The notes under the pieces were generated by a model. That model saw nothing but the letters and a program-made list of their open reading frames with translations. It searched no databases and was not told where the DNA came from. Shown here piece by piece: positions 1-61,365 of a stretch of 61,365 nucleotides of DNA (its first letter is position 1; each line of letters opens with the position of its first letter). Source of the DNA: Candidatus Eiseniibacteriota bacterium (GTDB lineage: Bacteria; Eisenbacteria; RBG-16-71-46; JACRLI01); NCBI GenBank assembly GCA_025351485.1, contig JANXVU010000033.1:1-61365 (forward strand), in the 5' to 3' direction. The position numbers and the translations under genes are program-made.

Positions 1-2
1 AC

Positions 3-68
3 CAGCGGGAGGTGATGACGGTTGCCTTGCCGGCGAACCGAACCAACCGCCTGGCCTATGCCTGCTGA
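3..68 (+). CDS. Possible 3' end of a gene cut by the window edge
   Basis: An open frame runs in from the left edge and stops at TGA 66-68. It ends in residues like NRTNRLAYAC. It is followed after about 46 bases by a hairpin, as expected for the end of a gene. Only about 21 codons are visible, so no family can be named and chance is not excluded. Confidence 0.22.
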   Translation, partial: QREVMTVALPANRTNRLAYAC

Positions 69-114
69 GCCATGACTCTGGATGGTAACGGACAAAGGGC
101 GCGTGGGTTGCGGC

Positions 115-137
115 GCTTCGGACACATTCTCCGAAGC
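115..137. terminator. Hairpin between convergent transcription units
   Basis: A perfect 8-bp inverted repeat (GCTTCGGA / TCCGAAGC) with a 7-base loop lies downstream of the stop of the parvulin gene (minus strand) and downstream of the possible plus-strand gene end. A T-rich run (ATTCTTTT) begins about nine bases after it on the plus strand. It could terminate both directions. The T tract is not directly adjacent, so this is a moderate call. Confidence 0.45.
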
Positions 138-169
138 ACAAGCGATTCTTTTGGGCTGCGCGCGCCGCT

Positions 170-1978
170 CTACAGCACGGACTCGTCCGGCGGGTTTCCG
201 AGGCGCACCTTCTTCACCTGATCCCAGTAGATTTTGAGCGGGTGGCGCTTGCGAGCCCCATCCAGTTCGGCTCGCAGCTTGCGCTCCTGCAGCATGCTGT
301 TCAGGAAGTCCCGGGCGAACTTGCGGGCATCGGCGTAGGCGAGCATCTGCTTTTCCTTCCGGCCCAGTCCCTTCATGATCATCCAACGCTTTCCGCTCAG
401 CAATACCGGCTTCTCCGACTGGTAGGGCGGGGGCACCGCGAAGGACACGCTGTCAAAGGCGCTTCCGTAGAGCAGGTCGTGCGCGTGGTTCTCGAAAAAT
501 TCCGACACGCCGCCGGCCATGCGGGTGCCGCTGTCCTCCGAGAACTCGCCGGCGATGCGGGCCATGTCATCCCCCAGTTTCACCTGGCGGTGCAGCGAGT
601 CGGCCAGCGCGGAGTCCGAAACCACGATGAACTGGATCTTGGCCTGTTCGGGCAGGAAGAAGCTGTCCTTCTTGGTCTCGTAAAAGGCCTTGATGCTGTC
701 CTCGGGCATGGTGTCGCGCGCGATTTCCGTCGCAAAAAACCTCTGGGCCAGCAGGTATTCGCGCCGGTCGCGCAGGTCCCGGATCGCGTAGTTCTCCTTG
801 TCGATCCGGTGCGCCAACATGTCCTCGTCGATGGCCGGTCCGGCCGCGATGGACCCCGCGTAGAACCTCAGGGCCTCGGGCGTGCGCAGCTTGGGCCGGA
901 AGATGCCTTCCATCCTGGCGATGGGATCCATGAGCTCCGCCACGGTCATCTGGCCGAAGCGGCTGCGGAGGATCACCCGCTGGCGCTGCTCGGCGGAGAA
1001 CCGCGGGAACTTTCCGCTCAGGTCCACCTTGGGCGCGCCGCTGGTTTCATCCACGCCCTCGCCGGTCTTGAGCACCGAGTCGTAGCGGGCGGCCACGAAT
1101 TCCAACACCGAGTCCACGAACTGCACCCCGGCCTGCCGGATGTAGGTCTGGATCGAGTTCTTGCGCTCCTCGTTCTGCCGCGACTGCGCCAGCCGGCTCT
1201 GAAGGGCGCCGCGGGCCTTTTCGAAGGGTGGCGGGGTGTGTGTTCCGATCGAGTCCAGGCGCACCACCCAGAAGTAATCCGTGCCGCCCTCGATGGGGCC
1301 GGAAACCTGTCCCGGCTTCATGGCCACCACCGTGGACTCCACCGCCGGATACATGAACCCGGCGTTCAAGCCAACGCCGATCACTCCAGCCGACAGCTGC
1401 GTCTGCGGGTCGATGCTGAAGGTGCGCGCCAGTTCCCCGAAGTCCGCCCCCTTCTTGAGAGCCGAGGAAATACTGTCGGCCCGGGCCCGGGTCTTCACCG
1501 CGAGCTGGTGCAGATAATAGTCCGTGCCCTGTTTTTTCCAAAGGGAGCGAAGCTCGGATTCCGTGACCTTGCCGGCCTCCTTCATCTTGGCGGCGTACAG
1601 GAAGTTCCGCAGAGTGGTGGTCTTGTACTCGTCGTAGGCCTTCTGTTCGCTCGGCGTGAGCTGGTAGCCCTTTTCCTGCAGGATCCAGCCCATGTAGGCC
1701 TTGTCGATGAGGGCCCTGACCAGCTCGTCCACCCCGGTGGAGTCCTGGGGGGGCCGCTCGTTGGCCGGGATCTGCAGCCACTTCTGCTCGATCATGCCCA
1801 CCGTGATGGGACGCCCGCCGGCGTCGATGGCCACCGGAGAATTGCCTGGATTGTAAACGTATTTGCTGCTTCGCGTTGCAGCCTTTTTTGACGTTCCGGC
1901 CGCCTTCCGGGGGGCGGCCTCGGTGCCGGCCACCAGGGCAAGCGCGAGCACAGCCACGACGGAGAGAATTCGCTTCAT
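170..1978 (-). CDS. Secreted parvulin-type peptidyl-prolyl isomerase (SurA/PpiC-like), two PPIase-like domains
   Basis: The product is a 602-residue periplasmic folding factor of the SurA/PrsA/PpiC type, predicted to catalyse prolyl cis-trans isomerisation of exported proteins. Residues 1-21 form a signal peptide (MKRILSVVAVLALALVAG then A-rich). An N-terminal chaperone-like helical region follows. A first parvulin-like domain spans about 155-245 (the segment with GADFGELARTFSIDP and an AGVIG turn). A second, more divergent one lies near 440-535 (IQFIVVSD ... ARIAGEFSEDSG ... GGVSEFF). The ATG is preceded by AAAGGAG at good spacing. The gene is transcribed away from the C25 peptidase gene, with which it shares a 275-base divergent intergenic region. 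Folding of large secreted beta proteins such as that neighbour is a plausible but unproven job. Confidence 0.85.
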   Translation of the reverse strand: MKRILSVVAVLALALVAGTEAAPRKAAGTSKKAATRSSKYVYNPGNSPVAIDAGGRPITVGMIEQKWLQIPANERPPQDSTGVDELVRALIDKAYMGWILQEKGYQLTPSEQKAYDEYKTTTLRNFLYAAKMKEAGKVTESELRSLWKKQGTDYYLHQLAVKTRARADSISSALKKGADFGELARTFSIDPQTQLSAGVIGVGLNAGFMYPAVESTVVAMKPGQVSGPIEGGTDYFWVVRLDSIGTHTPPPFEKARGALQSRLAQSRQNEERKNSIQTYIRQAGVQFVDSVLEFVAARYDSVLKTGEGVDETSGAPKVDLSGKFPRFSAEQRQRVILRSRFGQMTVAELMDPIARMEGIFRPKLRTPEALRFYAGSIAAGPAIDEDMLAHRIDKENYAIRDLRDRREYLLAQRFFATEIARDTMPEDSIKAFYETKKDSFFLPEQAKIQFIVVSDSALADSLHRQVKLGDDMARIAGEFSEDSGTRMAGGVSEFFENHAHDLLYGSAFDSVSFAVPPPYQSEKPVLLSGKRWMIMKGLGRKEKQMLAYADARKFARDFLNSMLQERKLRAELDGARKRHPLKIYWDQVKKVRLGNPPDESVL

Positions 1979-2049
1979 TCGGGAGGATCTCCTTTCAAGT
2001 CACGAAACCCGCCAGGCGCGGCCCGGGGGCGTTGGAATCAAGCTCGGGT

Positions 2050-2058
2050 ATTTTACCA
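2050..2058 (-). promoter_or_regulatory. Extended -10 promoter candidate for the parvulin gene
   Basis: On the minus strand TGG-TAAAAT forms an extended -10 element about 72 bases upstream of the ATG at 1978. No convincing -35 hexamer is present, which is normal for extended -10 promoters. Sequence match only. Confidence 0.4.
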
Positions 2059-2104
2059 GATCGGGGGCCTGGTGGGCGCTCCCGGGTTGGGAATCGTGGC
2101 CTCG

Positions 2105-2133
2105 TTGACCCTCCCCGGGGTGGAACCTATACT
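2105..2133 (+). promoter_or_regulatory. Sigma70-type promoter for the C25 peptidase gene
   Basis: TTGACC (2105-2110), a 17-base spacer and TATACT (2128-2133) match the housekeeping consensus at 10 of 12 positions. The predicted transcript start near 2140 gives a leader of about 115 bases before the TTG start at 2254. Confidence 0.65.
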
Positions 2134-2253
2134 CCGGCCGGACAGTACCCTGTGTGACTGGTTCGCGCCAATATTTGCCACTTCTGGGACGCTTCCGCTC
2201 CCCGCCGGGATGGCCCCCGGCGCTTCCGCCCACCCGAAATCGAGGATCCTCGA

Positions 2254-5200
2254 TTGCACCTGACTAGATCGGCTTCGGCCTCCCGGCTCCCCCTGCGAGC
2301 GCTCCGGTGCTCCCTGGCGATTCTCCTGGCGCTCCTGGCAGCCCCGGAGGTCCGTGCGGGGGTCCGGCTGCTGCAGGCCGATGCCCGCGGCGTGACCGTA
2401 GAATTCACGCTGGAAGGCCTCCAGGTGGATACCGTCAGCATCGATGGGGCCCGCTACAGCCGGGTGAAGATCCGGGACGGGGTGGTGGGGGATCGGCCGG
2501 GAAGCATGCAGTTGCCGGGCCTCTCCTCGATGGTCGGGATTCCCCGGAGCGGGGATTGCCGGATCACCGTGCTGGAGGCCGAGGCCTCCGAAATGGGCGC
2601 GCTGCCGCCGCAGCCGGTGCCGAACCAGAAGTTCGAAGGCGGCCCCGACGGCAAAGTCAACGTGGAGCAGCGCCCCAATCCCGGGGACTACGCGCGCGCG
2701 GGCCTTTGGCCGGCCCAGGTGGCCACGCTGGGACCGGCGCTGATCATGCGCCTGCAGCGGGTGCAGCCGTTCGGCGTTCGGCCGCTTCGGTACGACCCGG
2801 CCCGCCGCACCCTGTGGGTGGCGCGCCGGATGGTGGTGCGGGTGGACTTTGGCGCTTCCGCCGAGGCGGGCGGCGCCGGCCAGGGATTTGCCGCTGATTC
2901 CAGGTCCGACGAGTCCATGTATCGCGGCGCGCTCCTCAACTACGAGCAGGCCCGCGGGTTGCGGCGCGTGGGAGCGGCCGGAGCGGCCGCTCCCCAGATG
3001 TCCGCCGGACCCCGGGGCCCCGTCTCCCGGTTCTTTCCGGACTTCAAGGTGCGCATCGACACCACCGGGATCTATACCGTGACCTTCGAGCAGCTGCAGG
3101 GCCGTTTTTCGCCCGAAGGGTCGGTGCTGCTGGACCGCGCCCCGGTGGAGCAGCTGCGCTGCTGGGAAGAGCTGCCCGCCGCCGATCCGCGCATGGGCGG
3201 CATGGTGGAATCCGAGGTTCCGATTCGCGTGATCGATGCCGACGGCGATGGAATCTTTGGCCCGGGCGACCAGGTGGTTCTCTTTGGTCTCAACCTGGCC
3301 GACCGGCTGCGGGCGCACTGGTTCGATCCGGAGGGAACCTCGCTCTACTACACCGACGGCGAGGTCTACTGGCTGGGCCAGCGCGTGGCCCAGGGGCAGC
3401 CGTGGCAGCGGATGGGCCCGGGTGGGGTGGGCGGGTCCCCGGGGGGGTACCGGCCCGGGACGTACCGTGCGGTCAAACACGTCCAGGACCGGGTGGTCCC
3501 GGCCCCCGGCCCGGAATCGCTCGACGAGAACGTGTATCTGTTCCGCGACAACATCGCGGAGGATTCCGTGGCGTTCAGCGCCTTTGATATCGACGCCGTG
3601 AAGCCCCTGGATTTCCGGATCGCCTTTCGCGGCCGCGATCTGCTGCTCGAGGGCACCATCGGCACGCACATACTGGACGTGGACCTGCGGCGCCCCCAGG
3701 GCACCGGGTTCATCTCCGACCCGGTCGTGACCGGCTTCACGTTCTCCAACAAGGGCGAAGCGATCTTCAGCAGCGGGCCCATCCTGAGCGGCGCTTCGCT
3801 CTCGCCCGACCACAACGTGCTGCACTTTGTGGGCACCCACCCGCCCGACGGCGCCCAGGCGTACGGTTCGGGGGCCTACCTGGAGTGGTTCGACGTGGGC
3901 TACCACCGCGCCTATCGCGCTCCCCAGCGGACCAACCGGTTCTACTTCACCAGCGGCGACACGCTGGGCCTCCTGGCGCCACGGATCGCGAACTTCGGCG
4001 ACTCGCTGATCGAGGTCTACGACTTCACCGACTCGCTCCGGCCGCGCTACATCGAGACGGCCGGCAGCCGGGCCAGGGCGGGCGTGCGCTGGTACGCCGA
4101 TTTCAAGGACACCTGCTCGACGAGCCACCTTTACTTTGCGTCCACGCGCAGCGCGCTTCCCAGACTTCCCGACGCGGCCGTGGCGGTGGACACTCCGAGC
4201 AGCCTGGCCACCCTTGCCAGCGGCGACATGATCATCGTGACCCACGAGTCCCTGGAGGCACAGGCCCTGGAGCTCGCGGCCCAGCACGCATCGCAGGGGC
4301 TCACCGTGCGCGTGGCTCGGGTGGGGGACGTGTACGACGAATTCGACGGCGGCCGAAAGTCCGACGTGGCCATCAAGCGGTTCGTGCGCCGGGCTTTCTA
4401 CACCTGGAGCACGCCGCCGCGCTATCTGCTGCTGCTGGGAGAGAGCAGCGAAAATCCCCAGGGGCATCCGATCACCTTCGGCATCGGAGCGCCCGGCTAC
4501 ATCAGCCACAAAGATCTGGTTCCTTCTCCGCGCGCGTTCGGCTCGGTGCCGCTGGGCATCGACTACGAGGTGATCCCCGAGGACTACTTCTACTCGGTGG
4601 GCCTGGACACGCTGGACAGCTTCCCGATCCTGCCCGCGCTGGCGGTGGGCCGCATTCCCGCCTCCACCGCGGCCGAGGCGGAAGCGGTGGTGCAGAAGAT
4701 CATCCGCTACGAGCACCCGCAGCCCGGCGAGACCTGGCGGTCCAGGAACCTGTTCATGGCCGACGACGAGTGGTCCAACGGCGTGGCGTTCGGCAACAAC
4801 TGCCTCAGCTTCAACTCGCAGGAGTTCGTGTTCCAGGAGGTTTCCAAGCGGCTCGCGCGGATTCCGGGCGGAGAGGGAAAGTTCGGCTACTTCGGCGCCG
4901 ACTCCTTCTACCTGAGCCAGTACAGCGATACGGTACACCTGTGCGACAGCAACATCGGCGGGCTGGTGTGCCGGAACTGGTCGTGCATCAACACCTACGG
5001 GCACTCGGTCTTCGGAGCGGCGCTCCGCCGCAAGCTCACCAACAGCTACCTGCTGGTGAACTATCACGGCCACGCTAACGCCCAGTTGATGACCCACGAG
5101 TACATCTACACCGGCAGCGGCAACCTGGGCGACGACGTCCAGCAGGTGGGGAACATCGACCGGCCGTTCTTTCTTTCGGCATTCGCCTGCCACGTGAACA

Positions 5201-6570
5201 AGTACGACGGGCGGCGCGAAGGCGAGGATTTCTACGGCAACGGCCTCGGGGAACGCCAGTTGCTCGCGCCGCAGAAGGGCGCCATCGCGACGTTTGCCAG
5301 CACCGGTTTCGAGTGGCTTCCGAATTCGGGCGACGACCAGGATCTCAGCGTGTACCTGTTCCGCTCCTTCTTCGTCAATCCGCCGGAGCCGGACCTGGGC
5401 GGGCGCGCCGGCCAGCGCTGGATCCTGGGCGACGTGATCCGCGACGCCAAGACCCGGTTTGCCGCGACCTTTCTTTCGGGGTTTTCCAATCCTGGCGGTT
5501 ACTGGTGCGGCTACGGCTGCAAGCCCCCGCTCATCGTGGGCTCGCGCAACATCTACGAAAACTTCTCCTACTGCCTGCTGGGGGACCCGGCGCTCCACAT
5601 GGACGCGGGCGACGTGAACGTGTTCCTGACCCAGAACGGCCTTCCGGTGGGCGACAAGGGCTACTTCGTGGCCGGCTCCTCCGACAGCGTGACCCTGGCC
5701 GCCTCGGCCCTGACGCCCACGGGGCTCGACTCGGCCTGGGTGGAGGATCGGCCCACCGGTGGCGCGGTGCGAAGCATCGCCCGCTCCCTGTACCGGGTCA
5801 CGGCCGCGCGCGACAGTGGCTCCGCGGCTCCGCGCGGGCTTACCATCACCTACCGGACCGCGCCGGCCTTCGAGGACTACTACGTCGACTTCAAGACACG
5901 CGACCTGCGCGGGCTGGTGAGCACCGCTTCGATCCACCGGGTGCTGTCGCTGTCGGACTTCACCAGCAACCGGGGCCAACTGGACACCACGCACACCGCG
6001 CCCAGCGAAATGACCATCCAGGTCACCGTGACAAGTTCCACGCCGGTGGATTCGTCCCGATTCACGTTCGACCTGAACGGCCAGACGCTGGCGCCCACTT
6101 CGCTCGCGCTGATGGTGGATCGTCCGGAAGACGGCGGGCTGCGGCACTACACGGCGTCCCTGCTGCACACATTTCCCGCCGGCACCAATACCTTTGGCTT
6201 CACCGCCCCGGGCCCGGCCGGCAGTGCCAGCCTGCGCAAGCTGATCCGCTTCAGGGTGGCCACCGCCGGGGACTTCGCCTTGAGCGAAGTGATTAACTAC
6301 CCCAATCCGTTCGAGGCATCCACCTCATTCCACTTCAGCCTGACCCAGGCCGTGGACCGCGCCAGCGTGCGCATCTACACCATCTCGGGGCGGCTGCTGC
6401 GCGAGTTGCGCGATCCGGATAGCGGCGGGGGAGTGCACTTCCTGCCCTGGGATGGGACGGATGCCGATGGCGACCCGATCGCCAACGGCACCTACATCTA
6501 CAAGGTGGTGGCGGAATCCGGCGGAAAAAAGCTAGAGAAGATCGGAACGCTGGTGAGGGTGCAGCGGTAG
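2254..6570 (+). CDS. Secreted C25 (gingipain/PorU-type) cysteine peptidase with FlgD-like C-terminal tail
   Basis: The product is a 1438-residue exported peptidase. TTG start 2254 is chosen because GAGGA lies seven bases upstream and a signal peptide follows directly (LAILLALLAAPEVRA, cleavage near residue 35). The C25 domain spans about 657-1130. The catalytic pair is visible as His940 in NYHGHA and Cys979 in LSAFACHVNKYDG, the arrangement of gingipains and of the type IX sortase PorU. The last ~100 residues (NYPNPFEAS ... SVRIYTISGRLLREL ... NGTYIYKVVA) form a FlgD-Ig/Por-tail-like beta domain, which in FCB bacteria marks cell-surface secretion. It could be a sortase-like PorU homologue or a secreted protease. 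The length exceeds P. gingivalis PorU. It has its own strong promoter. No type IX machinery is visible in the window. Confidence 0.85.
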   Translation: MHLTRSASASRLPLRALRCSLAILLALLAAPEVRAGVRLLQADARGVTVEFTLEGLQVDTVSIDGARYSRVKIRDGVVGDRPGSMQLPGLSSMVGIPRSGDCRITVLEAEASEMGALPPQPVPNQKFEGGPDGKVNVEQRPNPGDYARAGLWPAQVATLGPALIMRLQRVQPFGVRPLRYDPARRTLWVARRMVVRVDFGASAEAGGAGQGFAADSRSDESMYRGALLNYEQARGLRRVGAAGAAAPQMSAGPRGPVSRFFPDFKVRIDTTGIYTVTFEQLQGRFSPEGSVLLDRAPVEQLRCWEELPAADPRMGGMVESEVPIRVIDADGDGIFGPGDQVVLFGLNLADRLRAHWFDPEGTSLYYTDGEVYWLGQRVAQGQPWQRMGPGGVGGSPGGYRPGTYRAVKHVQDRVVPAPGPESLDENVYLFRDNIAEDSVAFSAFDIDAVKPLDFRIAFRGRDLLLEGTIGTHILDVDLRRPQGTGFISDPVVTGFTFSNKGEAIFSSGPILSGASLSPDHNVLHFVGTHPPDGAQAYGSGAYLEWFDVGYHRAYRAPQRTNRFYFTSGDTLGLLAPRIANFGDSLIEVYDFTDSLRPRYIETAGSRARAGVRWYADFKDTCSTSHLYFASTRSALPRLPDAAVAVDTPSSLATLASGDMIIVTHESLEAQALELAAQHASQGLTVRVARVGDVYDEFDGGRKSDVAIKRFVRRAFYTWSTPPRYLLLLGESSENPQGHPITFGIGAPGYISHKDLVPSPRAFGSVPLGIDYEVIPEDYFYSVGLDTLDSFPILPALAVGRIPASTAAEAEAVVQKIIRYEHPQPGETWRSRNLFMADDEWSNGVAFGNNCLSFNSQEFVFQEVSKRLARIPGGEGKFGYFGADSFYLSQYSDTVHLCDSNIGGLVCRNWSCINTYGHSVFGAALRRKLTNSYLLVNYHGHANAQLMTHEYIYTGSGNLGDDVQQVGNIDRPFFLSAFACHVNKYDGRREGEDFYGNGLGERQLLAPQKGAIATFASTGFEWLPNSGDDQDLSVYLFRSFFVNPPEPDLGGRAGQRWILGDVIRDAKTRFAATFLSGFSNPGGYWCGYGCKPPLIVGSRNIYENFSYCLLGDPALHMDAGDVNVFLTQNGLPVGDKGYFVAGSSDSVTLAASALTPTGLDSAWVEDRPTGGAVRSIARSLYRVTAARDSGSAAPRGLTITYRTAPAFEDYYVDFKTRDLRGLVSTASIHRVLSLSDFTSNRGQLDTTHTAPSEMTIQVTVTSSTPVDSSRFTFDLNGQTLAPTSLALMVDRPEDGGLRHYTASLLHTFPAGTNTFGFTAPGPAGSASLRKLIRFRVATAGDFALSEVINYPNPFEASTSFHFSLTQAVDRASVRIYTISGRLLRELRDPDSGGGVHFLPWDGTDADGDPIANGTYIYKVVAESGGKKLEKIGTLVRVQR

Positions 6571-6594
6571 GCTGCACCGCATCGATGGTGGTTG

Positions 6595-6633
6595 ATAGCC
6601 AAGATTGACAATCTTGGCTATATCGGCTAGCTT
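6595..6633 (+). promoter_or_regulatory. parDE promoter overlapped by a 12-bp palindromic operator
   Basis: A perfect inverted repeat (ATAGCCAAGATT, gac, AATCTTGGCTAT; 6595-6621) contains the -35 hexamer TTGACA (6605-6610). After a 17-base spacer, TAGCTT (6628-6633) is a weak -10. The parD ATG lies exactly six bases further on. ParD antitoxins typically bind such palindromes to repress their own operon, so this is the expected autoregulatory operator. Confidence 0.7.
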
Positions 6634-6639
6634 GAGTGC

Positions 6640-6906
6640 ATGAACGTTTCGCTGACCAGGGACCTTGAGAAGTTTGTCCACCGGAAGGTCTCTTCGGGCC
6701 TCTACGGCTCCGCCAGCGAGGTTGTTCGCGAAGGGCTCAGGTTGCTCGAGGAGCAGGACCGCCTCAAGCGGGCATACCTCGACGAGGTGAAGACCGAGAT
6801 CGCAGGCGGGCTGGCCCAGGCGCGAGCGGGTGAACTGCTGAGCGGCCACAAGGTCATGGAACAAATCCTCCGAACCCCCCCCCAACGGACGAAAAAGAGG
6901 ACTTGA
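6640..6906 (+). CDS. parD: ParD-family antitoxin of a type II toxin-antitoxin system
   Basis: An 88-residue antitoxin. The N-terminus (MNVSLTRDLEKFVHRKV, then YGSASEVVREGLRLLEEQD) is the ribbon-helix-helix DNA-binding domain of the ParD/CC2985 family. The charged C-terminal part is expected to wrap and neutralise the ParE toxin. It overlaps parE by four bases (TTGA). A run of nine C (6875-6883) lies near its 3' end, seven codons before the stop. A -1 slip there would join ParD to the ParE frame (see findings). No Shine-Dalgarno precedes the ATG, and the -10 is six bases upstream, suggesting a leaderless mRNA. Family assignment is confident. Function is inferred from the family. Confidence 0.88.
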   Translation: MNVSLTRDLEKFVHRKVSSGLYGSASEVVREGLRLLEEQDRLKRAYLDEVKTEIAGGLAQARAGELLSGHKVMEQILRTPPQRTKKRT

Positions 6907-7280
6907 GGGACTATCGACTCACACCTCTCGCCGTGCAGGATCTGGTTCTGATCTTCGAGTATGTGTCCAAGGACGACCATCGAGCCGCCCTTTGTCTCCT
7001 GAGACGATTTCGACGAGCGATGATCCGGCTTGCGGAACATCCGTGGCTCGGGCACCCGCGCCCCGATCTCGCGGATGAGCTGCTCCGATTCTGGCCCATA
7101 CACTCCTACCTGATTATCTATCGACCCGAAGAGAAGCCGATCCAGGTCCTCAGGGTACTGAGCGCCAGTCGAAATCTTCGTGAAATCTTGAGTCAGTCCA
7201 CCGTAAACCCCGCGGCATCCCGCCCTTGCCTCGCGCCGCCCACCGACCCTACAATCGCCGCATGCGCAAACTTATGCTGA
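6903..7280 (+). CDS. parE: ParE-family toxin
   Basis: A 125-residue RelE/ParE-superfamily toxin; known ParE proteins poison DNA gyrase. The core, residues 1-~95, shows the family pattern: LTPLAVQDLVLIFEYV, RLAEHPWLGHPRPDL, YLIIYRP, VLRVLSASRNLREIL. The start is TTG at 6903 inside the parD stop (TTGA overlap), so translation is probably coupled to parD, keeping toxin below antitoxin. The last ~30 residues (Pro/Ala-rich) exceed the usual 95-100 length and run 19 bases into the next gene. They look like read-through rather than a conserved domain, but no earlier in-frame stop exists. Confidence 0.85.
   Translation: MRDYRLTPLAVQDLVLIFEYVSKDDHRAALCLLRRFRRAMIRLAEHPWLGHPRPDLADELLRFWPIHSYLIIYRPEEKPIQVLRVLSASRNLREILSQSTVNPAASRPCLAPPTDPTIAACANLC
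7226..7255 (+). promoter_or_regulatory. Promoter inside parE for a leaderless HEAT-cyclophilin mRNA
   Basis: TTGCCT (7226-7231), an 18-base spacer and TACAAT (7250-7255) lie within the 3' end of parE. The ATG at 7262 begins exactly seven bases after the -10. That is where RNA polymerase would start, and there is no Shine-Dalgarno. Confidence 0.5.
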
Positions 7281-9193
7281 TCTCATCCGGCCTGCTGCTC
7301 CTTGCGGCGGCTCCGGCGCTCTCCGTTCCGAACCCCGCCGACCTGAAGGCCATCGCCGAAGTCGAAGACCGGCGCGCGCCCAACGATTCCAGATTCATCA
7401 CATGGCTCAAGTCGCCCGAACCCGCGGTGCGGGCGCGGGCCGCACTGGCCCTGGGGCGAATCGGCGCGCCCGCATCCCTGCCGCTGCTGGAAACGGCGCT
7501 CAAGGATGCCGCTCCGCAAGTTCGCGCCCAGGCCTGTTTCGCCGTGGGACTGGTGGCCGACAGTTCCGCGCTGGATGCTCTTGCGCCAATGATTCACGAC
7601 TCCGATCCCGCCGTTCGCGGCCGTGCCGCGGAAGGCCTTTCGCGCCTAGGCACTCGCCGAGCCGGTCCGGTGCTGGCCGCGGCGCTCCGGGACCCCGCCA
7701 GGGAAGTGGTGTGGGAGGCGCTCACCGGTTTCTGGCGCGTCCAGGATAGTTCCGGCGTGGACAATGCGCTGCCGCTCCTGGCGGATCCCGACCCGCGCAC
7801 TCGCCGTCTGGCGGTGTATTCGCTCGAGCGCAGCCACAGTTTCCGCGCTCCTGCTGCAGTGCGCCCGCTCACGGCGGATTCCGACGCCGGGGTGCGCATG
7901 TGGGCGGTGCGCGCGATTGGGCGGATGAAGGATGTCCTGGGGGAGCCCGAGCTTCTGACCGCGATGAAGGACACCTCGTGGCAGGTGCGCGTGAACGCGC
8001 TGGGCTCGCTGGGGCAGCTGGCGGATTCTTCCAGGGGGCCGGCCGTGATCGAAGCGCTGAAAGATCCCTCGCCCTACGTGCGAAGGGCTGCCGTTGATGC
8101 GCTGGGCGCGATGCGGTTCTTCGGCGCTTCCCCGGCGCTGGCGGCCATGTCCGCCGATTCGGTGGACGCCGTGCGCGCTTCCGCGGGCGCGGCGCTGGTG
8201 CGCGTGACCGGCAAGAGCGGATACGTCGCCGCCCGGAAATTCCTCGGAGACAACTCCGATTACGTAAAGTCCATCACCATGGACGCGCTCGCGGAGGTCA
8301 AGGCCCCCGATGCCTGGACCTATGCCGCCTGGGCCGTGGAAAACGCCGGGCCGCGCCTGCGCAGCTCCTCGCTGGGATACTTCGGCGAGTTGAAGGACGG
8401 CCACGGCATGCCCGCGGTGATCAAAGCGCTGGAGGGCAAGGACGAACTGGTGGCGGGAAACGCCGCCGACGTGATCGGCGACAGCGGCGATACGCTGCGC
8501 GTGGATGAGTTGGTGAACTTCTACGATCGCTGGAACGGAGTCGAGCACGCCGAGGCGAGGCTGTCCGCCGTCAACGCCGTCTCCAAACTATGGCCGAAGC
8601 ATGTCGTGCCGTTCCTGTACCGGGCGCTCAAGGACTCTGACCGCCGCGTGCGCGCTGCTGCTGCCGCCGGTCTCAAGGCCGCAGGGGAACCAGCCGTGCC
8701 CGAAAGCGTCCTGAAGGAACCGCTCGGGGCAACCGCACGTCCGGGCTGGTTCGGAAAGTCTGCCACCGATCTGCCCGAGCGGGCCCGGGTGCGGACCACG
8801 CGTGGCGACATCGCGATCCAGCTGGAGCGCGACCTCTCGCCCAACACCGTGGCCAACTTTGCCGACCTGGCTGCCAAGGGTTACTTCAACGGCATCCACT
8901 GGCACCGGGTGGTCCCGAACTTCGTGGTCCAGGCGGGCGATCCCCACGGGGATGGCCAGGGCGGTCCCGGCTACACCATCCGTTGCGAAATGAACCCGCT
9001 GGGCTACGAGACCGGCCGCGTGGGCATGGCGCTCTCCGGAAAGGACACCGGGGGCAGCCAGTTCTTCATCACGCAATCGCCGCAGCCGCACCTGAACGGG
9101 CGTTACACGATTTTTGGACGGGTCCTGACAGGCATGGACGTGGTGGACCGCCTGGATGTGGACGACCGCATCCTGGGCGTCGAGCTCTACTAG
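7262..9193 (+). CDS. Secreted HEAT-repeat / cyclophilin-type PPIase fusion
   Basis: A 643-residue exported protein. ATG 7262 is preferred over an upstream TTG at 7226 because it begins a clean signal peptide (MRKLMLISSGLLLLAAAPALS). Residues ~25-490 are a continuous array of HEAT-like repeats of about 31 residues (pattern VRARAALALGRIG ... PLLETALKDAAPQVRAQACFAVG). Residues ~508-643 form a compact cyclophilin domain. It has the catalytic signature HWHRVVPNFVVQAGDP (active-site Arg and Gln) and SGKDTGGSQFFIT, so the isomerase is predicted active. HEAT arrays bind proteins, so the fusion probably recruits clients to the isomerase in the periplasm. The gene overlaps parE by 19 bases on the same strand. 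Confidence 0.88.
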   Translation: MRKLMLISSGLLLLAAAPALSVPNPADLKAIAEVEDRRAPNDSRFITWLKSPEPAVRARAALALGRIGAPASLPLLETALKDAAPQVRAQACFAVGLVADSSALDALAPMIHDSDPAVRGRAAEGLSRLGTRRAGPVLAAALRDPAREVVWEALTGFWRVQDSSGVDNALPLLADPDPRTRRLAVYSLERSHSFRAPAAVRPLTADSDAGVRMWAVRAIGRMKDVLGEPELLTAMKDTSWQVRVNALGSLGQLADSSRGPAVIEALKDPSPYVRRAAVDALGAMRFFGASPALAAMSADSVDAVRASAGAALVRVTGKSGYVAARKFLGDNSDYVKSITMDALAEVKAPDAWTYAAWAVENAGPRLRSSSLGYFGELKDGHGMPAVIKALEGKDELVAGNAADVIGDSGDTLRVDELVNFYDRWNGVEHAEARLSAVNAVSKLWPKHVVPFLYRALKDSDRRVRAAAAAGLKAAGEPAVPESVLKEPLGATARPGWFGKSATDLPERARVRTTRGDIAIQLERDLSPNTVANFADLAAKGYFNGIHWHRVVPNFVVQAGDPHGDGQGGPGYTIRCEMNPLGYETGRVGMALSGKDTGGSQFFITQSPQPHLNGRYTIFGRVLTGMDVVDRLDVDDRILGVELY

Positions 9194-9194
9194 C

Positions 9195-9401
9195 GTGAAG
9201 AACGAGCGGCCAGCCGCGCCGCGGGGCACGGGGTTGTGCGCGCTGTGCCGCCACTTGAGGATCGTCGATAGCGGCAAGGGATCGCGCTTCGTGCTGTGCG
9301 AACGTTCCAGGACCGATGAAGAATTCCCGCGCTATCCGCACCTGCCGGTGTTCCAGTGCACGGGTTTCGAAGCGCTGCTTCCGCCCCAGGAGGAACCATG
9401 A
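9195..9401 (+). CDS. Small cysteine-containing protein, conserved-looking, unknown function
   Basis: A 68-residue protein starting at GTG 9195, one base after the stop of the PPIase gene. It overlaps the next gene by four bases (ATGA). It has CALCRH (two Cys), a later LCERS, and a C-terminal VFQCTGFE, with the PRYPHLPV stretch between. The four cysteines suggest a small metal-binding (zinc-ribbon-like) protein. Similar little proteins with CALCRH, LCE and PKYPPLPV motifs occur in other bacteria as hypothetical proteins (recollection, not a search). Tight packing between two genes supports it as real. Confidence 0.55.
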   Translation: MKNERPAAPRGTGLCALCRHLRIVDSGKGSRFVLCERSRTDEEFPRYPHLPVFQCTGFEALLPPQEEP

Positions 9402-9859
9402 GCCGGGTCACCGTTCGACCCGCGAAGAAGTCCGATGGCCCGGTCGTGCTCTCCCTGGTGGACGCGCTGGCGGACTACGAAAAGCTCGCCCGCCCCTCCA
9501 GGGCCGCCAAAGCCCGGCTGCTCAAGGACGCCTTCGGGGCCCGCAAGCGCATCGACATTCTGCTGGCCGAGTTCGGGGGCGAGGCGGTAGGCTACGCCAT
9601 CATCCTGGAGACCTACTCCAGCTTCCTGGCGCTTCCGACGCTGTACCTGGAAGACCTGTTCGTGCGCCCCGAGAGCCGCAAGATGGGCGCGGGATTGAAG
9701 CTCTTCCAGCGCTGCCTCAAGGACGCCCGCCGCCGAGGGTGCGGACGAATGGATTGGACCGTGTTGGATTGGAACAAGTTGGCCATCGGGTTCTATAAGA
9801 AGCTCGGGGCGGAGCATTTGAAACCGTGGCACCTGTATCGCATCCAAATACGCAAGTGA
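9398..9859 (+). CDS. GNAT-family N-acetyltransferase (SSAT/thialysine-acetyltransferase-like)
   Basis: A 153-residue acetyl-CoA-dependent acetyltransferase. ATG 9398 has AGGAGG upstream. The GNAT core is clear: [21 protein letters not shown] contains the acetyl-CoA binding R-x-x-G-x-G/A loop (RKMGAG), and [17 protein letters not shown] is the C-terminal motif B. The LEDLFVRPE form and the N-terminal [12 protein letters not shown] resemble the diamine/thialysine acetyltransferase branch, so a small amine is the likely acceptor. This is not certain from sequence. It overlaps the upstream small Cys gene. Confidence 0.85.
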
Positions 9860-9896
9860 TCCTTCCCGTTCGCCCATCCAACTGCCGATAGAAAAG

Positions 9897-12479
9897 ATGA
9901 ATATGGACCAGTACACCGTCAAAGCCCAGGAAGCGCTGGCTGAAGCGCAGCGCACCGCCGTGAGCAACGGGCATCCGGAAGTGGAGCCCGCGCACGTCCT
10001 TCACGCGCTCCTCGAACAGGAGGGCGGGGTCGTGCCGTCGGTGCTGGACAAGCTGGGGGCCAGCGCCGCGGGGATCTCCGCCGAAGTGCAGTCCTCGCTG
10101 CTCGACAGGCTCCCCAAGGTTTCCGGCGGCGCCGAGCCGCGGATCTCGCCGCGCCTTCGAAAGACCCTGCAGGACGCCGAGGCCCAGAAGGCCGCCCTCA
10201 AGGACGAGTACATCAGTTCCGAGCACCTGTTCCTGGCGTTGCTCCAGGATGCAGGTCCCACGGGCAAGCTGCTCAAGTCGCGCGGCGTCACGCTCGGGGG
10301 CGCGCTGGAAGCGCTCCGCACCGTGCGCGGAAGCGCGCGGGCCGACGATCCCAACGCCGAAGAGGGCTACCAGAGCCTGGCCAAGTACACCCGGGACCTG
10401 ACCAAGCTGGTCCGGCAGGGCAAGCTGGATCCGGTCATAGGGCGCGACGATGAAATCCGCCGCGTGATCCAGGTGCTGGCGCGGCGCACCAAGAACAACC
10501 CCGTGTTGATCGGCGAGCCCGGCGTGGGCAAGACCGCCATCGTGGAAGGCCTGGCCCAGCGCATCGTGCGCGGCGACGTGCCCGAGAGCCTCAAGGACAA
10601 GCGCGTCCTGACGCTGGACCTGGGCGCGCTCATCGCCGGGGCCAAGTACCGCGGCGAGTTCGAGGACCGGCTCAAGGCGGTGCTGCGCGAGGTGGGGGAA
10701 GCCGCCGGCAAGATCGTGCTGTTCATCGACGAGCTGCACACGCTGGTGGGCGCGGGGGCGGCCGAGGGCTCCATGGATGCCTCCAACCTGCTCAAACCCG
10801 CGCTGGCGCGCGGCGAACTGCACTGCGTGGGCGCCACCACCCTGACCGAATACCGCAAGTACATCGAAAAGGACGCCGCCCTGGAACGCCGCTTCCAGCC
10901 GGTGATGGTGCTGGAGCCGAGCGTGGAGGACGCCATCGCCATCCTGCGCGGGCTCAAGGAGCGCTACGAGGTGCACCACGGGATCCGGATCAAGGACTCC
11001 GCGCTGGTCGCGGCCGCCGTGCTTTCCAGCCGCTATATCGCCGACCGCTTCCTGCCCGACAAGGCCATCGACCTGGTGGACGAGGCCGCTTCCCGCCTGC
11101 GCATGGAAATCGACAGCCGCCCGGTGGAGATCGACACCCTGGAACGGCGCCTGGCGCAGATCTCCGTGGAGCGCGAGATGCTGCGCAAGGAGACCGACAC
11201 CGGATCGCGCGACCGCCTGAAAAAGATCGAAGCCGAAATGGAAGACATCCGCAGCGAGCTCTCGGTCTTGACCGCGCACTGGGAAAAGGAAAAGAGCGCC
11301 CTGCAGCGGATCCGCTCCCTCAAGGAGCAGACCGAACAAGTCCGCCTGCAGTCCGAGGAAGCCGAGCGGGGCGGCGACTACAACCGCGCCGCCGAGCTCA
11401 AGTACGGCCGGCTCAACGAGCTGGCCAAGCAGCTCGAGGCGGAGAATGAATCGCTGGCCGCCCTGCAAAAGGACCGCCGGATGCTCAAGGAAGAGGTGGA
11501 CGAGGAAGACGTGGCCGAGGTGGTGGCCAAGTGGACCGGCGTTCCCGTGAGCCGCCTGGTGGAGAGCGAAGTGGCCAAGCTGGTTAAGATGGAAGAGCGC
11601 CTGGCCCGGCGCGTGGTGGGGCAGCGGGATGCCGTTCGGGCCGTGTCGGAGGCCGTCCGCCGCGCCCGCGCGGGCCTTCAGGACGCCAACCGGCCGCTGG
11701 CCTCGTTCCTGTTCCTGGGCCCGACCGGCGTGGGTAAGACCGAGCTCGCGCGGGCCCTGGCCGAGTTCCTGTTCGATGACGAGAAGGCCATGGTGCGCCT
11801 GGACATGTCCGAGTACATGGAAAAGCACGCCGTAGCGCGCCTCATGGGCGCCCCGCCGGGCTACGTGGGCTACAAAGAAGGCGGCGCGCTCACCGAGGCT
11901 GTCCGCCGGCGCCCCTATTCGGTGGTGCTGTTCGACGAAGTGGAAAAAGCCCACCCCGACGTGATGAACGCGCTGCTCCAAGTATTGGACGACGGCCGCA
12001 TGACCGACGGCCAGGGCCGCACCGTGGATTTCAAGAACACCCTGATCATCATGACCTCGAACCTGGGCTCAACCGAGATGAGCGAGTACTCCCGCGACCA
12101 GCACGAAGAGCGCCAGAAGCACATGATGGATCTCCTGAGGGCCCACTTCCGCCCGGAGTTCCTGAACCGATTGGACGAAATCGTGATCTTCGATTCCCTG
12201 AACAGTGAAGAGTTGAGGGAAATCGTAGAGATCCAGCTCGGAAGGCTGAAGGTGCCGATGGAAGCCAGGGGCCTGAAGCTGTCCTGGACGAAGGAAGCCG
12301 CGGATCTGCTGGCGAAGGAAGGTTTCGACGAGAACTTCGGAGCCAGGCCCCTGAAGCGCGAGATCCAGCGAACGGTGCAGAATCCGTTGGCCATGAAGCT
12401 GCTTGAAGGGGACTTCAAAGAGGGCGATGGAGTGAAGCTGGTGGCAAAGGCGGGGAAGCTGGAGCTGACCAAGGGCTAG
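9897..12479 (+). CDS. clpB: ATP-dependent disaggregase ClpB
   Basis: An 860-residue Hsp100 chaperone that extracts polypeptides from aggregates together with DnaK. The N-domain (residues 1-~150) has the usual start [21 protein letters not shown]1 carries Walker A GEPGVGKT at 206-213. The M-domain coiled coil lies at ~400-520. NBD2 carries GPTGVGKT at 608-615 and [13 protein letters not shown] as Walker B. Length matches E. coli ClpB (857). A second ATG at 9903 is possible, and neither has a strong Shine-Dalgarno. One arm of a long inverted repeat starts 25 bases after the stop. Confidence 0.97.
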
Positions 12480-12503
12480 CCGGTCGAGCAGCTGGACAAC
12501 AGT

Positions 12504-12525
12504 AGAGGGCCGCGAAAAAGTTTTC
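12504..12525. repeat. Left arm of split long hairpin element (copy A)
   Basis: These 22 bases (AGAGGGCC ... AGTTTTC) are a perfect inverted repeat of 15058-15079, on the far side of the FG-GAP-like gene. They begin 25 bases after the clpB stop. With 15018-15079 they would rebuild a continuous 25-bp-stem hairpin, so they look like one arm of an interrupted element. Confidence 0.75.
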
Positions 12526-15017
12526 GGAGGCAACGGCACCTTCATCCGGCCGGGAGGTCAATTATAGAATTACCGGGCGGCCCCGGGCAAGAGGAGTTGT
12601 GGGCCACGATGCCGGCGGGACGCCGAGGGCCATGGACATCCCGGTACCCGGGCAGGCGTGCGCCAGCTTGGACCCATTCGATGTGCCGGGCCTATCTCAT
12701 CCACACCAGGCGCTGCGTGAGCGGCGCGGCTCCCGTCGTCAGGAGCCGTACGAAGTAGATTCCGCCCGGTACCGTTGCTCCCCGATCATTTCGGCCATCC
12801 CAGCTTGCCTGGGCCTCGCCGGAGGACTGGGCGCCCTGGACCAGGCGCCGCACCAGCCCGCCCTGCATGCTGAAGACCGAGAGCTCCGCCGGCCCGGAGT
12901 GGGCCAGGCTGTAACGCACGACGCTGCTGCCCTGGGCCGGGTTGGGCGCCGCGCGCCCCAGCCACAGGCCGGCGGCCCCACCTGGCGAAACCCCGCCGAC
13001 CTGCTGCGGCGTCAGCAAGTTGAATCCGCTCTCGTTGCCGTGGACGTCCACCGCCGAGAGCCGGTAGAAGTGCCCACCTAGTGTAGCGTCGGCGTAGGAC
13101 GTGTCCGGCAAGGACACAATCAGGTTCGTAGGGCCCGGAACGAAATTGGCTGACGTGCCCCGGTAGAGATTGTAATGGCCCAGATCGGGCTCTACGTTGG
13201 CCTTCCAATGAAGCGTCGTAACGGCGCCGGAATAGTTGCCCAGGAACGGCGAGGGCTTGGCGGGCGGAATGTTGTCCACCGAGTACGCGCTGTCTGAATC
13301 CGAGGGCCAGCGCGCGCCGGTCGAGAGCTGCTTCGCCTCCACCATGAAAATCGTGTAGGGATTGGATCCCGGGACGGAGTCCGCGCTGGTCGGCGCGCTG
13401 TAGCTGTAAGCGGCGTATCCGTCCGCCGGCTGGCTTCCAACGTATTCCCAGTAGTAAGTCTGCCCGCCCTGGGTGGAGGCGCGGAACACGCGACCGGTGC
13501 GCGCTCCCCGGGTGGCCCCCTCGGTCGTCCGGCTCGCGCCCTGGGCCAATGCTGCCAGCGCCAGGGAATTTGGGGCCTGCCGCCAGATCCAGTAGGCGTC
13601 CACCGGGTTCCCGGGCTGAATGTCGACCGGGCTGGCGCTCCAGCGGAGACTTACCTTGCCGCCCTGGTCGTTGGGGATGTCCTTGATGGATGAGATCTTC
13701 GGGGATGCTTCGACAAAGACCCACGCGGCGCCTGCCGCGCTGTTGTCACTATCCCCGCCCACGACGGCGGTGCTGCCATCGGAGGACAATGCAACCGAGG
13801 ATCCCTGTGCCGAGTTGCCTGTCGCGCCCGTTCCAACCAGTTTGTTCCCGCGCTGACTCCACACCCCGGCACTGCGGGTGAACTCCCACACGGCGCCTAC
13901 CCCACTGTTGTCGAGTGTCCCGCCAACCACCGCGCTGTTGCCATCCCCGGACAGGGAAACAGAGAATCCCTGTTGCGCATTGCCGTAGATGCCCCCGACC
14001 GTGCCCGTCCCGACCAGCTTGGCCCCCTGTTGGGTCCAAACGCCACCGCTGCGCGTATACACCCACACGGCGCCCGTCCAATTGTTGTCTTTAGACCCGC
14101 CCACCAAGGCCGTGTTGCCATCCGCGGACAGCGCAACCGAGCTTCCCTGCTGCGCGGTGCCTGTCGCGCCGGTTCCCGCCAGCTTGGCCCCCTGCTGGCT
14201 CCAAACGTTGGCGCTGCGTGTGTAGACCCACACGGCGCCGGCACTTCCATTGTCCGCCGTCCCCCCCACGAGGGCGGTATTCCCGTCCGCGGAAATCGCA
14301 ACGGAATGGGCCTGCTGCGCGCTGCCGATCGCCCCGGTGCCGACCAGTTTCGTGCCCGTCTGGCTCCAAATATTGCCGCTGACGGGACTATAGGTCCGCG
14401 TGAAGATCCACGCGGCGCCCGTGCCCGAATTGTCGTTGGGCCCGCCCACGATGACGGTGTTCCCGTCCGCGGCCGAAGCCACCGAGTAGCCCTGGTTCGA
14501 CTGGAATCCTCCCGTGCCGACCAGCTTGGCGCCATCCTGGGTCCAGACGCCCGCGTTGCGCGTGAACATCCAGACGGCGCCCGCGGATGCATTGTCAAAC
14601 CGCGCCCCCACGACGGCGGAGTTCCCGTCAGCGGAAAGTGCAACGGAAATCCCCTGCTGCCCGACTCCTGCCGCCCCGGTGCCAACCAGCTTGCCGCCCT
14701 GCTGGTTCCATAGGCTGCCGCTGCGCGTGTACACCCACACGGCGCCTGCGGATGCATTGTCATTCGGAGCCCCTACGACGACCGTGTTCCCGTCAGAGGA
14801 AATAGCAACATCACTCCCCTGACCCCCGGCGCCACTTGCTCCTGTGCCCACCAGCTTCGCCCCCTGCTGGAAGTTGGGCGCCGGGCTGGCGCAGGCTTGG
14901 AATGCGTACGAAAGAAGAGCGGCGGCGATCACGAACGGCTTGGCGGACATCGGGAGAGATCCTTTCGGTGAAAGCAATGGGTTCCGCTACACAAAGTTGT
15001 GGACAGTCTCGCTTTTC
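12526..15017. other. Putative inserted cassette carrying one secreted-protein gene
   Basis: This 2,492-base segment separates the left arm of hairpin copy A from its loop and right arm. The five bases TTTTC occur just before it (12521-12525) and as its last five bases (15013-15017), like a target-site duplication or microhomology. It holds the FG-GAP-like gene, 166 bases of non-coding DNA at one end and 67 at the other. No transposase, integrase or terminal inverted repeats of its own are seen. The direction of the event is an inference. Confidence 0.5.
12692..14950 (-). CDS. Secreted seven-repeat FG-GAP-like beta-propeller protein with FlgD-like tail
   Basis: A 752-residue exported protein of unknown partner. 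ATG 14950 is preferred over an upstream TTG at 14977: AAGGAT lies upstream and a signal peptide follows (MSAKPFVIAAALLSYAFQACA). Seven repeats of about 54-60 residues follow. The unit is KLVGTGA-x-G-x-x-QQG-x-SVALSADGNTALVGG-x-x-DN-x-x-x-GAVWVYTRS. That number is enough for one closed seven-bladed propeller. A fibronectin-III-like segment and then a FlgD/Por-tail-like domain (AAPNPAQGSS ... ELSVFSMQGGLVRRL ... VPGGIYFVRLL) complete it. It is probably displayed on the cell surface and binds a ligand. It sits alone between the two parts of a split hairpin. Confidence 0.8.
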   Translation of the reverse strand: MSAKPFVIAAALLSYAFQACASPAPNFQQGAKLVGTGASGAGGQGSDVAISSDGNTVVVGAPNDNASAGAVWVYTRSGSLWNQQGGKLVGTGAAGVGQQGISVALSADGNSAVVGARFDNASAGAVWMFTRNAGVWTQDGAKLVGTGGFQSNQGYSVASAADGNTVIVGGPNDNSGTGAAWIFTRTYSPVSGNIWSQTGTKLVGTGAIGSAQQAHSVAISADGNTALVGGTADNGSAGAVWVYTRSANVWSQQGAKLAGTGATGTAQQGSSVALSADGNTALVGGSKDNNWTGAVWVYTRSGGVWTQQGAKLVGTGTVGGIYGNAQQGFSVSLSGDGNSAVVGGTLDNSGVGAVWEFTRSAGVWSQRGNKLVGTGATGNSAQGSSVALSSDGSTAVVGGDSDNSAAGAAWVFVEASPKISSIKDIPNDQGGKVSLRWSASPVDIQPGNPVDAYWIWRQAPNSLALAALAQGASRTTEGATRGARTGRVFRASTQGGQTYYWEYVGSQPADGYAAYSYSAPTSADSVPGSNPYTIFMVEAKQLSTGARWPSDSDSAYSVDNIPPAKPSPFLGNYSGAVTTLHWKANVEPDLGHYNLYRGTSANFVPGPTNLIVSLPDTSYADATLGGHFYRLSAVDVHGNESGFNLLTPQQVGGVSPGGAAGLWLGRAAPNPAQGSSVVRYSLAHSGPAELSVFSMQGGLVRRLVQGAQSSGEAQASWDGRNDRGATVPGGIYFVRLLTTGAAPLTQRLVWMR

Positions 15018-15079
15018 CCCTGGGCTCAGGGCTCGTTTCGCTCGCATTCGCCCCGGGGAAAACTTTTTCGCGGCCCTCT
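15013..15079. repeat. Loop and right arm of hairpin element copy A
   Basis: TTTTCCCC (15013-15020) pairs locally with GGGGAAAA (15055-15062). Between them lies GGGCTCAGGGCTCG (15022-15035), seven variable bases, and CGCATTCGCCCC (15043-15054), shared with copy B at 23014-23046. The right arm continues to 15079 and is the exact inverse of 12504-12525. It ends eight bases from the stop codon of the GGDEF gene, so it may also act as that gene's terminator. Confidence 0.75.
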
Positions 15080-15087
15080 CGCGTCGG

Positions 15088-16401
15088 TTAGCCCCGCGCC
15101 GTCTCGCCCCAGAACAATACTCTGTTCTTCCCGGTCGCTTTTGCCTGCAGCACGGATGTGTTCGCCTTGCTCCACAACTCGGCTTCACCCTGAGCGTCCT
15201 CTGGGAACAGCGCTACTCCTACCGAGATCGTCACGCTCACTTGCTGCTTTGTGCGATCCAGCCCAGTTACTTCGAACCTCGCATTTCCAACTGCCTGCCG
15301 CACGCGTTCTGCGATCGTCCTTGCATCATCCCTTCCAACCGGCGCGGTCAAGATGATCACGAACTCTTCTCCACCATACCGCGCCACCGAGTCAAAGGGG
15401 CGGACCGTCTTCTGTAAGATCGCCGCCACGCCGCGGAGCACTGCATCTCCGCCGGCGTAGCCGTACTTGGTGTTGAAGCTCTTGAAGTTGTCCACGTCGC
15501 ACAGGAGGAGCGCCATGGGTTCGCGGTCGCGCTGGGCCCTGGCGAGTTCGCGGCGCATCTGCATTTCGTAGTAGGCGCGGTTGTAGAGGCCGGTCAGGGC
15601 GTCCAGGAACACGAACCGCTGCAACGTGAGGAGTTGCTGCAGGAGCAGCGTGATCTCGTCGGCCACCACCTGGAGCAGGTTGAGTCGTGGTTCGGTGAAG
15701 TGCCGCGGCTCTGCGCTCCACGCCTCCAGCACGGCGGACCACTCGTCGCCCGGCTGCCCGATCCGCGCCGCGGCCAGCGAGCGCATGGCTCCGTGCGCGG
15801 TGGGACCGGTGCCCGGGCGAAGGTCGTTCCAGGCCACGATGCGGCCCAGCCGGTAGACTTCTTCCATTTCGGTCGCATCGCTCGGCCGGTGCATCCACGA
15901 CGGATCCCAATCCTGCCCCGGGCTCCACTCGGGCAGTTGCACCCATCGCAGCTCGTCCGCCGGAAGGATTCGCTCGGCGTGGGAAAGCAGGATGCGGACC
16001 AGCTCCTTGGGACTCCGGAGCGCGGAGCGGTCGCCGGTCAGGAGCTCCTCGTGAAGCCGGAGCAGGGCGTGCAGGGATTCGCTCGGAGCGTTCTCGCGCC
16101 ACGCCTGCCCCGGTTCGATTCGTCGCGGGCCGGCGGGGCGGGGAGCGCTTCCCACGACCACCAGGGAGGCCCCGCCAGGCAGGTGGTAGCGCACCTGGCC
16201 CGGGGGCAGGCGGTCGGAGTCGGCCCTGAGGTCTCCGCTGCGGGAGAGGTCCTGGAGGGCATTCAAGGCCGCGCGCTCCAGCAGGGCCGTGTCACCGGCC
16301 TGCAGGGCGCGTTGGATCTCGAGCCGCCTTTGATCCGTAAGTCTTTCCCGTGGAAGGAGTTCGGAGACAAGGCGATGAAAAGTAATGGGCTGTCGTGGCA
16401 T
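15088..16401 (-). CDS. GGDEF diguanylate cyclase with variable N-terminal sensor region
   Basis: A 437-residue cytoplasmic protein predicted to make c-di-GMP from two GTP. The C-terminal GGDEF domain (~residues 265-430) starts at FLDALTGLYNRAYYE, contains the metal-binding LLLCDVDNFKSFN, and has an intact active site RYGGEEF. The product-inhibition I-site is present: RPFD, five residues before GGEEF. Residues 1-~260 have no recognisable signal or membrane segment; the part from ~110 to 255 could be a divergent GAF-like input domain. It is read from its own minus-strand promoter and is convergent with clpB in the arrangement before the cassette. Confidence 0.9.
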   Translation of the reverse strand: MPRQPITFHRLVSELLPRERLTDQRRLEIQRALQAGDTALLERAALNALQDLSRSGDLRADSDRLPPGQVRYHLPGGASLVVVGSAPRPAGPRRIEPGQAWRENAPSESLHALLRLHEELLTGDRSALRSPKELVRILLSHAERILPADELRWVQLPEWSPGQDWDPSWMHRPSDATEMEEVYRLGRIVAWNDLRPGTGPTAHGAMRSLAAARIGQPGDEWSAVLEAWSAEPRHFTEPRLNLLQVVADEITLLLQQLLTLQRFVFLDALTGLYNRAYYEMQMRRELARAQRDREPMALLLCDVDNFKSFNTKYGYAGGDAVLRGVAAILQKTVRPFDSVARYGGEEFVIILTAPVGRDDARTIAERVRQAVGNARFEVTGLDRTKQQVSVTISVGVALFPEDAQGEAELWSKANTSVLQAKATGKNRVLFWGETARG

Positions 16402-16451
16402 GGCTCAGGTGGGTTTCCTTCAGACAGGGATGAAGCTCACCTCACCCGAGG

Positions 16452-16480
16452 ATGATACCACGGGAAACGCTGGGAGTCAT
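16452..16480 (-). promoter_or_regulatory. Promoter of the GGDEF gene
   Basis: On the minus strand ATGACT (16475-16480), a 17-base spacer ending in TGG, and TATCAT (16452-16457) form an extended -10 promoter. It lies about 50 bases upstream of the ATG at 16401. Confidence 0.55.
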
Positions 16481-16504
16481 TAAGTTTACAGTATATGGAC
16501 AAGC

Positions 16505-16537
16505 GAAAAAGAAGAGGGCGGGCCAGGTGGCCCGCCC
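16505..16537 (-). terminator. Rho-independent terminator of the lipoprotein gene
   Basis: A perfect 9-bp stem (GGGCGGGCC / GGCCCGCCC) with a four-base loop at 16516-16537 is followed on the minus strand by TCTTCTTTTT. It starts 22 bases after the stop of the lipoprotein gene. Confidence 0.88.
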
Positions 16538-16559
16538 CGTGAAGTCTCAGCCATCCCGC

Positions 16560-17660
16560 CTATTGCAGGTAGAAGGAGCTCTCGGACTGCTCATGGATGT
16601 TCATGGTCACGTTGACCTCCGGAGGGCCCGCGACCTTGAAGAAGCTCTGCGTCTTCACCCGGCGAGTGGTGACCCGGATCAGTCCCGGGGATAGTCCGGC
16701 CAACTGCTCCACGGTCATGTCGTAGCGCCCGTTGTCCAGGGCCGCGATGGACGTCGATTGGCCCCGGCTGTCGGTCAGCGTCATTTCGATCTGGCCGATG
16801 TGCCCGAGCTGCAGAGTGTCGTTTCCCCCTGTCCACTGCAGCACCAGGGGCTCGGTGCGCAGCACCGGCTGGCGGCCATTCGGGGCCACCAGGGCGAGTT
16901 CGGTCGTCGGCCCGGGCATGGTCACCTGGAATAACGGCACTTGCGACTTGACATCGAGCTTGTTCAGCACGCCGAAATCGAACGGGATCTTGAACAGGAA
17001 GTCGCCCGTGTAGTCCTGGCCCTGCAGGCGGTGGCGCTCGACGAGCGGATTGCCCCCCACGCCCAGTGGGCCGGCGCGCAGCAGCGTGTGGTCCTGGTCG
17101 TTGTTGCGGAACTCCGCCTGAATGGTGTCGCGGTCAGAGGTGATCACGCCGCCGGTCGACCGGGTCAGGTGATAGATGTTGATCTCAGCATCCACGTCCC
17201 GCGGCACCACCCGCTTGAAGCGGATGATGATGCTGTCGGAGGCGATCACGGCCGCGCTGTCCGGGCTCTGCGAGCCCTGCACGTCCCGCACTTTGACGTA
17301 GATCGTTCCCTGTAGAATGCTGGCGCTCTGGCCCCCGAGCACCACGAAGGAGTTGGTGTTTCCCCGGGTCTGGCCACTGGCGAGCTGCAGCACGTCGGCG
17401 GAGGCGGGCGGCAGGGTCCACTGGTAGACCCAGTTGGCGGCGGTGGTGTCGGGATTCGTGGGGGTGCTCACCACGAACTTCAGGTTGGCGCCGGCTCCGA
17501 ACGGCAGAAGCAAAGTGTCACCCGCGGCGCCATCCACGCCGGCGTGACCGCGAAAGTTCACCTTGCCCGAGGGGCCAGGTTGCGTGGGGGACTTTTGGCC
17601 GCAACCCGCGACCAGCGCGGCCAGGGCCAGGAGCATCATCCGGGATTGACGACGAATCAC
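16560..17660 (-). CDS. Predicted outer-surface lipoprotein of unknown function
   Basis: A 366-residue lipoprotein. GTG start 17660 is chosen because GGAGG lies six bases upstream; an ATG 33 bases further out has no such signal. The signal peptide ends in a lipobox (LAALVAGC), so the Cys is predicted to be lipidated. The mature part is beta-rich, with a VYQWTLPPASADVLQL segment and later DTIQAEFRNNDQDHTLL, suggesting Ig/PKD-like modules. I do not recognise a family. The transcript starts from a near-consensus promoter about 160 bases upstream and ends at a clear terminator, so it is a single-gene unit. Confidence 0.7.
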   Translation of the reverse strand: MIRRQSRMMLLALAALVAGCGQKSPTQPGPSGKVNFRGHAGVDGAAGDTLLLPFGAGANLKFVVSTPTNPDTTAANWVYQWTLPPASADVLQLASGQTRGNTNSFVVLGGQSASILQGTIYVKVRDVQGSQSPDSAAVIASDSIIIRFKRVVPRDVDAEINIYHLTRSTGGVITSDRDTIQAEFRNNDQDHTLLRAGPLGVGGNPLVERHRLQGQDYTGDFLFKIPFDFGVLNKLDVKSQVPLFQVTMPGPTTELALVAPNGRQPVLRTEPLVLQWTGGNDTLQLGHIGQIEMTLTDSRGQSTSIAALDNGRYDMTVEQLAGLSPGLIRVTTRRVKTQSFFKVAGPPEVNVTMNIHEQSESSFYLQ

Positions 17661-17827
17661 CGCGTTCCTCCGCCACTCGCACCGTCGGGACAAGAGACGG
17701 CGCGCGAATGCTTTAGCCTCGCAGCCCTTGAGGCCGCGTCAGGGATCTGGGGGGCCGGGGAGCCCCAAAATGAAAATGCGGATGCCGGACCCTGCCTTGA
17801 AGGGGTTCTGGCAGCCGCAGTGCACGG

Positions 17828-17857
17828 AGTATAGACAGCAGCTTCGCCCATGGTCAA
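17828..17857 (-). promoter_or_regulatory. Promoter of the lipoprotein gene
   Basis: TTGACC (17852-17857), an 18-base spacer and TATACT (17828-17833) on the minus strand match the sigma70 consensus at 10 of 12 positions. Confidence 0.65.
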
Positions 17858-17883
17858 GCGGCATCCCGGTGGTCAAAATGCCC

Positions 17884-17911
17884 TTGACGCCCCCGCCCCG
17901 TCTGCTATCCT
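17884..17911 (+). promoter_or_regulatory. Promoter of the EIIA gene
   Basis: TTGACG (17884-17889), a 16-base spacer and TATCCT (17906-17911) form a sigma70-like promoter about 85 bases upstream of the ATG at 17998. Confidence 0.55.
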
Positions 17912-17997
17912 GACCGTCCAAGATCAACTGGCAAGCTGACTTGGGAGATTCTTGCCCTCGACTGGGCCGTTTTCGCGGCCTGCGCCGGAAGGAAATC

Positions 17998-18459
17998 ATG
18001 CTCTCCGAACTCCTGAACCCCGAAGCCGTCCGAATTCCCCTGCAGGCCAAGACCAAGGACGAAGCGATCCGCGAGCTGGTCGAACTGGTGGAGAAGGCGC
18101 ATGGACTGAGTTCGGATGGCGACATTCTGAGCCGGGTCGTCCGGCGCGAGAGCATGATGTCCACCGGGATCGGCAACGGAGTCGCGATTCCCCACGGCAA
18201 GACCCGCCAGGTGGACCAGCTGGTCGCGGCCTGCGCGGTTTCTCCCGCGGGCGTGGACTTCGAGGCGGTCGATGGGGAGCCGGCCACGCTGTTCATCCTG
18301 CTGGTTTCCCCGGAGAACGTGCGCGGACCCCATGTGAAGGCGCTGGCCAGCATTTCCCGGCTGCTCAAGGAGCAGTCGGTCCGTGATTCCCTGCGGGACG
18401 CCGGCAGCCCCGAGGGCTTCCTGAAGGCGCTCCGGGAAGCCGAAGCCAAGTTCCTGTAG
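17998..18459 (+). CDS. PTS EIIA domain protein (PtsN/fructose-type)
   Basis: A 153-residue single-domain phosphoacceptor of the nitrogen-regulatory/fructose EIIA family. It is normally phosphorylated on His by HPr or NPr and regulates or transports accordingly. The phosphorylation site is visible: STGIGNGVAIPHGK, His66. The C-terminal RLLKEQSVRDSLRDAGS region fits the fold. AAGGA precedes ATG 17998. No HPr, enzyme I or EIIB/EIIC gene is visible nearby, so a regulatory role is more likely than sugar uptake. It is followed after 62 bases by the zinc-ribbon/TPR gene, probably co-transcribed. Confidence 0.88.
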   Translation: MLSELLNPEAVRIPLQAKTKDEAIRELVELVEKAHGLSSDGDILSRVVRRESMMSTGIGNGVAIPHGKTRQVDQLVAACAVSPAGVDFEAVDGEPATLFILLVSPENVRGPHVKALASISRLLKEQSVRDSLRDAGSPEGFLKALREAEAKFL

Positions 18460-18521
18460 GGCTGCTTGCCACCCCGGGACCTCTTCATTCTCCACCTGCC
18501 AACCAGCACCGAGGACCCAGC

Positions 18522-19505
18522 TTGATTTGCCCCCGGTGTCAGACCATCAATCCGGACCTGCACCGTTACTGCCGCGAATGCGGAACACGGCTGGCGGAGC
18601 GCGGCCCGTTCCGCGGGACGCTCCGGGAGCGGCTCTACCACGGCATCGCCATGCTCAACCGCGGGGCGCTCCCCGAGGCGCGCGCGGAGTTCCTGCGCTG
18701 CTCGGAGCTGGATCCCACGCACGCCATGTCGCGCTACTACCTGGGACAGACCTACCTGTTCGAAGGCAAGCTGGACGAGGCCCGGGTGTGCCTCGAGCAT
18801 TCCCTGGCGCTGGAGCCGGGGCTGGCCAACGCGGAGCTGCTGCTGGGACTGCTGGCCGAACTGGAGATCAACCCGGTGGAGGCGCTGGGCCACTTTCGCA
18901 AGGCGCACCACGCCAACCCGTCGTGCGGGCTGGCACTTTACTACGCGGCCGAGATGCTGCGGCGGCTGCGGGAGTTCGGGGAAGCCACCCGGGTCTACCA
19001 GGCGCTGCACGAGTCGGACCCGGAGGATGTGGCGCCCCGCTACTATCTGGCCCAGGTGGAAGAGGAGCGCGGCCACGCGGAGCGCGCCGGAGAGCTGCTC
19101 CGCGCCATCACCCAGGACCACCCGCAGTTCCCCGCGGGACACCGGACCCTGGGGGATCTGCTGCGGCGGCAGGGCGACAAGGAAGGCGCGGCCGGCGCCT
19201 ACCGCCGCTACGCCGAGGTCGCACCGCAGCAGGCGGAGGCGCATCTGAAGCTGGGCGCCGTGCTGGCCGAACTGGGGCTGGGATCGCCCGCGCGCGAGGC
19301 GCTGGAGCGGGCCCTGGAGCTCCGGGAGGACCTGGCCGAGGCGCACTACCAGCTGGGCATCCTGATGTACGCGGAGTTCGGCCAGCCGGAGCAGGCGGTG
19401 CATCACCTGGAGCGGGCGGTCGCGCTCAATCCGTCGGATCCGTCCTCGCGGCTCATCCTGAACGAACTGCGCTTCATGAGCCTGGGCGAGGGGGACAAGC
19501 ATTGA
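18522..19505 (+). CDS. Zinc-ribbon plus TPR-repeat protein
   Basis: A 327-residue cytoplasmic protein. TTG start 18522 has GAGGA seven bases upstream. Residues 1-20 form a zinc ribbon with Cys3, Cys6, Cys17 and Cys20 (CPRC ... CREC). From ~40 to 315 there are about eight TPR units, for example YYLGQTYLFEGKLDEARVCL and AHYQLGILMYAEFGQPEQAV, which mediate protein-protein contacts. No catalytic domain is present, so it is probably an adaptor or scaffold; the partner is not evident. Its stop overlaps the TTG of the VanZ-like gene, so the two are translationally linked. Confidence 0.8.
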   Translation: MICPRCQTINPDLHRYCRECGTRLAERGPFRGTLRERLYHGIAMLNRGALPEARAEFLRCSELDPTHAMSRYYLGQTYLFEGKLDEARVCLEHSLALEPGLANAELLLGLLAELEINPVEALGHFRKAHHANPSCGLALYYAAEMLRRLREFGEATRVYQALHESDPEDVAPRYYLAQVEEERGHAERAGELLRAITQDHPQFPAGHRTLGDLLRRQGDKEGAAGAYRRYAEVAPQQAEAHLKLGAVLAELGLGSPAREALERALELREDLAEAHYQLGILMYAEFGQPEQAVHHLERAVALNPSDPSSRLILNELRFMSLGEGDKH

Positions 19506-19921
19506 ACCTGGACGAGCCGATGTTCACGCCGGGGCCGCGCACCGGATTTCGCCAGGTCGTGTTCTACTGGCTGCCGGTGGCGATCTACATCTCCGCGATC
19601 TTCTATGTTTCGTCGCTCTCCCAGCCGCCCGATCCGCTCAAGTTCAGCGGGGCGGACAAGTTCTATCACCTGGGCGAGTACGGCGTGTTCGCGCTCCTGG
19701 TGGGGCGGGCCATCCGCAAGTCGCTTTCGCCCTATTCCACGCTCGGGGCCGCGGTGATGGCCGTCGCGCTGGTGATGATCGTGGGCGCGGCGGACGAGTA
19801 TTACCAGTCCTTCGTCCCGGGGCGCGACTCCAGCGTCCTGGACTGGGCCACCGATGCGGGAGCCGCCGCGCTGGCCCAGGCGGTGCTGTGGCAGTTCTGG
19901 AAGAAAGGCAAGCGACCCTAG
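19502..19921 (+). CDS. VanZ-like membrane protein
   Basis: A 139-residue inner-membrane protein of the VanZ family. The diagnostic segments are GADKFYHLGEYGVFALLVG and DEYYQSFVPGRDSSVLDWATD, between four predicted transmembrane helices (first one VVFYWLPVAIYISAIFYVSSL). The family is named after a teicoplanin-resistance gene, but most members have no assigned function. TTG 19502 overlaps the previous stop; ATG 19520 is an alternative start, six codons shorter. It lies three bases ahead of hisS. Confidence 0.82.
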   Translation: MNLDEPMFTPGPRTGFRQVVFYWLPVAIYISAIFYVSSLSQPPDPLKFSGADKFYHLGEYGVFALLVGRAIRKSLSPYSTLGAAVMAVALVMIVGAADEYYQSFVPGRDSSVLDWATDAGAAALAQAVLWQFWKKGKRP

Positions 19922-19924
19922 CCC

Positions 19925-21187
19925 ATGGCCAAAATCCAAGCCCCGCGCGGCACCCACGACATCCTGCCGCCGGAAAGCCGCCACTGGATCGAAATGGAGC
20001 GGCGCACGCACGAGTTGATGCGGCGCTGGGGCTTCGAGGAGATCCGCACGCCCATGTTCGAGTCCGAGGAGCTGTTCGTGCGGGGCGTGGGCCAGGGCTC
20101 GGACATCGTGCGCAAGGAGATGTACACCTTCACCGACAAGGGCGACCGGCGCTTGAGCCTTCGCCCCGAGGGCACCGCCAGCGTGGCGCGCGCCGCGGTG
20201 GAGCACGGAATGTTGCAGCCGGGCCGGGTGCTCAAGCTCTACTACCAGGGCCCCATGTTCCGCTACGACCGCCCCGCCGCAGGGCGCTACCGCCAGTTCC
20301 ACCAGATGGGCGCCGAGGTGATCGGGAGCGCCGCGCCCGTGGCCGACGCCGAGATCATCGGCGTGTTCTGGGCGTGGCTGCTGGAGATGGGGCTCCAGGG
20401 CCTCACGGTGCGGCTCAACAGCGTGGGCTGCCCCGTCTGCCGCCCGGCGTACCGGGAAAGGCTGCGCGACTTCCTGCGGCCGAAGCTGGAGTGGCTGTGC
20501 GGCGACTGCAAGGAGCGGTTCGAAAAGAATCCCATGCGCATCCTGGACTGCAAGGTGCCGGGCTGCCAGGCCGAGATCGTGGGCGCGCCCTCCACCCTGG
20601 ATTCCCTGGGGGAGGAGTGCCGCACCCACTTCGAAGAAGTGCAGGCATGCCTCCAGGCCGCCGGGATCCGTTTCGAAATCGATCCCGGGCTGGTGCGCGG
20701 ACTGGACTACTACACCAAGACCGCCTTCGAGGTGCACCACGCCGGGCTCGGCGCCCAGAGCGCCGTGGGCGGCGGCGGGCGCTACGACGGACTGGTGGAG
20801 GAAGTGGGCGGGGGATCTTCGCCCGGCGTGGGATTTTCCACCGGGCTCGAGCGCATCCTGCTCGCCCTGGAGGCCGACGGGGTGGCGGAGCTTGCTCCGC
20901 CGGCGCGGCCCGACTGGTTCGTGGCCACGGTGAACAGCGACGCGCGGGACGAGGCGCTGCGGCTGGTGACGGCCCTGCGCCGCCGCGGAGCCGCGGAGAT
21001 GGATCTCTCGGGAGCCAGCCTCAAGTCCCAGTTCAAGCAGGCGGACCGCCTTGGGGCGGCGAAAGTGATCGTGCTGGGCCCGCGCGAAATCGAGCGCGGC
21101 GTGGCGATGGTCCGCGACATGGCGACACACCAGGAGAACGAGGTGCCGCTCAAGGAACTTTACACCGGCGGAAGCGAATCCGCCTGA
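19925..21187 (+). CDS. hisS: Histidyl-tRNA synthetase
   Basis: A 420-residue class II aminoacyl-tRNA synthetase that charges tRNA-His. Seen in order: RGTHDILPPESRHW at the N-terminus; motif 2 FRYDRPAAGRYRQFHQMG; a Cys-rich insertion domain (CPVC ... CGDC ... CKVPGC); the histidine-specific GLDYYTKTAFEVHH; GGGGRYDGL; and a C-terminal anticodon-binding domain. Length is typical. The start ATG 19925 follows the VanZ stop by three bases. aspS follows after seven bases, a hisS-aspS pair seen in many bacteria. Confidence 0.97.
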   Translation: MAKIQAPRGTHDILPPESRHWIEMERRTHELMRRWGFEEIRTPMFESEELFVRGVGQGSDIVRKEMYTFTDKGDRRLSLRPEGTASVARAAVEHGMLQPGRVLKLYYQGPMFRYDRPAAGRYRQFHQMGAEVIGSAAPVADAEIIGVFWAWLLEMGLQGLTVRLNSVGCPVCRPAYRERLRDFLRPKLEWLCGDCKERFEKNPMRILDCKVPGCQAEIVGAPSTLDSLGEECRTHFEEVQACLQAAGIRFEIDPGLVRGLDYYTKTAFEVHHAGLGAQSAVGGGGRYDGLVEEVGGGSSPGVGFSTGLERILLALEADGVAELAPPARPDWFVATVNSDARDEALRLVTALRRRGAAEMDLSGASLKSQFKQADRLGAAKVIVLGPREIERGVAMVRDMATHQENEVPLKELYTGGSESA

Positions 21188-21194
21188 GGATGCC

Positions 21195-22979
21195 ATGACC
21201 GTTCAACTCGAAAACCTGGGCGACCGCCGCCGCACCCACACGTGCGGTGAGCTCCGATCCTCCCATTCCGGCGCCGCCGTGGTCCTGACCGGCTGGGTGC
21301 ACCGCGTGCGCGACCACGGGGGCATGGTGTTCGTGGACCTGCGCGACCGCTTCGGCCTGACCCAGGTGGTGTTCCGCCCCGAGATTTCGGCCGAGCTCAC
21401 CGCCCGCGCAAGGGACCTGCGCTCGGAGTTCGTGCTCGCCGTCGAGGGCAAGGTGGAGGGGCGCCCGGCCTCCATGGTGAACCCGGCCCTGGCGACCGGC
21501 GAGATCGAGGTCCAGGCCGCCACGCTGGCCGTGCTCAATGTGTCCGAGACGCCGCCGTTCTCCATCGAGGACGACACCGACGTGAACGAGGACCTGCGCC
21601 TCAAGTACCGCTACCTGGACCTGCGCCGGCACGAGCTCGCCAACATCATGGTGCTGCGCCACCGGGCGGTGAGCGCGGTGCGCGAGTTCCTGAACTCGCA
21701 GAACTTCCTGGAGATCGAGACCCCGCTCCTGGTCAAGCCCACGCCCGAAGGCGCGCGCGACTTCATCGTGCCGTCCCGACTGCACCCGGGCAAGTTCTAC
21801 GCGCTGCCGCAGTCGCCGCAGCTCTACAAGCAGATCCTGATGGTCTCGGGCATGGACCGCTACTACCAGATCGCCCGCTGCCTGCGCGACGAGAACCTGC
21901 GGGCCGACCGCCAGCCCGAGCACACCCAGATTGATCTTGAAATGAGTTTCGTGGGCGAAGAGGACGTGTTCCGGGTCGTGGAAGGCATGATGAAGCACGT
22001 GTGGAAGACCACCCTCGGGATCGACGTGCCCACGCCCTTCCCGCGCCTGACCTACGCCGATTCCATGAACCGCTTCGGCACCGACAAGCCGGACCTTCGT
22101 TTTGGCCTGGAGCTCGCCGACATCTCCACGCAGGCGGCGAAGTCCGAGATGCGCGCGTTCAGCGAGGCGGTCGCCGCCGGCGGAAAGGTGAAGTGTCTGG
22201 TGGTCCCGGGCGGCGCCACCCGCACCCGCAAGGAAATCGACGGCTGGGAAGTGATCGCCAAGGAGCTCGGGGCCAAGGGGCTTGGCTGGGCGCGGGTCAC
22301 CGCCTCGGGCTGGGACGGCGGAGTCACCAAGTTCTTCAGTGCTGACTTGCAGGCGGAAACGGCCGCCGCGGCCGGCGCGAAGGAAGGCGACCTGCTCCTG
22401 CTCGTGGGCGGATCCATGCCCAACGCCGCGCGCTCGCTGGGCGCCATCCGCAACCTGCTGGGCCGCGAGCTGGGCTTGAAGAAGGACGACTTCCATTTCA
22501 CGTGGGTACGCGAGTTCCCGCTCTTCGAGTGGGACGAGGACCACAAGACCTGGGCCGCCATGCACCACATGTTCACGATGCCCATGGAAGCGGACCTGGA
22601 CAAGCTGGAGTCCGATCCGGGCTCGGTGCGCGGCCAGCTCTACGACCTGGTGTGCAACGGCACCGAGATGGCGTCCGGCAGCATTCGTATCCACCGCCGC
22701 GACATCCAGACCCGCGTGATGAACGTGGTGGGCCTGTCTATGGAAGAGGCTGAGCGAAAGTTCGGCTTTCTTCTGGAGGCGTTCCAGTACGGCGCGCCGC
22801 CGCACGGCGGGATCGCTCCGGGCGTGGACCGGCTCATCATGCTGCTGGCGGGACGGGATTCGATTCGGGATACCATCGCGTTTCCGAAGACCACTTCGAT
22901 GGCGTGCCCCATGGATGGATGCCCCTCGGAGGTCGATGCGGCGGATCTGCGGGACTTGAAGATTCGCAGCACCGTCTAG
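21195..22979 (+). CDS. aspS: Aspartyl-tRNA synthetase, probably non-discriminating
   Basis: A 594-residue bacterial-type class IIb synthetase. It has the N-terminal OB-fold anticodon domain, motif 2 (YYQIARCLRDENLRADRQ), a GAD insertion domain (~290-420), and C-terminal GIAPGVDRLIMLLAG. GAGGA precedes the ATG. The anticodon domain reads GWVHRVRDHGGMVFVDLRD. The DHGG form is the one found in Pseudomonas-type enzymes that also charge tRNA-Asn with Asp, whereas E. coli has DLGS. A GatCAB amidotransferase would then be needed to make Asn-tRNA. Hairpin copy B starts ten bases after the stop. Confidence 0.96.
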   Translation: MTVQLENLGDRRRTHTCGELRSSHSGAAVVLTGWVHRVRDHGGMVFVDLRDRFGLTQVVFRPEISAELTARARDLRSEFVLAVEGKVEGRPASMVNPALATGEIEVQAATLAVLNVSETPPFSIEDDTDVNEDLRLKYRYLDLRRHELANIMVLRHRAVSAVREFLNSQNFLEIETPLLVKPTPEGARDFIVPSRLHPGKFYALPQSPQLYKQILMVSGMDRYYQIARCLRDENLRADRQPEHTQIDLEMSFVGEEDVFRVVEGMMKHVWKTTLGIDVPTPFPRLTYADSMNRFGTDKPDLRFGLELADISTQAAKSEMRAFSEAVAAGGKVKCLVVPGGATRTRKEIDGWEVIAKELGAKGLGWARVTASGWDGGVTKFFSADLQAETAAAAGAKEGDLLLLVGGSMPNAARSLGAIRNLLGRELGLKKDDFHFTWVREFPLFEWDEDHKTWAAMHHMFTMPMEADLDKLESDPGSVRGQLYDLVCNGTEMASGSIRIHRRDIQTRVMNVVGLSMEEAERKFGFLLEAFQYGAPPHGGIAPGVDRLIMLLAGRDSIRDTIAFPKTTSMACPMDGCPSEVDAADLRDLKIRSTV

Positions 22980-22988
22980 ATCAAGACG

Positions 22989-23070
22989 CACAAAGAGGCC
23001 GTTGACTCCCCCCGGGCTCAGGGCTCGCGTTGATCGCATTCGCCCCGCGGGAGTCAACGGCCTCTTTGTG
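22989..23070. repeat. Intact long hairpin element (copy B) after aspS
   Basis: Two perfect 22-bp arms (22989-23010 and 23049-23070; CACAAAGAGGCC ... and its inverse) enclose a 38-base apical region. Its 33-base core, 23014-23046, is GGGCTCAGGGCTCG, seven variable bases, then CGCATTCGCCCC, as in copy A. The stem sequence is different from copy A. It lies ten bases after the aspS stop. The GGCCTCTTTGTG end could serve as a terminator, but such a large loop is unusual for one. Confidence 0.85.
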
Positions 23071-23111
23071 CTCTGCTCTGCAAAGCGTGGAGCTGCGAAC
23101 GGAGCCGCGCC

Positions 23112-23140
23112 TTGACTAGAGAACCGGCCCCTGTTAAGAA
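23112..23140 (+). promoter_or_regulatory. Promoter candidate for the ACT-domain gene
   Basis: TTGACT (23112-23117), a 17-base spacer and TAAGAA (23135-23140, followed by T). Good -35, weak -10. Confidence 0.4.
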
Positions 23141-23295
23141 TGGCGAATCGGAACCGAAATCAACGCGCGCCGGCCTGCATCGTGATGGCCCCTTCCGCAC
23201 AATCGGACTTCCGCTCCGCTCCGCCCGCTGCCGGCTGCCTGGGGATCCGCGTCCGCGGGTCGTGGGTGTCCGGGGATCCGCCTGGAGGAAATGCG

Positions 23296-23709
23296 ATGTC
23301 ATTCCGTATCTCTCGTGTCGACTACTTCTACACCACCGTGGAGGACGTGCCCGGCGAATCCTACAAGGTTCTGCAGAGCCTCGCCTCGCTTGGCGTGAAC
23401 ATGCACGCATTCACCACCGTGCCGGTGGGCCTGGAGCGCACCCAGCTGCAGCTCTTCCCCGCCGACACCAATAAGCTGAAGGACGCCGCGAAGAAGGCCG
23501 GCATGTTGCTGGACGGCCCACACCGCGCCATCCTGGTCCAGGGTGACGACGAGTTGGGCGCGCTGGCGAGCGTCCACGAGCGGCTCTACCGGGCCAACGT
23601 CAATCTATACGCCTCCACCGGGGTGTCCGACGGCAAGGGGATGTACGGATACATCATCTACATCCGCCCGGAAGAGTACGAGCGAGGCGCCCAGGCCCTG
23701 TCCGTCTAG
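23296..23709 (+). CDS. Tandem ACT-domain protein
   Basis: A 137-residue protein made of two ACT-like small-molecule-binding domains. The first is residues ~8-60 (YFYTTVEDVPGESYKVLQSL, then MHAFTTVPVG) and the second ~75-130 (AILVQGDDELGALASVHERL, then VNLYASTGVSDGKG). ACT domains usually bind amino acids and control metabolic enzymes; stand-alone pairs are regulatory. ATG 23296 has GGAGG seven bases upstream. There is no enzyme neighbour to identify its target. It is convergent with the phospholipase gene. Confidence 0.72.
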   Translation: MSFRISRVDYFYTTVEDVPGESYKVLQSLASLGVNMHAFTTVPVGLERTQLQLFPADTNKLKDAAKKAGMLLDGPHRAILVQGDDELGALASVHERLYRANVNLYASTGVSDGKGMYGYIIYIRPEEYERGAQALSV

Positions 23710-23727
23710 CCTCGATCGGGCGAGGCT
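23708..23727. terminator. Hairpin between convergent genes
   Basis: AGCCTCG (23708-23714), a six-base loop and CGAGGCT (23721-23727) form a 7-bp stem starting within the stop codon of the ACT gene and 25 bases from the stop of the phospholipase gene. There is no strong T tract. Confidence 0.4.
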
Positions 23728-23751
23728 GTTGGGCGGGACGAAACGGTCGCG

Positions 23752-25212
23752 CTAGTTGCCGTAGGATTTTCGGCCGTCGGGAGACCTGGCGCCGTGGGGT
23801 TTGGGCTTGTAATCCCTCGACAGGTCCACGGGGGCGGCGACGGTGGTCCAGCTGGTTTCGAATGAGGCTCTGGCTTGTTTGGCCAGGTTTCGGTTGGTCA
23901 GGGTCACGGCCACGTTCCTGGTCTTGTAGAAGTAATTGGGTTCCCAGTTGGCGGTGCCGATCCAGGTGATCAGGGTGTCGACCACCATGTACTTGCAGTG
24001 CTCGACCCGGGCGAAGGGGATGTAGCCGCCGCTCCATTCCGGCACCGTCCCCAGGCGGGCTTCGATGCTGGGGATGCAGGCCAGGCTCTTGAGGTAGTCA
24101 ATCTCGGGGTGGCCCTGGTTCCAGTCGGAGATGAGCATCTTCACTTTGACGCCCCGCGCGGCGGCGCGGCGCAGGGCGATGTCGATCCTGTCGTCGAACT
24201 CGCCGTGGCCCTTGGGCGAATAGGTCAGGGACTGCATGACGATCTCGTGGCGCGCAATCTCGATTTTGTGCACGATCCGGTCGAGGTCGCCGTGGTTGAT
24301 GTCGAGGCCGAAGGTTGGCGGGCTGTAGCTGGTCTCGAGTGTCACGGTGTCGCCGGGGGACTGCAGGATCTTGTAGTCCGGGTAGTGTCGGGATGCGCTT
24401 TGAGCGAAACTCGCGTCCTGAATCTTGTTTCCCATTCCCGCCGACATCTTCCAGTCCAGCTCGAACAGGTCCTGGTAAAAGCGCGTCACCGAGGAGTCGG
24501 CGATCCACACGCCCATCTCGTGAATATGATTGAGCGCGCGCCAGTCCATGTTCTGGCTGCCGAGGAACACTGCCTCCCCGTCCACCGTGAAGTACTTCGA
24601 GTGTTGCACCCCGCCGGCGATGCTCCCGAAATCGATGATCCGCACTTCAATGTTGGGAATCTTCCCGAGCGAGTCCGCTGGCTGCGGGTAGGTGCGGTGC
24701 ATGCCCTGGTCCAGGAGGATGCGGACTTTGACGCCGCGCGCGGCGGCCTTGCCGATCTCGTCCAGGATGGGCTGGAGCGGTTCGCCGGGCCAGTTCGAGA
24801 GATAGAACTCCTCGAAGCACAGGTCGCGCTTCGAGGCGGCGATGCGACTCTGCCAGAAGGCGGCGGTGCGGTAGGTGTCGGGGTTGCCGAGAGCGGTTTC
24901 GACGGGGACGGATTCGACCAGGATGACCTTGGCCTCGGTTCGTCCGCCCCGGACATGGCCCAGGCTGCCGCCCCGTCGCACTACTCCCGCCTTCAAGCTG
25001 ACCGCCTGGATCAGGTCGTACACAGTCTCAGCTTTCGAAGTATCAGCTTGAACCCGCTGAGGCGTGCCGGAACTACTGGGGAGGTCCCTCAACGTGCTGT
25101 CGGGCCGGCCGCCGGGCGCACGCGGTGGCGGTGGCGGGCTGGCAGGTTGTGCGCGCAACGTCACTGCAATCAACAGTAACGCGGCCGTGGATCCAATGAC
25201 TCGGTTCCTCAC
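23752..25212 (-). CDS. Secreted phospholipase D-family protein, two HKD motifs
   Basis: A 486-residue exported PLD-superfamily hydrolase. GTG start 25212 is set by GGAGG six bases upstream and gives a signal peptide (MRNRVIGSTAALLLIAVTLRAQ). A Pro-rich linker follows. Both catalytic HxKxxxxD motifs are intact: HSKYFTVDGEAVFLGSQNMD and HCKYMVVDTLITWIGTANWE. Substrate may be phospholipid or nucleic acid. The two-domain form with KVRILLDQG and KVKMLISDWN resembles cardiolipin-synthase/PLD-like proteins. The start overlaps the stop of the NDH-2 gene by four bases (GTGA), so the two form a minus-strand operon. Confidence 0.87.
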   Translation of the reverse strand: MRNRVIGSTAALLLIAVTLRAQPASPPPPPRAPGGRPDSTLRDLPSSSGTPQRVQADTSKAETVYDLIQAVSLKAGVVRRGGSLGHVRGGRTEAKVILVESVPVETALGNPDTYRTAAFWQSRIAASKRDLCFEEFYLSNWPGEPLQPILDEIGKAAARGVKVRILLDQGMHRTYPQPADSLGKIPNIEVRIIDFGSIAGGVQHSKYFTVDGEAVFLGSQNMDWRALNHIHEMGVWIADSSVTRFYQDLFELDWKMSAGMGNKIQDASFAQSASRHYPDYKILQSPGDTVTLETSYSPPTFGLDINHGDLDRIVHKIEIARHEIVMQSLTYSPKGHGEFDDRIDIALRRAAARGVKVKMLISDWNQGHPEIDYLKSLACIPSIEARLGTVPEWSGGYIPFARVEHCKYMVVDTLITWIGTANWEPNYFYKTRNVAVTLTNRNLAKQARASFETSWTTVAAPVDLSRDYKPKPHGARSPDGRKSYGN

Positions 25213-26504
25213 TTCGTCCCTCCCTCGCCCGCCGGCGGTTCCACCTTCCACGCTCCCGTGATCAGCCTGGCCCCGCGGCCGAACGTGACGTAGGCCCAGA
25301 TCCATTCCACCATCACCAGCACCCGGCTCCGGAAATTGATCAGCATCACCACGTGCAGGAACACCCACGAGAGCCATGCCATGTAGCCGGCCAGCTGGAT
25401 CCTGCCGCCGGGGCCGAGCACCGCCACGGCCGAGGCCCGGCCGATGGTGGCCATGGTGCCCAGGTCCAGGTAGTGAAAAGTCTTCGTCGGCCGTCCGTCC
25501 AGAAGGCCCAGCGCGTTTTCCGCGGCGGCGACGCCCTGTTGCATGGCCACCTGGGCGACGCCAGCGAGCACCACGCCATCTTGCGTGAAGCTGGCCAGGT
25601 CGCCGATCACGAACACTTCCGGATGCTCCGGAATACTCAGGTCGGGCTTCACGATCACGCGGCCGGCGCGGTCCAGCGGCGCGCCCAGGGATTTTGCCAG
25701 CGGCGATCCGGCCATGCCCGCGGCCCACAGCACCGTGCGAGTGGCGATGCGCTCCTCGCCCACGAAAACAGCCTCGGGAGTGATCCGGGTGGCCACGGCG
25801 CCGATGTGCACTTCCACCCCCATTCGCTCCAGGTCGGCCCGGGCGCGCGCCGCCAGGCGTTCTGGAAAACTCGCCAGCAGCCGGGGACCGCCCTCGAGCA
25901 GCACGATCCGGGACTCGCTCGGATCCACCCTGCGGAAGTCGCGGGCGATGGTGCGGTGCGCGATCTCGGCGATGGCCCCGGCGAGTTCCACGCCCGTGGG
26001 GCCGCCGCCGACCACGACGAATGTGAGCAGCGTCCTGCGTTCGGATTCCTCGGCCGTGGTCTCGGCCCGCTCGAAGGCCAGCAGCACGCGGCGCCGGATC
26101 TCCAGCGCGTCCTCCAGCGTCTTCAATCCCGGCGCCACGGATTCCCACTCGGGGTGGCCGAAGTAGGCGTGGCGGGCGCCGGCGGCCAGGATGAGCGCGT
26201 CGTAGGAAACTTCCCCGGAGTTCAAATGCACCACGCGGCGGGCGGGGTCGATGGAAGTGGCTTCCTCCAGCAGCACCCTTACGTTCTTCGCTTTCCGAAG
26301 CACCGATCGAAGCGGCGAGGCGATGTCGGCGGGGGACAGGCCGGCCGTGGCGACCTGGTAGAGCAGCGGCTGGAACAGATGGTAGTTGTGCCTGTCGAGC
26401 AGCGTCACGCGCACCTTCTCGCGGGCCAGGTGGGCGGCGGCCTTGAGCCCCCCGAATCCCCCGCCCACGATCACCACCGAAGGCTCTTCACGAGGCATGG
26501 TCAT
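25209..26504 (-). CDS. ndh: Type II NADH:quinone oxidoreductase (NDH-2)
   Basis: A 431-residue non-proton-pumping flavoprotein that passes electrons from NADH to quinone at the inner membrane. The N-terminal FAD site is VVIVGGGFGGLKAAAHL. A second Rossmann motif for NADH is TFVVVGGGPTGVELAGAIAE, and FVIGDLASF binds the flavin. The C-terminal ~60 residues are hydrophobic (WLSWVFLHVVMLINF) and amphipathic, as needed for membrane docking. ATG 26504 is preferred over TTG 26540, because that TTG is part of a perfect -35 box (TTGACA). Divergent from the photolyase gene with only 60 bases between. Confidence 0.9.
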   Translation of the reverse strand: MTMPREEPSVVIVGGGFGGLKAAAHLAREKVRVTLLDRHNYHLFQPLLYQVATAGLSPADIASPLRSVLRKAKNVRVLLEEATSIDPARRVVHLNSGEVSYDALILAAGARHAYFGHPEWESVAPGLKTLEDALEIRRRVLLAFERAETTAEESERRTLLTFVVVGGGPTGVELAGAIAEIAHRTIARDFRRVDPSESRIVLLEGGPRLLASFPERLAARARADLERMGVEVHIGAVATRITPEAVFVGEERIATRTVLWAAGMAGSPLAKSLGAPLDRAGRVIVKPDLSIPEHPEVFVIGDLASFTQDGVVLAGVAQVAMQQGVAAAENALGLLDGRPTKTFHYLDLGTMATIGRASAVAVLGPGGRIQLAGYMAWLSWVFLHVVMLINFRSRVLVMVEWIWAYVTFGRGARLITGAWKVEPPAGEGGTK

Positions 26505-26510
26505 AGGCGT

Positions 26511-26540
26511 ATCTTGTGGGGGTTCACTGTTCCGTGTCAA
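26511..26540 (-). promoter_or_regulatory. Promoter of NDH-2, probably giving a leaderless mRNA
   Basis: On the minus strand TTGACA (26535-26540), an 18-base spacer and CAAGAT (26511-26516) are followed after exactly six bases by ATG 26504. The -10 is only a 3/6 match, but the -35 is perfect and the geometry equals that at four other genes here. Confidence 0.5.
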
Positions 26541-26564
26541 ACGATCCCGCCCGCTGGAGTTGGC

Positions 26565-27971
26565 TTGAAGACGACGCTCGTGTGGTTTCGGCAGGACCTG
26601 CGCCTGGAAGACAATCCCGCGCTGATCGAGGCCTGTGCTCGTGGCGGCCCGGTGGTGCCGGTCTACATCTGGGCGCCAAGGGAAGAGGGCGCCTGGCCGC
26701 CCGGCGCGGCCTCACGCTGGTGGCTGCACCGCTCGCTCGGGGCGCTGGACCGGTCGCTGCGGGAAGCCGGATCGGCGTTGGTGCTTCGGTCCGGCGACAG
26801 CCTGACCCAGTTGCTCCTGCTGGCGCGCGAGTGCGACGCCGATGCCGTGTTCTGGAACCGTCGCTATGAGCCCGCCTCGGTCGCCCGCGACACGGTGGTC
26901 AAGGAGGGCTTGCGCTCCGCGGGGCTCGAAGCCAGGAGCCACAACTCGGCGCTCCTCTTTGAACCCTTGACGGTGAAGACCGGCGCGGGCGGACCGTTCC
27001 GCGTATTCACGCCTTTCTGGAAAGCCTGCCTGGCGCTGCCTGAACCGGCCACGCCGGCCGCTTCCCCCCGCATACCCGCGATGCCCGCGAGGCGGCCTGG
27101 GAGCGAAGAGCTCCAGCACCTTCGTCTTGAACCCGCGATCGAGTGGGACGAAGGCCTTCGCGAAGCCTGGGAGCCCGGCGAGCAGGGCGCCCAGGGCCGG
27201 TTGAAGGCCTTCGCCACGGACGGCCTTGCCGGCTACCCCGAAGGCCGCGACCGGGCCGCGAGCGACTTCACTTCAAGGCTGTCGCCGTGGCTGCACTTTG
27301 GCGAAGTGGGACCGCGGCAGGTCTGGCAGGCGGTGCAGCGGCGCGCCCACCGGGATTCATCGGGCGGGGTGCTGAAGGGCTCGGACAGTTACCTTCGCCA
27401 GCTCGGTTGGCGGGAGTTTGCGCACCATCTGCTGTACCACTTCCCGCACACCGTCGATCGGCCCCTGCGCCCCGAGTTCGAACGATTCCCCTGGCACCAG
27501 GATCCCTCGCTCCTGAAAACGTGGCAGCGCGGCCGCACCGGTTATCCGTGGGTGGACGCGGGCATGCGGCAGCTGTGGAAGACCGGCTGGATGCATAACC
27601 GCACGCGCATGGCGGTGGCTTCCTTCCTGGTCAAGGACCTGCTGATCCCCTGGCAGCAGGGCGCGCGGTGGTTCTGGGACACCCTGGTGGACGCCGACCT
27701 GGCCAACAACACCCTGGGCTGGCAGTGGACCGCCGGGTGCGGCGCGGACGCGGCGCCGTTCTTCCGGATCTTCAACCCGACCCTGCAGGGTCAACGCTTT
27801 GATCCTCAAGGGGACTATGTGCGCCGGTGGGTCGATGAACTGGGCCGGGTGGATGGCCCCCGGGTGCATGAGCCGTGGGAGCTCGCGCCGGACTACGCGC
27901 GCAGGATCGTGGACCACGCCGAGGCGCGGGACAGGGCGATGGGCGCCTGGAAGGAACTTACGAAGAAGTAG
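26565..27971 (+). CDS. phr: Deoxyribodipyrimidine photolyase (class I cryptochrome/photolyase family)
   Basis: A 468-residue light-driven repair enzyme for cyclobutane pyrimidine dimers. TTG 26565 has GGAG six bases upstream and starts directly at the conserved TTLVWFRQDLRLEDNPAL. The antenna-binding Rossmann domain covers ~1-130. The helical FAD domain (~200-465) contains SRLSPWLHFGEV, RTGYPWVDAGMRQL, TGWMHNRTRM, and LGWQWTAGCGADAAPFFRIF. The electron-transfer Trp residues expected in the family are present. It is convergent with the MscS gene and overlaps it by 14 bases. A B12-type light-sensor regulator is encoded 1.6 kb away. Confidence 0.95.
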   Translation: MKTTLVWFRQDLRLEDNPALIEACARGGPVVPVYIWAPREEGAWPPGAASRWWLHRSLGALDRSLREAGSALVLRSGDSLTQLLLLARECDADAVFWNRRYEPASVARDTVVKEGLRSAGLEARSHNSALLFEPLTVKTGAGGPFRVFTPFWKACLALPEPATPAASPRIPAMPARRPGSEELQHLRLEPAIEWDEGLREAWEPGEQGAQGRLKAFATDGLAGYPEGRDRAASDFTSRLSPWLHFGEVGPRQVWQAVQRRAHRDSSGGVLKGSDSYLRQLGWREFAHHLLYHFPHTVDRPLRPEFERFPWHQDPSLLKTWQRGRTGYPWVDAGMRQLWKTGWMHNRTRMAVASFLVKDLLIPWQQGARWFWDTLVDADLANNTLGWQWTAGCGADAAPFFRIFNPTLQGQRFDPQGDYVRRWVDELGRVDGPRVHEPWELAPDYARRIVDHAEARDRAMGAWKELTKK

Positions 27972-29046
27972 CGCCGGGGGACTCGCCCGAAGCCGGTCCG
28001 CCGGTCTGGACGACGACCGTTGGGCCCGAGCCGGGAATCCTGATCCCGGCCTCCTGGAAGCCCGCCAGGATGGCCGTATTGAGCTGGTCGGTCACCGTCA
28101 TCTGCTGGCGGAAATGCACCGTGCGGCAGGTGAACAGCAGCGTGACCCCGCAGTCGTCGAAACTCTTCATGAAGATGCGCGGCGGCGGTTCCTGGATCAC
28201 CGGCTCGCAGCGGCGCGCCGCCTCCAGCATGATCGCCCTGGCCCGGTCTACGTCGCTCCCATGCCCCACCCGCAACTCCAGGCTCACCGTGCTGGTCACG
28301 TCGGGGTGCGAAAGGTTGGTCACCCGGTTTCGCACCAGCAACGCGTTGGGCACGATCACCACGTGCCGGTCCAATTTCAGGATCCGGGTGCTGCGGATCC
28401 CGATCTCCAGCACGTCGCCGGTCTCCCCGGTGTCGAGCATCACCCGGTCGCCCACCCGGAACGGCCGGTCGATCTGAAGAACGAACCCGCCGAACATGTT
28501 GGCCAGCGTGTCCTGCAGCGCCAGCCCGATCGCCAGCGAGCCCACGCCGAGCGTGACCAGCAGGGATCGGATCTCGATGTGGAAGTGGTCCAGGATCACC
28601 ATCATGCCGACCAGGACGATCACCACCTGGCCCACCCGTTCCCCGAGCGGCAGCAGATCTCGCGACGCCCGTTCTTCGCGGGGCCCGCGCGAGGGTTGCT
28701 CCAGGTACCAGCGGGTGAGCGCCGACTGGACCCGGATGGCCATGTGGGTGACCACCACCACGGCCAGGGTGAAGATCACCCCGTCCAGGGCCAGCAGCAG
28801 GGCGAACTTGTAGCGGTGCATGGCAAGGTAGGCGCCCAGCAGGAACAGCAGGCGCGAGAGCGACGGGCCGATGGCGGAAAACAGGTAGTCGTCCAGGGTG
28901 GAGCGGCTGAGCGCCGCCCAGCGCCGCCCCAGCGCGCGCAGCAGGTAGACGAACACCCGCGCGGCCGCCCACGATCCGGCCAGGATCAGGATGGTCAGCA
29001 GCACTTCGGTCCAGTCGATCTTGTGAAGCAACGCGGCCTGGTTCAT
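27958..29046 (-). CDS. Small-conductance mechanosensitive channel (MscS family)
   Basis: A 362-residue inner-membrane channel that opens under osmotic downshock. There are three or more N-terminal helices (DWTEVLLTILILAGSWAAA; LSRLLFLLGAYLAMH; LDGVIFTLAVVVVTHMAIR) and the pore helix region LLVTLGVGSLAIGLALQDTL followed by ANMFGGFVLQIDRPFRVGD. A C-terminal beta/alpha cytoplasmic domain completes it. ATG 29046 is used; the frame stays open upstream but no better signal exists, and GGAGG lies 12 bases before. Its 3' end overlaps the photolyase gene. Confidence 0.92.
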   Translation of the reverse strand: MNQAALLHKIDWTEVLLTILILAGSWAAARVFVYLLRALGRRWAALSRSTLDDYLFSAIGPSLSRLLFLLGAYLAMHRYKFALLLALDGVIFTLAVVVVTHMAIRVQSALTRWYLEQPSRGPREERASRDLLPLGERVGQVVIVLVGMMVILDHFHIEIRSLLVTLGVGSLAIGLALQDTLANMFGGFVLQIDRPFRVGDRVMLDTGETGDVLEIGIRSTRILKLDRHVVIVPNALLVRNRVTNLSHPDVTSTVSLELRVGHGSDVDRARAIMLEAARRCEPVIQEPPPRIFMKSFDDCGVTLLFTCRTVHFRQQMTVTDQLNTAILAGFQEAGIRIPGSGPTVVVQTGGPASGESPGATSS

Positions 29047-29160
29047 GGGTCTCTTGGCCTCCGGAGCGGGATGGAACCAGAGAACAACGGCGGCCGCCCG
29101 GCCGTCAAGGTGGATTGAGGGCTTGACGCGGGAGGCCTGCGGGCGCGAAAGTCGCGCATC

Positions 29161-29625
29161 ATGTTCTATCACTTCAATCCCGAAATCACGGTGCGGCTGC
29201 TCGTCTCCACGTTCCTGGGCCTGGTCATCGGCTGGGAACGCGAATCCGCCGGAAAGCCGGCGGGCCTACGGACCCACGCGCTGGTTTCCCTGGGCTCGTG
29301 CATGTTCATGCTCCTGGCGACCGAAGGGCCCAAGGTGTGGGGCCTGACCATGAACGTGGATCCCACGCGCCTGGCACAGGGCCTGGCGACCGGGGTCGGA
29401 TTCCTGGGAGCCGGCGCCATCATCCAGTCGGGGTTTTCGGTGCACGGGCTCACCACGGCGGCCACGATCTGGCTGGTGTGCGCCGGAGGCGCCGCGGTCG
29501 GGGGGGGGCTGTGGGAGATCGGACTCGAGGGAACGGTGATCGCGCTCGTGGTTTTGCGGGGGCTCGCGTTCCTGGATCGTCTCTCGGTCAGGAGCCGGGG
29601 AGGCCGTGACCCGGAAGGCCGCTAG
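29161..29625 (+). CDS. MgtC/SapB-family membrane protein
   Basis: A 154-residue membrane protein of the MgtC/SapB family, linked in other bacteria to Mg2+ limitation and acid stress. Family hallmarks: RLLVSTFLGLVIGWERE, the G-K-PAGLRTHALVSLGS segment, GVGFLGAGAIIQ, and GLTTAATIWLVCA. Four to five hydrophobic helices. A run of nine G (29500-29508) encodes Gly residues near 114-116; the conserved frame continues through it. TTGACG at 29123-29128 is a possible -35. It is convergent with the MerR gene and overlaps it by four bases. Confidence 0.9.
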   Translation: MFYHFNPEITVRLLVSTFLGLVIGWERESAGKPAGLRTHALVSLGSCMFMLLATEGPKVWGLTMNVDPTRLAQGLATGVGFLGAGAIIQSGFSVHGLTTAATIWLVCAGGAAVGGGLWEIGLEGTVIALVVLRGLAFLDRLSVRSRGGRDPEGR

Positions 29626-30551
29626 GCGGTGGCTCCCAGCGCTTCGTGGAGGCGCTTGAGATCCTGGAATACTCCTGTTCCCGGCACGGTCAGCGGGGCG
29701 CCGCTCCCGCCGAGAAACAGCCGGACATCCTCCGGCAGTAGCTTTCGCAGCTCCCTCACCGCCCGTTCCGCTCCCCGGGGCTCCACCACCGAAGAGACGC
29801 TGATCCCCACCGCCGAAAGCCTTACATCCTTCAGCATCGCCTCGAGTTCTCCCGCGGGAGTTTCCACGCCCAGGTGATAGACCCGCCACCCCCGCATGGA
29901 AAAGGCGAGCGCCGCCATGAGCAGGCCCACCTCGTGCTGGTCGCCCGGCAGGGTGGTCAGGGCGATCTCCGGCCCGGACGCCACCGCATCGAAAGGCGCG
30001 CGCACTTCCCGCAGGAAATCGCCCAGTTGGGCCGTAGCGAAATGCTCGTGGCGAATCTCCAGCCGCCCATCGGCCCAGGCGAATCCCACCTCGGTCATCA
30101 GCGGTGCGGCCACGTTTTCCAGGAACCCCAGCGGCCCGTGCTGGGACCAGCGGCTCCGGAACGCACTCCGAAGCGTGAAGGAGTCGATCCGACGCACCGC
30201 GTCCATCAATCCTTCGATGTCGCTCGCGGGCCCGACACGCGCATAGGGCGCCTGGAACGGCGATGGCGCGCGGGAAAGCATGGATTCCAGCGTGGGAAGG
30301 GAAAGCCGCACCACCTCGGCCACGCGATGGCCGCCGGCAATGGCCTGGGCGACTCGTTGAAGGTGCCGCACGGCGGAAAGCGGGTACAGGCGATGGCCCG
30401 AAGGTTTGCGGATGGGAACGGGGAAGTGGTAGCGGCGCTCCCACGTGCGCAGGGTTTCCACCGGGATGCCGGTCGCCCTGGAAAGCGCTCCGATGGAAAG
30501 CCGCGCCTCCGGAAGCAGCGACCTGGCGGCTCCCGGATTGGCTTCGCTCAT
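29622..30551 (-). CDS. MerR-type regulator with cobalamin-binding domain (CarH/LitR-like photoreceptor)
   Basis: A 309-residue transcription factor. The N-terminal MerR helix-turn-helix is LSIGALSRATGIPVETLRTWERRY then GHRLYPLSAV. A helical bundle follows with WADGRLEIRHEHFATAQL, the W ... EH pattern that caps adenosylcobalamin in CarH. The Rossmann domain has TTLPGDQHEVGLLM, in which D204-x-H206-x-x-G209 supplies the lower cobalt ligand His206, then a GVETPAGEL loop. CarH proteins repress promoters in the dark and are released by light cleaving the Co-C bond. Its ATG overlaps the cbiX stop (ATGA), so they are one operon. Light sensing is inferred from the intact motifs. Confidence 0.85.
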   Translation of the reverse strand: MSEANPGAARSLLPEARLSIGALSRATGIPVETLRTWERRYHFPVPIRKPSGHRLYPLSAVRHLQRVAQAIAGGHRVAEVVRLSLPTLESMLSRAPSPFQAPYARVGPASDIEGLMDAVRRIDSFTLRSAFRSRWSQHGPLGFLENVAAPLMTEVGFAWADGRLEIRHEHFATAQLGDFLREVRAPFDAVASGPEIALTTLPGDQHEVGLLMAALAFSMRGWRVYHLGVETPAGELEAMLKDVRLSAVGISVSSVVEPRGAERAVRELRKLLPEDVRLFLGGSGAPLTVPGTGVFQDLKRLHEALGATA

Positions 30552-30991
30552 CTTGGATTCAATCGGTGGAGGACTGCGCTGGCCATGCCTTCCATGACTT
30601 CGGGGGCCTCGCCAAGCGCCCCGCCCAGCAGTTCGATCGAGAGTTCGGGGAAGAGTTTGCGGGCTTCCTCGATCAGGGCCGGCACGTCGCGCCGCATGTG
30701 GGGGCCGCCCGAGGACATGAACACCGGGGCGATCGCGATGCTGGAGGAGCCCGTGCGGGCCAGTACGGCGATGGCTTCGCGAAGGGACGGCGAACCGCCC
30801 TCCATGAACGCGATCTCGAACGCGCGCAACGGCTCCGCGCAGCAAAGCCGTTCGCGCAGGCGCCGGATCGGAATGCTCCAGGCCGGGTCGGAGCTGCCAT
30901 GACCCAAGAGGATGGTGGCCGGCGAAAGGCTCAGCCGGACACCGTTGCAGTTGCCGGTTGGAAGTGCGTCCAGGGTTCTGGCGGCTGTCAT
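30548..30991 (-). CDS. Short CbiX/SirB-type sirohydrochlorin chelatase
   Basis: A 147-residue metal chelatase of the small single-domain CbiX class, predicted to insert Co2+ (or Fe2+) into sirohydrochlorin. Visible: ATILLGHGSSDPAW with the conserved metal-ligand His, FMEGGSPSLREAI, and APVFMSSGGPHMRRDVP with the second His. ATG 30991 has GAGAGGA seven bases upstream. An open frame continues 69 codons further upstream, but it runs through the tandem 75-base repeats and is not considered coding. No other cobalamin-biosynthesis gene is in the window. The next gene in the operon binds cobalamin, which favours a cobalt role. Confidence 0.85.
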   Translation of the reverse strand: MTAARTLDALPTGNCNGVRLSLSPATILLGHGSSDPAWSIPIRRLRERLCCAEPLRAFEIAFMEGGSPSLREAIAVLARTGSSSIAIAPVFMSSGGPHMRRDVPALIEEARKLFPELSIELLGGALGEAPEVMEGMASAVLHRLNPR

Positions 30992-31293
30992 GGTCCAATC
31001 CTCTCGGAAGTCAGGATCCGGCGCGGTCGCTCGATTCCCCAGGCCGCTGGAGTTTCTTGCGATCCGCGCCGGCTCACTTCGAAGTTTAGGATCCGGCGCG
31101 GCCGCTTGATTCCCCAGGCCGCTGGAGTTTCTCGTGGTCCGCACCGGTTCAGTCAGTTCTGATGCACAGATTGTGAATAGGATTTGAAGAAGTTTCAAGA
31201 AGAATGAAAGAAGACCCGGCTGGATTCGAACCGAAGTTTCAACCTGCTTATTGGCTTTAGGTTAGAGGTTTGTGTCGAGCGGAAATTCGATGC
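30992..31293. other. Intergenic region upstream of cbiX
   Basis: These 302 bases hold the tandem leader repeats (31013-31151). An AT-richer stretch follows (31155-31210, with TGAATAGGATTTGAAGAAG). A fragment resembling a tRNA T-arm (GGTTCGAATCC on the minus strand, 31222-31232) has no cloverleaf. No gene is seen. Confidence 0.5.
31013..31151 (-). promoter_or_regulatory. Tandem 75-base structured leader upstream of cbiX
   Basis: Two direct repeats, 31013-31076 and 31088-31151 (period 75), lie in the leader of the cbiX operon. They differ at seven of 64 positions, all transitions. Read on the minus strand each can fold into an outer stem (CCGGYGCGG / CCGCGCCGG plus about four pairs), an A-rich internal loop, and an inner hairpin CTCCAG-CGGC-CTGGGG that is invariant. 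One outer pair changes U-A to C-G between copies and another C-G to U-G. The end of the second unit (GGATCCT, 31013-31019) is complementary to the cbiX Shine-Dalgarno region (AGGATT, 30997-31002). It does not match the cobalamin riboswitch consensus. Confidence 0.5.
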
Positions 31294-32184
31294 TCAGGCG
31301 AGCACCGAGCGCAGGGCGCCGCCAAGGTCCGGATGAAGGAAGGGGTAACTCCGCTCCAGCAGCGCCCCCGGAGCGACACGCGTGCTGCCGAACAGCAGGG
31401 CGTCCGCGAACTCGCGCCCCATGAGGAGCCGCGCCGCAAAACGGGGGACCGGGGGACCGACCCAGCGTCCCACCGCGTTCGCCAGCTCGCACGTGAATTC
31501 GGTGTTGGTGACCGGGCCCGGAGCCACCAGGTTGACCGGGCCCCGGTAGGACGGATCCTCGATGGCCCGCAACACCACGCCCACCAGGTCATCCCGGGTC
31601 ACCCAGCTCATCCACTGCTTTCCGTCGCCAAGCCGGCCTCCCAGTCCCATCCGGAACAGCGGAAGCAGCGGGCTGAGCAGCCCGCCCTGCCTGGCCAGCA
31701 CGAGCCCGATCCGCAGGCGCACCACCCGGATCCCGGCATCTTCCGCGGCCTTCGTGGATGTCTCCCACTTCACGCACACTTCGCTCATGAAACCGCGGCC
31801 CGGCTCGCTGCGTTCGTAGAGGATCTCGTCGCCACGGTCGCCGTAGTATCCGATGGCGGAAGCGCACACCATCACCGCGGGTTTTCGGGCCGCGGCGGCG
31901 AGCCGCTCGGAAAGAAAGGTGGTCCCTCTCACCCGGCTCTCCAGGATCCGGCGCTTGAGCCCGGCGGTCCAGCGGCCGTCGGCAATGCCCTCGCCCGCGA
32001 AGTGCACCACCGCCTCCAGGCCTTCCAGGGAGGCGGTGTCCACCGTGCCGGCGTAAGGATCCCATGCGATCGCGTCGGGGCCGGCCGTGCGGCTTAGACC
32101 CATGGCCCGTTTGCCCGCAGCGCGCAGGGAAGCGATCACCGCAGAGCCGAGGAGCCCGCGCGGGCCGCTGACCAGGACGCTCAA
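31294..32184 (-). CDS. TIGR01777-family NAD(P)-dependent epimerase-like protein
   Basis: A 296-residue short-chain-dehydrogenase-fold protein (YfcH/SulA-like) of uncertain substrate. The N-terminal nucleotide-binding loop is LVSGPRGLLGSAV. VHFAGEGIADGRW and SAIGYYGDRGDE with the conserved Tyr follow. The C-terminal DUF1731 domain runs from NLVAPGPVTNTEFTCELA to ERSYPFLHPDLGGALRSVL. TTG start 32184 overlaps the stop of the O-antigen-ligase-like gene (TTGA), showing translational coupling. Length is typical for the family. Confidence 0.88.
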   Translation of the reverse strand: MSVLVSGPRGLLGSAVIASLRAAGKRAMGLSRTAGPDAIAWDPYAGTVDTASLEGLEAVVHFAGEGIADGRWTAGLKRRILESRVRGTTFLSERLAAAARKPAVMVCASAIGYYGDRGDEILYERSEPGRGFMSEVCVKWETSTKAAEDAGIRVVRLRIGLVLARQGGLLSPLLPLFRMGLGGRLGDGKQWMSWVTRDDLVGVVLRAIEDPSYRGPVNLVAPGPVTNTEFTCELANAVGRWVGPPVPRFAARLLMGREFADALLFGSTRVAPGALLERSYPFLHPDLGGALRSVLA

Positions 32185-33725
32185 TTTCCGAAGATCTTCC
32201 GGATTCGCGGCGGCGCGGCTGCCGGGATCCCGACGGGAGCGAGCGGGGCGAACTTCGGGGCCAGGGGGGCGGGCGGTTCGGGCGTGGCGGCCACCCTTGC
32301 CCGGGAGGCCTCGCCGCTCTTCGCCACCTGGTAGGCCGTCGCCGTCAACGCCAGCATGAACCAGGTGAACACGAAGTAGGTCTGGTTGCGCCCGAAATCG
32401 ATCTTTATCTGGTCCACGATAAACACCAGCCAGGAAACGTGGAGCGCCGTCAGCAGTCCCTTGGAAAAATCCCCCGACAGGTAGGGGCCGCCGGCCCTGT
32501 AGCTCGAGACCAGGCACGTGAAGAACATAGCCAGGTAGGCGAGCAGCCCGAACAGGCCGATGGTCACCCACAGGAAGATGTAGCCGTTGTGGGGCCAGGT
32601 CCACTTCACCAGCCCCGAGCCGAAGGTGTACCACGGTCCGTGGCCGATAAAGAAGTGCTCCTGGGCCCGCACCCACGTGTGCGCCCAGGTGTACACGCGC
32701 GAGTCGGGGACGCCGTGCACGATCTTGGTTTGCTCCAGCCGCTGGTACAGCGACTGCATGTGGAATACCTGGGGCAGGATCGCTCCGACCAGGCCGATGG
32801 TCGAAAACACCACCAGCAGCGTGCCGAACGACTTGACCATCCCGATCTCCTTGCGCAGCAGGAAGAACAAGTAGGTGGCCCCGACCGCGAGGCTGATGAA
32901 CCCGCCGCGCGTCACCGTGGCAAAGAGCGAAATGATGGTGAATAACACCAGCGCGCCCCAGAACGGCCGGGCCTTGGCCTCGGAACGCAGGAACATGAAC
33001 GCCATGACGGGGGCCGTGACCGCGCAGTATTCGCTCAGTAGCTCGAAATCGCGAAACGCGCTGCCGGCACGGTACCCGTAGCGCTCCAGCAGTTCCTTGG
33101 ACCGCGCGTCGATCAGGAAGCCCTGCAGGAACGCCTTGCCCGGGAACAAGACCTCGTAGAACGCCAAGCCATGGATGAGGCACGAGGACAGGCCGAAGAA
33201 GAACATGATCCGGCGCAGCGACTTTTCTTCCACCACGAAGTTGATCATGCACAGGTACAGGATCAGCCCCGAGCCCACGTCGAACAGGATGCGGAACGCC
33301 CCGTCGACCTCTTCCTGCGTGTGCACGTTGAAGCACGAGAGCAGGTAGGTGAACACCACCACGGGCAGGATGGGTGTGAGCAGTCCCTTGAACTTGATCG
33401 AGAGCTCGCCCGCCGACACCCGCATGGACCACACGATCGCGATCACCAGCATGATCATGGAGTTGGTGCTGCCCAGGGTGGTCACGGTGGGGAAGGGATA
33501 GACCACCAGGAAGAACGCCAGCGACTGGTAGATGGACAGCCGCAGTGCCAGGTAGAAAAGCAAGCCGCCCGCCGCGGATTCGATCACGCGCCGGTTGGGA
33601 TTCTGGATGATCTTGCCCACCTGGTAGGCCACGAACAGCAGCACGCCGGTGGGAACGATATAGGACCACCAGCGCCTGCGGCCGGGGTCGGGGCGGGGCA
33701 ATGCCCGCGGAGAGGCTTCCATCAT
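32181..33725 (-). CDS. O-antigen ligase / Wzy-polymerase-like membrane protein
   Basis: A 514-residue polytopic inner-membrane protein with about 11 hydrophobic segments. The PF04932-type periplasmic region is recognisable: DSRVYTWAHTWVRAQEHFFIGHGPW ending in KWTWPHNGYIFLW. The Arg and the P-H-N motif are those needed to transfer or polymerise undecaprenyl-linked glycans. ATG 33725 is chosen (CAGGGACC before it; a second ATG follows directly). The C-terminal tail is Pro/Ala-rich and cytosolic. WaaL ligase and Wzy polymerase cannot be told apart from sequence. Its neighbours are polysaccharide enzymes, supporting a surface-glycan role. Confidence 0.8.
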   Translation of the reverse strand: MMEASPRALPRPDPGRRRWWSYIVPTGVLLFVAYQVGKIIQNPNRRVIESAAGGLLFYLALRLSIYQSLAFFLVVYPFPTVTTLGSTNSMIMLVIAIVWSMRVSAGELSIKFKGLLTPILPVVVFTYLLSCFNVHTQEEVDGAFRILFDVGSGLILYLCMINFVVEEKSLRRIMFFFGLSSCLIHGLAFYEVLFPGKAFLQGFLIDARSKELLERYGYRAGSAFRDFELLSEYCAVTAPVMAFMFLRSEAKARPFWGALVLFTIISLFATVTRGGFISLAVGATYLFFLLRKEIGMVKSFGTLLVVFSTIGLVGAILPQVFHMQSLYQRLEQTKIVHGVPDSRVYTWAHTWVRAQEHFFIGHGPWYTFGSGLVKWTWPHNGYIFLWVTIGLFGLLAYLAMFFTCLVSSYRAGGPYLSGDFSKGLLTALHVSWLVFIVDQIKIDFGRNQTYFVFTWFMLALTATAYQVAKSGEASRARVAATPEPPAPLAPKFAPLAPVGIPAAAPPRIRKIFGN

Positions 33726-33820
33726 GGTCCCTGGGTTATCGGCGAACGGCGCGGCCAACTTCAAATGCGGCGCCCCGGGGCGCCTTGGAATTCGAGGATA
33801 TCCCAATCGGGCGGCGAGTG

Positions 33821-33826
33821 TAAGAT
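33821..33826 (+). promoter_or_regulatory. -10 element placing the transcript start at the ATG
   Basis: TAAGAT (33821-33826), preceded by TG, is six bases before ATG 33833. No -35 is evident. Same spacing as four other genes in the window. Confidence 0.35.
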
Positions 33827-33832
33827 GGCCGC

Positions 33833-35227
33833 ATGAAAAGCACTTTAGCGGCCTGGAAGCGGTTTCCGGATGGTCCCATGGCCGCCGGCTGGTTCTCCGG
33901 GGTCGGGGCGCTGGCGCTCTACGCTTTCACCGCGCCCCGCACGGTGGGTTCGGGCGATGCGGCCGAATTCCAGGTGCTCTCCGCCACCGGAGGCATCGCC
34001 CACGCCGGATATCCGGCGCTGGTGCTGCTGCTCCGCCTCTTTCATCTGCTGCCAATTGGATCGGCGGCCCTTCGCGCCAACCTGCTTTCGTGCGTCGCGG
34101 GAGCAGTCGCGGTGGGGTTGGTGGCCTGCGTGGCGACCCGCTGGTCGGGCCGGGCGTGGGCGGGGATCGCATCGGCCCTGGCCCTGGCTCTTTCGCGGGT
34201 GATGTGGAGCGAGTCCACGATTGCCGGGGTGCACGCATTCACGCTTGCCCTGGATGCATCACTCTTCGTGCTGCTCGGCCTGGCTCTGGGATTCGCGCCC
34301 CTCACTTACCTCGTGCTGGCCGACCGCCCGGGCCGGCCCATGAACTACCTTGAGGACACGCTCGACCTTTCATCCGGACAGTACCTTCCGGCCGGCACTC
34401 CGCCGATGAGCCATCTTCAGCGGGTCGAGTGGCTCCTGTCCGCGAAACAATACCTCGTGAACAGCCCTTATCGTCCCTTCCAGGAAAGTCCCCGGCGGCT
34501 CTTCTACCTGGCTTGCGATCTCATCATGAACTCGCTTCTTCCGCTGGGACTGTTGGGTGGGCTTGCGGGGATCTGGATTGCCTGCCGGCAGCGTCGGTGG
34601 GAGGGGTGGCTGCTCGCGGCCTGGATGGCGGGGGTGTTGACGCTCCTCCTGTATGGCGCGTCGTTCGAGATGACGCCGATCTTCTTCCTGCCCGGGCTCT
34701 GGGCCCTGGCGTTGGGCCTGGGCCTCGCCCTGAACGCCGCGTCGGACCGGGCCCGGTGGGTTCCGGCGGTGGCGCTGGTCCTTCTCGCACTTGCGCCAAT
34801 CGTCAGGCTGCTGGCGCCTGCGCCGGCCTTTGCGCGTGGGATCGCGGGACGGGCGTTACTCCTGTGGCCCGCCGGCGAAGGACCGTTCGCCCGGGAGCAG
34901 GATTGGGCTTCGTATGGACGGGAAGTCATGGCAAATCTTCCACCGCGTTCGATGGTGTTGGTCTGTTGGAAGGAAGCCGGGGCGCTTCGCTATTTTCAAT
35001 ACGCGGAGCCGCTTCGAGGGGATGTGGAATTTCTCTACACCTGCCGCAACGCGGTCCGAGTGGGTCACGCGCGCGAGCGCGGCCGCGCCGAGGGACGGCC
35101 CGTCTTTGCCACGTATGAGCCGGCCCCTTCCGCCGCGCCCGGCGCCGCGCGCGTCCAGTCAGTTCGCCCGCCCGGCTTGTGGAGTCTCCGTCCGCTACCG
35201 GATGTGGCTCCCGGCATCCGGCGCTAG
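33833..35227 (+). CDS. DUF2723-like glycosyltransferase-C membrane protein, apparently shortened
   Basis: A 464-residue membrane protein. The start matches the DUF2723 family (protein O-mannosyltransferase-like): GSGDAAEFQVLSATGGIAHAGYPALVLLLRLFHLLPIGS, then SRVMWSESTIAGVHAFTL. Normally about 90 further residues of membrane segments come before a PLLYLPLRA-type element with P-x-NW. Here LFVLLGLALGFAPLTYLVLAD joins these directly, near base 34290, followed by RPGRPMNYLED. This suggests an in-frame internal deletion. The C-terminal ~150 residues are soluble and Ala/Arg-rich. The 3' end overlaps the convergent deacetylase gene by 33 bases. It may or may not be active. Confidence 0.7.
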   Translation: MKSTLAAWKRFPDGPMAAGWFSGVGALALYAFTAPRTVGSGDAAEFQVLSATGGIAHAGYPALVLLLRLFHLLPIGSAALRANLLSCVAGAVAVGLVACVATRWSGRAWAGIASALALALSRVMWSESTIAGVHAFTLALDASLFVLLGLALGFAPLTYLVLADRPGRPMNYLEDTLDLSSGQYLPAGTPPMSHLQRVEWLLSAKQYLVNSPYRPFQESPRRLFYLACDLIMNSLLPLGLLGGLAGIWIACRQRRWEGWLLAAWMAGVLTLLLYGASFEMTPIFFLPGLWALALGLGLALNAASDRARWVPAVALVLLALAPIVRLLAPAPAFARGIAGRALLLWPAGEGPFAREQDWASYGREVMANLPPRSMVLVCWKEAGALRYFQYAEPLRGDVEFLYTCRNAVRVGHARERGRAEGRPVFATYEPAPSAAPGAARVQSVRPPGLWSLRPLPDVAPGIRR

Positions 35228-36082
35228 CAGGGCACGGTAGCTCCACGGTTCGACGCCCGCCCTTCGCAGCGCTTCTCCCAGCGACTCATCCCGCGCGGCT
35301 GCCAGCTCCTCGGCCCACTGGTAGCCCCACGCGGCTGCCGGGCTCCCGTACGGCTCGCCCATTCCCGGATGGCTCACCAGCTCCCACGTGCCGGGGGGCT
35401 TCAGCGCGAGCGCACGAAGGTAGGGCTTCAGCCTGGCGGCATCGAGCTTTCCGGCATCGCCGATCCCCAGCGTTCCGTCGGGCGTGGCAAACCCCGCCCC
35501 GCGAGCCAGGCTCCGGGCGCGGCGGCCCAGCGCGAAGAGGCCCTGGAGCAGCATTCCCCGCACCGGGCCAGGGCGGCCCGGCACCACGTCGCCCGGCGTG
35601 CGCACCGCCCGGATCCCGAAGCGCCGCATCAGTCGAAGCGTGGCTTCGAAAAGGCCGGGCAGCAGGTGCAGGTGCTGGTGGCTGTCCAAGTAGATGGGCT
35701 TGAGGCCGGAATCGACGACGCGCGCGATCTGCGCCTCCCACTCCGACTCCACGAGGCTGGGCCGGATCGGGCCGGCCAGGTAGGCGATGAGAAACGCGGC
35801 ATGGCTCGGGGGAAGGAATCCTTCGGGCGAGGCGAATCCGGCGAGCCGCTCGGGCGGGAGCACCGAACGCACTTCCACGGCGGCGAGGTGCACGCCCAGG
35901 TCCAGGCCCGGGAGTTCGCGGGCCAGCTTCACCGCGCCCTGGAAGGCTTCTCCGCCGGCAAGGAGCGAGGCGCCGCTCACCCGGCCCTGGCGGTGTCCGA
36001 GCGCGATTCCCTCGTTCACCGGGCCGGAGTAGCCGAAGTCATCCGCGCTCCAGATCAGCCGGTGGCCGCGCATGCCGGTCAT
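35195..36082 (-). CDS. ChbG/HpnK (YdjC)-family carbohydrate deacetylase
   Basis: A 295-residue metal-dependent deacetylase-like enzyme acting on an N-acetylated sugar. The metal site is visible: LIWSADDFGYSGPVNEGI with the Asp pair, LGVHLAAVEVRSVL, and YLDSHQHLHLLPGL with the His-x-x-His. A late VSHPGMGEPYGSP is also typical. ATG 36082 overlaps the glycosyltransferase stop (ATGA). In this operon it follows a lipid-linked-sugar synthase and an ArnT-like transferase. Removing an acetyl group from a lipid-bound sugar before transfer is a reasonable but untested role. Confidence 0.88.
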   Translation of the reverse strand: MTGMRGHRLIWSADDFGYSGPVNEGIALGHRQGRVSGASLLAGGEAFQGAVKLARELPGLDLGVHLAAVEVRSVLPPERLAGFASPEGFLPPSHAAFLIAYLAGPIRPSLVESEWEAQIARVVDSGLKPIYLDSHQHLHLLPGLFEATLRLMRRFGIRAVRTPGDVVPGRPGPVRGMLLQGLFALGRRARSLARGAGFATPDGTLGIGDAGKLDAARLKPYLRALALKPPGTWELVSHPGMGEPYGSPAAAWGYQWAEELAAARDESLGEALRRAGVEPWSYRALLAPDAGSHIR

Positions 36083-36792
36083 GCCCCGCCGGGCCGGGCC
36101 ATCCCGCGCCGCCTTCCCCAGTACTCCCACAGCTCCTGCAGGATCTTGAGGATCACGCCGGTCCCGGCCAGGCTCGATTTGCCGGCGGTGCGCTGGTAGA
36201 ACATCATCCCCACTTCGCGCACCCGGAACCCCAGCCGCTGGGCTTCCAGGATGATTTCGGCGTCGATGAAGCTGCCTTCCGAGTGCAGCTCCAGTTGGTC
36301 CAGCAGCGGGCGGCGCAGCACCTTGAAGGCAAAATTCACGTCGCGGACACGCAGGCCGAACACCTGCTTGATGAGCCAGTTGTAGGCTCTGGAAATCACC
36401 CGGCGCCGCAGCCCCTCGGTGCGCACCAGCCGGTAGCCGATCAGCAGATCCGCCTGTTCCATGTACGGCACGGCCAGCTTGATGTCGTTCATGTCGATCG
36501 GCAGGTCGGAGTCGGTGTAGAGCGCCATGTCCTTGATGGCCGCCGCGAAGCCGGTCTTGAGCGCCCCGCCCAGCTTGCGGTTCTTCGGATGGTGAATGCA
36601 CCTGACTTGAGGATGCTTCTCGGAGATCCGGTCCACCATCTCGCCGCAGCCGTCGGTGGAGGCATCGTCCACGATCACGATCTCGTAGTCGTCCGTAAGC
36701 TCGGGCGCCACGGCCATGGTTCTAAAAATCATCTCCTCGATGTTGTCCTTCTCGTTGTACATCGGGTAGACGAACGAGATGCTATTTCTCAA
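36079..36792 (-). CDS. Family 2 glycosyltransferase, DPM1/ArnC-like polyprenyl-phosphate sugar synthase
   Basis: A 237-residue GT-A enzyme predicted to load a sugar from a nucleotide donor onto polyprenyl phosphate. It has SFVYPMYNEKDNIEEMI, EIVIVDDASTDGCGE, and the metal-binding YTDSDLPID. It lacks the C-terminal membrane helices of GtrB, so it resembles soluble DPM1-like forms. TTG 36792 overlaps the stop of the ArnT-like gene (TTGA). It would supply the lipid-linked sugar used by that transferase. Confidence 0.88.
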   Translation of the reverse strand: MRNSISFVYPMYNEKDNIEEMIFRTMAVAPELTDDYEIVIVDDASTDGCGEMVDRISEKHPQVRCIHHPKNRKLGGALKTGFAAAIKDMALYTDSDLPIDMNDIKLAVPYMEQADLLIGYRLVRTEGLRRRVISRAYNWLIKQVFGLRVRDVNFAFKVLRRPLLDQLELHSEGSFIDAEIILEAQRLGFRVREVGMMFYQRTAGKSSLAGTGVILKILQELWEYWGRRRGMARPGGA

Positions 36793-38231
36793 CGTGGACC
36801 TGCCTGGGAGGCCGGACGGTGCCGGTAGACGCGGAGCCCCTCGCCCCACGGGCCGGAGGGGCCGGAGGGGCCGGGGATGAGCTCCAACTGGGAAAGATAG
36901 GATTTCAGTTCGCCGGCGTGCCGGGGGCGGACGAGCAAACGGAACGCCGTTCCGCGCCTGATCCGCTCGCCGAGGTCGCCTTCCTGGCGCAGGGCCGTGC
37001 CCCGGCGGCCGGCATAGTAGAGCGTGCCGGGAAACCCGCCCTTGTAGACGAGCAACTCTTCGTCCGGGGCCATGTCCCGAAGGTCCTGCGCCCTCGAGGA
37101 AGCGGAATAGTAGCACACCAGGCGTGGGGCCACGAAAGCGGCGGCGGAGGCCACCAGGGCTGCCGCTCCCAGGCCCGAGGCCACAGCCGCGCGCCGGGCG
37201 ATGGGGCCCGAGCGCGAAATGGCTGCGCCGACCAGGAGCGAGAGCGCCGGCACGGCCGGCAGCACGTACGTGATGAGCTTGGTCGCCGACAGGCTGAAGA
37301 ACACCAGCACCACCGCCGCCCAGCACATCAGGTAGACCACCGGCCGAAGCTCGCCCCGGACTTCGGAGATTCGAAGCTGCTTCAGGCGCGGCGCAAAGAG
37401 CGGCCAGGGAAGGAACATCACCGGCAGCATCGCCAGGAAGAACCACGGCGCCACCACGGCGTGCTCGGGGGTCAGGAAGCGGGCCACGTTCTGCTTGCCG
37501 AAGAACTCCGGCACGAACTGGTCCGGATACCGGAGGGCCATGTACAGGAACCACGGCGCGGAAAGGGCCAGTCCCACGGCGATCGCGGCCCAGGAACGCG
37601 CGCGCAGGAGCGGCCGGAGCGATCCGACCGCGAACGCATAGGAAATCCCGAGGAGCGCCACCAGGGCGAACACCACCGGTCCCTTGACCAGGGTGGCCAC
37701 CGCGAGCGCGGCGCCCGCGCCCAGCACCGGCCAGGGCCCGGGCCCCTCGATCGTTTCACCGAGCCACAGGATTCCGGCGAAGAGGGCCGTGGTGAACGTC
37801 GCGTCGGTGACCGCGGCCCGGGCTGCCACCATGGGATAGAGCGCGCTGATCGAGACCCACGCCGCCCATCTGCCGGCGGTCCCGCTGAACCAGCGCGCGC
37901 CGGAGCGGGCCAGCACCAGCGCCAGGAGCACCGAGGCGAGGGCCGAGGGGATCCGGGCCGCCACTGCGCCGGCGCCCAGGAGACCCTGCGAGGCGGCCTC
38001 CACGGCATAAAAAAGAAACGGCTTGTCAAACAATGGATGGCCGTCGAACCACGGCACGATCCAGGTGTGATGGCGCAGCATCTCCAGGCCGGCCTGGGCG
38101 TACACCGGCTCGTCCGGATCGAAGAGCGGGGTGGAACCCAGCCCGGCGAAGATCGCCAGGGCCGCGCCAAAGGCGAACAGGAGCAGGCCGGGGGCCGGCG
38201 TGGACTTGTTAGCAGTCGGATTGATAGGCAC
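36789..38231 (-). CDS. ArnT/PMT-like family 39 glycosyltransferase
   Basis: A 480-residue polytopic membrane enzyme (GT-C fold) with 11-12 predicted helices. The first periplasmic loop has the catalytic acidic residues and family pattern LFDPDEPVYAQAGLEMLRHHTWIVPWF, then LFDKPFLFYAVEA. Relatives move aminoarabinose to lipid A or mannose to proteins from a polyprenyl-phosphate donor. GTG start 38231 has no clear Shine-Dalgarno. It is the first gene of a coupled set with the GT2 and ChbG-like genes, divergent from phoH. Confidence 0.88.
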   Translation of the reverse strand: MPINPTANKSTPAPGLLLFAFGAALAIFAGLGSTPLFDPDEPVYAQAGLEMLRHHTWIVPWFDGHPLFDKPFLFYAVEAASQGLLGAGAVAARIPSALASVLLALVLARSGARWFSGTAGRWAAWVSISALYPMVAARAAVTDATFTTALFAGILWLGETIEGPGPWPVLGAGAALAVATLVKGPVVFALVALLGISYAFAVGSLRPLLRARSWAAIAVGLALSAPWFLYMALRYPDQFVPEFFGKQNVARFLTPEHAVVAPWFFLAMLPVMFLPWPLFAPRLKQLRISEVRGELRPVVYLMCWAAVVLVFFSLSATKLITYVLPAVPALSLLVGAAISRSGPIARRAAVASGLGAAALVASAAAFVAPRLVCYYSASSRAQDLRDMAPDEELLVYKGGFPGTLYYAGRRGTALRQEGDLGERIRRGTAFRLLVRPRHAGELKSYLSQLELIPGPSGPSGPWGEGLRVYRHRPASQAGPR

Positions 38232-38289
38232 TTAGATGATTGGCTCCCGGCTATTAAGGATGATCCACCCCACCTGCCGATAATGATCC

Positions 38290-38318
38290 TTGACCCGCAG
38301 TATGGGGGTTGATAGCGT
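38290..38318 (+). promoter_or_regulatory. Promoter candidate upstream of phoH leader
   Basis: TTGACC (38290-38295), a 17-base spacer and TAGCGT (38313-38318). The -10 is weak. A transcript from here would carry a ~165-base leader before phoH that includes an intrinsic terminator. Confidence 0.4.
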
Positions 38319-38388
38319 TTTGGATGCAGAGGCGGGGGACACCGCGCCCCCTAGAGGAAGGGAAGTTCCACGAACGCATCGAGCGCAC

Positions 38389-38463
38389 AAACTCTTGGGC
38401 CGCTACGTCCTAGCTCTTGGTTTCCCGGACCCTGCCGGGGCGAGCCAAGAGTTTTGTCTTTTT
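38389..38463 (+). terminator. Intrinsic terminator in the phoH leader (attenuator-like)
   Basis: CTCTTGG (38414-38420) pairs with CCAAGAG (38445-38451), with an inner CCCGG / CCGGG pairing, directly followed by TTTTGTCTTTTT (38452-38463). No plus-strand gene lies between 35.2 kb and here, so it would stop leader transcripts 27 bases before phoH. A second copy of CTCTTGG at 38392-38398 could pair with the same CCAAGAG, allowing alternative folds. It may equally be the 3' end of a small RNA. Confidence 0.6.
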
Positions 38464-38490
38464 CGGGCCTTTTCGAAAGCGGAAAACTGA

Positions 38491-39483
38491 ATGGCTGAAC
38501 GGTACTCGCAACGAGTCGCCCTGGGTGACATCGATCCTCTGAGCCTGCTGGGGCACGGGGACGCCAATCTCCGGGTCATCGAAAGACAGAAGCCGGTGAG
38601 CATCGTGCTCCGGGACAGCCATTTGAAGGTGGAGGGCGACCGCGAGCAGGTGACGGAAGTGATCAATCTCCTGGAACAGCTCATGGTCCTGGTGCGCAAG
38701 GGCAAGCTGGTGGAGCCGCCGGACGTGGAGCACCTGCTCGACCCGGGCCTGGCCACGGCGGCCCTGGACGAGCTCATGCAGCGGCCGATCCACTACGCCT
38801 TCGACAAACGTGTCATCAAGCCCCGCACCCCCAACCAGGTCGCCTATCTGAGATCGCTCGAGGAGCACGACATTGTGTTCTCCATCGGGCCGGCCGGCAC
38901 CGGAAAGACCTACCTGGCGGTGGCGGCGGCCGCGGCCGCGCTCAAGGCCCGGCAGGTCGAGCGCATCGTGCTGGTGCGCCCGGCGGTGGAAGCCGGCGAA
39001 AGCCTGGGATTCCTGCCCGGGGACATGCAGGAAAAGGTGGACCCGTACCTGCGCCCGCTCTACGACGCCATGCAGGACATGATGACCTACGAGAAGCTGC
39101 GCCGCTACATCGACCTCGGGGTGGTGGAAGTGGCGCCGTTGGCGTACATGCGCGGGCGCACCCTGTCCGATTCCTACATCATCCTGGACGAGGCGCAGAA
39201 CTCCACCATGGGCCAGATGAAGATGTTCCTGACCCGCCTGGGGCCGCGCTCCAAGGCGGTCATCACCGGCGACATCACCCAGATCGACCTGCCGCGCAAG
39301 GAGACATCGGGGCTGCTCCACATCGAGGCCATCCTGGGGAATGTCGCGGGCATCAAGTTCATCCACTTCCATGAGAAAGACGTGGTGCGCCACGCCCTGG
39401 TGCGGGAAATCGTGCTCGCCTTCGACAAGAAGGAGGCCGAGGACGAGGCCCGCAAGAACGGAACGGGAACCAACCACCCATGA
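38491..39483 (+). CDS. ybeZ: PhoH-like ATPase (YbeZ)
   Basis: A 330-residue P-loop NTPase of the PhoH/YbeZ family, which acts with the endoribonuclease YbeY in rRNA processing. An N-terminal KH-like segment (IVLRDSHLKVEGDREQVTEV) precedes Walker A GPAGTGKT (residues 133-140). Walker B SYIILDEAQNSTMGQMKMFLTR and TGDITQIDLPRKETSGL are the family signatures. ATG 38491 lacks a strong Shine-Dalgarno. It overlaps the next gene by ATGA. The order phoH-HD-hydrolase-ybeY-corC-recO is conserved across many phyla, which supports the assignment. Confidence 0.95.
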   Translation: MAERYSQRVALGDIDPLSLLGHGDANLRVIERQKPVSIVLRDSHLKVEGDREQVTEVINLLEQLMVLVRKGKLVEPPDVEHLLDPGLATAALDELMQRPIHYAFDKRVIKPRTPNQVAYLRSLEEHDIVFSIGPAGTGKTYLAVAAAAAALKARQVERIVLVRPAVEAGESLGFLPGDMQEKVDPYLRPLYDAMQDMMTYEKLRRYIDLGVVEVAPLAYMRGRTLSDSYIILDEAQNSTMGQMKMFLTRLGPRSKAVITGDITQIDLPRKETSGLLHIEAILGNVAGIKFIHFHEKDVVRHALVREIVLAFDKKEAEDEARKNGTGTNHP

Positions 39484-41726
39484 GCGGATCCGCACAGGAC
39501 CTGGGCGGGCGCTGGACCACCCGCTCGGACCCGTGGCGCTATCACCTGGCCCGGGCGCTGCTCTCCCTGCTGACCTTAGCGGGGGTGATGCTGCTGTTTC
39601 CCGGAACGGACGGGCACTCGCTCCTGCACATGCGGGTGGGGCAGGTGTCCCCGCGCCGGGTGGTGGCGCCGTTCTCGTTCCGGGTCTACAGGTCGGACGC
39701 CCGCCTGTTGCAGGAGCGCACGGCGGCCATGAACGCGGTTCCCACCGTGGTGGAACGGGACTCGCTCCAGGCCGAGGCCGCGCTGGCGCAGCTCGCGGCC
39801 TACTCCGGCCAGGTGCGCGCCGTGGAGCGCCGCGGCGGCGGCAGTCCCGAACTGCGCGCCGCCGAACTGGCCCGGCTGGGCCCCGACCTGACCCCGTCCA
39901 CCCGCGAAGTGCTGGGCGTGCCCCGGCTTTCCTCGGCGGTGCTGGAGCTGGCCCGCAAGTCCCTGGCCGAGAGCTATTCCCGGGGCATCCTGACCCGGAA
40001 CGACCTGGCCGACGTGCGCCGCGGCAGCGAAGTTTCGCTCGGCGCCGGCCAGTCCGAAAAGCGCGTGTCGGTCCAGGGCCTGACTGATCCCTACGGGGCC
40101 GCCGCCGAGGCCCGTGCTTCCGGCCAGCAGGTGTGGGGCGAAGGCTCCGCCGCCGCCGAGGCCGTGGCCGACGTGGCGCGCGCGTTCGCCCGGCCCAACA
40201 CCGCCCTGGACCGCCGGGAGATGGAATTCCGCCGCTCGCTTGCCCGCGAATCGGTGTCGCTCTTTTCGGGAAGTGTGCTCCAGGACGAGATGATCGTGGA
40301 TTCCCACGAGCGCGTGACCGAGGACGTGTACCAGAAGCTCCACTCGCTGGATGCCGCGGTGGAGCGGCAGAAGGGCGAAGGCACGCCCGGAGTGAGCGGC
40401 GTGTGGCCGCGCCTGGGCCGGGCGCTCACCACGCTGATCCTGGTGGTGGTGTTCGTGCTGTACCTGAAATTGTACCGGCCAAGCATCTACGCCGACACTT
40501 CGCTCCTGGCGTTGCTGGCCACCCTGACGCTCTTCGTGCTCGCCATCGCCGCGCTCTCGGTGCGGGTCTTCTACGTTTCCGAGTACCTGATTCCCACGGC
40601 GCTCCTGCCCATCCTGGTCACGGTGCTTTTCGAGCACCAGCTGGCGCTGTTCGCGGGCCTCATCCTGTGCGTGCTGGTCGCCTCGGTGGCGGACCTGGGG
40701 CTGCCCTTCGTGGCGGTCTCGGCGGTGGGCGTGCTGGCGGCGGTGGCCTCCATGGCCAACCTGCGCCGCCGGGCCGACTTTTACCGGGCGATGGGCTGGA
40801 TCTCGCTCGCCTACGCGATCTCGGTGGCCGCGCTCAACATGGGCACGGCCAGCTCCGGCGAGGCGCTGCTCAAGGACGTCTCCATCGGCGTGCTGAACGG
40901 CGTGGTCTCGACCCTGCTCGCGATCCTCACGCTGCCCCTCCTGGAGCATCTGTTCAACGTGAGCACCGACATCACGCTGCTGGAGCTGACCGACCTGAAC
41001 CGCCCGACCCTGCAGCGGCTGCTGCTGGAGGCGCCCGGGACGCACCACCACAGCGTGGTGGTGGGGCAGCTGGCGGACGCCGCGTGCAAGGCCATCGGCG
41101 CCAAGGCGCTGCTTTCCCGCGTGGGCGCGCTGTACCACGACATCGGCAAGATCCCGCGCTCCGAATATTTCCGCGAAAACCAGGGCACCGCCCGCAGCCC
41201 CCACGACAAGCTGGCCCCGACCATGAGCGCCCTGATCCTGGGGTCGCACGTGAAGGAAGGCCTGGAGATGGCCAAGAAGGCCAAGCTCCCGCGGGCGCTG
41301 TGGCCGTTCATCGCGGAGCACCACGGCACCGGCCTGATGGCCTTCTTCTACCACAAGGCCCTGGAGCTCGATCCCAAGGCCGACGAGAGCAGCTTTCGTT
41401 ATCCCGGCCCCCGCCCGCAGAGCCGTGAGACCGCCATCGTCATGCTGGCCGACGGGGTGGAAGCCGCCTCCCGATCGCTGGTGGAGCCCACTCCGAGCCG
41501 CATCCGCGGCGTGGTGGTGCGCATCCTGGACGAGCGCGCCCGCGAGGGACAGTTGGACGACTGCGGCCTGACCTTCAGGGAGCTTGCGCAGGTCCGCGAA
41601 GCGTTCATACCGATCCTGGCGGCCGTTCACCATGCCCGCGTGATCTACCCGACCCTCGCCGATCCCAAGCGCCAGGGCTCCGATGCCCATCGAGATCGCG
41701 AATCGCTGCCCCGCGATCAGGCCTGA
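39480..41726 (+). CDS. pgpH: 7TM-HD c-di-AMP phosphodiesterase, PgpH family
   Basis: A 748-residue membrane protein. An N-terminal helix (LARALLSLLTLAGVMLLF) is followed by a large extracytoplasmic 7TMR-HDED domain (~45-310). Seven transmembrane helices follow (~315-500), then a cytoplasmic HD domain. Its metal ligands are seen in EAPGTHHHSVVVGQLAD, GALYHDIGKIPR, FIAEHHGTG and IVMLADGVEAASR. Family members hydrolyse c-di-AMP, so that messenger is probably used here. It overlaps ybeZ by four and ybeY by 44 bases. Confidence 0.93.
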   Translation: MSGSAQDLGGRWTTRSDPWRYHLARALLSLLTLAGVMLLFPGTDGHSLLHMRVGQVSPRRVVAPFSFRVYRSDARLLQERTAAMNAVPTVVERDSLQAEAALAQLAAYSGQVRAVERRGGGSPELRAAELARLGPDLTPSTREVLGVPRLSSAVLELARKSLAESYSRGILTRNDLADVRRGSEVSLGAGQSEKRVSVQGLTDPYGAAAEARASGQQVWGEGSAAAEAVADVARAFARPNTALDRREMEFRRSLARESVSLFSGSVLQDEMIVDSHERVTEDVYQKLHSLDAAVERQKGEGTPGVSGVWPRLGRALTTLILVVVFVLYLKLYRPSIYADTSLLALLATLTLFVLAIAALSVRVFYVSEYLIPTALLPILVTVLFEHQLALFAGLILCVLVASVADLGLPFVAVSAVGVLAAVASMANLRRRADFYRAMGWISLAYAISVAALNMGTASSGEALLKDVSIGVLNGVVSTLLAILTLPLLEHLFNVSTDITLLELTDLNRPTLQRLLLEAPGTHHHSVVVGQLADAACKAIGAKALLSRVGALYHDIGKIPRSEYFRENQGTARSPHDKLAPTMSALILGSHVKEGLEMAKKAKLPRALWPFIAEHHGTGLMAFFYHKALELDPKADESSFRYPGPRPQSRETAIVMLADGVEAASRSLVEPTPSRIRGVVVRILDERAREGQLDDCGLTFRELAQVREAFIPILAAVHHARVIYPTLADPKRQGSDAHRDRESLPRDQA

Positions 41727-42180
41727 CCGGGCCGCGTTGCGATCCTTGATCCGCGGAATCCTGCGGATGGAGGACCGACCCGCGACTTCCGTCACGCTGG
41801 TGATCGCGGACGATGCCCTGCTGCGCGAGCTCAATCGGCGATTCCGCAAGCTCGACAAGACCACCGACGTGCTTTCGTTCGAGCCCGATCCCGGCGACTC
41901 GCCCGAGGATTCCATGCCCGGGGAGATCTACGTCTCCATGGACCGGGTGCGGGTCCAGGCGCCCCGGTACCGCCACTCGCCGCAGCGCGAGCTGGCGCGC
42001 CTGGTGATCCACGGCACCCTGCACGTGCTGGGGCACGACCACCACCGCGAACCGCACCGCTCGCGCATGCGCAGCCGGGAGCGAGCGTGCGAGCTGGCGC
42101 TGGTGGCCCGTGACGCCGGGCTGTTCAAAGCCGCCGCGCGGGGCGGCAGCGCCGCGCGGAACAAAGCCCGCGCCCGATGA
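41683..42180 (+). CDS. ybeY: Endoribonuclease YbeY (rRNA maturation)
   Basis: A 165-residue zinc-dependent RNase for 16S rRNA 3'-end maturation and ribosome quality control. The catalytic H-x3-H-x5-H motif is complete: HGTLHVLGHDHH. The conserved DVLSFEPDPGD stretch lies upstream. It starts at ATG 41683 within the 3' end of pgpH (44-base overlap) and ends in ATGA with the next gene. The C-terminal ~20 residues are Ala/Arg-rich. Confidence 0.95.
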   Translation: MPIEIANRCPAIRPDRAALRSLIRGILRMEDRPATSVTLVIADDALLRELNRRFRKLDKTTDVLSFEPDPGDSPEDSMPGEIYVSMDRVRVQAPRYRHSPQRELARLVIHGTLHVLGHDHHREPHRSRMRSRERACELALVARDAGLFKAAARGGSAARNKARAR

Positions 42181-43463
42181 CCCTCGATCTGCTGCTTGCC
42201 GTCGGCGGCCTGCTGCTGCTTTCCGCGTTCTTCTCGCTGTTCGAGACGGCGTTCTTCTCGCTGTCCCGCGCCCGGCTCAAGCAGATCACCGCCACCCGGC
42301 CGCCGGCGCAGGTGGCCTCGCTGGCGCGGCTCCTCGCGAAACCCCAGGAAATCCTCACCCTCGTGGTGCTCGCGGTGACCCTGGTGCACATCACCCTGGC
42401 GGTGGTGGGCACGGTGTTGCTGCACAACCTCATCGGGGACCGCATCACGCGCCTGGTGGGCGCCTCCCGCGGGGAAAGCGTCTTCCTGGTGGTCGAATCC
42501 CTGGTGGTGACCTTCCTGCTGCTGGTCTTCGGCGAGCTTGCGCCCAAGCTCTACGCGCTGGCGCACGCCGAGCAGATGGCGCTCGCCCTGGCGCGCCCGA
42601 TGACCCTGGTGGCCGCGGTGCTGGGCCCCATCTCGAACGCCATCAACAAGGTGCTCAGGTTGGATCGCGTGCTCGAGTCGCACACCCACGGCGGCGAGCT
42701 GATCACGGTGGAGGAATTGAAGACCATCGTGGAGGCCGGAAGCCGGGAAGGCACGCTGGACCCGGAGGAGCGCGAACTGCTGCGGGGCGCCATCCGCATC
42801 GGCGAGATCCACGCCGGGGAAATCATGGTGCGCCGGGAAGACATGGTGGCGGTGCCCGCGGACGCCGACGTGGAGGAGGTGCTCCTCAGCGTGCGCGAGT
42901 CGTGGCACTCCCGCATCCCGGTCTACCAGGGCACGCTGGACCGCGTGGTGGGAGTGGTGCACGCCAAGGACCTGCTGCCCTACCTGGACGGCAAGGGCGG
43001 CACCGTCCCGGTGCGCGAGCTGATGCACGAGCCGGCCTATGTGCCGGTGAAGCTTCCCATCGACGACGTGCTGCGGCTGCTGCAGAAGCGGCGCACCCAG
43101 ATCGCCATGGTCACCGATTCCACCGGCGCCACGCTGGGAGTCGTGACGCTGGAGGATGTGCTGGAGCAGCTGGTGGGCGAGATGTCCCATCACTACGAGG
43201 GCGATTCCCCCGCGGTGGAAACCCTGGAGAACGGCGACGCGCTGGTGCACGCGCTGGTGCACGTGCGCGACGTCAACCGGCTCCTGGGCCTGTATCTGCC
43301 CGCCGAGCAGGGACGCACCGTCGGTGAACTGGTGCGAAACCTCACCCCCGGTCCGCCGCAGGAGGGCGAGTCGGTGCGGGTCGGGGGCGTGGAGCTCATC
43401 CTGGATTCGGTGGTCGGGGGCCAGGTGCGCGGCGTGCGCGTGGTCCGGGAGGGCGCGGCGTGA
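42177..43463 (+). CDS. CNNM-type transporter/CorC-HlyC family protein (first of two)
   Basis: A 428-residue membrane protein. The N-terminal DUF21/CNNM domain has about four helices (LLLAVGGLLLLSAFFSLFETAFFSLS and onward) and a Bateman pair of CBS domains at ~205-325 (VRREDMVAVPADADVEEVL, VVGVVHAKDLLPYL). A C-terminal CorC_HlyC transporter-associated domain completes it. The family exports Mg2+ or regulates divalent cations, with CBS domains binding ATP. It is one of two adjacent paralogues that diverge considerably. Its start overlaps ybeY and its stop overlaps the second copy (GTGA). Confidence 0.92.
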   Translation: MTLDLLLAVGGLLLLSAFFSLFETAFFSLSRARLKQITATRPPAQVASLARLLAKPQEILTLVVLAVTLVHITLAVVGTVLLHNLIGDRITRLVGASRGESVFLVVESLVVTFLLLVFGELAPKLYALAHAEQMALALARPMTLVAAVLGPISNAINKVLRLDRVLESHTHGGELITVEELKTIVEAGSREGTLDPEERELLRGAIRIGEIHAGEIMVRREDMVAVPADADVEEVLLSVRESWHSRIPVYQGTLDRVVGVVHAKDLLPYLDGKGGTVPVRELMHEPAYVPVKLPIDDVLRLLQKRRTQIAMVTDSTGATLGVVTLEDVLEQLVGEMSHHYEGDSPAVETLENGDALVHALVHVRDVNRLLGLYLPAEQGRTVGELVRNLTPGPPQEGESVRVGGVELILDSVVGGQVRGVRVVREGAA

Positions 43464-44710
43464 TCTTCGTCCTGGTGCTCTCCTTCCTGCTGCTGGCGGC
43501 GTTCTTCGACGCGGTGGACATCGCGCTGGTGTCGGCGAACCGCTACCGCCTGAAGCATCTCGCCGAAAAGGGCTGGCCCGACGCGCAGGCGGTGATGCGC
43601 GCGCTCAACAACCCCATGCTGCTGCCCGGCACCACGCTGGTGGGGGTCAACCTGGCCATCGTGGTGGCCTCGTCGGCGGCCGCGCTGTGGGCGCTCCACC
43701 GCTACGGCGAGTGGGGCCCGCTGTGGGCCGACCTGGTGCTGACGCCGCTCACCCTGGTGATGGCCGAGATCCTGCCCAAGGTGTACGGGCGCCGCCACGC
43801 CGACAAGCTGGCCATTCGCGCGGTGCGGGTGCTGTACGTGTTCTACTACGCGCTGTACGCGTTCACCTGGGCCACCACCAAGGGGGCCCGCGCCGTGCTT
43901 CGGGCGCTGGGAGTGGCCGGCGGGAGCCCCCGTTTTCTGTTCTCCCGCCAGGAGCTCGAGGCCGTGGTTTCCGAGAGCGAGCGCGGGGGCTCGGTGGAGC
44001 CCGAGCAGGGGCGTATCCTTTCCAGCGTGTTCGTGTTCGGCGAAACCCGGGTGGGGGACGTGATGGTCCCGCGGACCGAGGTCGAAGCCGTGGAAAAGAC
44101 CCAGAGCCTGCGCGAGACCTTGCACCAGTTCCGCTCCAACGGCTTTTCGCGCATGCCGGTCTACGAGGGGAGCCTCGACGTGGTGGTGGGCATGGTGTAC
44201 GTGTTCGACCTGTTCCGCGCCGCCGACTGGGAGTCCCCGGTGGAATCGGTGATGCACCCGGTGCTGTTCGTGCCGGAGGCGCGCAAGTGCGATGACCTGC
44301 TCAAGGACATGCAGCTGCGCCACCAGCACATGGCGGTGGTGCTGGACGAGTACGGCGGCACTGCCGGCATCGTGAGCTTCGAGGACTTGCTGGAGGAGCT
44401 GGTCGGAGAGATCTCCGACGAGCACGACGAGGTGGAGACCGAGGTGGTGGCGGAAGGGGGCGGGGTGTTCCTGGTGGATGCCCAGGCGCGCATCGAGGAC
44501 GTGGACGAACATCTGGGTGTGCTGCTCCCACAAGGCGATTACGAGACCCTGGCCGGCCTGGTGCTGGACCGCATGGGCCGCATCCCGAGGCCCCGCGAAA
44601 AGCTTTCCCTGCCCGGCCTGGAAATCGAAGTGACCCAGTCGGACCGCCGTCGCATCAAGCAGGTGCGCGTCCGCCGGCTGGAAGATCCCCCAGAGGATGC
44701 GGGCGAGTGA
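43460..44710 (+). CDS. CNNM-type transporter/CorC-HlyC family protein (second of two)
   Basis: A 416-residue paralogue of the preceding protein with the same order: DUF21 membrane domain (FVLVLSFLLLAAFFDAVDIALVSANRYR), CBS pair (MVPRTEVEAVEKTQSLRETL; HMAVVLDEYGGTAGIVSFEDLLEELVGEI), then CorC_HlyC domain. The DEYGGTAGIVSFEDLLEELVGEI block is more canonical than in the first copy. Tandem unequal paralogues may form a heterodimer. Start GTG 43460 overlaps the upstream stop. Its own stop overlaps the next GTG. Confidence 0.93.
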   Translation: MIFVLVLSFLLLAAFFDAVDIALVSANRYRLKHLAEKGWPDAQAVMRALNNPMLLPGTTLVGVNLAIVVASSAAALWALHRYGEWGPLWADLVLTPLTLVMAEILPKVYGRRHADKLAIRAVRVLYVFYYALYAFTWATTKGARAVLRALGVAGGSPRFLFSRQELEAVVSESERGGSVEPEQGRILSSVFVFGETRVGDVMVPRTEVEAVEKTQSLRETLHQFRSNGFSRMPVYEGSLDVVVGMVYVFDLFRAADWESPVESVMHPVLFVPEARKCDDLLKDMQLRHQHMAVVLDEYGGTAGIVSFEDLLEELVGEISDEHDEVETEVVAEGGGVFLVDAQARIEDVDEHLGVLLPQGDYETLAGLVLDRMGRIPRPREKLSLPGLEIEVTQSDRRRIKQVRVRRLEDPPEDAGE

Positions 44711-46563
44711 AGAAGTCCGCCCCGTCCCGATCCGCCGCCCCTGCCCATCCGGCCTCCGTGTTCCCGGCCCGCGGCCGCGCCTGGCAATCCTGGATCGTCG
44801 GCTCCGCCTGCGCGCTCCTGGCGCTGTGGACCTATCGCCACGCGCTCGGCGCGTTCTTCACCACCGACGACTTCCAGGTGATGGAGCAGGCGCGCGGGCT
44901 GCTGCCCCGTTCCACGTCCCTGTGGCGGCTGCTTTCGGGCCGTGTCTATTTTGGCGCGGCCACCGCGCTGTTCGGCTCGCGGCCCTTTCCCTATCACCTG
45001 GTGAACTGGCTGCTGCACGGGCTCAACGCCGCGCTGCTCTTTGCATGGGTGAGATCGCGCGGTGCCCGGATCCCTTCCGCGGCGCTGGCCGCGGCCCTCT
45101 TTGGAGCGAGTCGGCTGTACCTGGGCGCGGTGTACCCGGCGACAGGCGTGGGCGAGCTGCTGGCTTTGTCGTTCACGCTGGGCGCGCTGCTGCTGACGCG
45201 CCGGGACGGCCCGGCGTTCGCCGGGGGCGCGGCGGCGCTGTTCGCGGCGGCGCTCCTGTGCAAGGAGAACGTGCTGCTCCTGCCGCTGTTGCTCTTGCTC
45301 CCCGGGCCCGGCGCGGGGGACCTGCGCGCGAGGCTGCGCCGGGCGGCGCCGCTCCTGGGACTCGGCGCGTTGCTGCTCGCCTATCTCGCCCTTTCGCACG
45401 TGCGCTCGCGCAGCCTGGGCGGCGACGCCTATGCCATGGAGTTCGGCGCGAATCTCTTCCACAACCTGATGACCTACCTGACCTGGTCGTTCAACCTGAA
45501 AGACGCCGTGCCCGACGGGCCGGGACTTTCCGTGACGGCCTGGCACGCGGGGCTCTTCATGGCCGCGGCGGTGGCGGCGGGTGCGTGGCTGTCCCGCCGG
45601 CGTTCCGGCCTCGGGCCGATGGGGGCGCTGTGGTGGCTCCTGGCGCTGCTCCCGGTGCTTCCGCTCACTCACCACAGCTATCTGTACTACCTGTACGCTC
45701 CGATGGCGGGACTGGCCATGTGGGGGGCCGGCTGGCTGGAGTGGCTGGGGGATGTCCTGGAAAGGCGGCCGCCCGGCGCCGCGCCGGCGCCTTCCCGGCA
45801 GCGCACGGGAACGAGAGAGGCCGGGCGCCCAGCCGCCTCCGCCTCGCGCGCGGCCCCGCCTGCCGTGCCTCTCGCGGGCGTGGCGCTGGGGCTCCTCGCG
45901 CTCCTTCTGGCAGCCGCGCATGCGATGGTTTCCGCCCGCCTGCTGCACGAGCGCGTCAGCGAGCAGCTGGAAGGAATCCCGCTGCCCCGCGATCCCTACC
46001 TGCGCAAGAGCGAGCTGGCGCGCAACGCCAGCGCCGACATGGCCGCCTACGTGGCCGCCGGAGGCCGGCGCGCCGTGTTCCTGACCCCGGCCGGCAGCGA
46101 CCGCATTTTCGATGCTTCCACCGGACGGCTCACCGGAGGAGTACGGGGCAAGAAGACCTACAACCTGTTCGAGGCCAGCCTGGACCACGGCCGAGCGCTG
46201 CGCGCCTTTCACCCGGAGCTGGACACCGTGGCGTTCGTGGACCGCTGGACGCCGCAGTACCGCGACTTCGACATCCTGATTTACAGCGCCGAGGGGCACG
46301 CGCTTTCGTTTGGCCGTGGGCTCGCGGGACACAAGGGCCTGGTACAGGCCCTGATCCAGTACCGGTACCACGAGGCCGCCCGCCAGCACCTGGAAACCGT
46401 GGTGCCGATGTTCCCCGACGACCCGCAGCTGCGCTGGTGGTATTCCTACGTGCTCGGCAAGCTAGGCGACATCCCCGGCTCGCGCGTCCAGCTGGAAGAG
46501 CTGGTCCGGCGCGCCCCCGAGGACACGCTGGCCTCGCGGGCCCGGGCGCTGCTCGGAGGCTGA
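44707..46563 (+). CDS. Polytopic GT-C-like glycosyltransferase/TPR-tailed membrane protein
   Basis: A 618-residue membrane protein inserted in the phoH-recO gene group. It has about 10-11 hydrophobic helices in residues 25-425. After the first comes FFTTDDFQVMEQARG, the acidic motif expected in the first loop of GT-C transferases. Residues ~430-618 are soluble, with a short tetratricopeptide-like segment at the end (QYRYHEAARQHLETVVPMFP ... LRWWYSYVLGKLGDIPGSR). No specific family is recognised. GTG start 44707 overlaps the preceding stop (GTGA). A 143-base gap separates it from recO. Confidence 0.7.
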   Translation: MKKSAPSRSAAPAHPASVFPARGRAWQSWIVGSACALLALWTYRHALGAFFTTDDFQVMEQARGLLPRSTSLWRLLSGRVYFGAATALFGSRPFPYHLVNWLLHGLNAALLFAWVRSRGARIPSAALAAALFGASRLYLGAVYPATGVGELLALSFTLGALLLTRRDGPAFAGGAAALFAAALLCKENVLLLPLLLLLPGPGAGDLRARLRRAAPLLGLGALLLAYLALSHVRSRSLGGDAYAMEFGANLFHNLMTYLTWSFNLKDAVPDGPGLSVTAWHAGLFMAAAVAAGAWLSRRRSGLGPMGALWWLLALLPVLPLTHHSYLYYLYAPMAGLAMWGAGWLEWLGDVLERRPPGAAPAPSRQRTGTREAGRPAASASRAAPPAVPLAGVALGLLALLLAAAHAMVSARLLHERVSEQLEGIPLPRDPYLRKSELARNASADMAAYVAAGGRRAVFLTPAGSDRIFDASTGRLTGGVRGKKTYNLFEASLDHGRALRAFHPELDTVAFVDRWTPQYRDFDILIYSAEGHALSFGRGLAGHKGLVQALIQYRYHEAARQHLETVVPMFPDDPQLRWWYSYVLGKLGDIPGSRVQLEELVRRAPEDTLASRARALLGG

Positions 46564-46630
46564 CTCCTCGCCCCGCGCGATCCGATCCACTGCCTCCGTC
46601 CATTCGTGCGGGTAGACCCCCCGCCTGTGC

Positions 46631-46659
46631 TAGACCGCCCGCGCCGCATCAGGTAAGAT
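46631..46659 (+). promoter_or_regulatory. Promoter candidate for recO-glyQS
   Basis: TAGACC (46631-46636), a 17-base spacer and TAAGAT (46654-46659), in the only sizeable gap of the 38.5-51.3 kb gene run. It would make recO-glyQ-glyS a separately controlled unit. Confidence 0.45.
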
Positions 46660-46706
46660 TCCGTCGGCACCAGGTCCACCGGAACCGAAAGGCATCCACC
46701 CGCCGC

Positions 46707-47486
46707 TTGGCTATTTTCTCGACGGAAGCCATCGTCCTGCGCACGTACCCCTTCGGGGACACCAGCCGCATCGTGGTGCTCCTCACCCGGGACACGGGGA
46801 AGATCCGCGTCCTGGCCAAGGGCGTGCGGGGGCCCAAGAGCCGCATCGGCTCCACGCTGGAGCCCTTTTCCGAGATCCAGGCGGTGTACTACCACAAGTC
46901 CGGGCGGGACCTGGACCTGCTCAAGACGGCCGATCCGATCCGGCTGCATCCCGGATTCGGATCGGATGTCTCCCGGCTCTCTTTCGGATCGGCCGCCCTG
47001 GAGCTCACCGACCTCAGCCTGACCGGCGAAGAGGCGGGGCCGGAGTTTCATGCGCTGCTCGCCGACGCGCTGAACCGCATGGAAGGCGCCCCGCGCGATC
47101 GCGTGGGCATTTACTTCGGGGCGTTCGAGCTGCAACTGGCCGCGCTGCTGGGCTACCAGGCGGAGTTCGCCACGTGTCGCGGTTGCGGCGCAGAGCCCGA
47201 GGGCGCCGTGCGATTTTCGGCCGCGCAGGGGGCGCTGTTCTGCCTGCCCTGCGCCGCCAGGGCCGGGGCCGCGGAACCGGTGAGCCGGGAAGCGGCCGAC
47301 TGGCTCCGGTTCCTGAACGGGGAGTCGGGGAGCGAGCCGGCCATCGAGAACGGGGACCGGCGCGCGCTGCGCGAGGCCGCCCGGCTGATCCAGTTGTTCC
47401 TGGCCGCGCATCTGCACAATTTTCGCGGCCTGCGTTCGCTCGACGTCCTGAAACGACTCGAGGCGATGGGGGGAAAGACCACGTGA
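46707..47486 (+). CDS. recO: DNA repair protein RecO
   Basis: A 259-residue recombination mediator of the RecFOR pathway. The N-terminal OB fold begins [28 protein letters not shown] and includes [21 protein letters not shown] helical domain follows, and a zinc finger of the C-x-x-C type is CRGCG ... LFCLPCA. TTG 46707 is the only start just ahead of the conserved beginning, though the Shine-Dalgarno is weak. Its stop overlaps glyQ (GTGA). Confidence 0.92.
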
Positions 47487-48418
47487 CAGCCAGGCATCCG
47501 CCGACGTTCCAGGAAATGCTCCTCAGCCTTGAAAAATTCTGGGCGGAGCGCGGCTGCGTGATCGCGCAGCCCTACAGCAGCGAAGTGGGAGCGGGCACGT
47601 TCAACCCGGCCACGTTCCTGCGCGCGCTGGGCCCGGAGCCCTGGAAGGTGGCCTACGTCGAGCCTTCGAGGCGCCCCAAGGACGGCCGCTACGGCGAGAA
47701 CCCCAACCGCTTCCAGCAGTTCTTCCAGTACCAGGTGCTGCTGAAGCCGGCGCCGCCGGATGTGCTGGACCTGTACCTCCAGAGCCTCAAGGCCATGGGC
47801 ATCGACACCGAGCACCACGACATCCGCTTCGTGGAGGACGACTGGGAATCCCCGACCCTGGGGGCGTGGGGCCTCGGCTGGCAGGTGTGGATGGACGGCA
47901 CCGAGATCAGCCAGTTCACCTACTTCCAGCAGTGCGGCGGGATCGACCTGGAAGTGGTCTCGGCCGAGCTAACCTACGGGCTGGAGCGCATCGCGCTGGA
48001 GGTGCAGGGACTGGAGCGGGTGCAGGAGGCGGTCATGGTGCGCGACCCTTCCTGGCCCGGCGGGGAGGTGAAGTGGAAGGACCTGTGGCTCAAGAACGAG
48101 CAGGAGTACTGCCGCTACAACTTCGAGGAAGCCGACGTGGCGGAGCACTTCCGCATGTTCGACTTCTACGAAAAGGAAGCGCTGCGCCTGCTGGACCTGC
48201 ACATGGTCATGCCCGGCTACGACTGCGTGGTGAAGTGCTCCCACCAGTTCAACATGCTGGACGCGCGCGGGGCCATCTCGGTCAGCGAGCGCGTGGGCTA
48301 CATCGCCCGCGTGCGCAAGCTGGCCCGCCGCGCCGCGCAAACCTACGTGAAGCAGCGCGAGGAGCTGGGCTACCCGTTCGGGCGGGCCGACCGGAGCGAG
48401 ACGTCCGCGGCCTCCTGA
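47483..48418 (+). CDS. glyQ: Glycyl-tRNA synthetase alpha subunit
   Basis: The 311-residue catalytic subunit of the alpha2beta2 bacterial GlyRS. Almost every block is canonical: [65 protein letters not shown], and [21 protein letters not shown] 47483 overlaps recO. The next ATG overlaps its stop (TGATG). The beta subunit gene follows after an intervening small membrane-protein gene. Confidence 0.97.
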
Positions 48419-48927
48419 TGCGCCTCCGCGAACGCCCGCCGTGGCTGTGGCTGCTGGGAGCGTTTCTGCTCTACTGGGTGCCCAGCACTTCGCTCCAGCG
48501 GGGAGGCGTGCAACTGCAGGTGGTGATGGGCCCGCTCTCGGAGCGCTATCCCACGTACACCGCGCTGCTGGGCTATTCCACGGTCGCGTGGCTGATGCTC
48601 GGCGTGTTCAGCGCGGCGGCGGCCATCGGGCTCTGGTCGCTGAAGCCCGCGGGGCTCCGGCTGGCCCGCGCGTACTTCGTGACCCAGATGGCGCTCACTC
48701 TGCCGCTGGCGCTGTGGCCGCTCGTGTGCGGGCTCCCGGTGCCGGAGCGGAACGCGGCGCTCCGCGAGCAGGCGCTGTGGGCGCTCCTCACGGGAGTATT
48801 TGTCGGTTACTGGATGCGCCGGATCTCCGGCTCGCCCGAGATCCGGTCGATGTATGCGCCGGGCAGTCCGGGCGGCTCCGAGCCGGGCGCCGTAAGCGCA
48901 CCCGGACACTCCTCCGAACAGGGATAG
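48418..48927 (+). CDS. Small membrane protein of unknown function between glyQ and glyS
   Basis: A 169-residue protein with four predicted transmembrane helices (near 8-28, 52-72, 80-104 and 118-134). It includes LWLLGAFLLYWVPST and GYSTVAWLMLGVFSAAAAIGLWSL. A soluble Gly/Ser/Pro-rich tail of about 35 residues follows. The layout resembles DUF2569-like proteins, but I cannot assign it firmly. ATG 48418 overlaps the glyQ stop (TGATG) and it ends eight bases before glyS, so it is translated with both synthetase subunits. Confidence 0.65.
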   Translation: MRLRERPPWLWLLGAFLLYWVPSTSLQRGGVQLQVVMGPLSERYPTYTALLGYSTVAWLMLGVFSAAAAIGLWSLKPAGLRLARAYFVTQMALTLPLALWPLVCGLPVPERNAALREQALWALLTGVFVGYWMRRISGSPEIRSMYAPGSPGGSEPGAVSAPGHSSEQG

Positions 48928-48934
48928 GATCGCC

Positions 48935-51310
48935 TTGAACTTTCTTCTCGAGATCGGCGTCGAAGAACTGCCCGCGGAATATGCGCGCCGCGCGTGGGAC
49001 GCCCTCGCGCGTTCCAAGCCCCTGATGGATGCGCTGGGGGGCGAAGGCCGGTTCCGCGTGGAGGGCGAAGGGGACGGACTCTACACGCCGCGGCGCCTGT
49101 GCTTCATCGCCGGCGGCTTTCCGGAAAAGCACCCCGACCTGGAAGTGGATGTTACCGGCCCGGCGCGCAAGGTCGCGTTCGATGCCGAGGGCAAGCCCAC
49201 CCGCGCGCTGGAGGGGTTCCTCAAGGGCCAGGGCCTGACCCTGGACCAGATCCGCTTCGACTCGACCCCTAAGGGCGAATACGTGGCCGCGCGCGTCACG
49301 CGCCGCGGCGCCACCGTGAAGGACGCGCTGGAAAAAGCCATCCCGCAGGCCATGGCCGCACTGCCTTTTCCCAAGACCATGCGCTGGGAGCCGAGCGGCG
49401 CCCGCTTCGCCCGCCCGGTGCGCTGGGTGGTGGCGCTGCTGGACGGCGCGCCGCTGGATTTCGGATTCGCCGACGTGCGCTCGGGCACCCGCAGCGCAGG
49501 TCATCGCTTCTACCACCCGGACTTCTTCGATCTGAACGGGCTGGGGCGTGGCGAATCGGGCGGCGAACTTCTGAGGCTCTACGTGGACAAGATGCGCGCC
49601 CACGGCGTGATGGTGAGCGCGCAGGAGCGATGGACCCGCATTTCCAAAGAGCTGGTGCGGTTGTGCGCAGCGACGGGCGATGTCCCGGTTCCCGATCCCG
49701 AACTCGTGGAGATCACCCGGGACCTGGTGGAGTGGCCGGCACTGGTCCGGGGAACCTTCGAGGAGCGATACCTGGACCTGCCGGACGAGGTGATCGTCAC
49801 CGCCATGCGCGAACACCAGCGCTACTTTGCCGCCCGCCGCACGGACGGCAAGCTCCAGAACGCATTCCTGTGCGTGGCCAACGCGAGCCTGGTCTACATG
49901 CAGCGTCTGCTCGGCGGCCAGTCCGACCCGGCCACATTGGACAACCTGCTCGCGCCCATCGCGCGCGGCAACGAGCGGGTGCTGCGGGCCCGCCTGGACG
50001 ACGCCAAGTTCTACTGGGACACCGACCTCGCGCGCTGGAAGAAAAACGCCGCACTCCCCGCGCCCGAGCAGGCCAGGCCGCTCAAGGGGCTCACTTGGCT
50101 GGAAGGCTGGGGCACGGTGCACGACAAAATGGGCCGCGTGGCGCGGCTGCTGGAAAATCTGGGGGCCGATTTCCGCCTGGACGGTCCGGCCGTGGCGCGC
50201 CTGCAGCGCGCCGCGTGGCTGATGAAGCTCGACCTGACCATGGAAATGATCAAGGACGGCAAGGAGTTCACCAGCCTCGAGGGGCTGATGGGGGGGCATT
50301 ACGCCAAGGCCTGCGGCGAGCCGGCTGAAGTGACCGAGCCGATGGCTCAGCACTATCTGCCCAAAGTCTCGGTGACCGACGAGAACGACCGGAAGGTGCT
50401 GCTTCGCCGCGGGGAAATTCATTCGTTGGACCGGGGCGTGGTGGTTTCCAAGTTTCCACAAACACCCGAGGCCCGCGTCCTGGCCCTGCTCGACAAGCTG
50501 GACTCGGTGTGCGGGTTCTTTGCCGCCGGCCGGATCCCGACCGGCTCCGAGGATCCCTTCGGAGTCCGCCGCATCGGCAACGGATTGGTTTCATTGCTGC
50601 TGCTGATGGACCTGGAGGACGAAGCCCTGTACCGTGCCGGCGCTGCGTCCGACCCTCGCGCCTGGAGCGCCCGCCCGGTGCTTCGCCGCTCCCACATCGA
50701 ACAAGCGCTCCGGGGCTACGGCGACAAGGTGGATCCGGGCGCCGTCGCCGCCGTGGCTGATAGCGTGTTCGACTTCCTGGTCGCCCGGCTGCGCGCGTTC
50801 CTCGCCGACGGGCCCACCGAGTCGGTGAACGCCACGTTGGCCGCGGGTTTCGCCGCCTCGCGCGAGGTGTTCTATCCCCCGGACGCGGCCCTGCGCTCCC
50901 GCCACATGACCGCCCTGCTGGAACCTTCCGGGGACGAACGCTCGCGCGAGGACTTGTTCGGCCTGTCTGCCATCTTCAAACGCGTCTCCAACATATTGAA
51001 AGATCAGCAGTTAAGTGAAATCGAGGCTGCCGCGGAATCCCATGATCCCGCCGAGAGCCGGCTCCTTTCCGCGCTTGACGCGGCCGCTCCGATAGTGGAA
51101 AACTCCTATCTGACGCAGGACTATCAAGCGGCCTTGAAGGAACTCCTCGGTCTGCGGGCGACCATCGACCAGTTCTTCCTCGACGTCATGGTGATGGACG
51201 AGGATCTGTCGGCACGGGACCGGCGGCTAAAGCTTCTTCGCCGAATCCGTCGGCTCTTCCTGGGCGGCTGGGATTTCTCGCAGGTTTCCGTGCCTGCCAC
51301 CGTGTCCTGA
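48935..51310 (+). CDS. glyS: Glycyl-tRNA synthetase beta subunit
   Basis: A 791-residue tRNA-binding subunit of bacterial GlyRS. The start NFLLEIGVEELPAEYARRA is the family signature. FPKTMRWEPSGARFARPVRW, the HD-like middle and a C-terminal DALR-like anticodon-binding domain (ENSYLTQDYQAALKELLGLR) follow. It is about 100 residues longer than the E. coli protein (689), with extra sequence spread in loops. TTG 48935 has AGGAT upstream. It ends the long 38.5-51.3 kb gene run; no clear terminator follows. Confidence 0.95.
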   Translation: MNFLLEIGVEELPAEYARRAWDALARSKPLMDALGGEGRFRVEGEGDGLYTPRRLCFIAGGFPEKHPDLEVDVTGPARKVAFDAEGKPTRALEGFLKGQGLTLDQIRFDSTPKGEYVAARVTRRGATVKDALEKAIPQAMAALPFPKTMRWEPSGARFARPVRWVVALLDGAPLDFGFADVRSGTRSAGHRFYHPDFFDLNGLGRGESGGELLRLYVDKMRAHGVMVSAQERWTRISKELVRLCAATGDVPVPDPELVEITRDLVEWPALVRGTFEERYLDLPDEVIVTAMREHQRYFAARRTDGKLQNAFLCVANASLVYMQRLLGGQSDPATLDNLLAPIARGNERVLRARLDDAKFYWDTDLARWKKNAALPAPEQARPLKGLTWLEGWGTVHDKMGRVARLLENLGADFRLDGPAVARLQRAAWLMKLDLTMEMIKDGKEFTSLEGLMGGHYAKACGEPAEVTEPMAQHYLPKVSVTDENDRKVLLRRGEIHSLDRGVVVSKFPQTPEARVLALLDKLDSVCGFFAAGRIPTGSEDPFGVRRIGNGLVSLLLLMDLEDEALYRAGAASDPRAWSARPVLRRSHIEQALRGYGDKVDPGAVAAVADSVFDFLVARLRAFLADGPTESVNATLAAGFAASREVFYPPDAALRSRHMTALLEPSGDERSREDLFGLSAIFKRVSNILKDQQLSEIEAAAESHDPAESRLLSALDAAAPIVENSYLTQDYQAALKELLGLRATIDQFFLDVMVMDEDLSARDRRLKLLRRIRRLFLGGWDFSQVSVPATVS

Positions 51311-51386
51311 CTTCATACCCCTCCCACAGCACCACCTCCAGAATGACCTCCCGGCCCGGGCCTCCCGAAAGGGGCTTGAGTTCGGA

Positions 51387-51416
51387 TTGACATGGGTTTG
51401 CGGCCTTTCGTACACT
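51387..51416 (+). promoter_or_regulatory. Strong promoter for the 1175-residue secreted protein
   Basis: A perfect -35 TTGACA (51387-51392), an 18-base spacer and TACACT (51411-51416) lie 72 bases upstream of the chosen ATG. Confidence 0.7.
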
Positions 51417-51488
51417 GTTCGGCCTGTGACCGCAAACGCCCGATTGATACTACAGAGCATGAGAATTCGGTTTCTCGTGAGGGGGACT

Positions 51489-54400
51489 ATGTTGCATTCG
51501 TCGCTGATCCGGCCTGGGCGGATGGCCCTGGCTGCGCTCCTGTGCCTTCCTGCGCTTGCCGCCGCGTCCGCATCCGGCCGCGCGCCGGGCGCCCGGCCGG
51601 GAGTGATGGCCCCCTCGCGCCTGGCCCCGCAGGCGCTGGCCGCATGGAAGTGGCGCCAATCGATGGACGCGCGCCCGGCACAGCCGGGCATGGCCGGCCT
51701 GATGCGCTCCGCCGCTTCCTCCGAGGACGCCGGTGAAAACCTGGTCAACGACACCACGGGCATCCGCGGCACCAGCCAGAGCCAGATCCGCGTGGTCTCC
51801 CAGCCCGGCCAGAACATCCTGGTGGTGTGGCGCGAAGGGCGCCGCGGCGACGGGGACATCCGCGCGCAGCTCCTGGACAAGGACGGCAACCCGATCATCC
51901 TGAAGGCGCGTCCGGTGGACAACGCCGGCTTCCTGGTGAACGACGATCCCTCGGGCGCCAACCAGAGCCGTCCCGAGGCCGCCATGAACCGCCACGGCGA
52001 GTTCGTGATCGTCTGGGAAGACGGCCGGAACGGCGGCACCGACATCTACATGCAGCGCTTCCATGCCGACGGATCCAGCGACACCGGGAACATCAAGGTG
52101 AACGTGGGCCGCGACGATGAAACCCGCTTCGCCCACACCCGGCCCTCCGTCTCCATGGACGACCAGGGCAACGTGGCGGCGGCGTGGGTGGACGACCGCC
52201 AGGCCGACGTGATCCTGAGCACGGTGATCACCGACATCTATGCGCAGCGCTTCCACCCCGATGGCAGCTACAACGGCTCCTCGTTCCTGGTTTCCGCGCC
52301 GGTCCGCAGCCCGGACGGCACCCAGAGAACGTCCAATAACAACTCGCCCGCGGTGGCCTTCACCGGGCTGCCCGGAGACTCCAGCTTCATCATCGCCTGG
52401 CAGGCCGTGAGCCAGGAAGGCCGCGGCGGCCGCCGCGGCATCTTCGCCCGGCGCCTGATCAACTTCCAGGCCCGCCTGGGAACGCCGCTCGACACCGTGA
52501 TCGCCTCGGTGGACGATGGCGCAGCGAGCGGCCGCTTCGACCCGGTGGCCTCTTCCAACCCGGTGATCCTGGCGCCGGCGCTTTCGGCGACCGGGGACAC
52601 CAACAACGTCTTCACGATCGCCTGGGTGGACTCCAGCGGCGGTCTCGGCGCGGTCAAGGCCCGCCGCCTGCACATGGGCCCGTGGCTCCGCGGCTTCGAG
52701 CCGCTGCCCGAGCCTTCGCAATACATCAGCGACGCCGACGGCTCCCCGATTCTCGAACCCGGCATGGTGCGCTACTCCGACGGGCAGGTCGGCCTCTCGT
52801 GGATCCAGGCCGGGAGCGATCCCGGCGTGACCACCGCCCGCCTGCGCACCGTCAACGCCGACCTGCCCGGTGGGGGCGACAATATCACCCTGAATTCCAG
52901 CGCCGCGGCGCATCCTCGCAGCAGCCTGAGCGTGGCCTCGCTTGGCGCCACGCCCCAGCCCGGCCAGGTCCTGGCGGCCTGGGAAGAGGCGAAGTCCGCC
53001 CAGGACAACGACGTGGTGCTCCGCTTCGTGGGCGTAGGCGCGTCCAGCGACTCTTCGATCGGCGTCGACGGCCAGCCCGACCAGATCAACCCGAACTTGT
53101 CCGCCAACGGCGCGGGCAACGCCGTCGCGGTCTGGACCGATTTCCGGGCCGGGCTGAGCGACCCGGACATTTTCGGGCAGCGGCTCAACCCGGCCGGGCA
53201 GCCGGTGGGAGCCAATTTCAAGGTGAACACCGACGCGGCAGGCGGATGGCAGGACCACGCGCGAGTGTTCGTGGACGCCCAGGGCGCGTTCACCGTGGTG
53301 TGGGAGGACGCGCGCAACAACAGCTTCCAGGTCTACGGCCGCCGCTTCGGCCAGGACGGCGCCCCGGCGGGCGTGGAGTTCGCGATTTCGCCGACCGACA
53401 CGCTGCAACAGTTCCGCCCCTCGCTGGCCGGCACACCCTCGGGCAAGGTGCTGGTGGCCTGGGAGGACAACCGCCGCGGCTTCCTGATTTCGGAATTTCA
53501 CGCGACCGATATCTACGTCAAGCCCATCGATTCCTCGGGCCCCCTGGGCAACGCGGTGCGGGTCTCGCCGTTCGTCGGGGACAGCTCGGCCACTTCCGGC
53601 GTGCAGGCGCTGAACGCCGCGCCCAAGCTGGATCCCGCGGTGGTGGTGGACGCGAACGGCAATGGCTTGGTGTTCTGGACGATCACCGCTCCCGACTCGA
53701 CCCGCAACCGCGATGTCGATGGCCGCTACATCCGGTCCTTCACCAGCCTGCCCGGCATGGTGGACGCGCAGTACCGGCCGATCACGAGCCAGGCCTTCTC
53801 GGTGGCGGACACGCTCGGCTCCGGATTCCTGTTCCCGCAGCAGCGCGCGCAAGCGGCCTACGTGGGGGGCAACGCGTACGTGGTGGCGTTCGAGGACGAG
53901 CGGTACGGCACCACCAGTCGCGAGGATGTTCGGGCCCGACTGGTCCTGGCGCGCTCCGTCAACGCCGACACGGTGCAGGTGTTCCTGAATAACGAGAGCT
54001 TCATGTGCAACGACGACACCGTGCCCCTGCCCCCTGACTTCGCGGGCAACATCGCCTACCTGAGCGCCAGCCAGTACCAGCCGGCGGTCGCTGCCAATCC
54101 GGTGGACAGCACCTTCACGGTGATGTGGTCGGACTTCAGGACCAAGGGGAACTACAACCTGGTGCGCCAGTCCTACCGCTACATTCCGGCGGAGGACCCG
54201 GAGACCCCGGCGGGACTTCGCCTGCTGGGACGCAACACATTCGTGAACTCCGACACGCAGATCCAGGAAGCCGCCCACGGATACGGTTCGCTGGCCTACT
54301 CCGGCGCAGGCCAGCTCCTGGCCATCTGGCAGGCCACGCGCGGCGGAAAGCGCGACTGGGATGTGTACTCGCGCGTGGTCACGCAGCAGCCGGACACGTG

Positions 54401-55016
54401 CCTGCGCGCCGACTGCAAGTTCCCGGCGCCGCGGGTTCAGCTCCAGGCGGTGCTGGTGGGCGCCGGAGCCGTCAGCGTGCGCTGGTCGGTGCCGGCTTCG
54501 CAGGCGGGGGGAGAGGTGCGCCTTTTCCGCTACGACGTGGCTGCCTACGCTTCCAACCCGGCGACGCGGCCCGAAATGCTCGGGGCTTTCCCGGCCGAGA
54601 CCGGCACGCGCGTCGTGTCGGACAACCTGCCCGGCAACGCCGCCGGATATGCCTACGAACTGACCCGGGGCGGCGAGGTGCTGGCCTCGGCGGTGCCGGC
54701 CGCGGCGGCCGTCACGCCGGTCGTCTTTTCCATGAAGCTCGGCCAGCCCGGCCCCAACCCGGCGCGCGGACTGACGCACGTGCAGTTCAGCGTGCCCGGC
54801 CGGCCGTCGGACCGGGTGGGCGTCTCCCTGCGGCTTTACGACGTTTCCGGAAGGCTCGTGAAGAGCCTGGTTTCGGACACCCGTGCACCCGGCGAGTACT
54901 CGGCGGACTGGCGTGGCGAGAACGAAGCGGGATCCAGGGCGTCCACCGGGGTGTACTTCCTTCGCATGGACTCGGGCAGCCAGGCGGCCGTGCGCAAGAT
55001 CATGTGGCTCCACTGA
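51489..55016 (+). CDS. Large secreted repeat protein with FlgD-like C-terminal tail
   Basis: A 1175-residue exported protein. ATG 51489 is chosen because GAGG lies six bases upstream, it follows the promoter, and a signal peptide begins at once (MALAALLCLPALAAASA). The body is built of recurring units of the form FVIVWEDGRNGGTDIYMQRF / VAAAWVDDRQADV / FTVVWEDARNNSFQVYGRRF, about eight to ten in all, as in beta-propeller-like surface proteins. A fibronectin-like domain (~990-1070) and a FlgD/Por-tail-like domain (GQPGPNPARG ... LRLYDVSGRLVKSL ... TGVYFLRMDSG) end it. The ligand is unknown. It has its own promoter and terminator. Confidence 0.82.
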   Translation: MLHSSLIRPGRMALAALLCLPALAAASASGRAPGARPGVMAPSRLAPQALAAWKWRQSMDARPAQPGMAGLMRSAASSEDAGENLVNDTTGIRGTSQSQIRVVSQPGQNILVVWREGRRGDGDIRAQLLDKDGNPIILKARPVDNAGFLVNDDPSGANQSRPEAAMNRHGEFVIVWEDGRNGGTDIYMQRFHADGSSDTGNIKVNVGRDDETRFAHTRPSVSMDDQGNVAAAWVDDRQADVILSTVITDIYAQRFHPDGSYNGSSFLVSAPVRSPDGTQRTSNNNSPAVAFTGLPGDSSFIIAWQAVSQEGRGGRRGIFARRLINFQARLGTPLDTVIASVDDGAASGRFDPVASSNPVILAPALSATGDTNNVFTIAWVDSSGGLGAVKARRLHMGPWLRGFEPLPEPSQYISDADGSPILEPGMVRYSDGQVGLSWIQAGSDPGVTTARLRTVNADLPGGGDNITLNSSAAAHPRSSLSVASLGATPQPGQVLAAWEEAKSAQDNDVVLRFVGVGASSDSSIGVDGQPDQINPNLSANGAGNAVAVWTDFRAGLSDPDIFGQRLNPAGQPVGANFKVNTDAAGGWQDHARVFVDAQGAFTVVWEDARNNSFQVYGRRFGQDGAPAGVEFAISPTDTLQQFRPSLAGTPSGKVLVAWEDNRRGFLISEFHATDIYVKPIDSSGPLGNAVRVSPFVGDSSATSGVQALNAAPKLDPAVVVDANGNGLVFWTITAPDSTRNRDVDGRYIRSFTSLPGMVDAQYRPITSQAFSVADTLGSGFLFPQQRAQAAYVGGNAYVVAFEDERYGTTSREDVRARLVLARSVNADTVQVFLNNESFMCNDDTVPLPPDFAGNIAYLSASQYQPAVAANPVDSTFTVMWSDFRTKGNYNLVRQSYRYIPAEDPETPAGLRLLGRNTFVNSDTQIQEAAHGYGSLAYSGAGQLLAIWQATRGGKRDWDVYSRVVTQQPDTCLRADCKFPAPRVQLQAVLVGAGAVSVRWSVPASQAGGEVRLFRYDVAAYASNPATRPEMLGAFPAETGTRVVSDNLPGNAAGYAYELTRGGEVLASAVPAAAAVTPVVFSMKLGQPGPNPARGLTHVQFSVPGRPSDRVGVSLRLYDVSGRLVKSLVSDTRAPGEYSADWRGENEAGSRASTGVYFLRMDSGSQAAVRKIMWLH

Positions 55017-55041
55017 GCATCCGGTAGTCCTCGATTCTCAG

Positions 55042-55069
55042 ACGCCACCGGTGCTCCCGGTGGCGTTTG
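55042..55069 (+). terminator. Rho-independent terminator
   Basis: ACGCCACCGG (55042-55051), a five-base loop and CCGGTGGCGT (55057-55066) form a perfect 10-bp stem, 25 bases after the stop of the large secreted protein. It is followed by a short TTT. Confidence 0.75.
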
Positions 55070-55111
55070 CAGTTGAGGGCGAAAGCCGGGCCCCGGAACC
55101 GGGGAGGGTGA

Positions 55112-55522
55112 ATGTCCCAGTTGTACCTCCAGGCCGACCGTTATTGCTTCGCCTGCGGCCCCGAGAATCCCATCGGGCTGCGGCTGGACTTCGAGCTGGA
55201 TGCCTGCGGCGTGCTGCGTTCCCGCTTCGTGCCGCGGCGCGAACTGCAGGGCTACCACTCGCAGGTGCACGGAGGAATCGTGGCGGTGTTCCTGGACGAG
55301 CTGATGGTGCGCCTGCTCTACATGCTCGGGATCCCGGCCGTCTCCGCGGAAATGACCGTCCGCTACGTGAAGCCCGTCCGCGTGGGGGAAGCGGTGGAGG
55401 GGATGGGGCGCATCGTCTCGTCCAGGGGCCGGCTCTTTGAACTGGAATCCGAGGCCCGCTCCTCCCCTGGGGGCGAGCTGCTGGCCACGGCCCGGGCGCG
55501 GGCGCTGCGGGTGAGGGAATGA
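55112..55522 (+). CDS. Hotdog-fold thioesterase, PaaI-like
   Basis: A 136-residue acyl-CoA thioesterase-like protein. It has the N-terminal CFACGPENPIGLRLDFE signature, the hotdog helix segment YHSQVHGGIVAVFLDELM, and AEMTVRYVKPVRVGE. GGAGGG precedes ATG 55112. Its stop overlaps the LolB-like gene (ATGA), so the three genes to 56972 are one unit. A role with acylated envelope molecules is possible, but the substrate is not deducible. Confidence 0.85.
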   Translation: MSQLYLQADRYCFACGPENPIGLRLDFELDACGVLRSRFVPRRELQGYHSQVHGGIVAVFLDELMVRLLYMLGIPAVSAEMTVRYVKPVRVGEAVEGMGRIVSSRGRLFELESEARSSPGGELLATARARALRVRE

Positions 55523-56304
55523 AATGGCTCGGGTGGGGCGCGCTGCTCCTGGCGGTGCTCGCTGGATGCGCGCCCTCGGCCGGTTCGGTCAGGCCCTCCC
55601 TCGCCGCGGTGCCTCCGCCTCCATCTCCCGTGATCAAGATCGCGCTTCCGGGCCCGCGTGTCCTGAAGGCCACCGCGGTGGTATCCTTCGAGCACGATGG
55701 GGACGGTCGGCAGAGCATCGAGGGCTTCCTGGAGGCGGCCCGGCCCGACCGGCTTCGGCTGAGCACCCACCTGGGGTTCATCCAGGCTTTCGAGCTGACT
55801 TCCCGGGGGGACTCGTTCTGGGTGGCCATTCCCCACGAGGATGCGATTCTCGCCGGCCGCAAGTCCGAAGTGCGCCTCACGCCGTTGGACCCGTCCCGCC
55901 TGGCCCAGGCCCTGTTCCTGAGGCCCGTGGAATCGGAGAGCTTGGAAGTGGCTTCACAGCAAAGAGATACGGCAGGGGTCTGGCTCCAGGGAAGCGACGC
56001 CCTGGGAACCTACCGGCTCCGCCTGGATGTGCGTGACCGGCCGGTGATCTTCACCCGCTCGGGCGTCAACGGGCTCGCGCTGGTGCGCATCGATTTCGAG
56101 CGGTATGCCGAGGTTCATGGGGGCACCTACCCTCGCCGGATCCGCTGGACCGATCCGGCCCGAAAGCAGTCGCTCACGTTCGACTTTGACGAGGTCCGCC
56201 TGGACGGCGCGGCGGACCCGGGCCGCTTCGAGCCCAGCCGAGACCCCAACCTGAGGGTGATTCCATGGAGTTCGTGGGAAGAAATGTTTGCCGCGCCGCG
56301 TTGA
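55519..56304 (+). CDS. LolB-like / DUF4292-like outer-membrane lipoprotein
   Basis: A 261-residue predicted lipoprotein. The signal ends in a lipobox (LLLAVLAGC), placing the lipid on Cys15 or 16. The mature fold is rich in beta strands of the pattern ATAVVSFEHDGDGRQSIEGFLEA ... PDRLRLSTHLGFIQAFELTSRG, like the LolB/DUF4292 half-barrel that receives lipoproteins at the outer membrane. The sequence is divergent. Direct pairing with a LolA-like gene (40-base overlap) strengthens the reading. Confidence 0.7.
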   Translation: MKWLGWGALLLAVLAGCAPSAGSVRPSLAAVPPPPSPVIKIALPGPRVLKATAVVSFEHDGDGRQSIEGFLEAARPDRLRLSTHLGFIQAFELTSRGDSFWVAIPHEDAILAGRKSEVRLTPLDPSRLAQALFLRPVESESLEVASQQRDTAGVWLQGSDALGTYRLRLDVRDRPVIFTRSGVNGLALVRIDFERYAEVHGGTYPRRIRWTDPARKQSLTFDFDEVRLDGAADPGRFEPSRDPNLRVIPWSSWEEMFAAPR

Positions 56305-56972
56305 CCATGGCGCTGTGGGCGGGTCTTGCGGGGTCCGCGCAGCCAACCGGGGCTTCGGTCTCCCGGGGAGTCTATGGCGTGGCCGCCGTGTGCCGCAGGC
56401 TGGACGAGGCATGGGCCGGTGTGCAAACCTACCAGGCGAATCTGAAGTGGCCGAACCCCGAGAGCCCGCGCCTGGAAGACCAGGGTTGCGGCCTGTTCCT
56501 GTTCGAGCGCCCCGGCCGGTGGCTGATGGAGTTCCACACCCCCCGGTTCGAGAAGTACGTGATCAAGGGCAACGACGGCTGGATCTACATCGGCAAGCTC
56601 AAGCAAGCCGTGCATCGCCGACTGGGCCCCGAAGATCGCGCCCAACTCGGCGTACTGGTGTTGGGTCAGTCAACTGCTGAACTGGCAAAACATTACAAGC
56701 TCAGCACCCAGCTGCTCCCGGAGGACCGCGCGGCGCTCAAGGCGGGCCCTCCGGCCCTGGTGCTGGTGCCGAAGGATCCGGGATCGGTGGCCATCCGCCG
56801 CGCCGTGTTGTTCCTGGACTCCTCTACCGGGCTGCCGAAAAAGCTCCGCCTGCAACTTGAATCCGGGGAGGACCTTCGCATGACGCTGGAGACGCCGCAG
56901 AAGAACCGCAGGCTCGATCCTTCGGTGTGGAACGTCCGCTTTCCGGATAGCACCGCCATCATCGAGCAGTAG
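56265..56972 (+). CDS. LolA-like periplasmic lipoprotein carrier
   Basis: A 235-residue exported protein. The start ATG 56265 has GAGG eight bases upstream; a second ATG at 56307 is possible. A signal-like segment (ALTMALWAGLAGSAQ) comes first. The LolA core is then seen: VQTYQANLKWPNP, GCGLFLFERPGRWLMEFHTPRFEKYVIKGNDGWIYI, and PKKLRLQLESGEDLRMTLETPQKNRRLDPSVW near the end. LolA shuttles lipoproteins from the inner membrane to LolB. The 40-base overlap with the LolB-like gene implies coupled translation. Confidence 0.82.
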   Translation: MEFVGRNVCRAALTMALWAGLAGSAQPTGASVSRGVYGVAAVCRRLDEAWAGVQTYQANLKWPNPESPRLEDQGCGLFLFERPGRWLMEFHTPRFEKYVIKGNDGWIYIGKLKQAVHRRLGPEDRAQLGVLVLGQSTAELAKHYKLSTQLLPEDRAALKAGPPALVLVPKDPGSVAIRRAVLFLDSSTGLPKKLRLQLESGEDLRMTLETPQKNRRLDPSVWNVRFPDSTAIIEQ

Positions 56973-56997
56973 GCCCCGCGACCTGCACACTCGCGGA

Positions 56998-57003
56998 TAT
57001 AAT
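56998..57003 (+). promoter_or_regulatory. -10 element before the M20 peptidase gene
   Basis: A perfect TATAAT lies about 70 bases upstream of ATG 57072. No good -35 is visible, so strength is uncertain. Confidence 0.4.
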
Positions 57004-57071
57004 AGGAAAGAAATCGAGAGTGCCGGGCCCGGACGGGGCCGGTTTCCGATACGGACCCGCTTGGAGGAGGC

Positions 57072-58328
57072 ATGGCCGTGGGCGCCTGGGAAAAGGAACG
57101 GTGGGAAGCAGTGGCCGCAAGGGTCGCCTCCATGCGGGACGGAATGGTTGCGCTCCAGAAGGACCTGTGCGCCATCCCGGCCCTGCACCCCACCTACGAG
57201 GGCGAGGGGGAGATCCGCAAGGAGCAGTTCCTCAAGGCGTTCGTCGGGCCCCTGGAGCCCGACCATCTCTCCGAAGTCAACGCCCCCGATCCCCGCGTGC
57301 CGTCGGGGCTCCGGCCCACGCTGATCGCCAGGTGGAAAGGCGCGGATTCGTCACGGACCCTGTGGTTCCTGACCCACACCGACGTGGTTCCGCCGGGCGA
57401 GATGTCGCTCTGGAAGAAAAGCCCCTGGGAGGCCTGGGTGGAGGACGGCCGGATCTACGGCCGCGGCGTGGAGGATAACCAGCAGTCCCTGGTGGCGTCG
57501 ATCTTCGCGCTCAAGGCGTGCCGCATGGAGTCGGTGGCCTTCCCGGTGGATGTGGGGCTGATGTTCATGGCCGACGAAGAAACCGGGAGCGAGCTGGGGA
57601 TGCAGTACGTGCTGGCCAACTCGCAGCACTTCCGCCCGGGCGACCTGTGCGTGGTGCCGGACGGCGGCTGCGAGGACGGCTCCGAGATCGAGATCGCCGA
57701 AAAGAGCGGCGCATGGCTCAAGGTCAGCACGCATGGCCGGCAGTGCCACGCGTCCATGCCCGAGCTGGGCGTGAACGCCTTTCGCGCCGGATCCGCGATG
57801 GCCGCCTCGCTCGAAGGGCTTTATCTGGAATTCCCAAGGAAGAACCCCCTGTTTTCGCCGTCCGGAAGCACGTTCGAGCCCACCAAGAAGGAGGCCAACG
57901 TGCCCAACATCAACACCATCCCGGGCGAGGACGTGTTCTACGTGGACTGCCGGGTGCTGCCCGAGGAACCCCTCGATGGGGTCCTGGCGGCCGTCCGCCG
58001 CTACGCGGACCAGGTGGAAAAGAAGTACGGGGTGAAGATCGACGTGGTTCCGGCGGGAAAGCTGAGCCAGGCCGCTCCGGCCACCGCGGCGGACGCACCC
58101 GTGGTAAAGCTGTATTCGGAGGCGCTCCGGCACGTGTACGGGGTGGAGCCGCGCCTGGTCGGAATCGGCGGCGGCACCGTGGGCGCCTTCCTGCGCCGCG
58201 CGGGACACCCGGTGGTGGTAACCGGAAAGAACCAGTTTACGGCGCACCAGCCCAACGAGTGCTGCCTGATCGACAACATGGTGGGCGAAGCCGGGGTGTT
58301 CGCCTACGCCATGGGCGCCGCGCTCTAG
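57072..58328 (+). CDS. M20-family metallopeptidase (ArgE/DapE/dipeptidase group)
   Basis: A 418-residue cytosolic zinc aminoacylase or dipeptidase. The binuclear metal site is visible: FLTHTDVVPPGE (His, Asp), GRGVEDNQ (bridging Asp), MADEETGSELG (catalytic Glu pair), VVPDGG, and a late FTAHQPNECCLID supplying His. The dimerisation lid domain is at ~190-310. No signal peptide. GGAGGAGG precedes ATG 57072. Substrate specificity within the family is not clear. A tRNA gene follows after 19 bases. Confidence 0.88.
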   Translation: MAVGAWEKERWEAVAARVASMRDGMVALQKDLCAIPALHPTYEGEGEIRKEQFLKAFVGPLEPDHLSEVNAPDPRVPSGLRPTLIARWKGADSSRTLWFLTHTDVVPPGEMSLWKKSPWEAWVEDGRIYGRGVEDNQQSLVASIFALKACRMESVAFPVDVGLMFMADEETGSELGMQYVLANSQHFRPGDLCVVPDGGCEDGSEIEIAEKSGAWLKVSTHGRQCHASMPELGVNAFRAGSAMAASLEGLYLEFPRKNPLFSPSGSTFEPTKKEANVPNINTIPGEDVFYVDCRVLPEEPLDGVLAAVRRYADQVEKKYGVKIDVVPAGKLSQAAPATAADAPVVKLYSEALRHVYGVEPRLVGIGGGTVGAFLRRAGHPVVVTGKNQFTAHQPNECCLIDNMVGEAGVFAYAMGAAL

Positions 58329-58347
58329 CGCGCGCCGCATCGAGCGC

Positions 58348-58432
58348 GCGAGAGTGGCGAAACTGGCAGACGCGCCAGACTTAGGATCTGGTGGGGAAAC
58401 CCTTGCGGGTTCGACTCCCGCCTCTCGCACCA
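58348..58432 (+). tRNA. tRNA-Leu (anticodon UAG, reads CUA)
   Basis: An 85-base class II tRNA with encoded CCA. The acceptor stem GCGAGAG pairs with CTCTCGC (58422-58428). The D-arm has GGCGAAACTGGCAGACGCGCC-like structure. The anticodon stem CCAGA / TCTGG encloses loop CTTAGGA with TAG at 58382-58384. A long variable arm GGGGAAACCC and T-arm GCGGG-TTCGACT-CCCGC complete it. All stems pair. Confidence 0.97.
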
Positions 58433-58448
58433 ACATCCTCCGGATAAC

Positions 58449-58476
58449 GGGCGCCGGAAGCGACCGCTTCGCGCCC
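58449..58476 (+). terminator. Hairpin between tRNA-Leu and tig
   Basis: GGGCGC-cg-GAAGC, a GACC loop, GCTTC-GCGCCC forms an 11-bp stem with a two-base bulge, 16 bases after the tRNA. TCTTTT comes eight bases later. It probably ends the tRNA transcript. Confidence 0.5.
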
Positions 58477-58529
58477 CCGAGTGGTCTTTTGGCTGGATTG
58501 TCGCATCCAAGCAATGACAGGAGTGTTCC

Positions 58530-59834
58530 TTGAAAGTCGAACTGAAGCAGCTGGAAGGCTGGAAGCGGGCCCTGGAGGTTGAAATTCCAGTCGAGGACGT
58601 GAACCGGCAGATGGACACCATCGTCGAGGAGTTCCGCCGGCGGATGAGTGTTCCCGGCTTTCGCAAAGGCAAGGTGCCGGAGAAGATGGCCCGCCAGAGC
58701 CTCGGGCCCACCGTGGACGAGGAGTTCCTGCGCCGGGTGGTGCCGGAGGCCTACGAGCGCGCGGTCCGCGAGGCCGCGGTGGTGCCGGCGGGGCAGGCCA
58801 CCATCGAGAACCTGGACTACAAGCCCGGCCAGCCGCTGAAGTTCACGGCCCTGTTCGAGGCCCGCCCGGAAATCCAGCCCAGGGACTACAAGGGGCTGAA
58901 GCTCAAGCAGGAGAACGACGAGGTCAACGAGGACGACGTGGACAAGGTCCTGGCCGATCTGAGGGAGCGGTCGGCCGACTTCCCGGTTTCCGAAGGGACG
59001 GCCGGCCCCGATTCCATACTGCTCACGGACTACGAGGCCCACGACGAGAACGGCAAGCTGATGCCGGAGGGCCGCCAGCACAATTATCCGATCGAACTGG
59101 GAGCGGAGGGCCTTTTGCCCGAATTCCGCACCGGCCTGGTCGGGGCCAAGGCTGGCGAGGGCCGCACCTTGACCGTGAATTACCCATCCGACTTCCGTAA
59201 TGAGAAGATGGCCGGGCATTCCGTTCGGTACGATATGAAGATCCGTGAAATTCGGGAGAAGAAGCTACCCGACCTGGACGATAACTTTGCCAGCACCCGT
59301 TTCGGCGCCCGGGACCTGGCCGACCTGAAATCCAGGATCCGGCTGCAACTGGAAGGCGAGTCCCGGCTTGCGGCGCGCGAGCGGCTCGAGGCGGCGGTGG
59401 TGGACGACGTGATCTCGCGAAACGATTTCTCTCCGCCTGAATCCATGGTGGAAGAGTTGCTGAACAACGTGGAACGCCGGGCGCGGGACGAGTCCAAGGA
59501 CATCACGGACGATGACGTCCGCAATCTGCGCGAGGGATATAAGTCGGCGGCGCAGCGCGCGGTGAAGCGGGACCTCCTGTGGGAGGCAATCTCACGCACC
59601 GAGGGGCTCACCGTGGAGGCGACCGAAGTGGACGCGGAGATCCAGCGGATCCTGGAATCGGCCAAGAGCCGGCAGCCGGGACAGGGGCCGGACGAGCGCA
59701 CCCTTCGCAGCGAGGCCGGCCGGAGCCGGATCCACGACGCCCTGGCGGACCGCAAGGTTTACGAGTTTCTGACCGGCAGCGCCGAGATCGCGCAGGTCGT
59801 CCGTCCGAGGCAGTCGCGGATCATCACCCCGTAG
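58530..59834 (+). CDS. tig: Trigger factor
   Basis: A 434-residue ribosome-associated chaperone. The N-terminal ribosome-binding domain contains the signature FRRRMSVPGFRKGKVPEKM. The FKBP-like PPIase domain covers ~150-245 (DSILLTDYEAHDENGKLM ... GLLPEFRTGLVGAKAGE). The helical substrate-cradle C-domain is ~250-434. TTG 58530 has AGGAG upstream. It is followed by clpP and clpX in the classical tig-clpP-clpX order, with clpP under a promoter of its own. Confidence 0.95.
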   Translation: MKVELKQLEGWKRALEVEIPVEDVNRQMDTIVEEFRRRMSVPGFRKGKVPEKMARQSLGPTVDEEFLRRVVPEAYERAVREAAVVPAGQATIENLDYKPGQPLKFTALFEARPEIQPRDYKGLKLKQENDEVNEDDVDKVLADLRERSADFPVSEGTAGPDSILLTDYEAHDENGKLMPEGRQHNYPIELGAEGLLPEFRTGLVGAKAGEGRTLTVNYPSDFRNEKMAGHSVRYDMKIREIREKKLPDLDDNFASTRFGARDLADLKSRIRLQLEGESRLAARERLEAAVVDDVISRNDFSPPESMVEELLNNVERRARDESKDITDDDVRNLREGYKSAAQRAVKRDLLWEAISRTEGLTVEATEVDAEIQRILESAKSRQPGQGPDERTLRSEAGRSRIHDALADRKVYEFLTGSAEIAQVVRPRQSRIITP

Positions 59835-59853
59835 GGCGCGGCCCAGGAAGGTG

Positions 59854-59862
59854 TGATACAAT
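59854..59862 (+). promoter_or_regulatory. Extended -10 promoter of clpP
   Basis: TGA-TACAAT (59854-59862) is an extended -10 in the tig-clpP gap. The first ATG (59869) begins after exactly six more bases. That places the transcript start at or next to the start codon. Confidence 0.55.
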
Positions 59863-59868
59863 ACCCCT

Positions 59869-60471
59869 ATGAAGGACAAAAATCCGATGAGCTATATCCC
59901 CATGGTGGTGGAGCAGGACGGACGCAGCGAGCGCGGCTACGACATCTACTCGCGGCTGCTCAAGGACCGAATTATTTTCCTTGGCTCGCCCATCGATGAC
60001 TACGTCGCCAACGTGGTGATTGCCCAGCTCCTGTTCCTCGAGGCGCAGGACCCGGACCGCGACATCTACCTGTACCTGAACTCCCCGGGCGGCAGCGTGA
60101 CCGCCGGGCTCGCGATCTACGACACCATGCAGTTCATCAAGGCCGACGTGGCCACCATCTGCATGGGCCAGGCGGCCAGCATGGGCGCGGTGCTCCTGTG
60201 CGCCGGAGCCGCCGGCAAGCGCTCGGCGCTGCCGCACTCGCGGATCATGATCCACCAGATCCTCGGGGGCACGCAGGGCCAGCTCACCGACATCGAGATC
60301 TACACCCGTGAAATGAACGCGCTCAAGGAGCGGCTGAACGACATCCTCTCGCGCCACACGGGCCAGACCATCGACAAGATCGAGAAGGACACGGATCGCA
60401 ATTACTTCATGTCCGCCGAGGATGCCAAGGCGTACGGCCTGGTGGACGAAGTTTTCTTGAAGCGAAAGTAA
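59869..60471 (+). CDS. clpP: ATP-dependent Clp protease proteolytic subunit ClpP
   Basis: A 200-residue serine peptidase that forms the tetradecameric chamber used by ClpX. The catalytic triad, numbered from ATG 59869, is Ser104 (GQAASMGA), His129 (SRIMIHQ) and Asp176 ([13 protein letters not shown]). The substrate-strand motif [16 protein letters not shown] is intact. Two starts are possible. ATG 59869 matches leaderless transcription from the -10 just upstream. ATG 59887 ([13 protein letters not shown]) has GAAGGA upstream and aligns with the start of B. subtilis ClpP. Confidence 0.96.
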
Positions 60472-60539
60472 CTCGAGGCAGATTTCGGAGGGGCAGTTCA
60501 CTTCGCCTCCGCTCCTTAGCCGGGAAAGCGAACCACGAC

Positions 60540-61365
<826 letters not shown>

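Follow-up and report, generated by a model that had tools for sequence, protein, structure and literature searches.

A candidate operator of the CarH type, overlapping a promoter-like sequence, precedes a cbiX-carH gene pair in the window (the whole stretch of 61,365 nucleotides analysed here), and immediately downstream of it the leader of this operon carries two tandem hairpin units. As an assignment made from sequence, the operator appears to be a clearer and better-supported result than a reading of the units as an RNA sensor, which we regard as unlikely. For the units themselves we favour a lineage-specific leader occluding the Shine-Dalgarno sequence and/or protecting the mRNA: tentatively, they may represent a stable hairpin that was duplicated in tandem within the 5' leader of an operon that is regulated by light/AdoCbl and represses itself, where it would damp translation and/or protect the 5' end.

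The cbiX-carH operon and its candidate operator

The cbiX-like gene (30548..30991, minus strand) encodes 147 amino acids, matches the Pfam CbiX family (5.6e-16) and contains GHGS and GGPHMRRDVP, which we take to be both catalytic-type His motifs of CbiX. Its stop codon (30550-30548) overlaps the ATG of carH (30551-30549) as ATGA, and most likely the two genes form a translationally coupled, CarH-autoregulated operon with the hairpin units in its 5' UTR. The product of carH (29622..30551, minus strand) was assigned to the MerR-B12 photoreceptor class from Pfam and NCBIfam matches together with its motifs; the best NCBIfam match is CarH, at a score of 116, which lies below the cut-off of 400. 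Class I LitR proteins, to which CarH belongs, are characterized by RxWERRY, Wx9EH and DxHx2Gx41Sx(T/V)x22-27GG (PMC9304148). The protein encoded here resembles them in carrying RTWERRY at position 35, WADGRLEIRHEH (Wx9EH) at 159 and DQHEVG-x41-SVS...GG at 204, the third residue of the SxT/V element being S. Relatives of this regulator were found in 14 other genomes by genome search, so that the scans of the genome-contig and viral-contig collections, which returned none, reflect an effect of the method. Inspection by eye placed a photolyase-like frame at about 26.7-28.0 kb of the window, and similar frames beside the regulator in some relatives (L037, L042); photolyases are typical company of CarH/LitR (PMC9758184).

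Directly upstream of the first hairpin unit, at 31159..31202 on the minus strand, lie 11-bp direct repeats, CTTCTTGAAAC (degenerate), TTCTTCAAATC, CTATTCACAAT and CTGTGCATCAG (degenerate), which overlap a sigma-70-like promoter, TTGAAA-17-CACAAT (31170..31198, minus strand), recognized from consensus with 9/12 matches. Published CarH operators consist of 11-bp repeats in tandem, of the form nnnnTnnACAn, which overlap the -35 or -10 element (PMC9304148), and the arrangement here is like that of autoregulated CarH and class I LitR promoters in the overlap of the direct repeats with a promoter-like site and in the photolyase-like frame nearby. It differs from them in two respects: the box reads TnTTCA/TnTGCA here instead of the published TnnACA in each repeat, and carH stands behind a cbiX-like gene and a structured leader of 160 nt. 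The published LitR box T(G/A)TACA is absent from the leader. As the TnTTCA box also adjoins carH in relatives, we infer that it is a clade variant of the CarH box. A pattern of two TnTTCA boxes with TATTCA in the first repeat had no match in the genome; since the window's own site has TATTCA in the second repeat, this result carries no information on further sites.

Similar 11-bp repeats are present upstream of carH in four relatives, and a matrix was built from these regions with the window left out. The best tandem in the 61-kb window was the 31159-31202 site, at 25.9-28.6 bits compared with 11.4-13.1 for the next unrelated site, a match that is not fully blind as the operator register was picked after the window had been inspected. 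When the intergenic part was shuffled 2000 times, no shuffle scored as high as this site. Matches near carH were also obtained in relatives outside the training set (L033, 20.8; L034, 19.0; L040, 24.9 and 22.1), the best of 52 control loci scoring 21.2 and the second-best 15.2; single matrix scores near 20 are not decisive. Another relative (L035) has the operator about 50 nt ahead of carH and contains neither cbiX nor hairpin units there, and for this reason cbiX together with its leader appears to be a lineage-specific arrangement. The variant box with its 11-bp repeats would provide a testable regulon marker for the lineage, more secure than the proposed control at the RNA level.

CarH-like 11-bp arrays also occur before DUF4397-type lipoprotein-like genes beside carH in two of the relatives (L034 at 2582-2626; L040 at 1536-1557 and 1712-1733; genes read by eye), suggesting that such genes may be CarH targets in this lineage. 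On the minus strand, two copies of TTGAAACTTC lie 44 bp apart, at 31189-31198 and 31233-31242, one of them at the putative -35 element; there is no further occurrence in the window even at one mismatch. A tRNA remnant considered at GGTTCGAATCC (about 31232) was discarded, since ARAGORN finds no tRNA there.

Structure of the tandem units and their predicted contact with the Shine-Dalgarno region

The tandem pair follows an epimerase-like gene, whose stop is at 31294, and precedes the cbiX-like gene, whose ATG is at 30991; both genes and the pair share the minus strand. Unit 1, the promoter-proximal copy, lies at 31086..31151 and unit 2, the gene-proximal copy, at 31011..31076, both delimited by repeat search, folding and alignment. 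The earlier note had assigned the units to the leader of a cbiX/B12-photoreceptor operon, a placement borne out by the operator- and promoter-like site directly upstream and by the ATGA overlap of the two genes; it had likewise described two units spaced by 75 bases and folding alike on the minus strand, with which the repeat search and the folding z-scores agree. The direct repeat 31004-31076 / 31079-31151 is 85% identical over 73 nt at a spacing of 75, and TRF reports a period of 75 with a score of 229. The 66-nt unit bodies differ in eight columns, seven in the hairpin and one in the tail, all of them transitions and none an indel, against the seven transitions counted originally; the full 75-nt period contains 12 differences, of which two are transversions in the spacer.

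Each unit is predicted to fold as a single long interrupted hairpin with 23 possible pairs. Between the copies 20 of the 23 are invariant, the others comprising one U-A/C-G double change, one C-G/U-G change and one A-C mismatch, in agreement with the compensation pattern first noted. Folding energies are -38.8 and -33.6 kcal/mol, which corresponds to z -3.9 and -3.4 relative to dinucleotide-shuffled sequences, and the whole leader reaches z -5.4; as raw values these energies are ordinary, since about 3% of 66-nt stretches in the GC-rich window reach -33 kcal/mol, and the plus strand of the units folds with nearly the same energy as the minus strand. The inner hairpin CTCCAG-CGGC-CTGGGG, followed by AATC, is identical in both units as had been claimed, but the length of the run is unremarkable: 15% of random placements would leave 25 or more consecutive columns unchanged (P 0.15), which is not significant.

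When one copy was given random transitions, 2.5% to 26% of the trials, according to direction, kept the pairing as well as the other copy does, and 0.4% to 13% reached an energy as low; in the unit 1 to unit 2 direction the folding energy was kept better than chance (P 0.004). Retention of structure between the two copies is thus weak under the transition model (P 0.004-0.26 by direction and measure), and the structural argument is a weak one because it draws on just two sequences. The pair is a true duplication of a true palindrome, and selection on its RNA structure is suggested. An open frame running through the repeats from a TTG at 31198 was rejected as coding, as 8/9 codon differences are non-synonymous.

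The region GAGAGGATTGGACC (30992..31005, minus strand) contains the Shine-Dalgarno sequence of cbiX. It had been proposed that the 3' end of the second unit pairs with this region; a pairing is indeed predicted, but it involves the tail of the first unit, whose AUCCU (31092-31088 on the minus strand) would act as an anti-Shine-Dalgarno by pairing with AGGAU. The partition function gives pair probabilities of 0.61-0.79 for this contact, which in the predicted fold completes a stem enclosing unit 2. The mean unpaired probability of GAGAGGATT is 0.14, compared with 0.39 ± 0.14 with shuffled upstream sequence, a marginal difference (P 0.04) that depends on the assumed transcription start, and removing either unit in silico raises the accessibility of the Shine-Dalgarno sequence from 0.14 to 0.23-0.32. 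The modelled fold gives weak support to the view that the leader reduces translation of cbiX, and with it of the coupled carH, or that it protects the transcript.

We suggest the following scenario. In the dark, AdoCbl-CarH would occupy the promoter-overlapping 11-bp repeats; in the light, CarH would be released and transcription would begin about 10 nt ahead of unit 1, as inferred from the promoter-like sequence. If the TTGAAA-17-CACAAT promoter is the one used, both units lie in the 5' UTR. In the transcript, unit 1 would pair through its tail, across unit 2, with the Shine-Dalgarno sequence of cbiX, and the leader may thereby lower translation of both coupled genes and/or shield the 5' end. 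If the leader does act on the RNA, this would be a B12 photoreceptor operon under double control, by light at the promoter and by RNA structure at the ribosome.

Distribution of the units and alternative explanations

The comparison set comprised 46 other genomes of the class, which were also all those from the phylum, none of them belonging to the same family. In the genome itself, which is 98.6% complete, the units occur at one locus in exactly two copies, and no third was recovered by BLAST or by a covariance model derived from the pair. No convincing homologue was found by either method in the 46 other genomes; the leader as a BLAST query against 59 genomes returned short GC-rich fragments only; the units were not found in Rfam, phages, plasmids or viral contigs; and the core pattern GAAACTCCAG-N4-CTGGGGAATC had no match in the genome-contig or viral-contig collections. 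The best outside match of the covariance model (G039, E 0.0022) falls within a metallopeptidase-like reading frame, lacks the inner hairpin and was rejected. The expectation that conserved single or tandem units would recur at cbiX-merR operons found no support in this survey, which recovered no homologous leader in any relative examined; conservation thus lends no support to a function, and the almost equal folding of the plus strand also counts against the favoured reading.

The same distribution bears on whether the units are the two remaining copies of a palindromic element of REP-like or mobile type. Their shape and their absence from relatives would be typical of mobile elements, and like REP/BIME repeats they are imperfect, GC-rich intergenic palindromes in tandem; unlike REP/BIME, which have many dispersed intergenic copies, they are present in exactly two copies at one locus. 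The earlier note had named a scattering of the 75-base unit over unrelated sites as the observation that would make it a REP-like repeat, and the search for it recovered one locus. With a single occurrence in a 98.6%-complete genome and none in 46 relatives, the units are not a scattered REP-like repeat, nor do phages, plasmids or viral contigs contain a copy, and a REP-like or mobile origin, largely refuted, is very improbable. More room is left for a neutral event in which a stable palindrome of the leader was duplicated in tandem and took on no regulatory role of its own, an explanation that we consider possible although doubtful: the units are confined to this genome among those searched, the length of the invariant core is not notable (P 0.15), pair retention is weak, and another palindromic repeat family exists in the same genome. 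It sits less well with the lack of any indel over 66 columns, with hairpin changes that are all transitions, with the double change that preserves one pair, and with the retention of energy from unit 1 to unit 2 (P 0.004). Highly improbable is a DNA-level element whose repeats are bound as duplex by CarH or another dimeric protein. The units are palindromic on both strands with near-equal folding energies, and CarH operators are themselves repeated sites; however, the units are devoid of TnTTCA/TnnACA tandem boxes, the operator-like repeats are separate and upstream, and the known CarH repeat period is 11 bp (PMC9304148), not 75 bp.

A tandem, cooperative metabolite riboswitch gating translation in response to cobalamin, sirohydrochlorin, cobalt or nickel had been envisaged, and here the evidence is largely unfavourable. 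Two like units with internal loops do adjoin a Shine-Dalgarno sequence predicted to be sequestered, and there is precedent for tandem bulged stem-loops in the NAD+-I riboswitch, whose ribosome site lies in the 3' domain (PMC7297122). The leader is like this nadA motif in that a pair of similar bulged stem-loops stands in tandem in a 5' UTR, the ribosome site lying near the second, and unlike it in lacking the ACANCCCC bulge and any Rfam match, in its different downstream genes and in having no homologues. With the glycine-type cooperative riboswitches it shares two like units in series, and again differs from them in having no Rfam match. Neither strand of the leader matches an Rfam riboswitch at gathering score or at E up to 10, the four sub-threshold rows belonging to unrelated families far below their gathering scores, and the 46 class genomes supply no homologue that would give covariation.

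The candidate signals are doubtful as well. Of genes with a tetrapyrrole-methylase fold, the genome yielded one, which is RsmI-like (read by eye), and a search of the genome for methylases of corrin or siroheme synthesis found none; apparently neither sirohydrochlorin nor the corrin ring is made, which makes sirohydrochlorin an unlikely signal, and the presence of a cbiX-like gene where no corrin pathway is visible hints that the chelatase fold has another use. B12 and light sensing is already covered by CarH and by a canonical cobalamin riboswitch elsewhere, the only genome match to RF00174 (C140:469-652) being on another contig before a TonB-receptor-like gene. Given this and the weak retention of structure between the copies, the riboswitch reading is improbable, and we think it equally unlikely that the hairpins are an orphan tandem RNA sensor, in which light/AdoCbl would act via CarH at the promoter and a second signal via the units at the ribosome site. 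The leader that occludes the Shine-Dalgarno sequence and/or protects the mRNA stays the reading that we favour.

Other repeats in the window and the genome

A dispersed palindromic element with the core GGCTCAGGGCTCG..TCGCATTCGCCC and differing outer arms occurs in the window at 15017-15058 and 22988-23071 and on two further contigs (C67:23436-23466 and C81:1-31); its core has four exact copies in the genome and none in 45 relatives, and at 22988-23071 the arms are 30 nt long and 93% complementary. The 22-nt sequence AGAGGGCCGCGAAAAAGTTTTC forms a perfect inverted repeat at 12504-12525 and 15058-15079, 2.5 kb apart, the second copy adjoining the palindromic element at 15017. At 13758-14870 lie tandem repeats with a unit of about 165 nt and 62-76% similarity, which probably code for a repeat protein.
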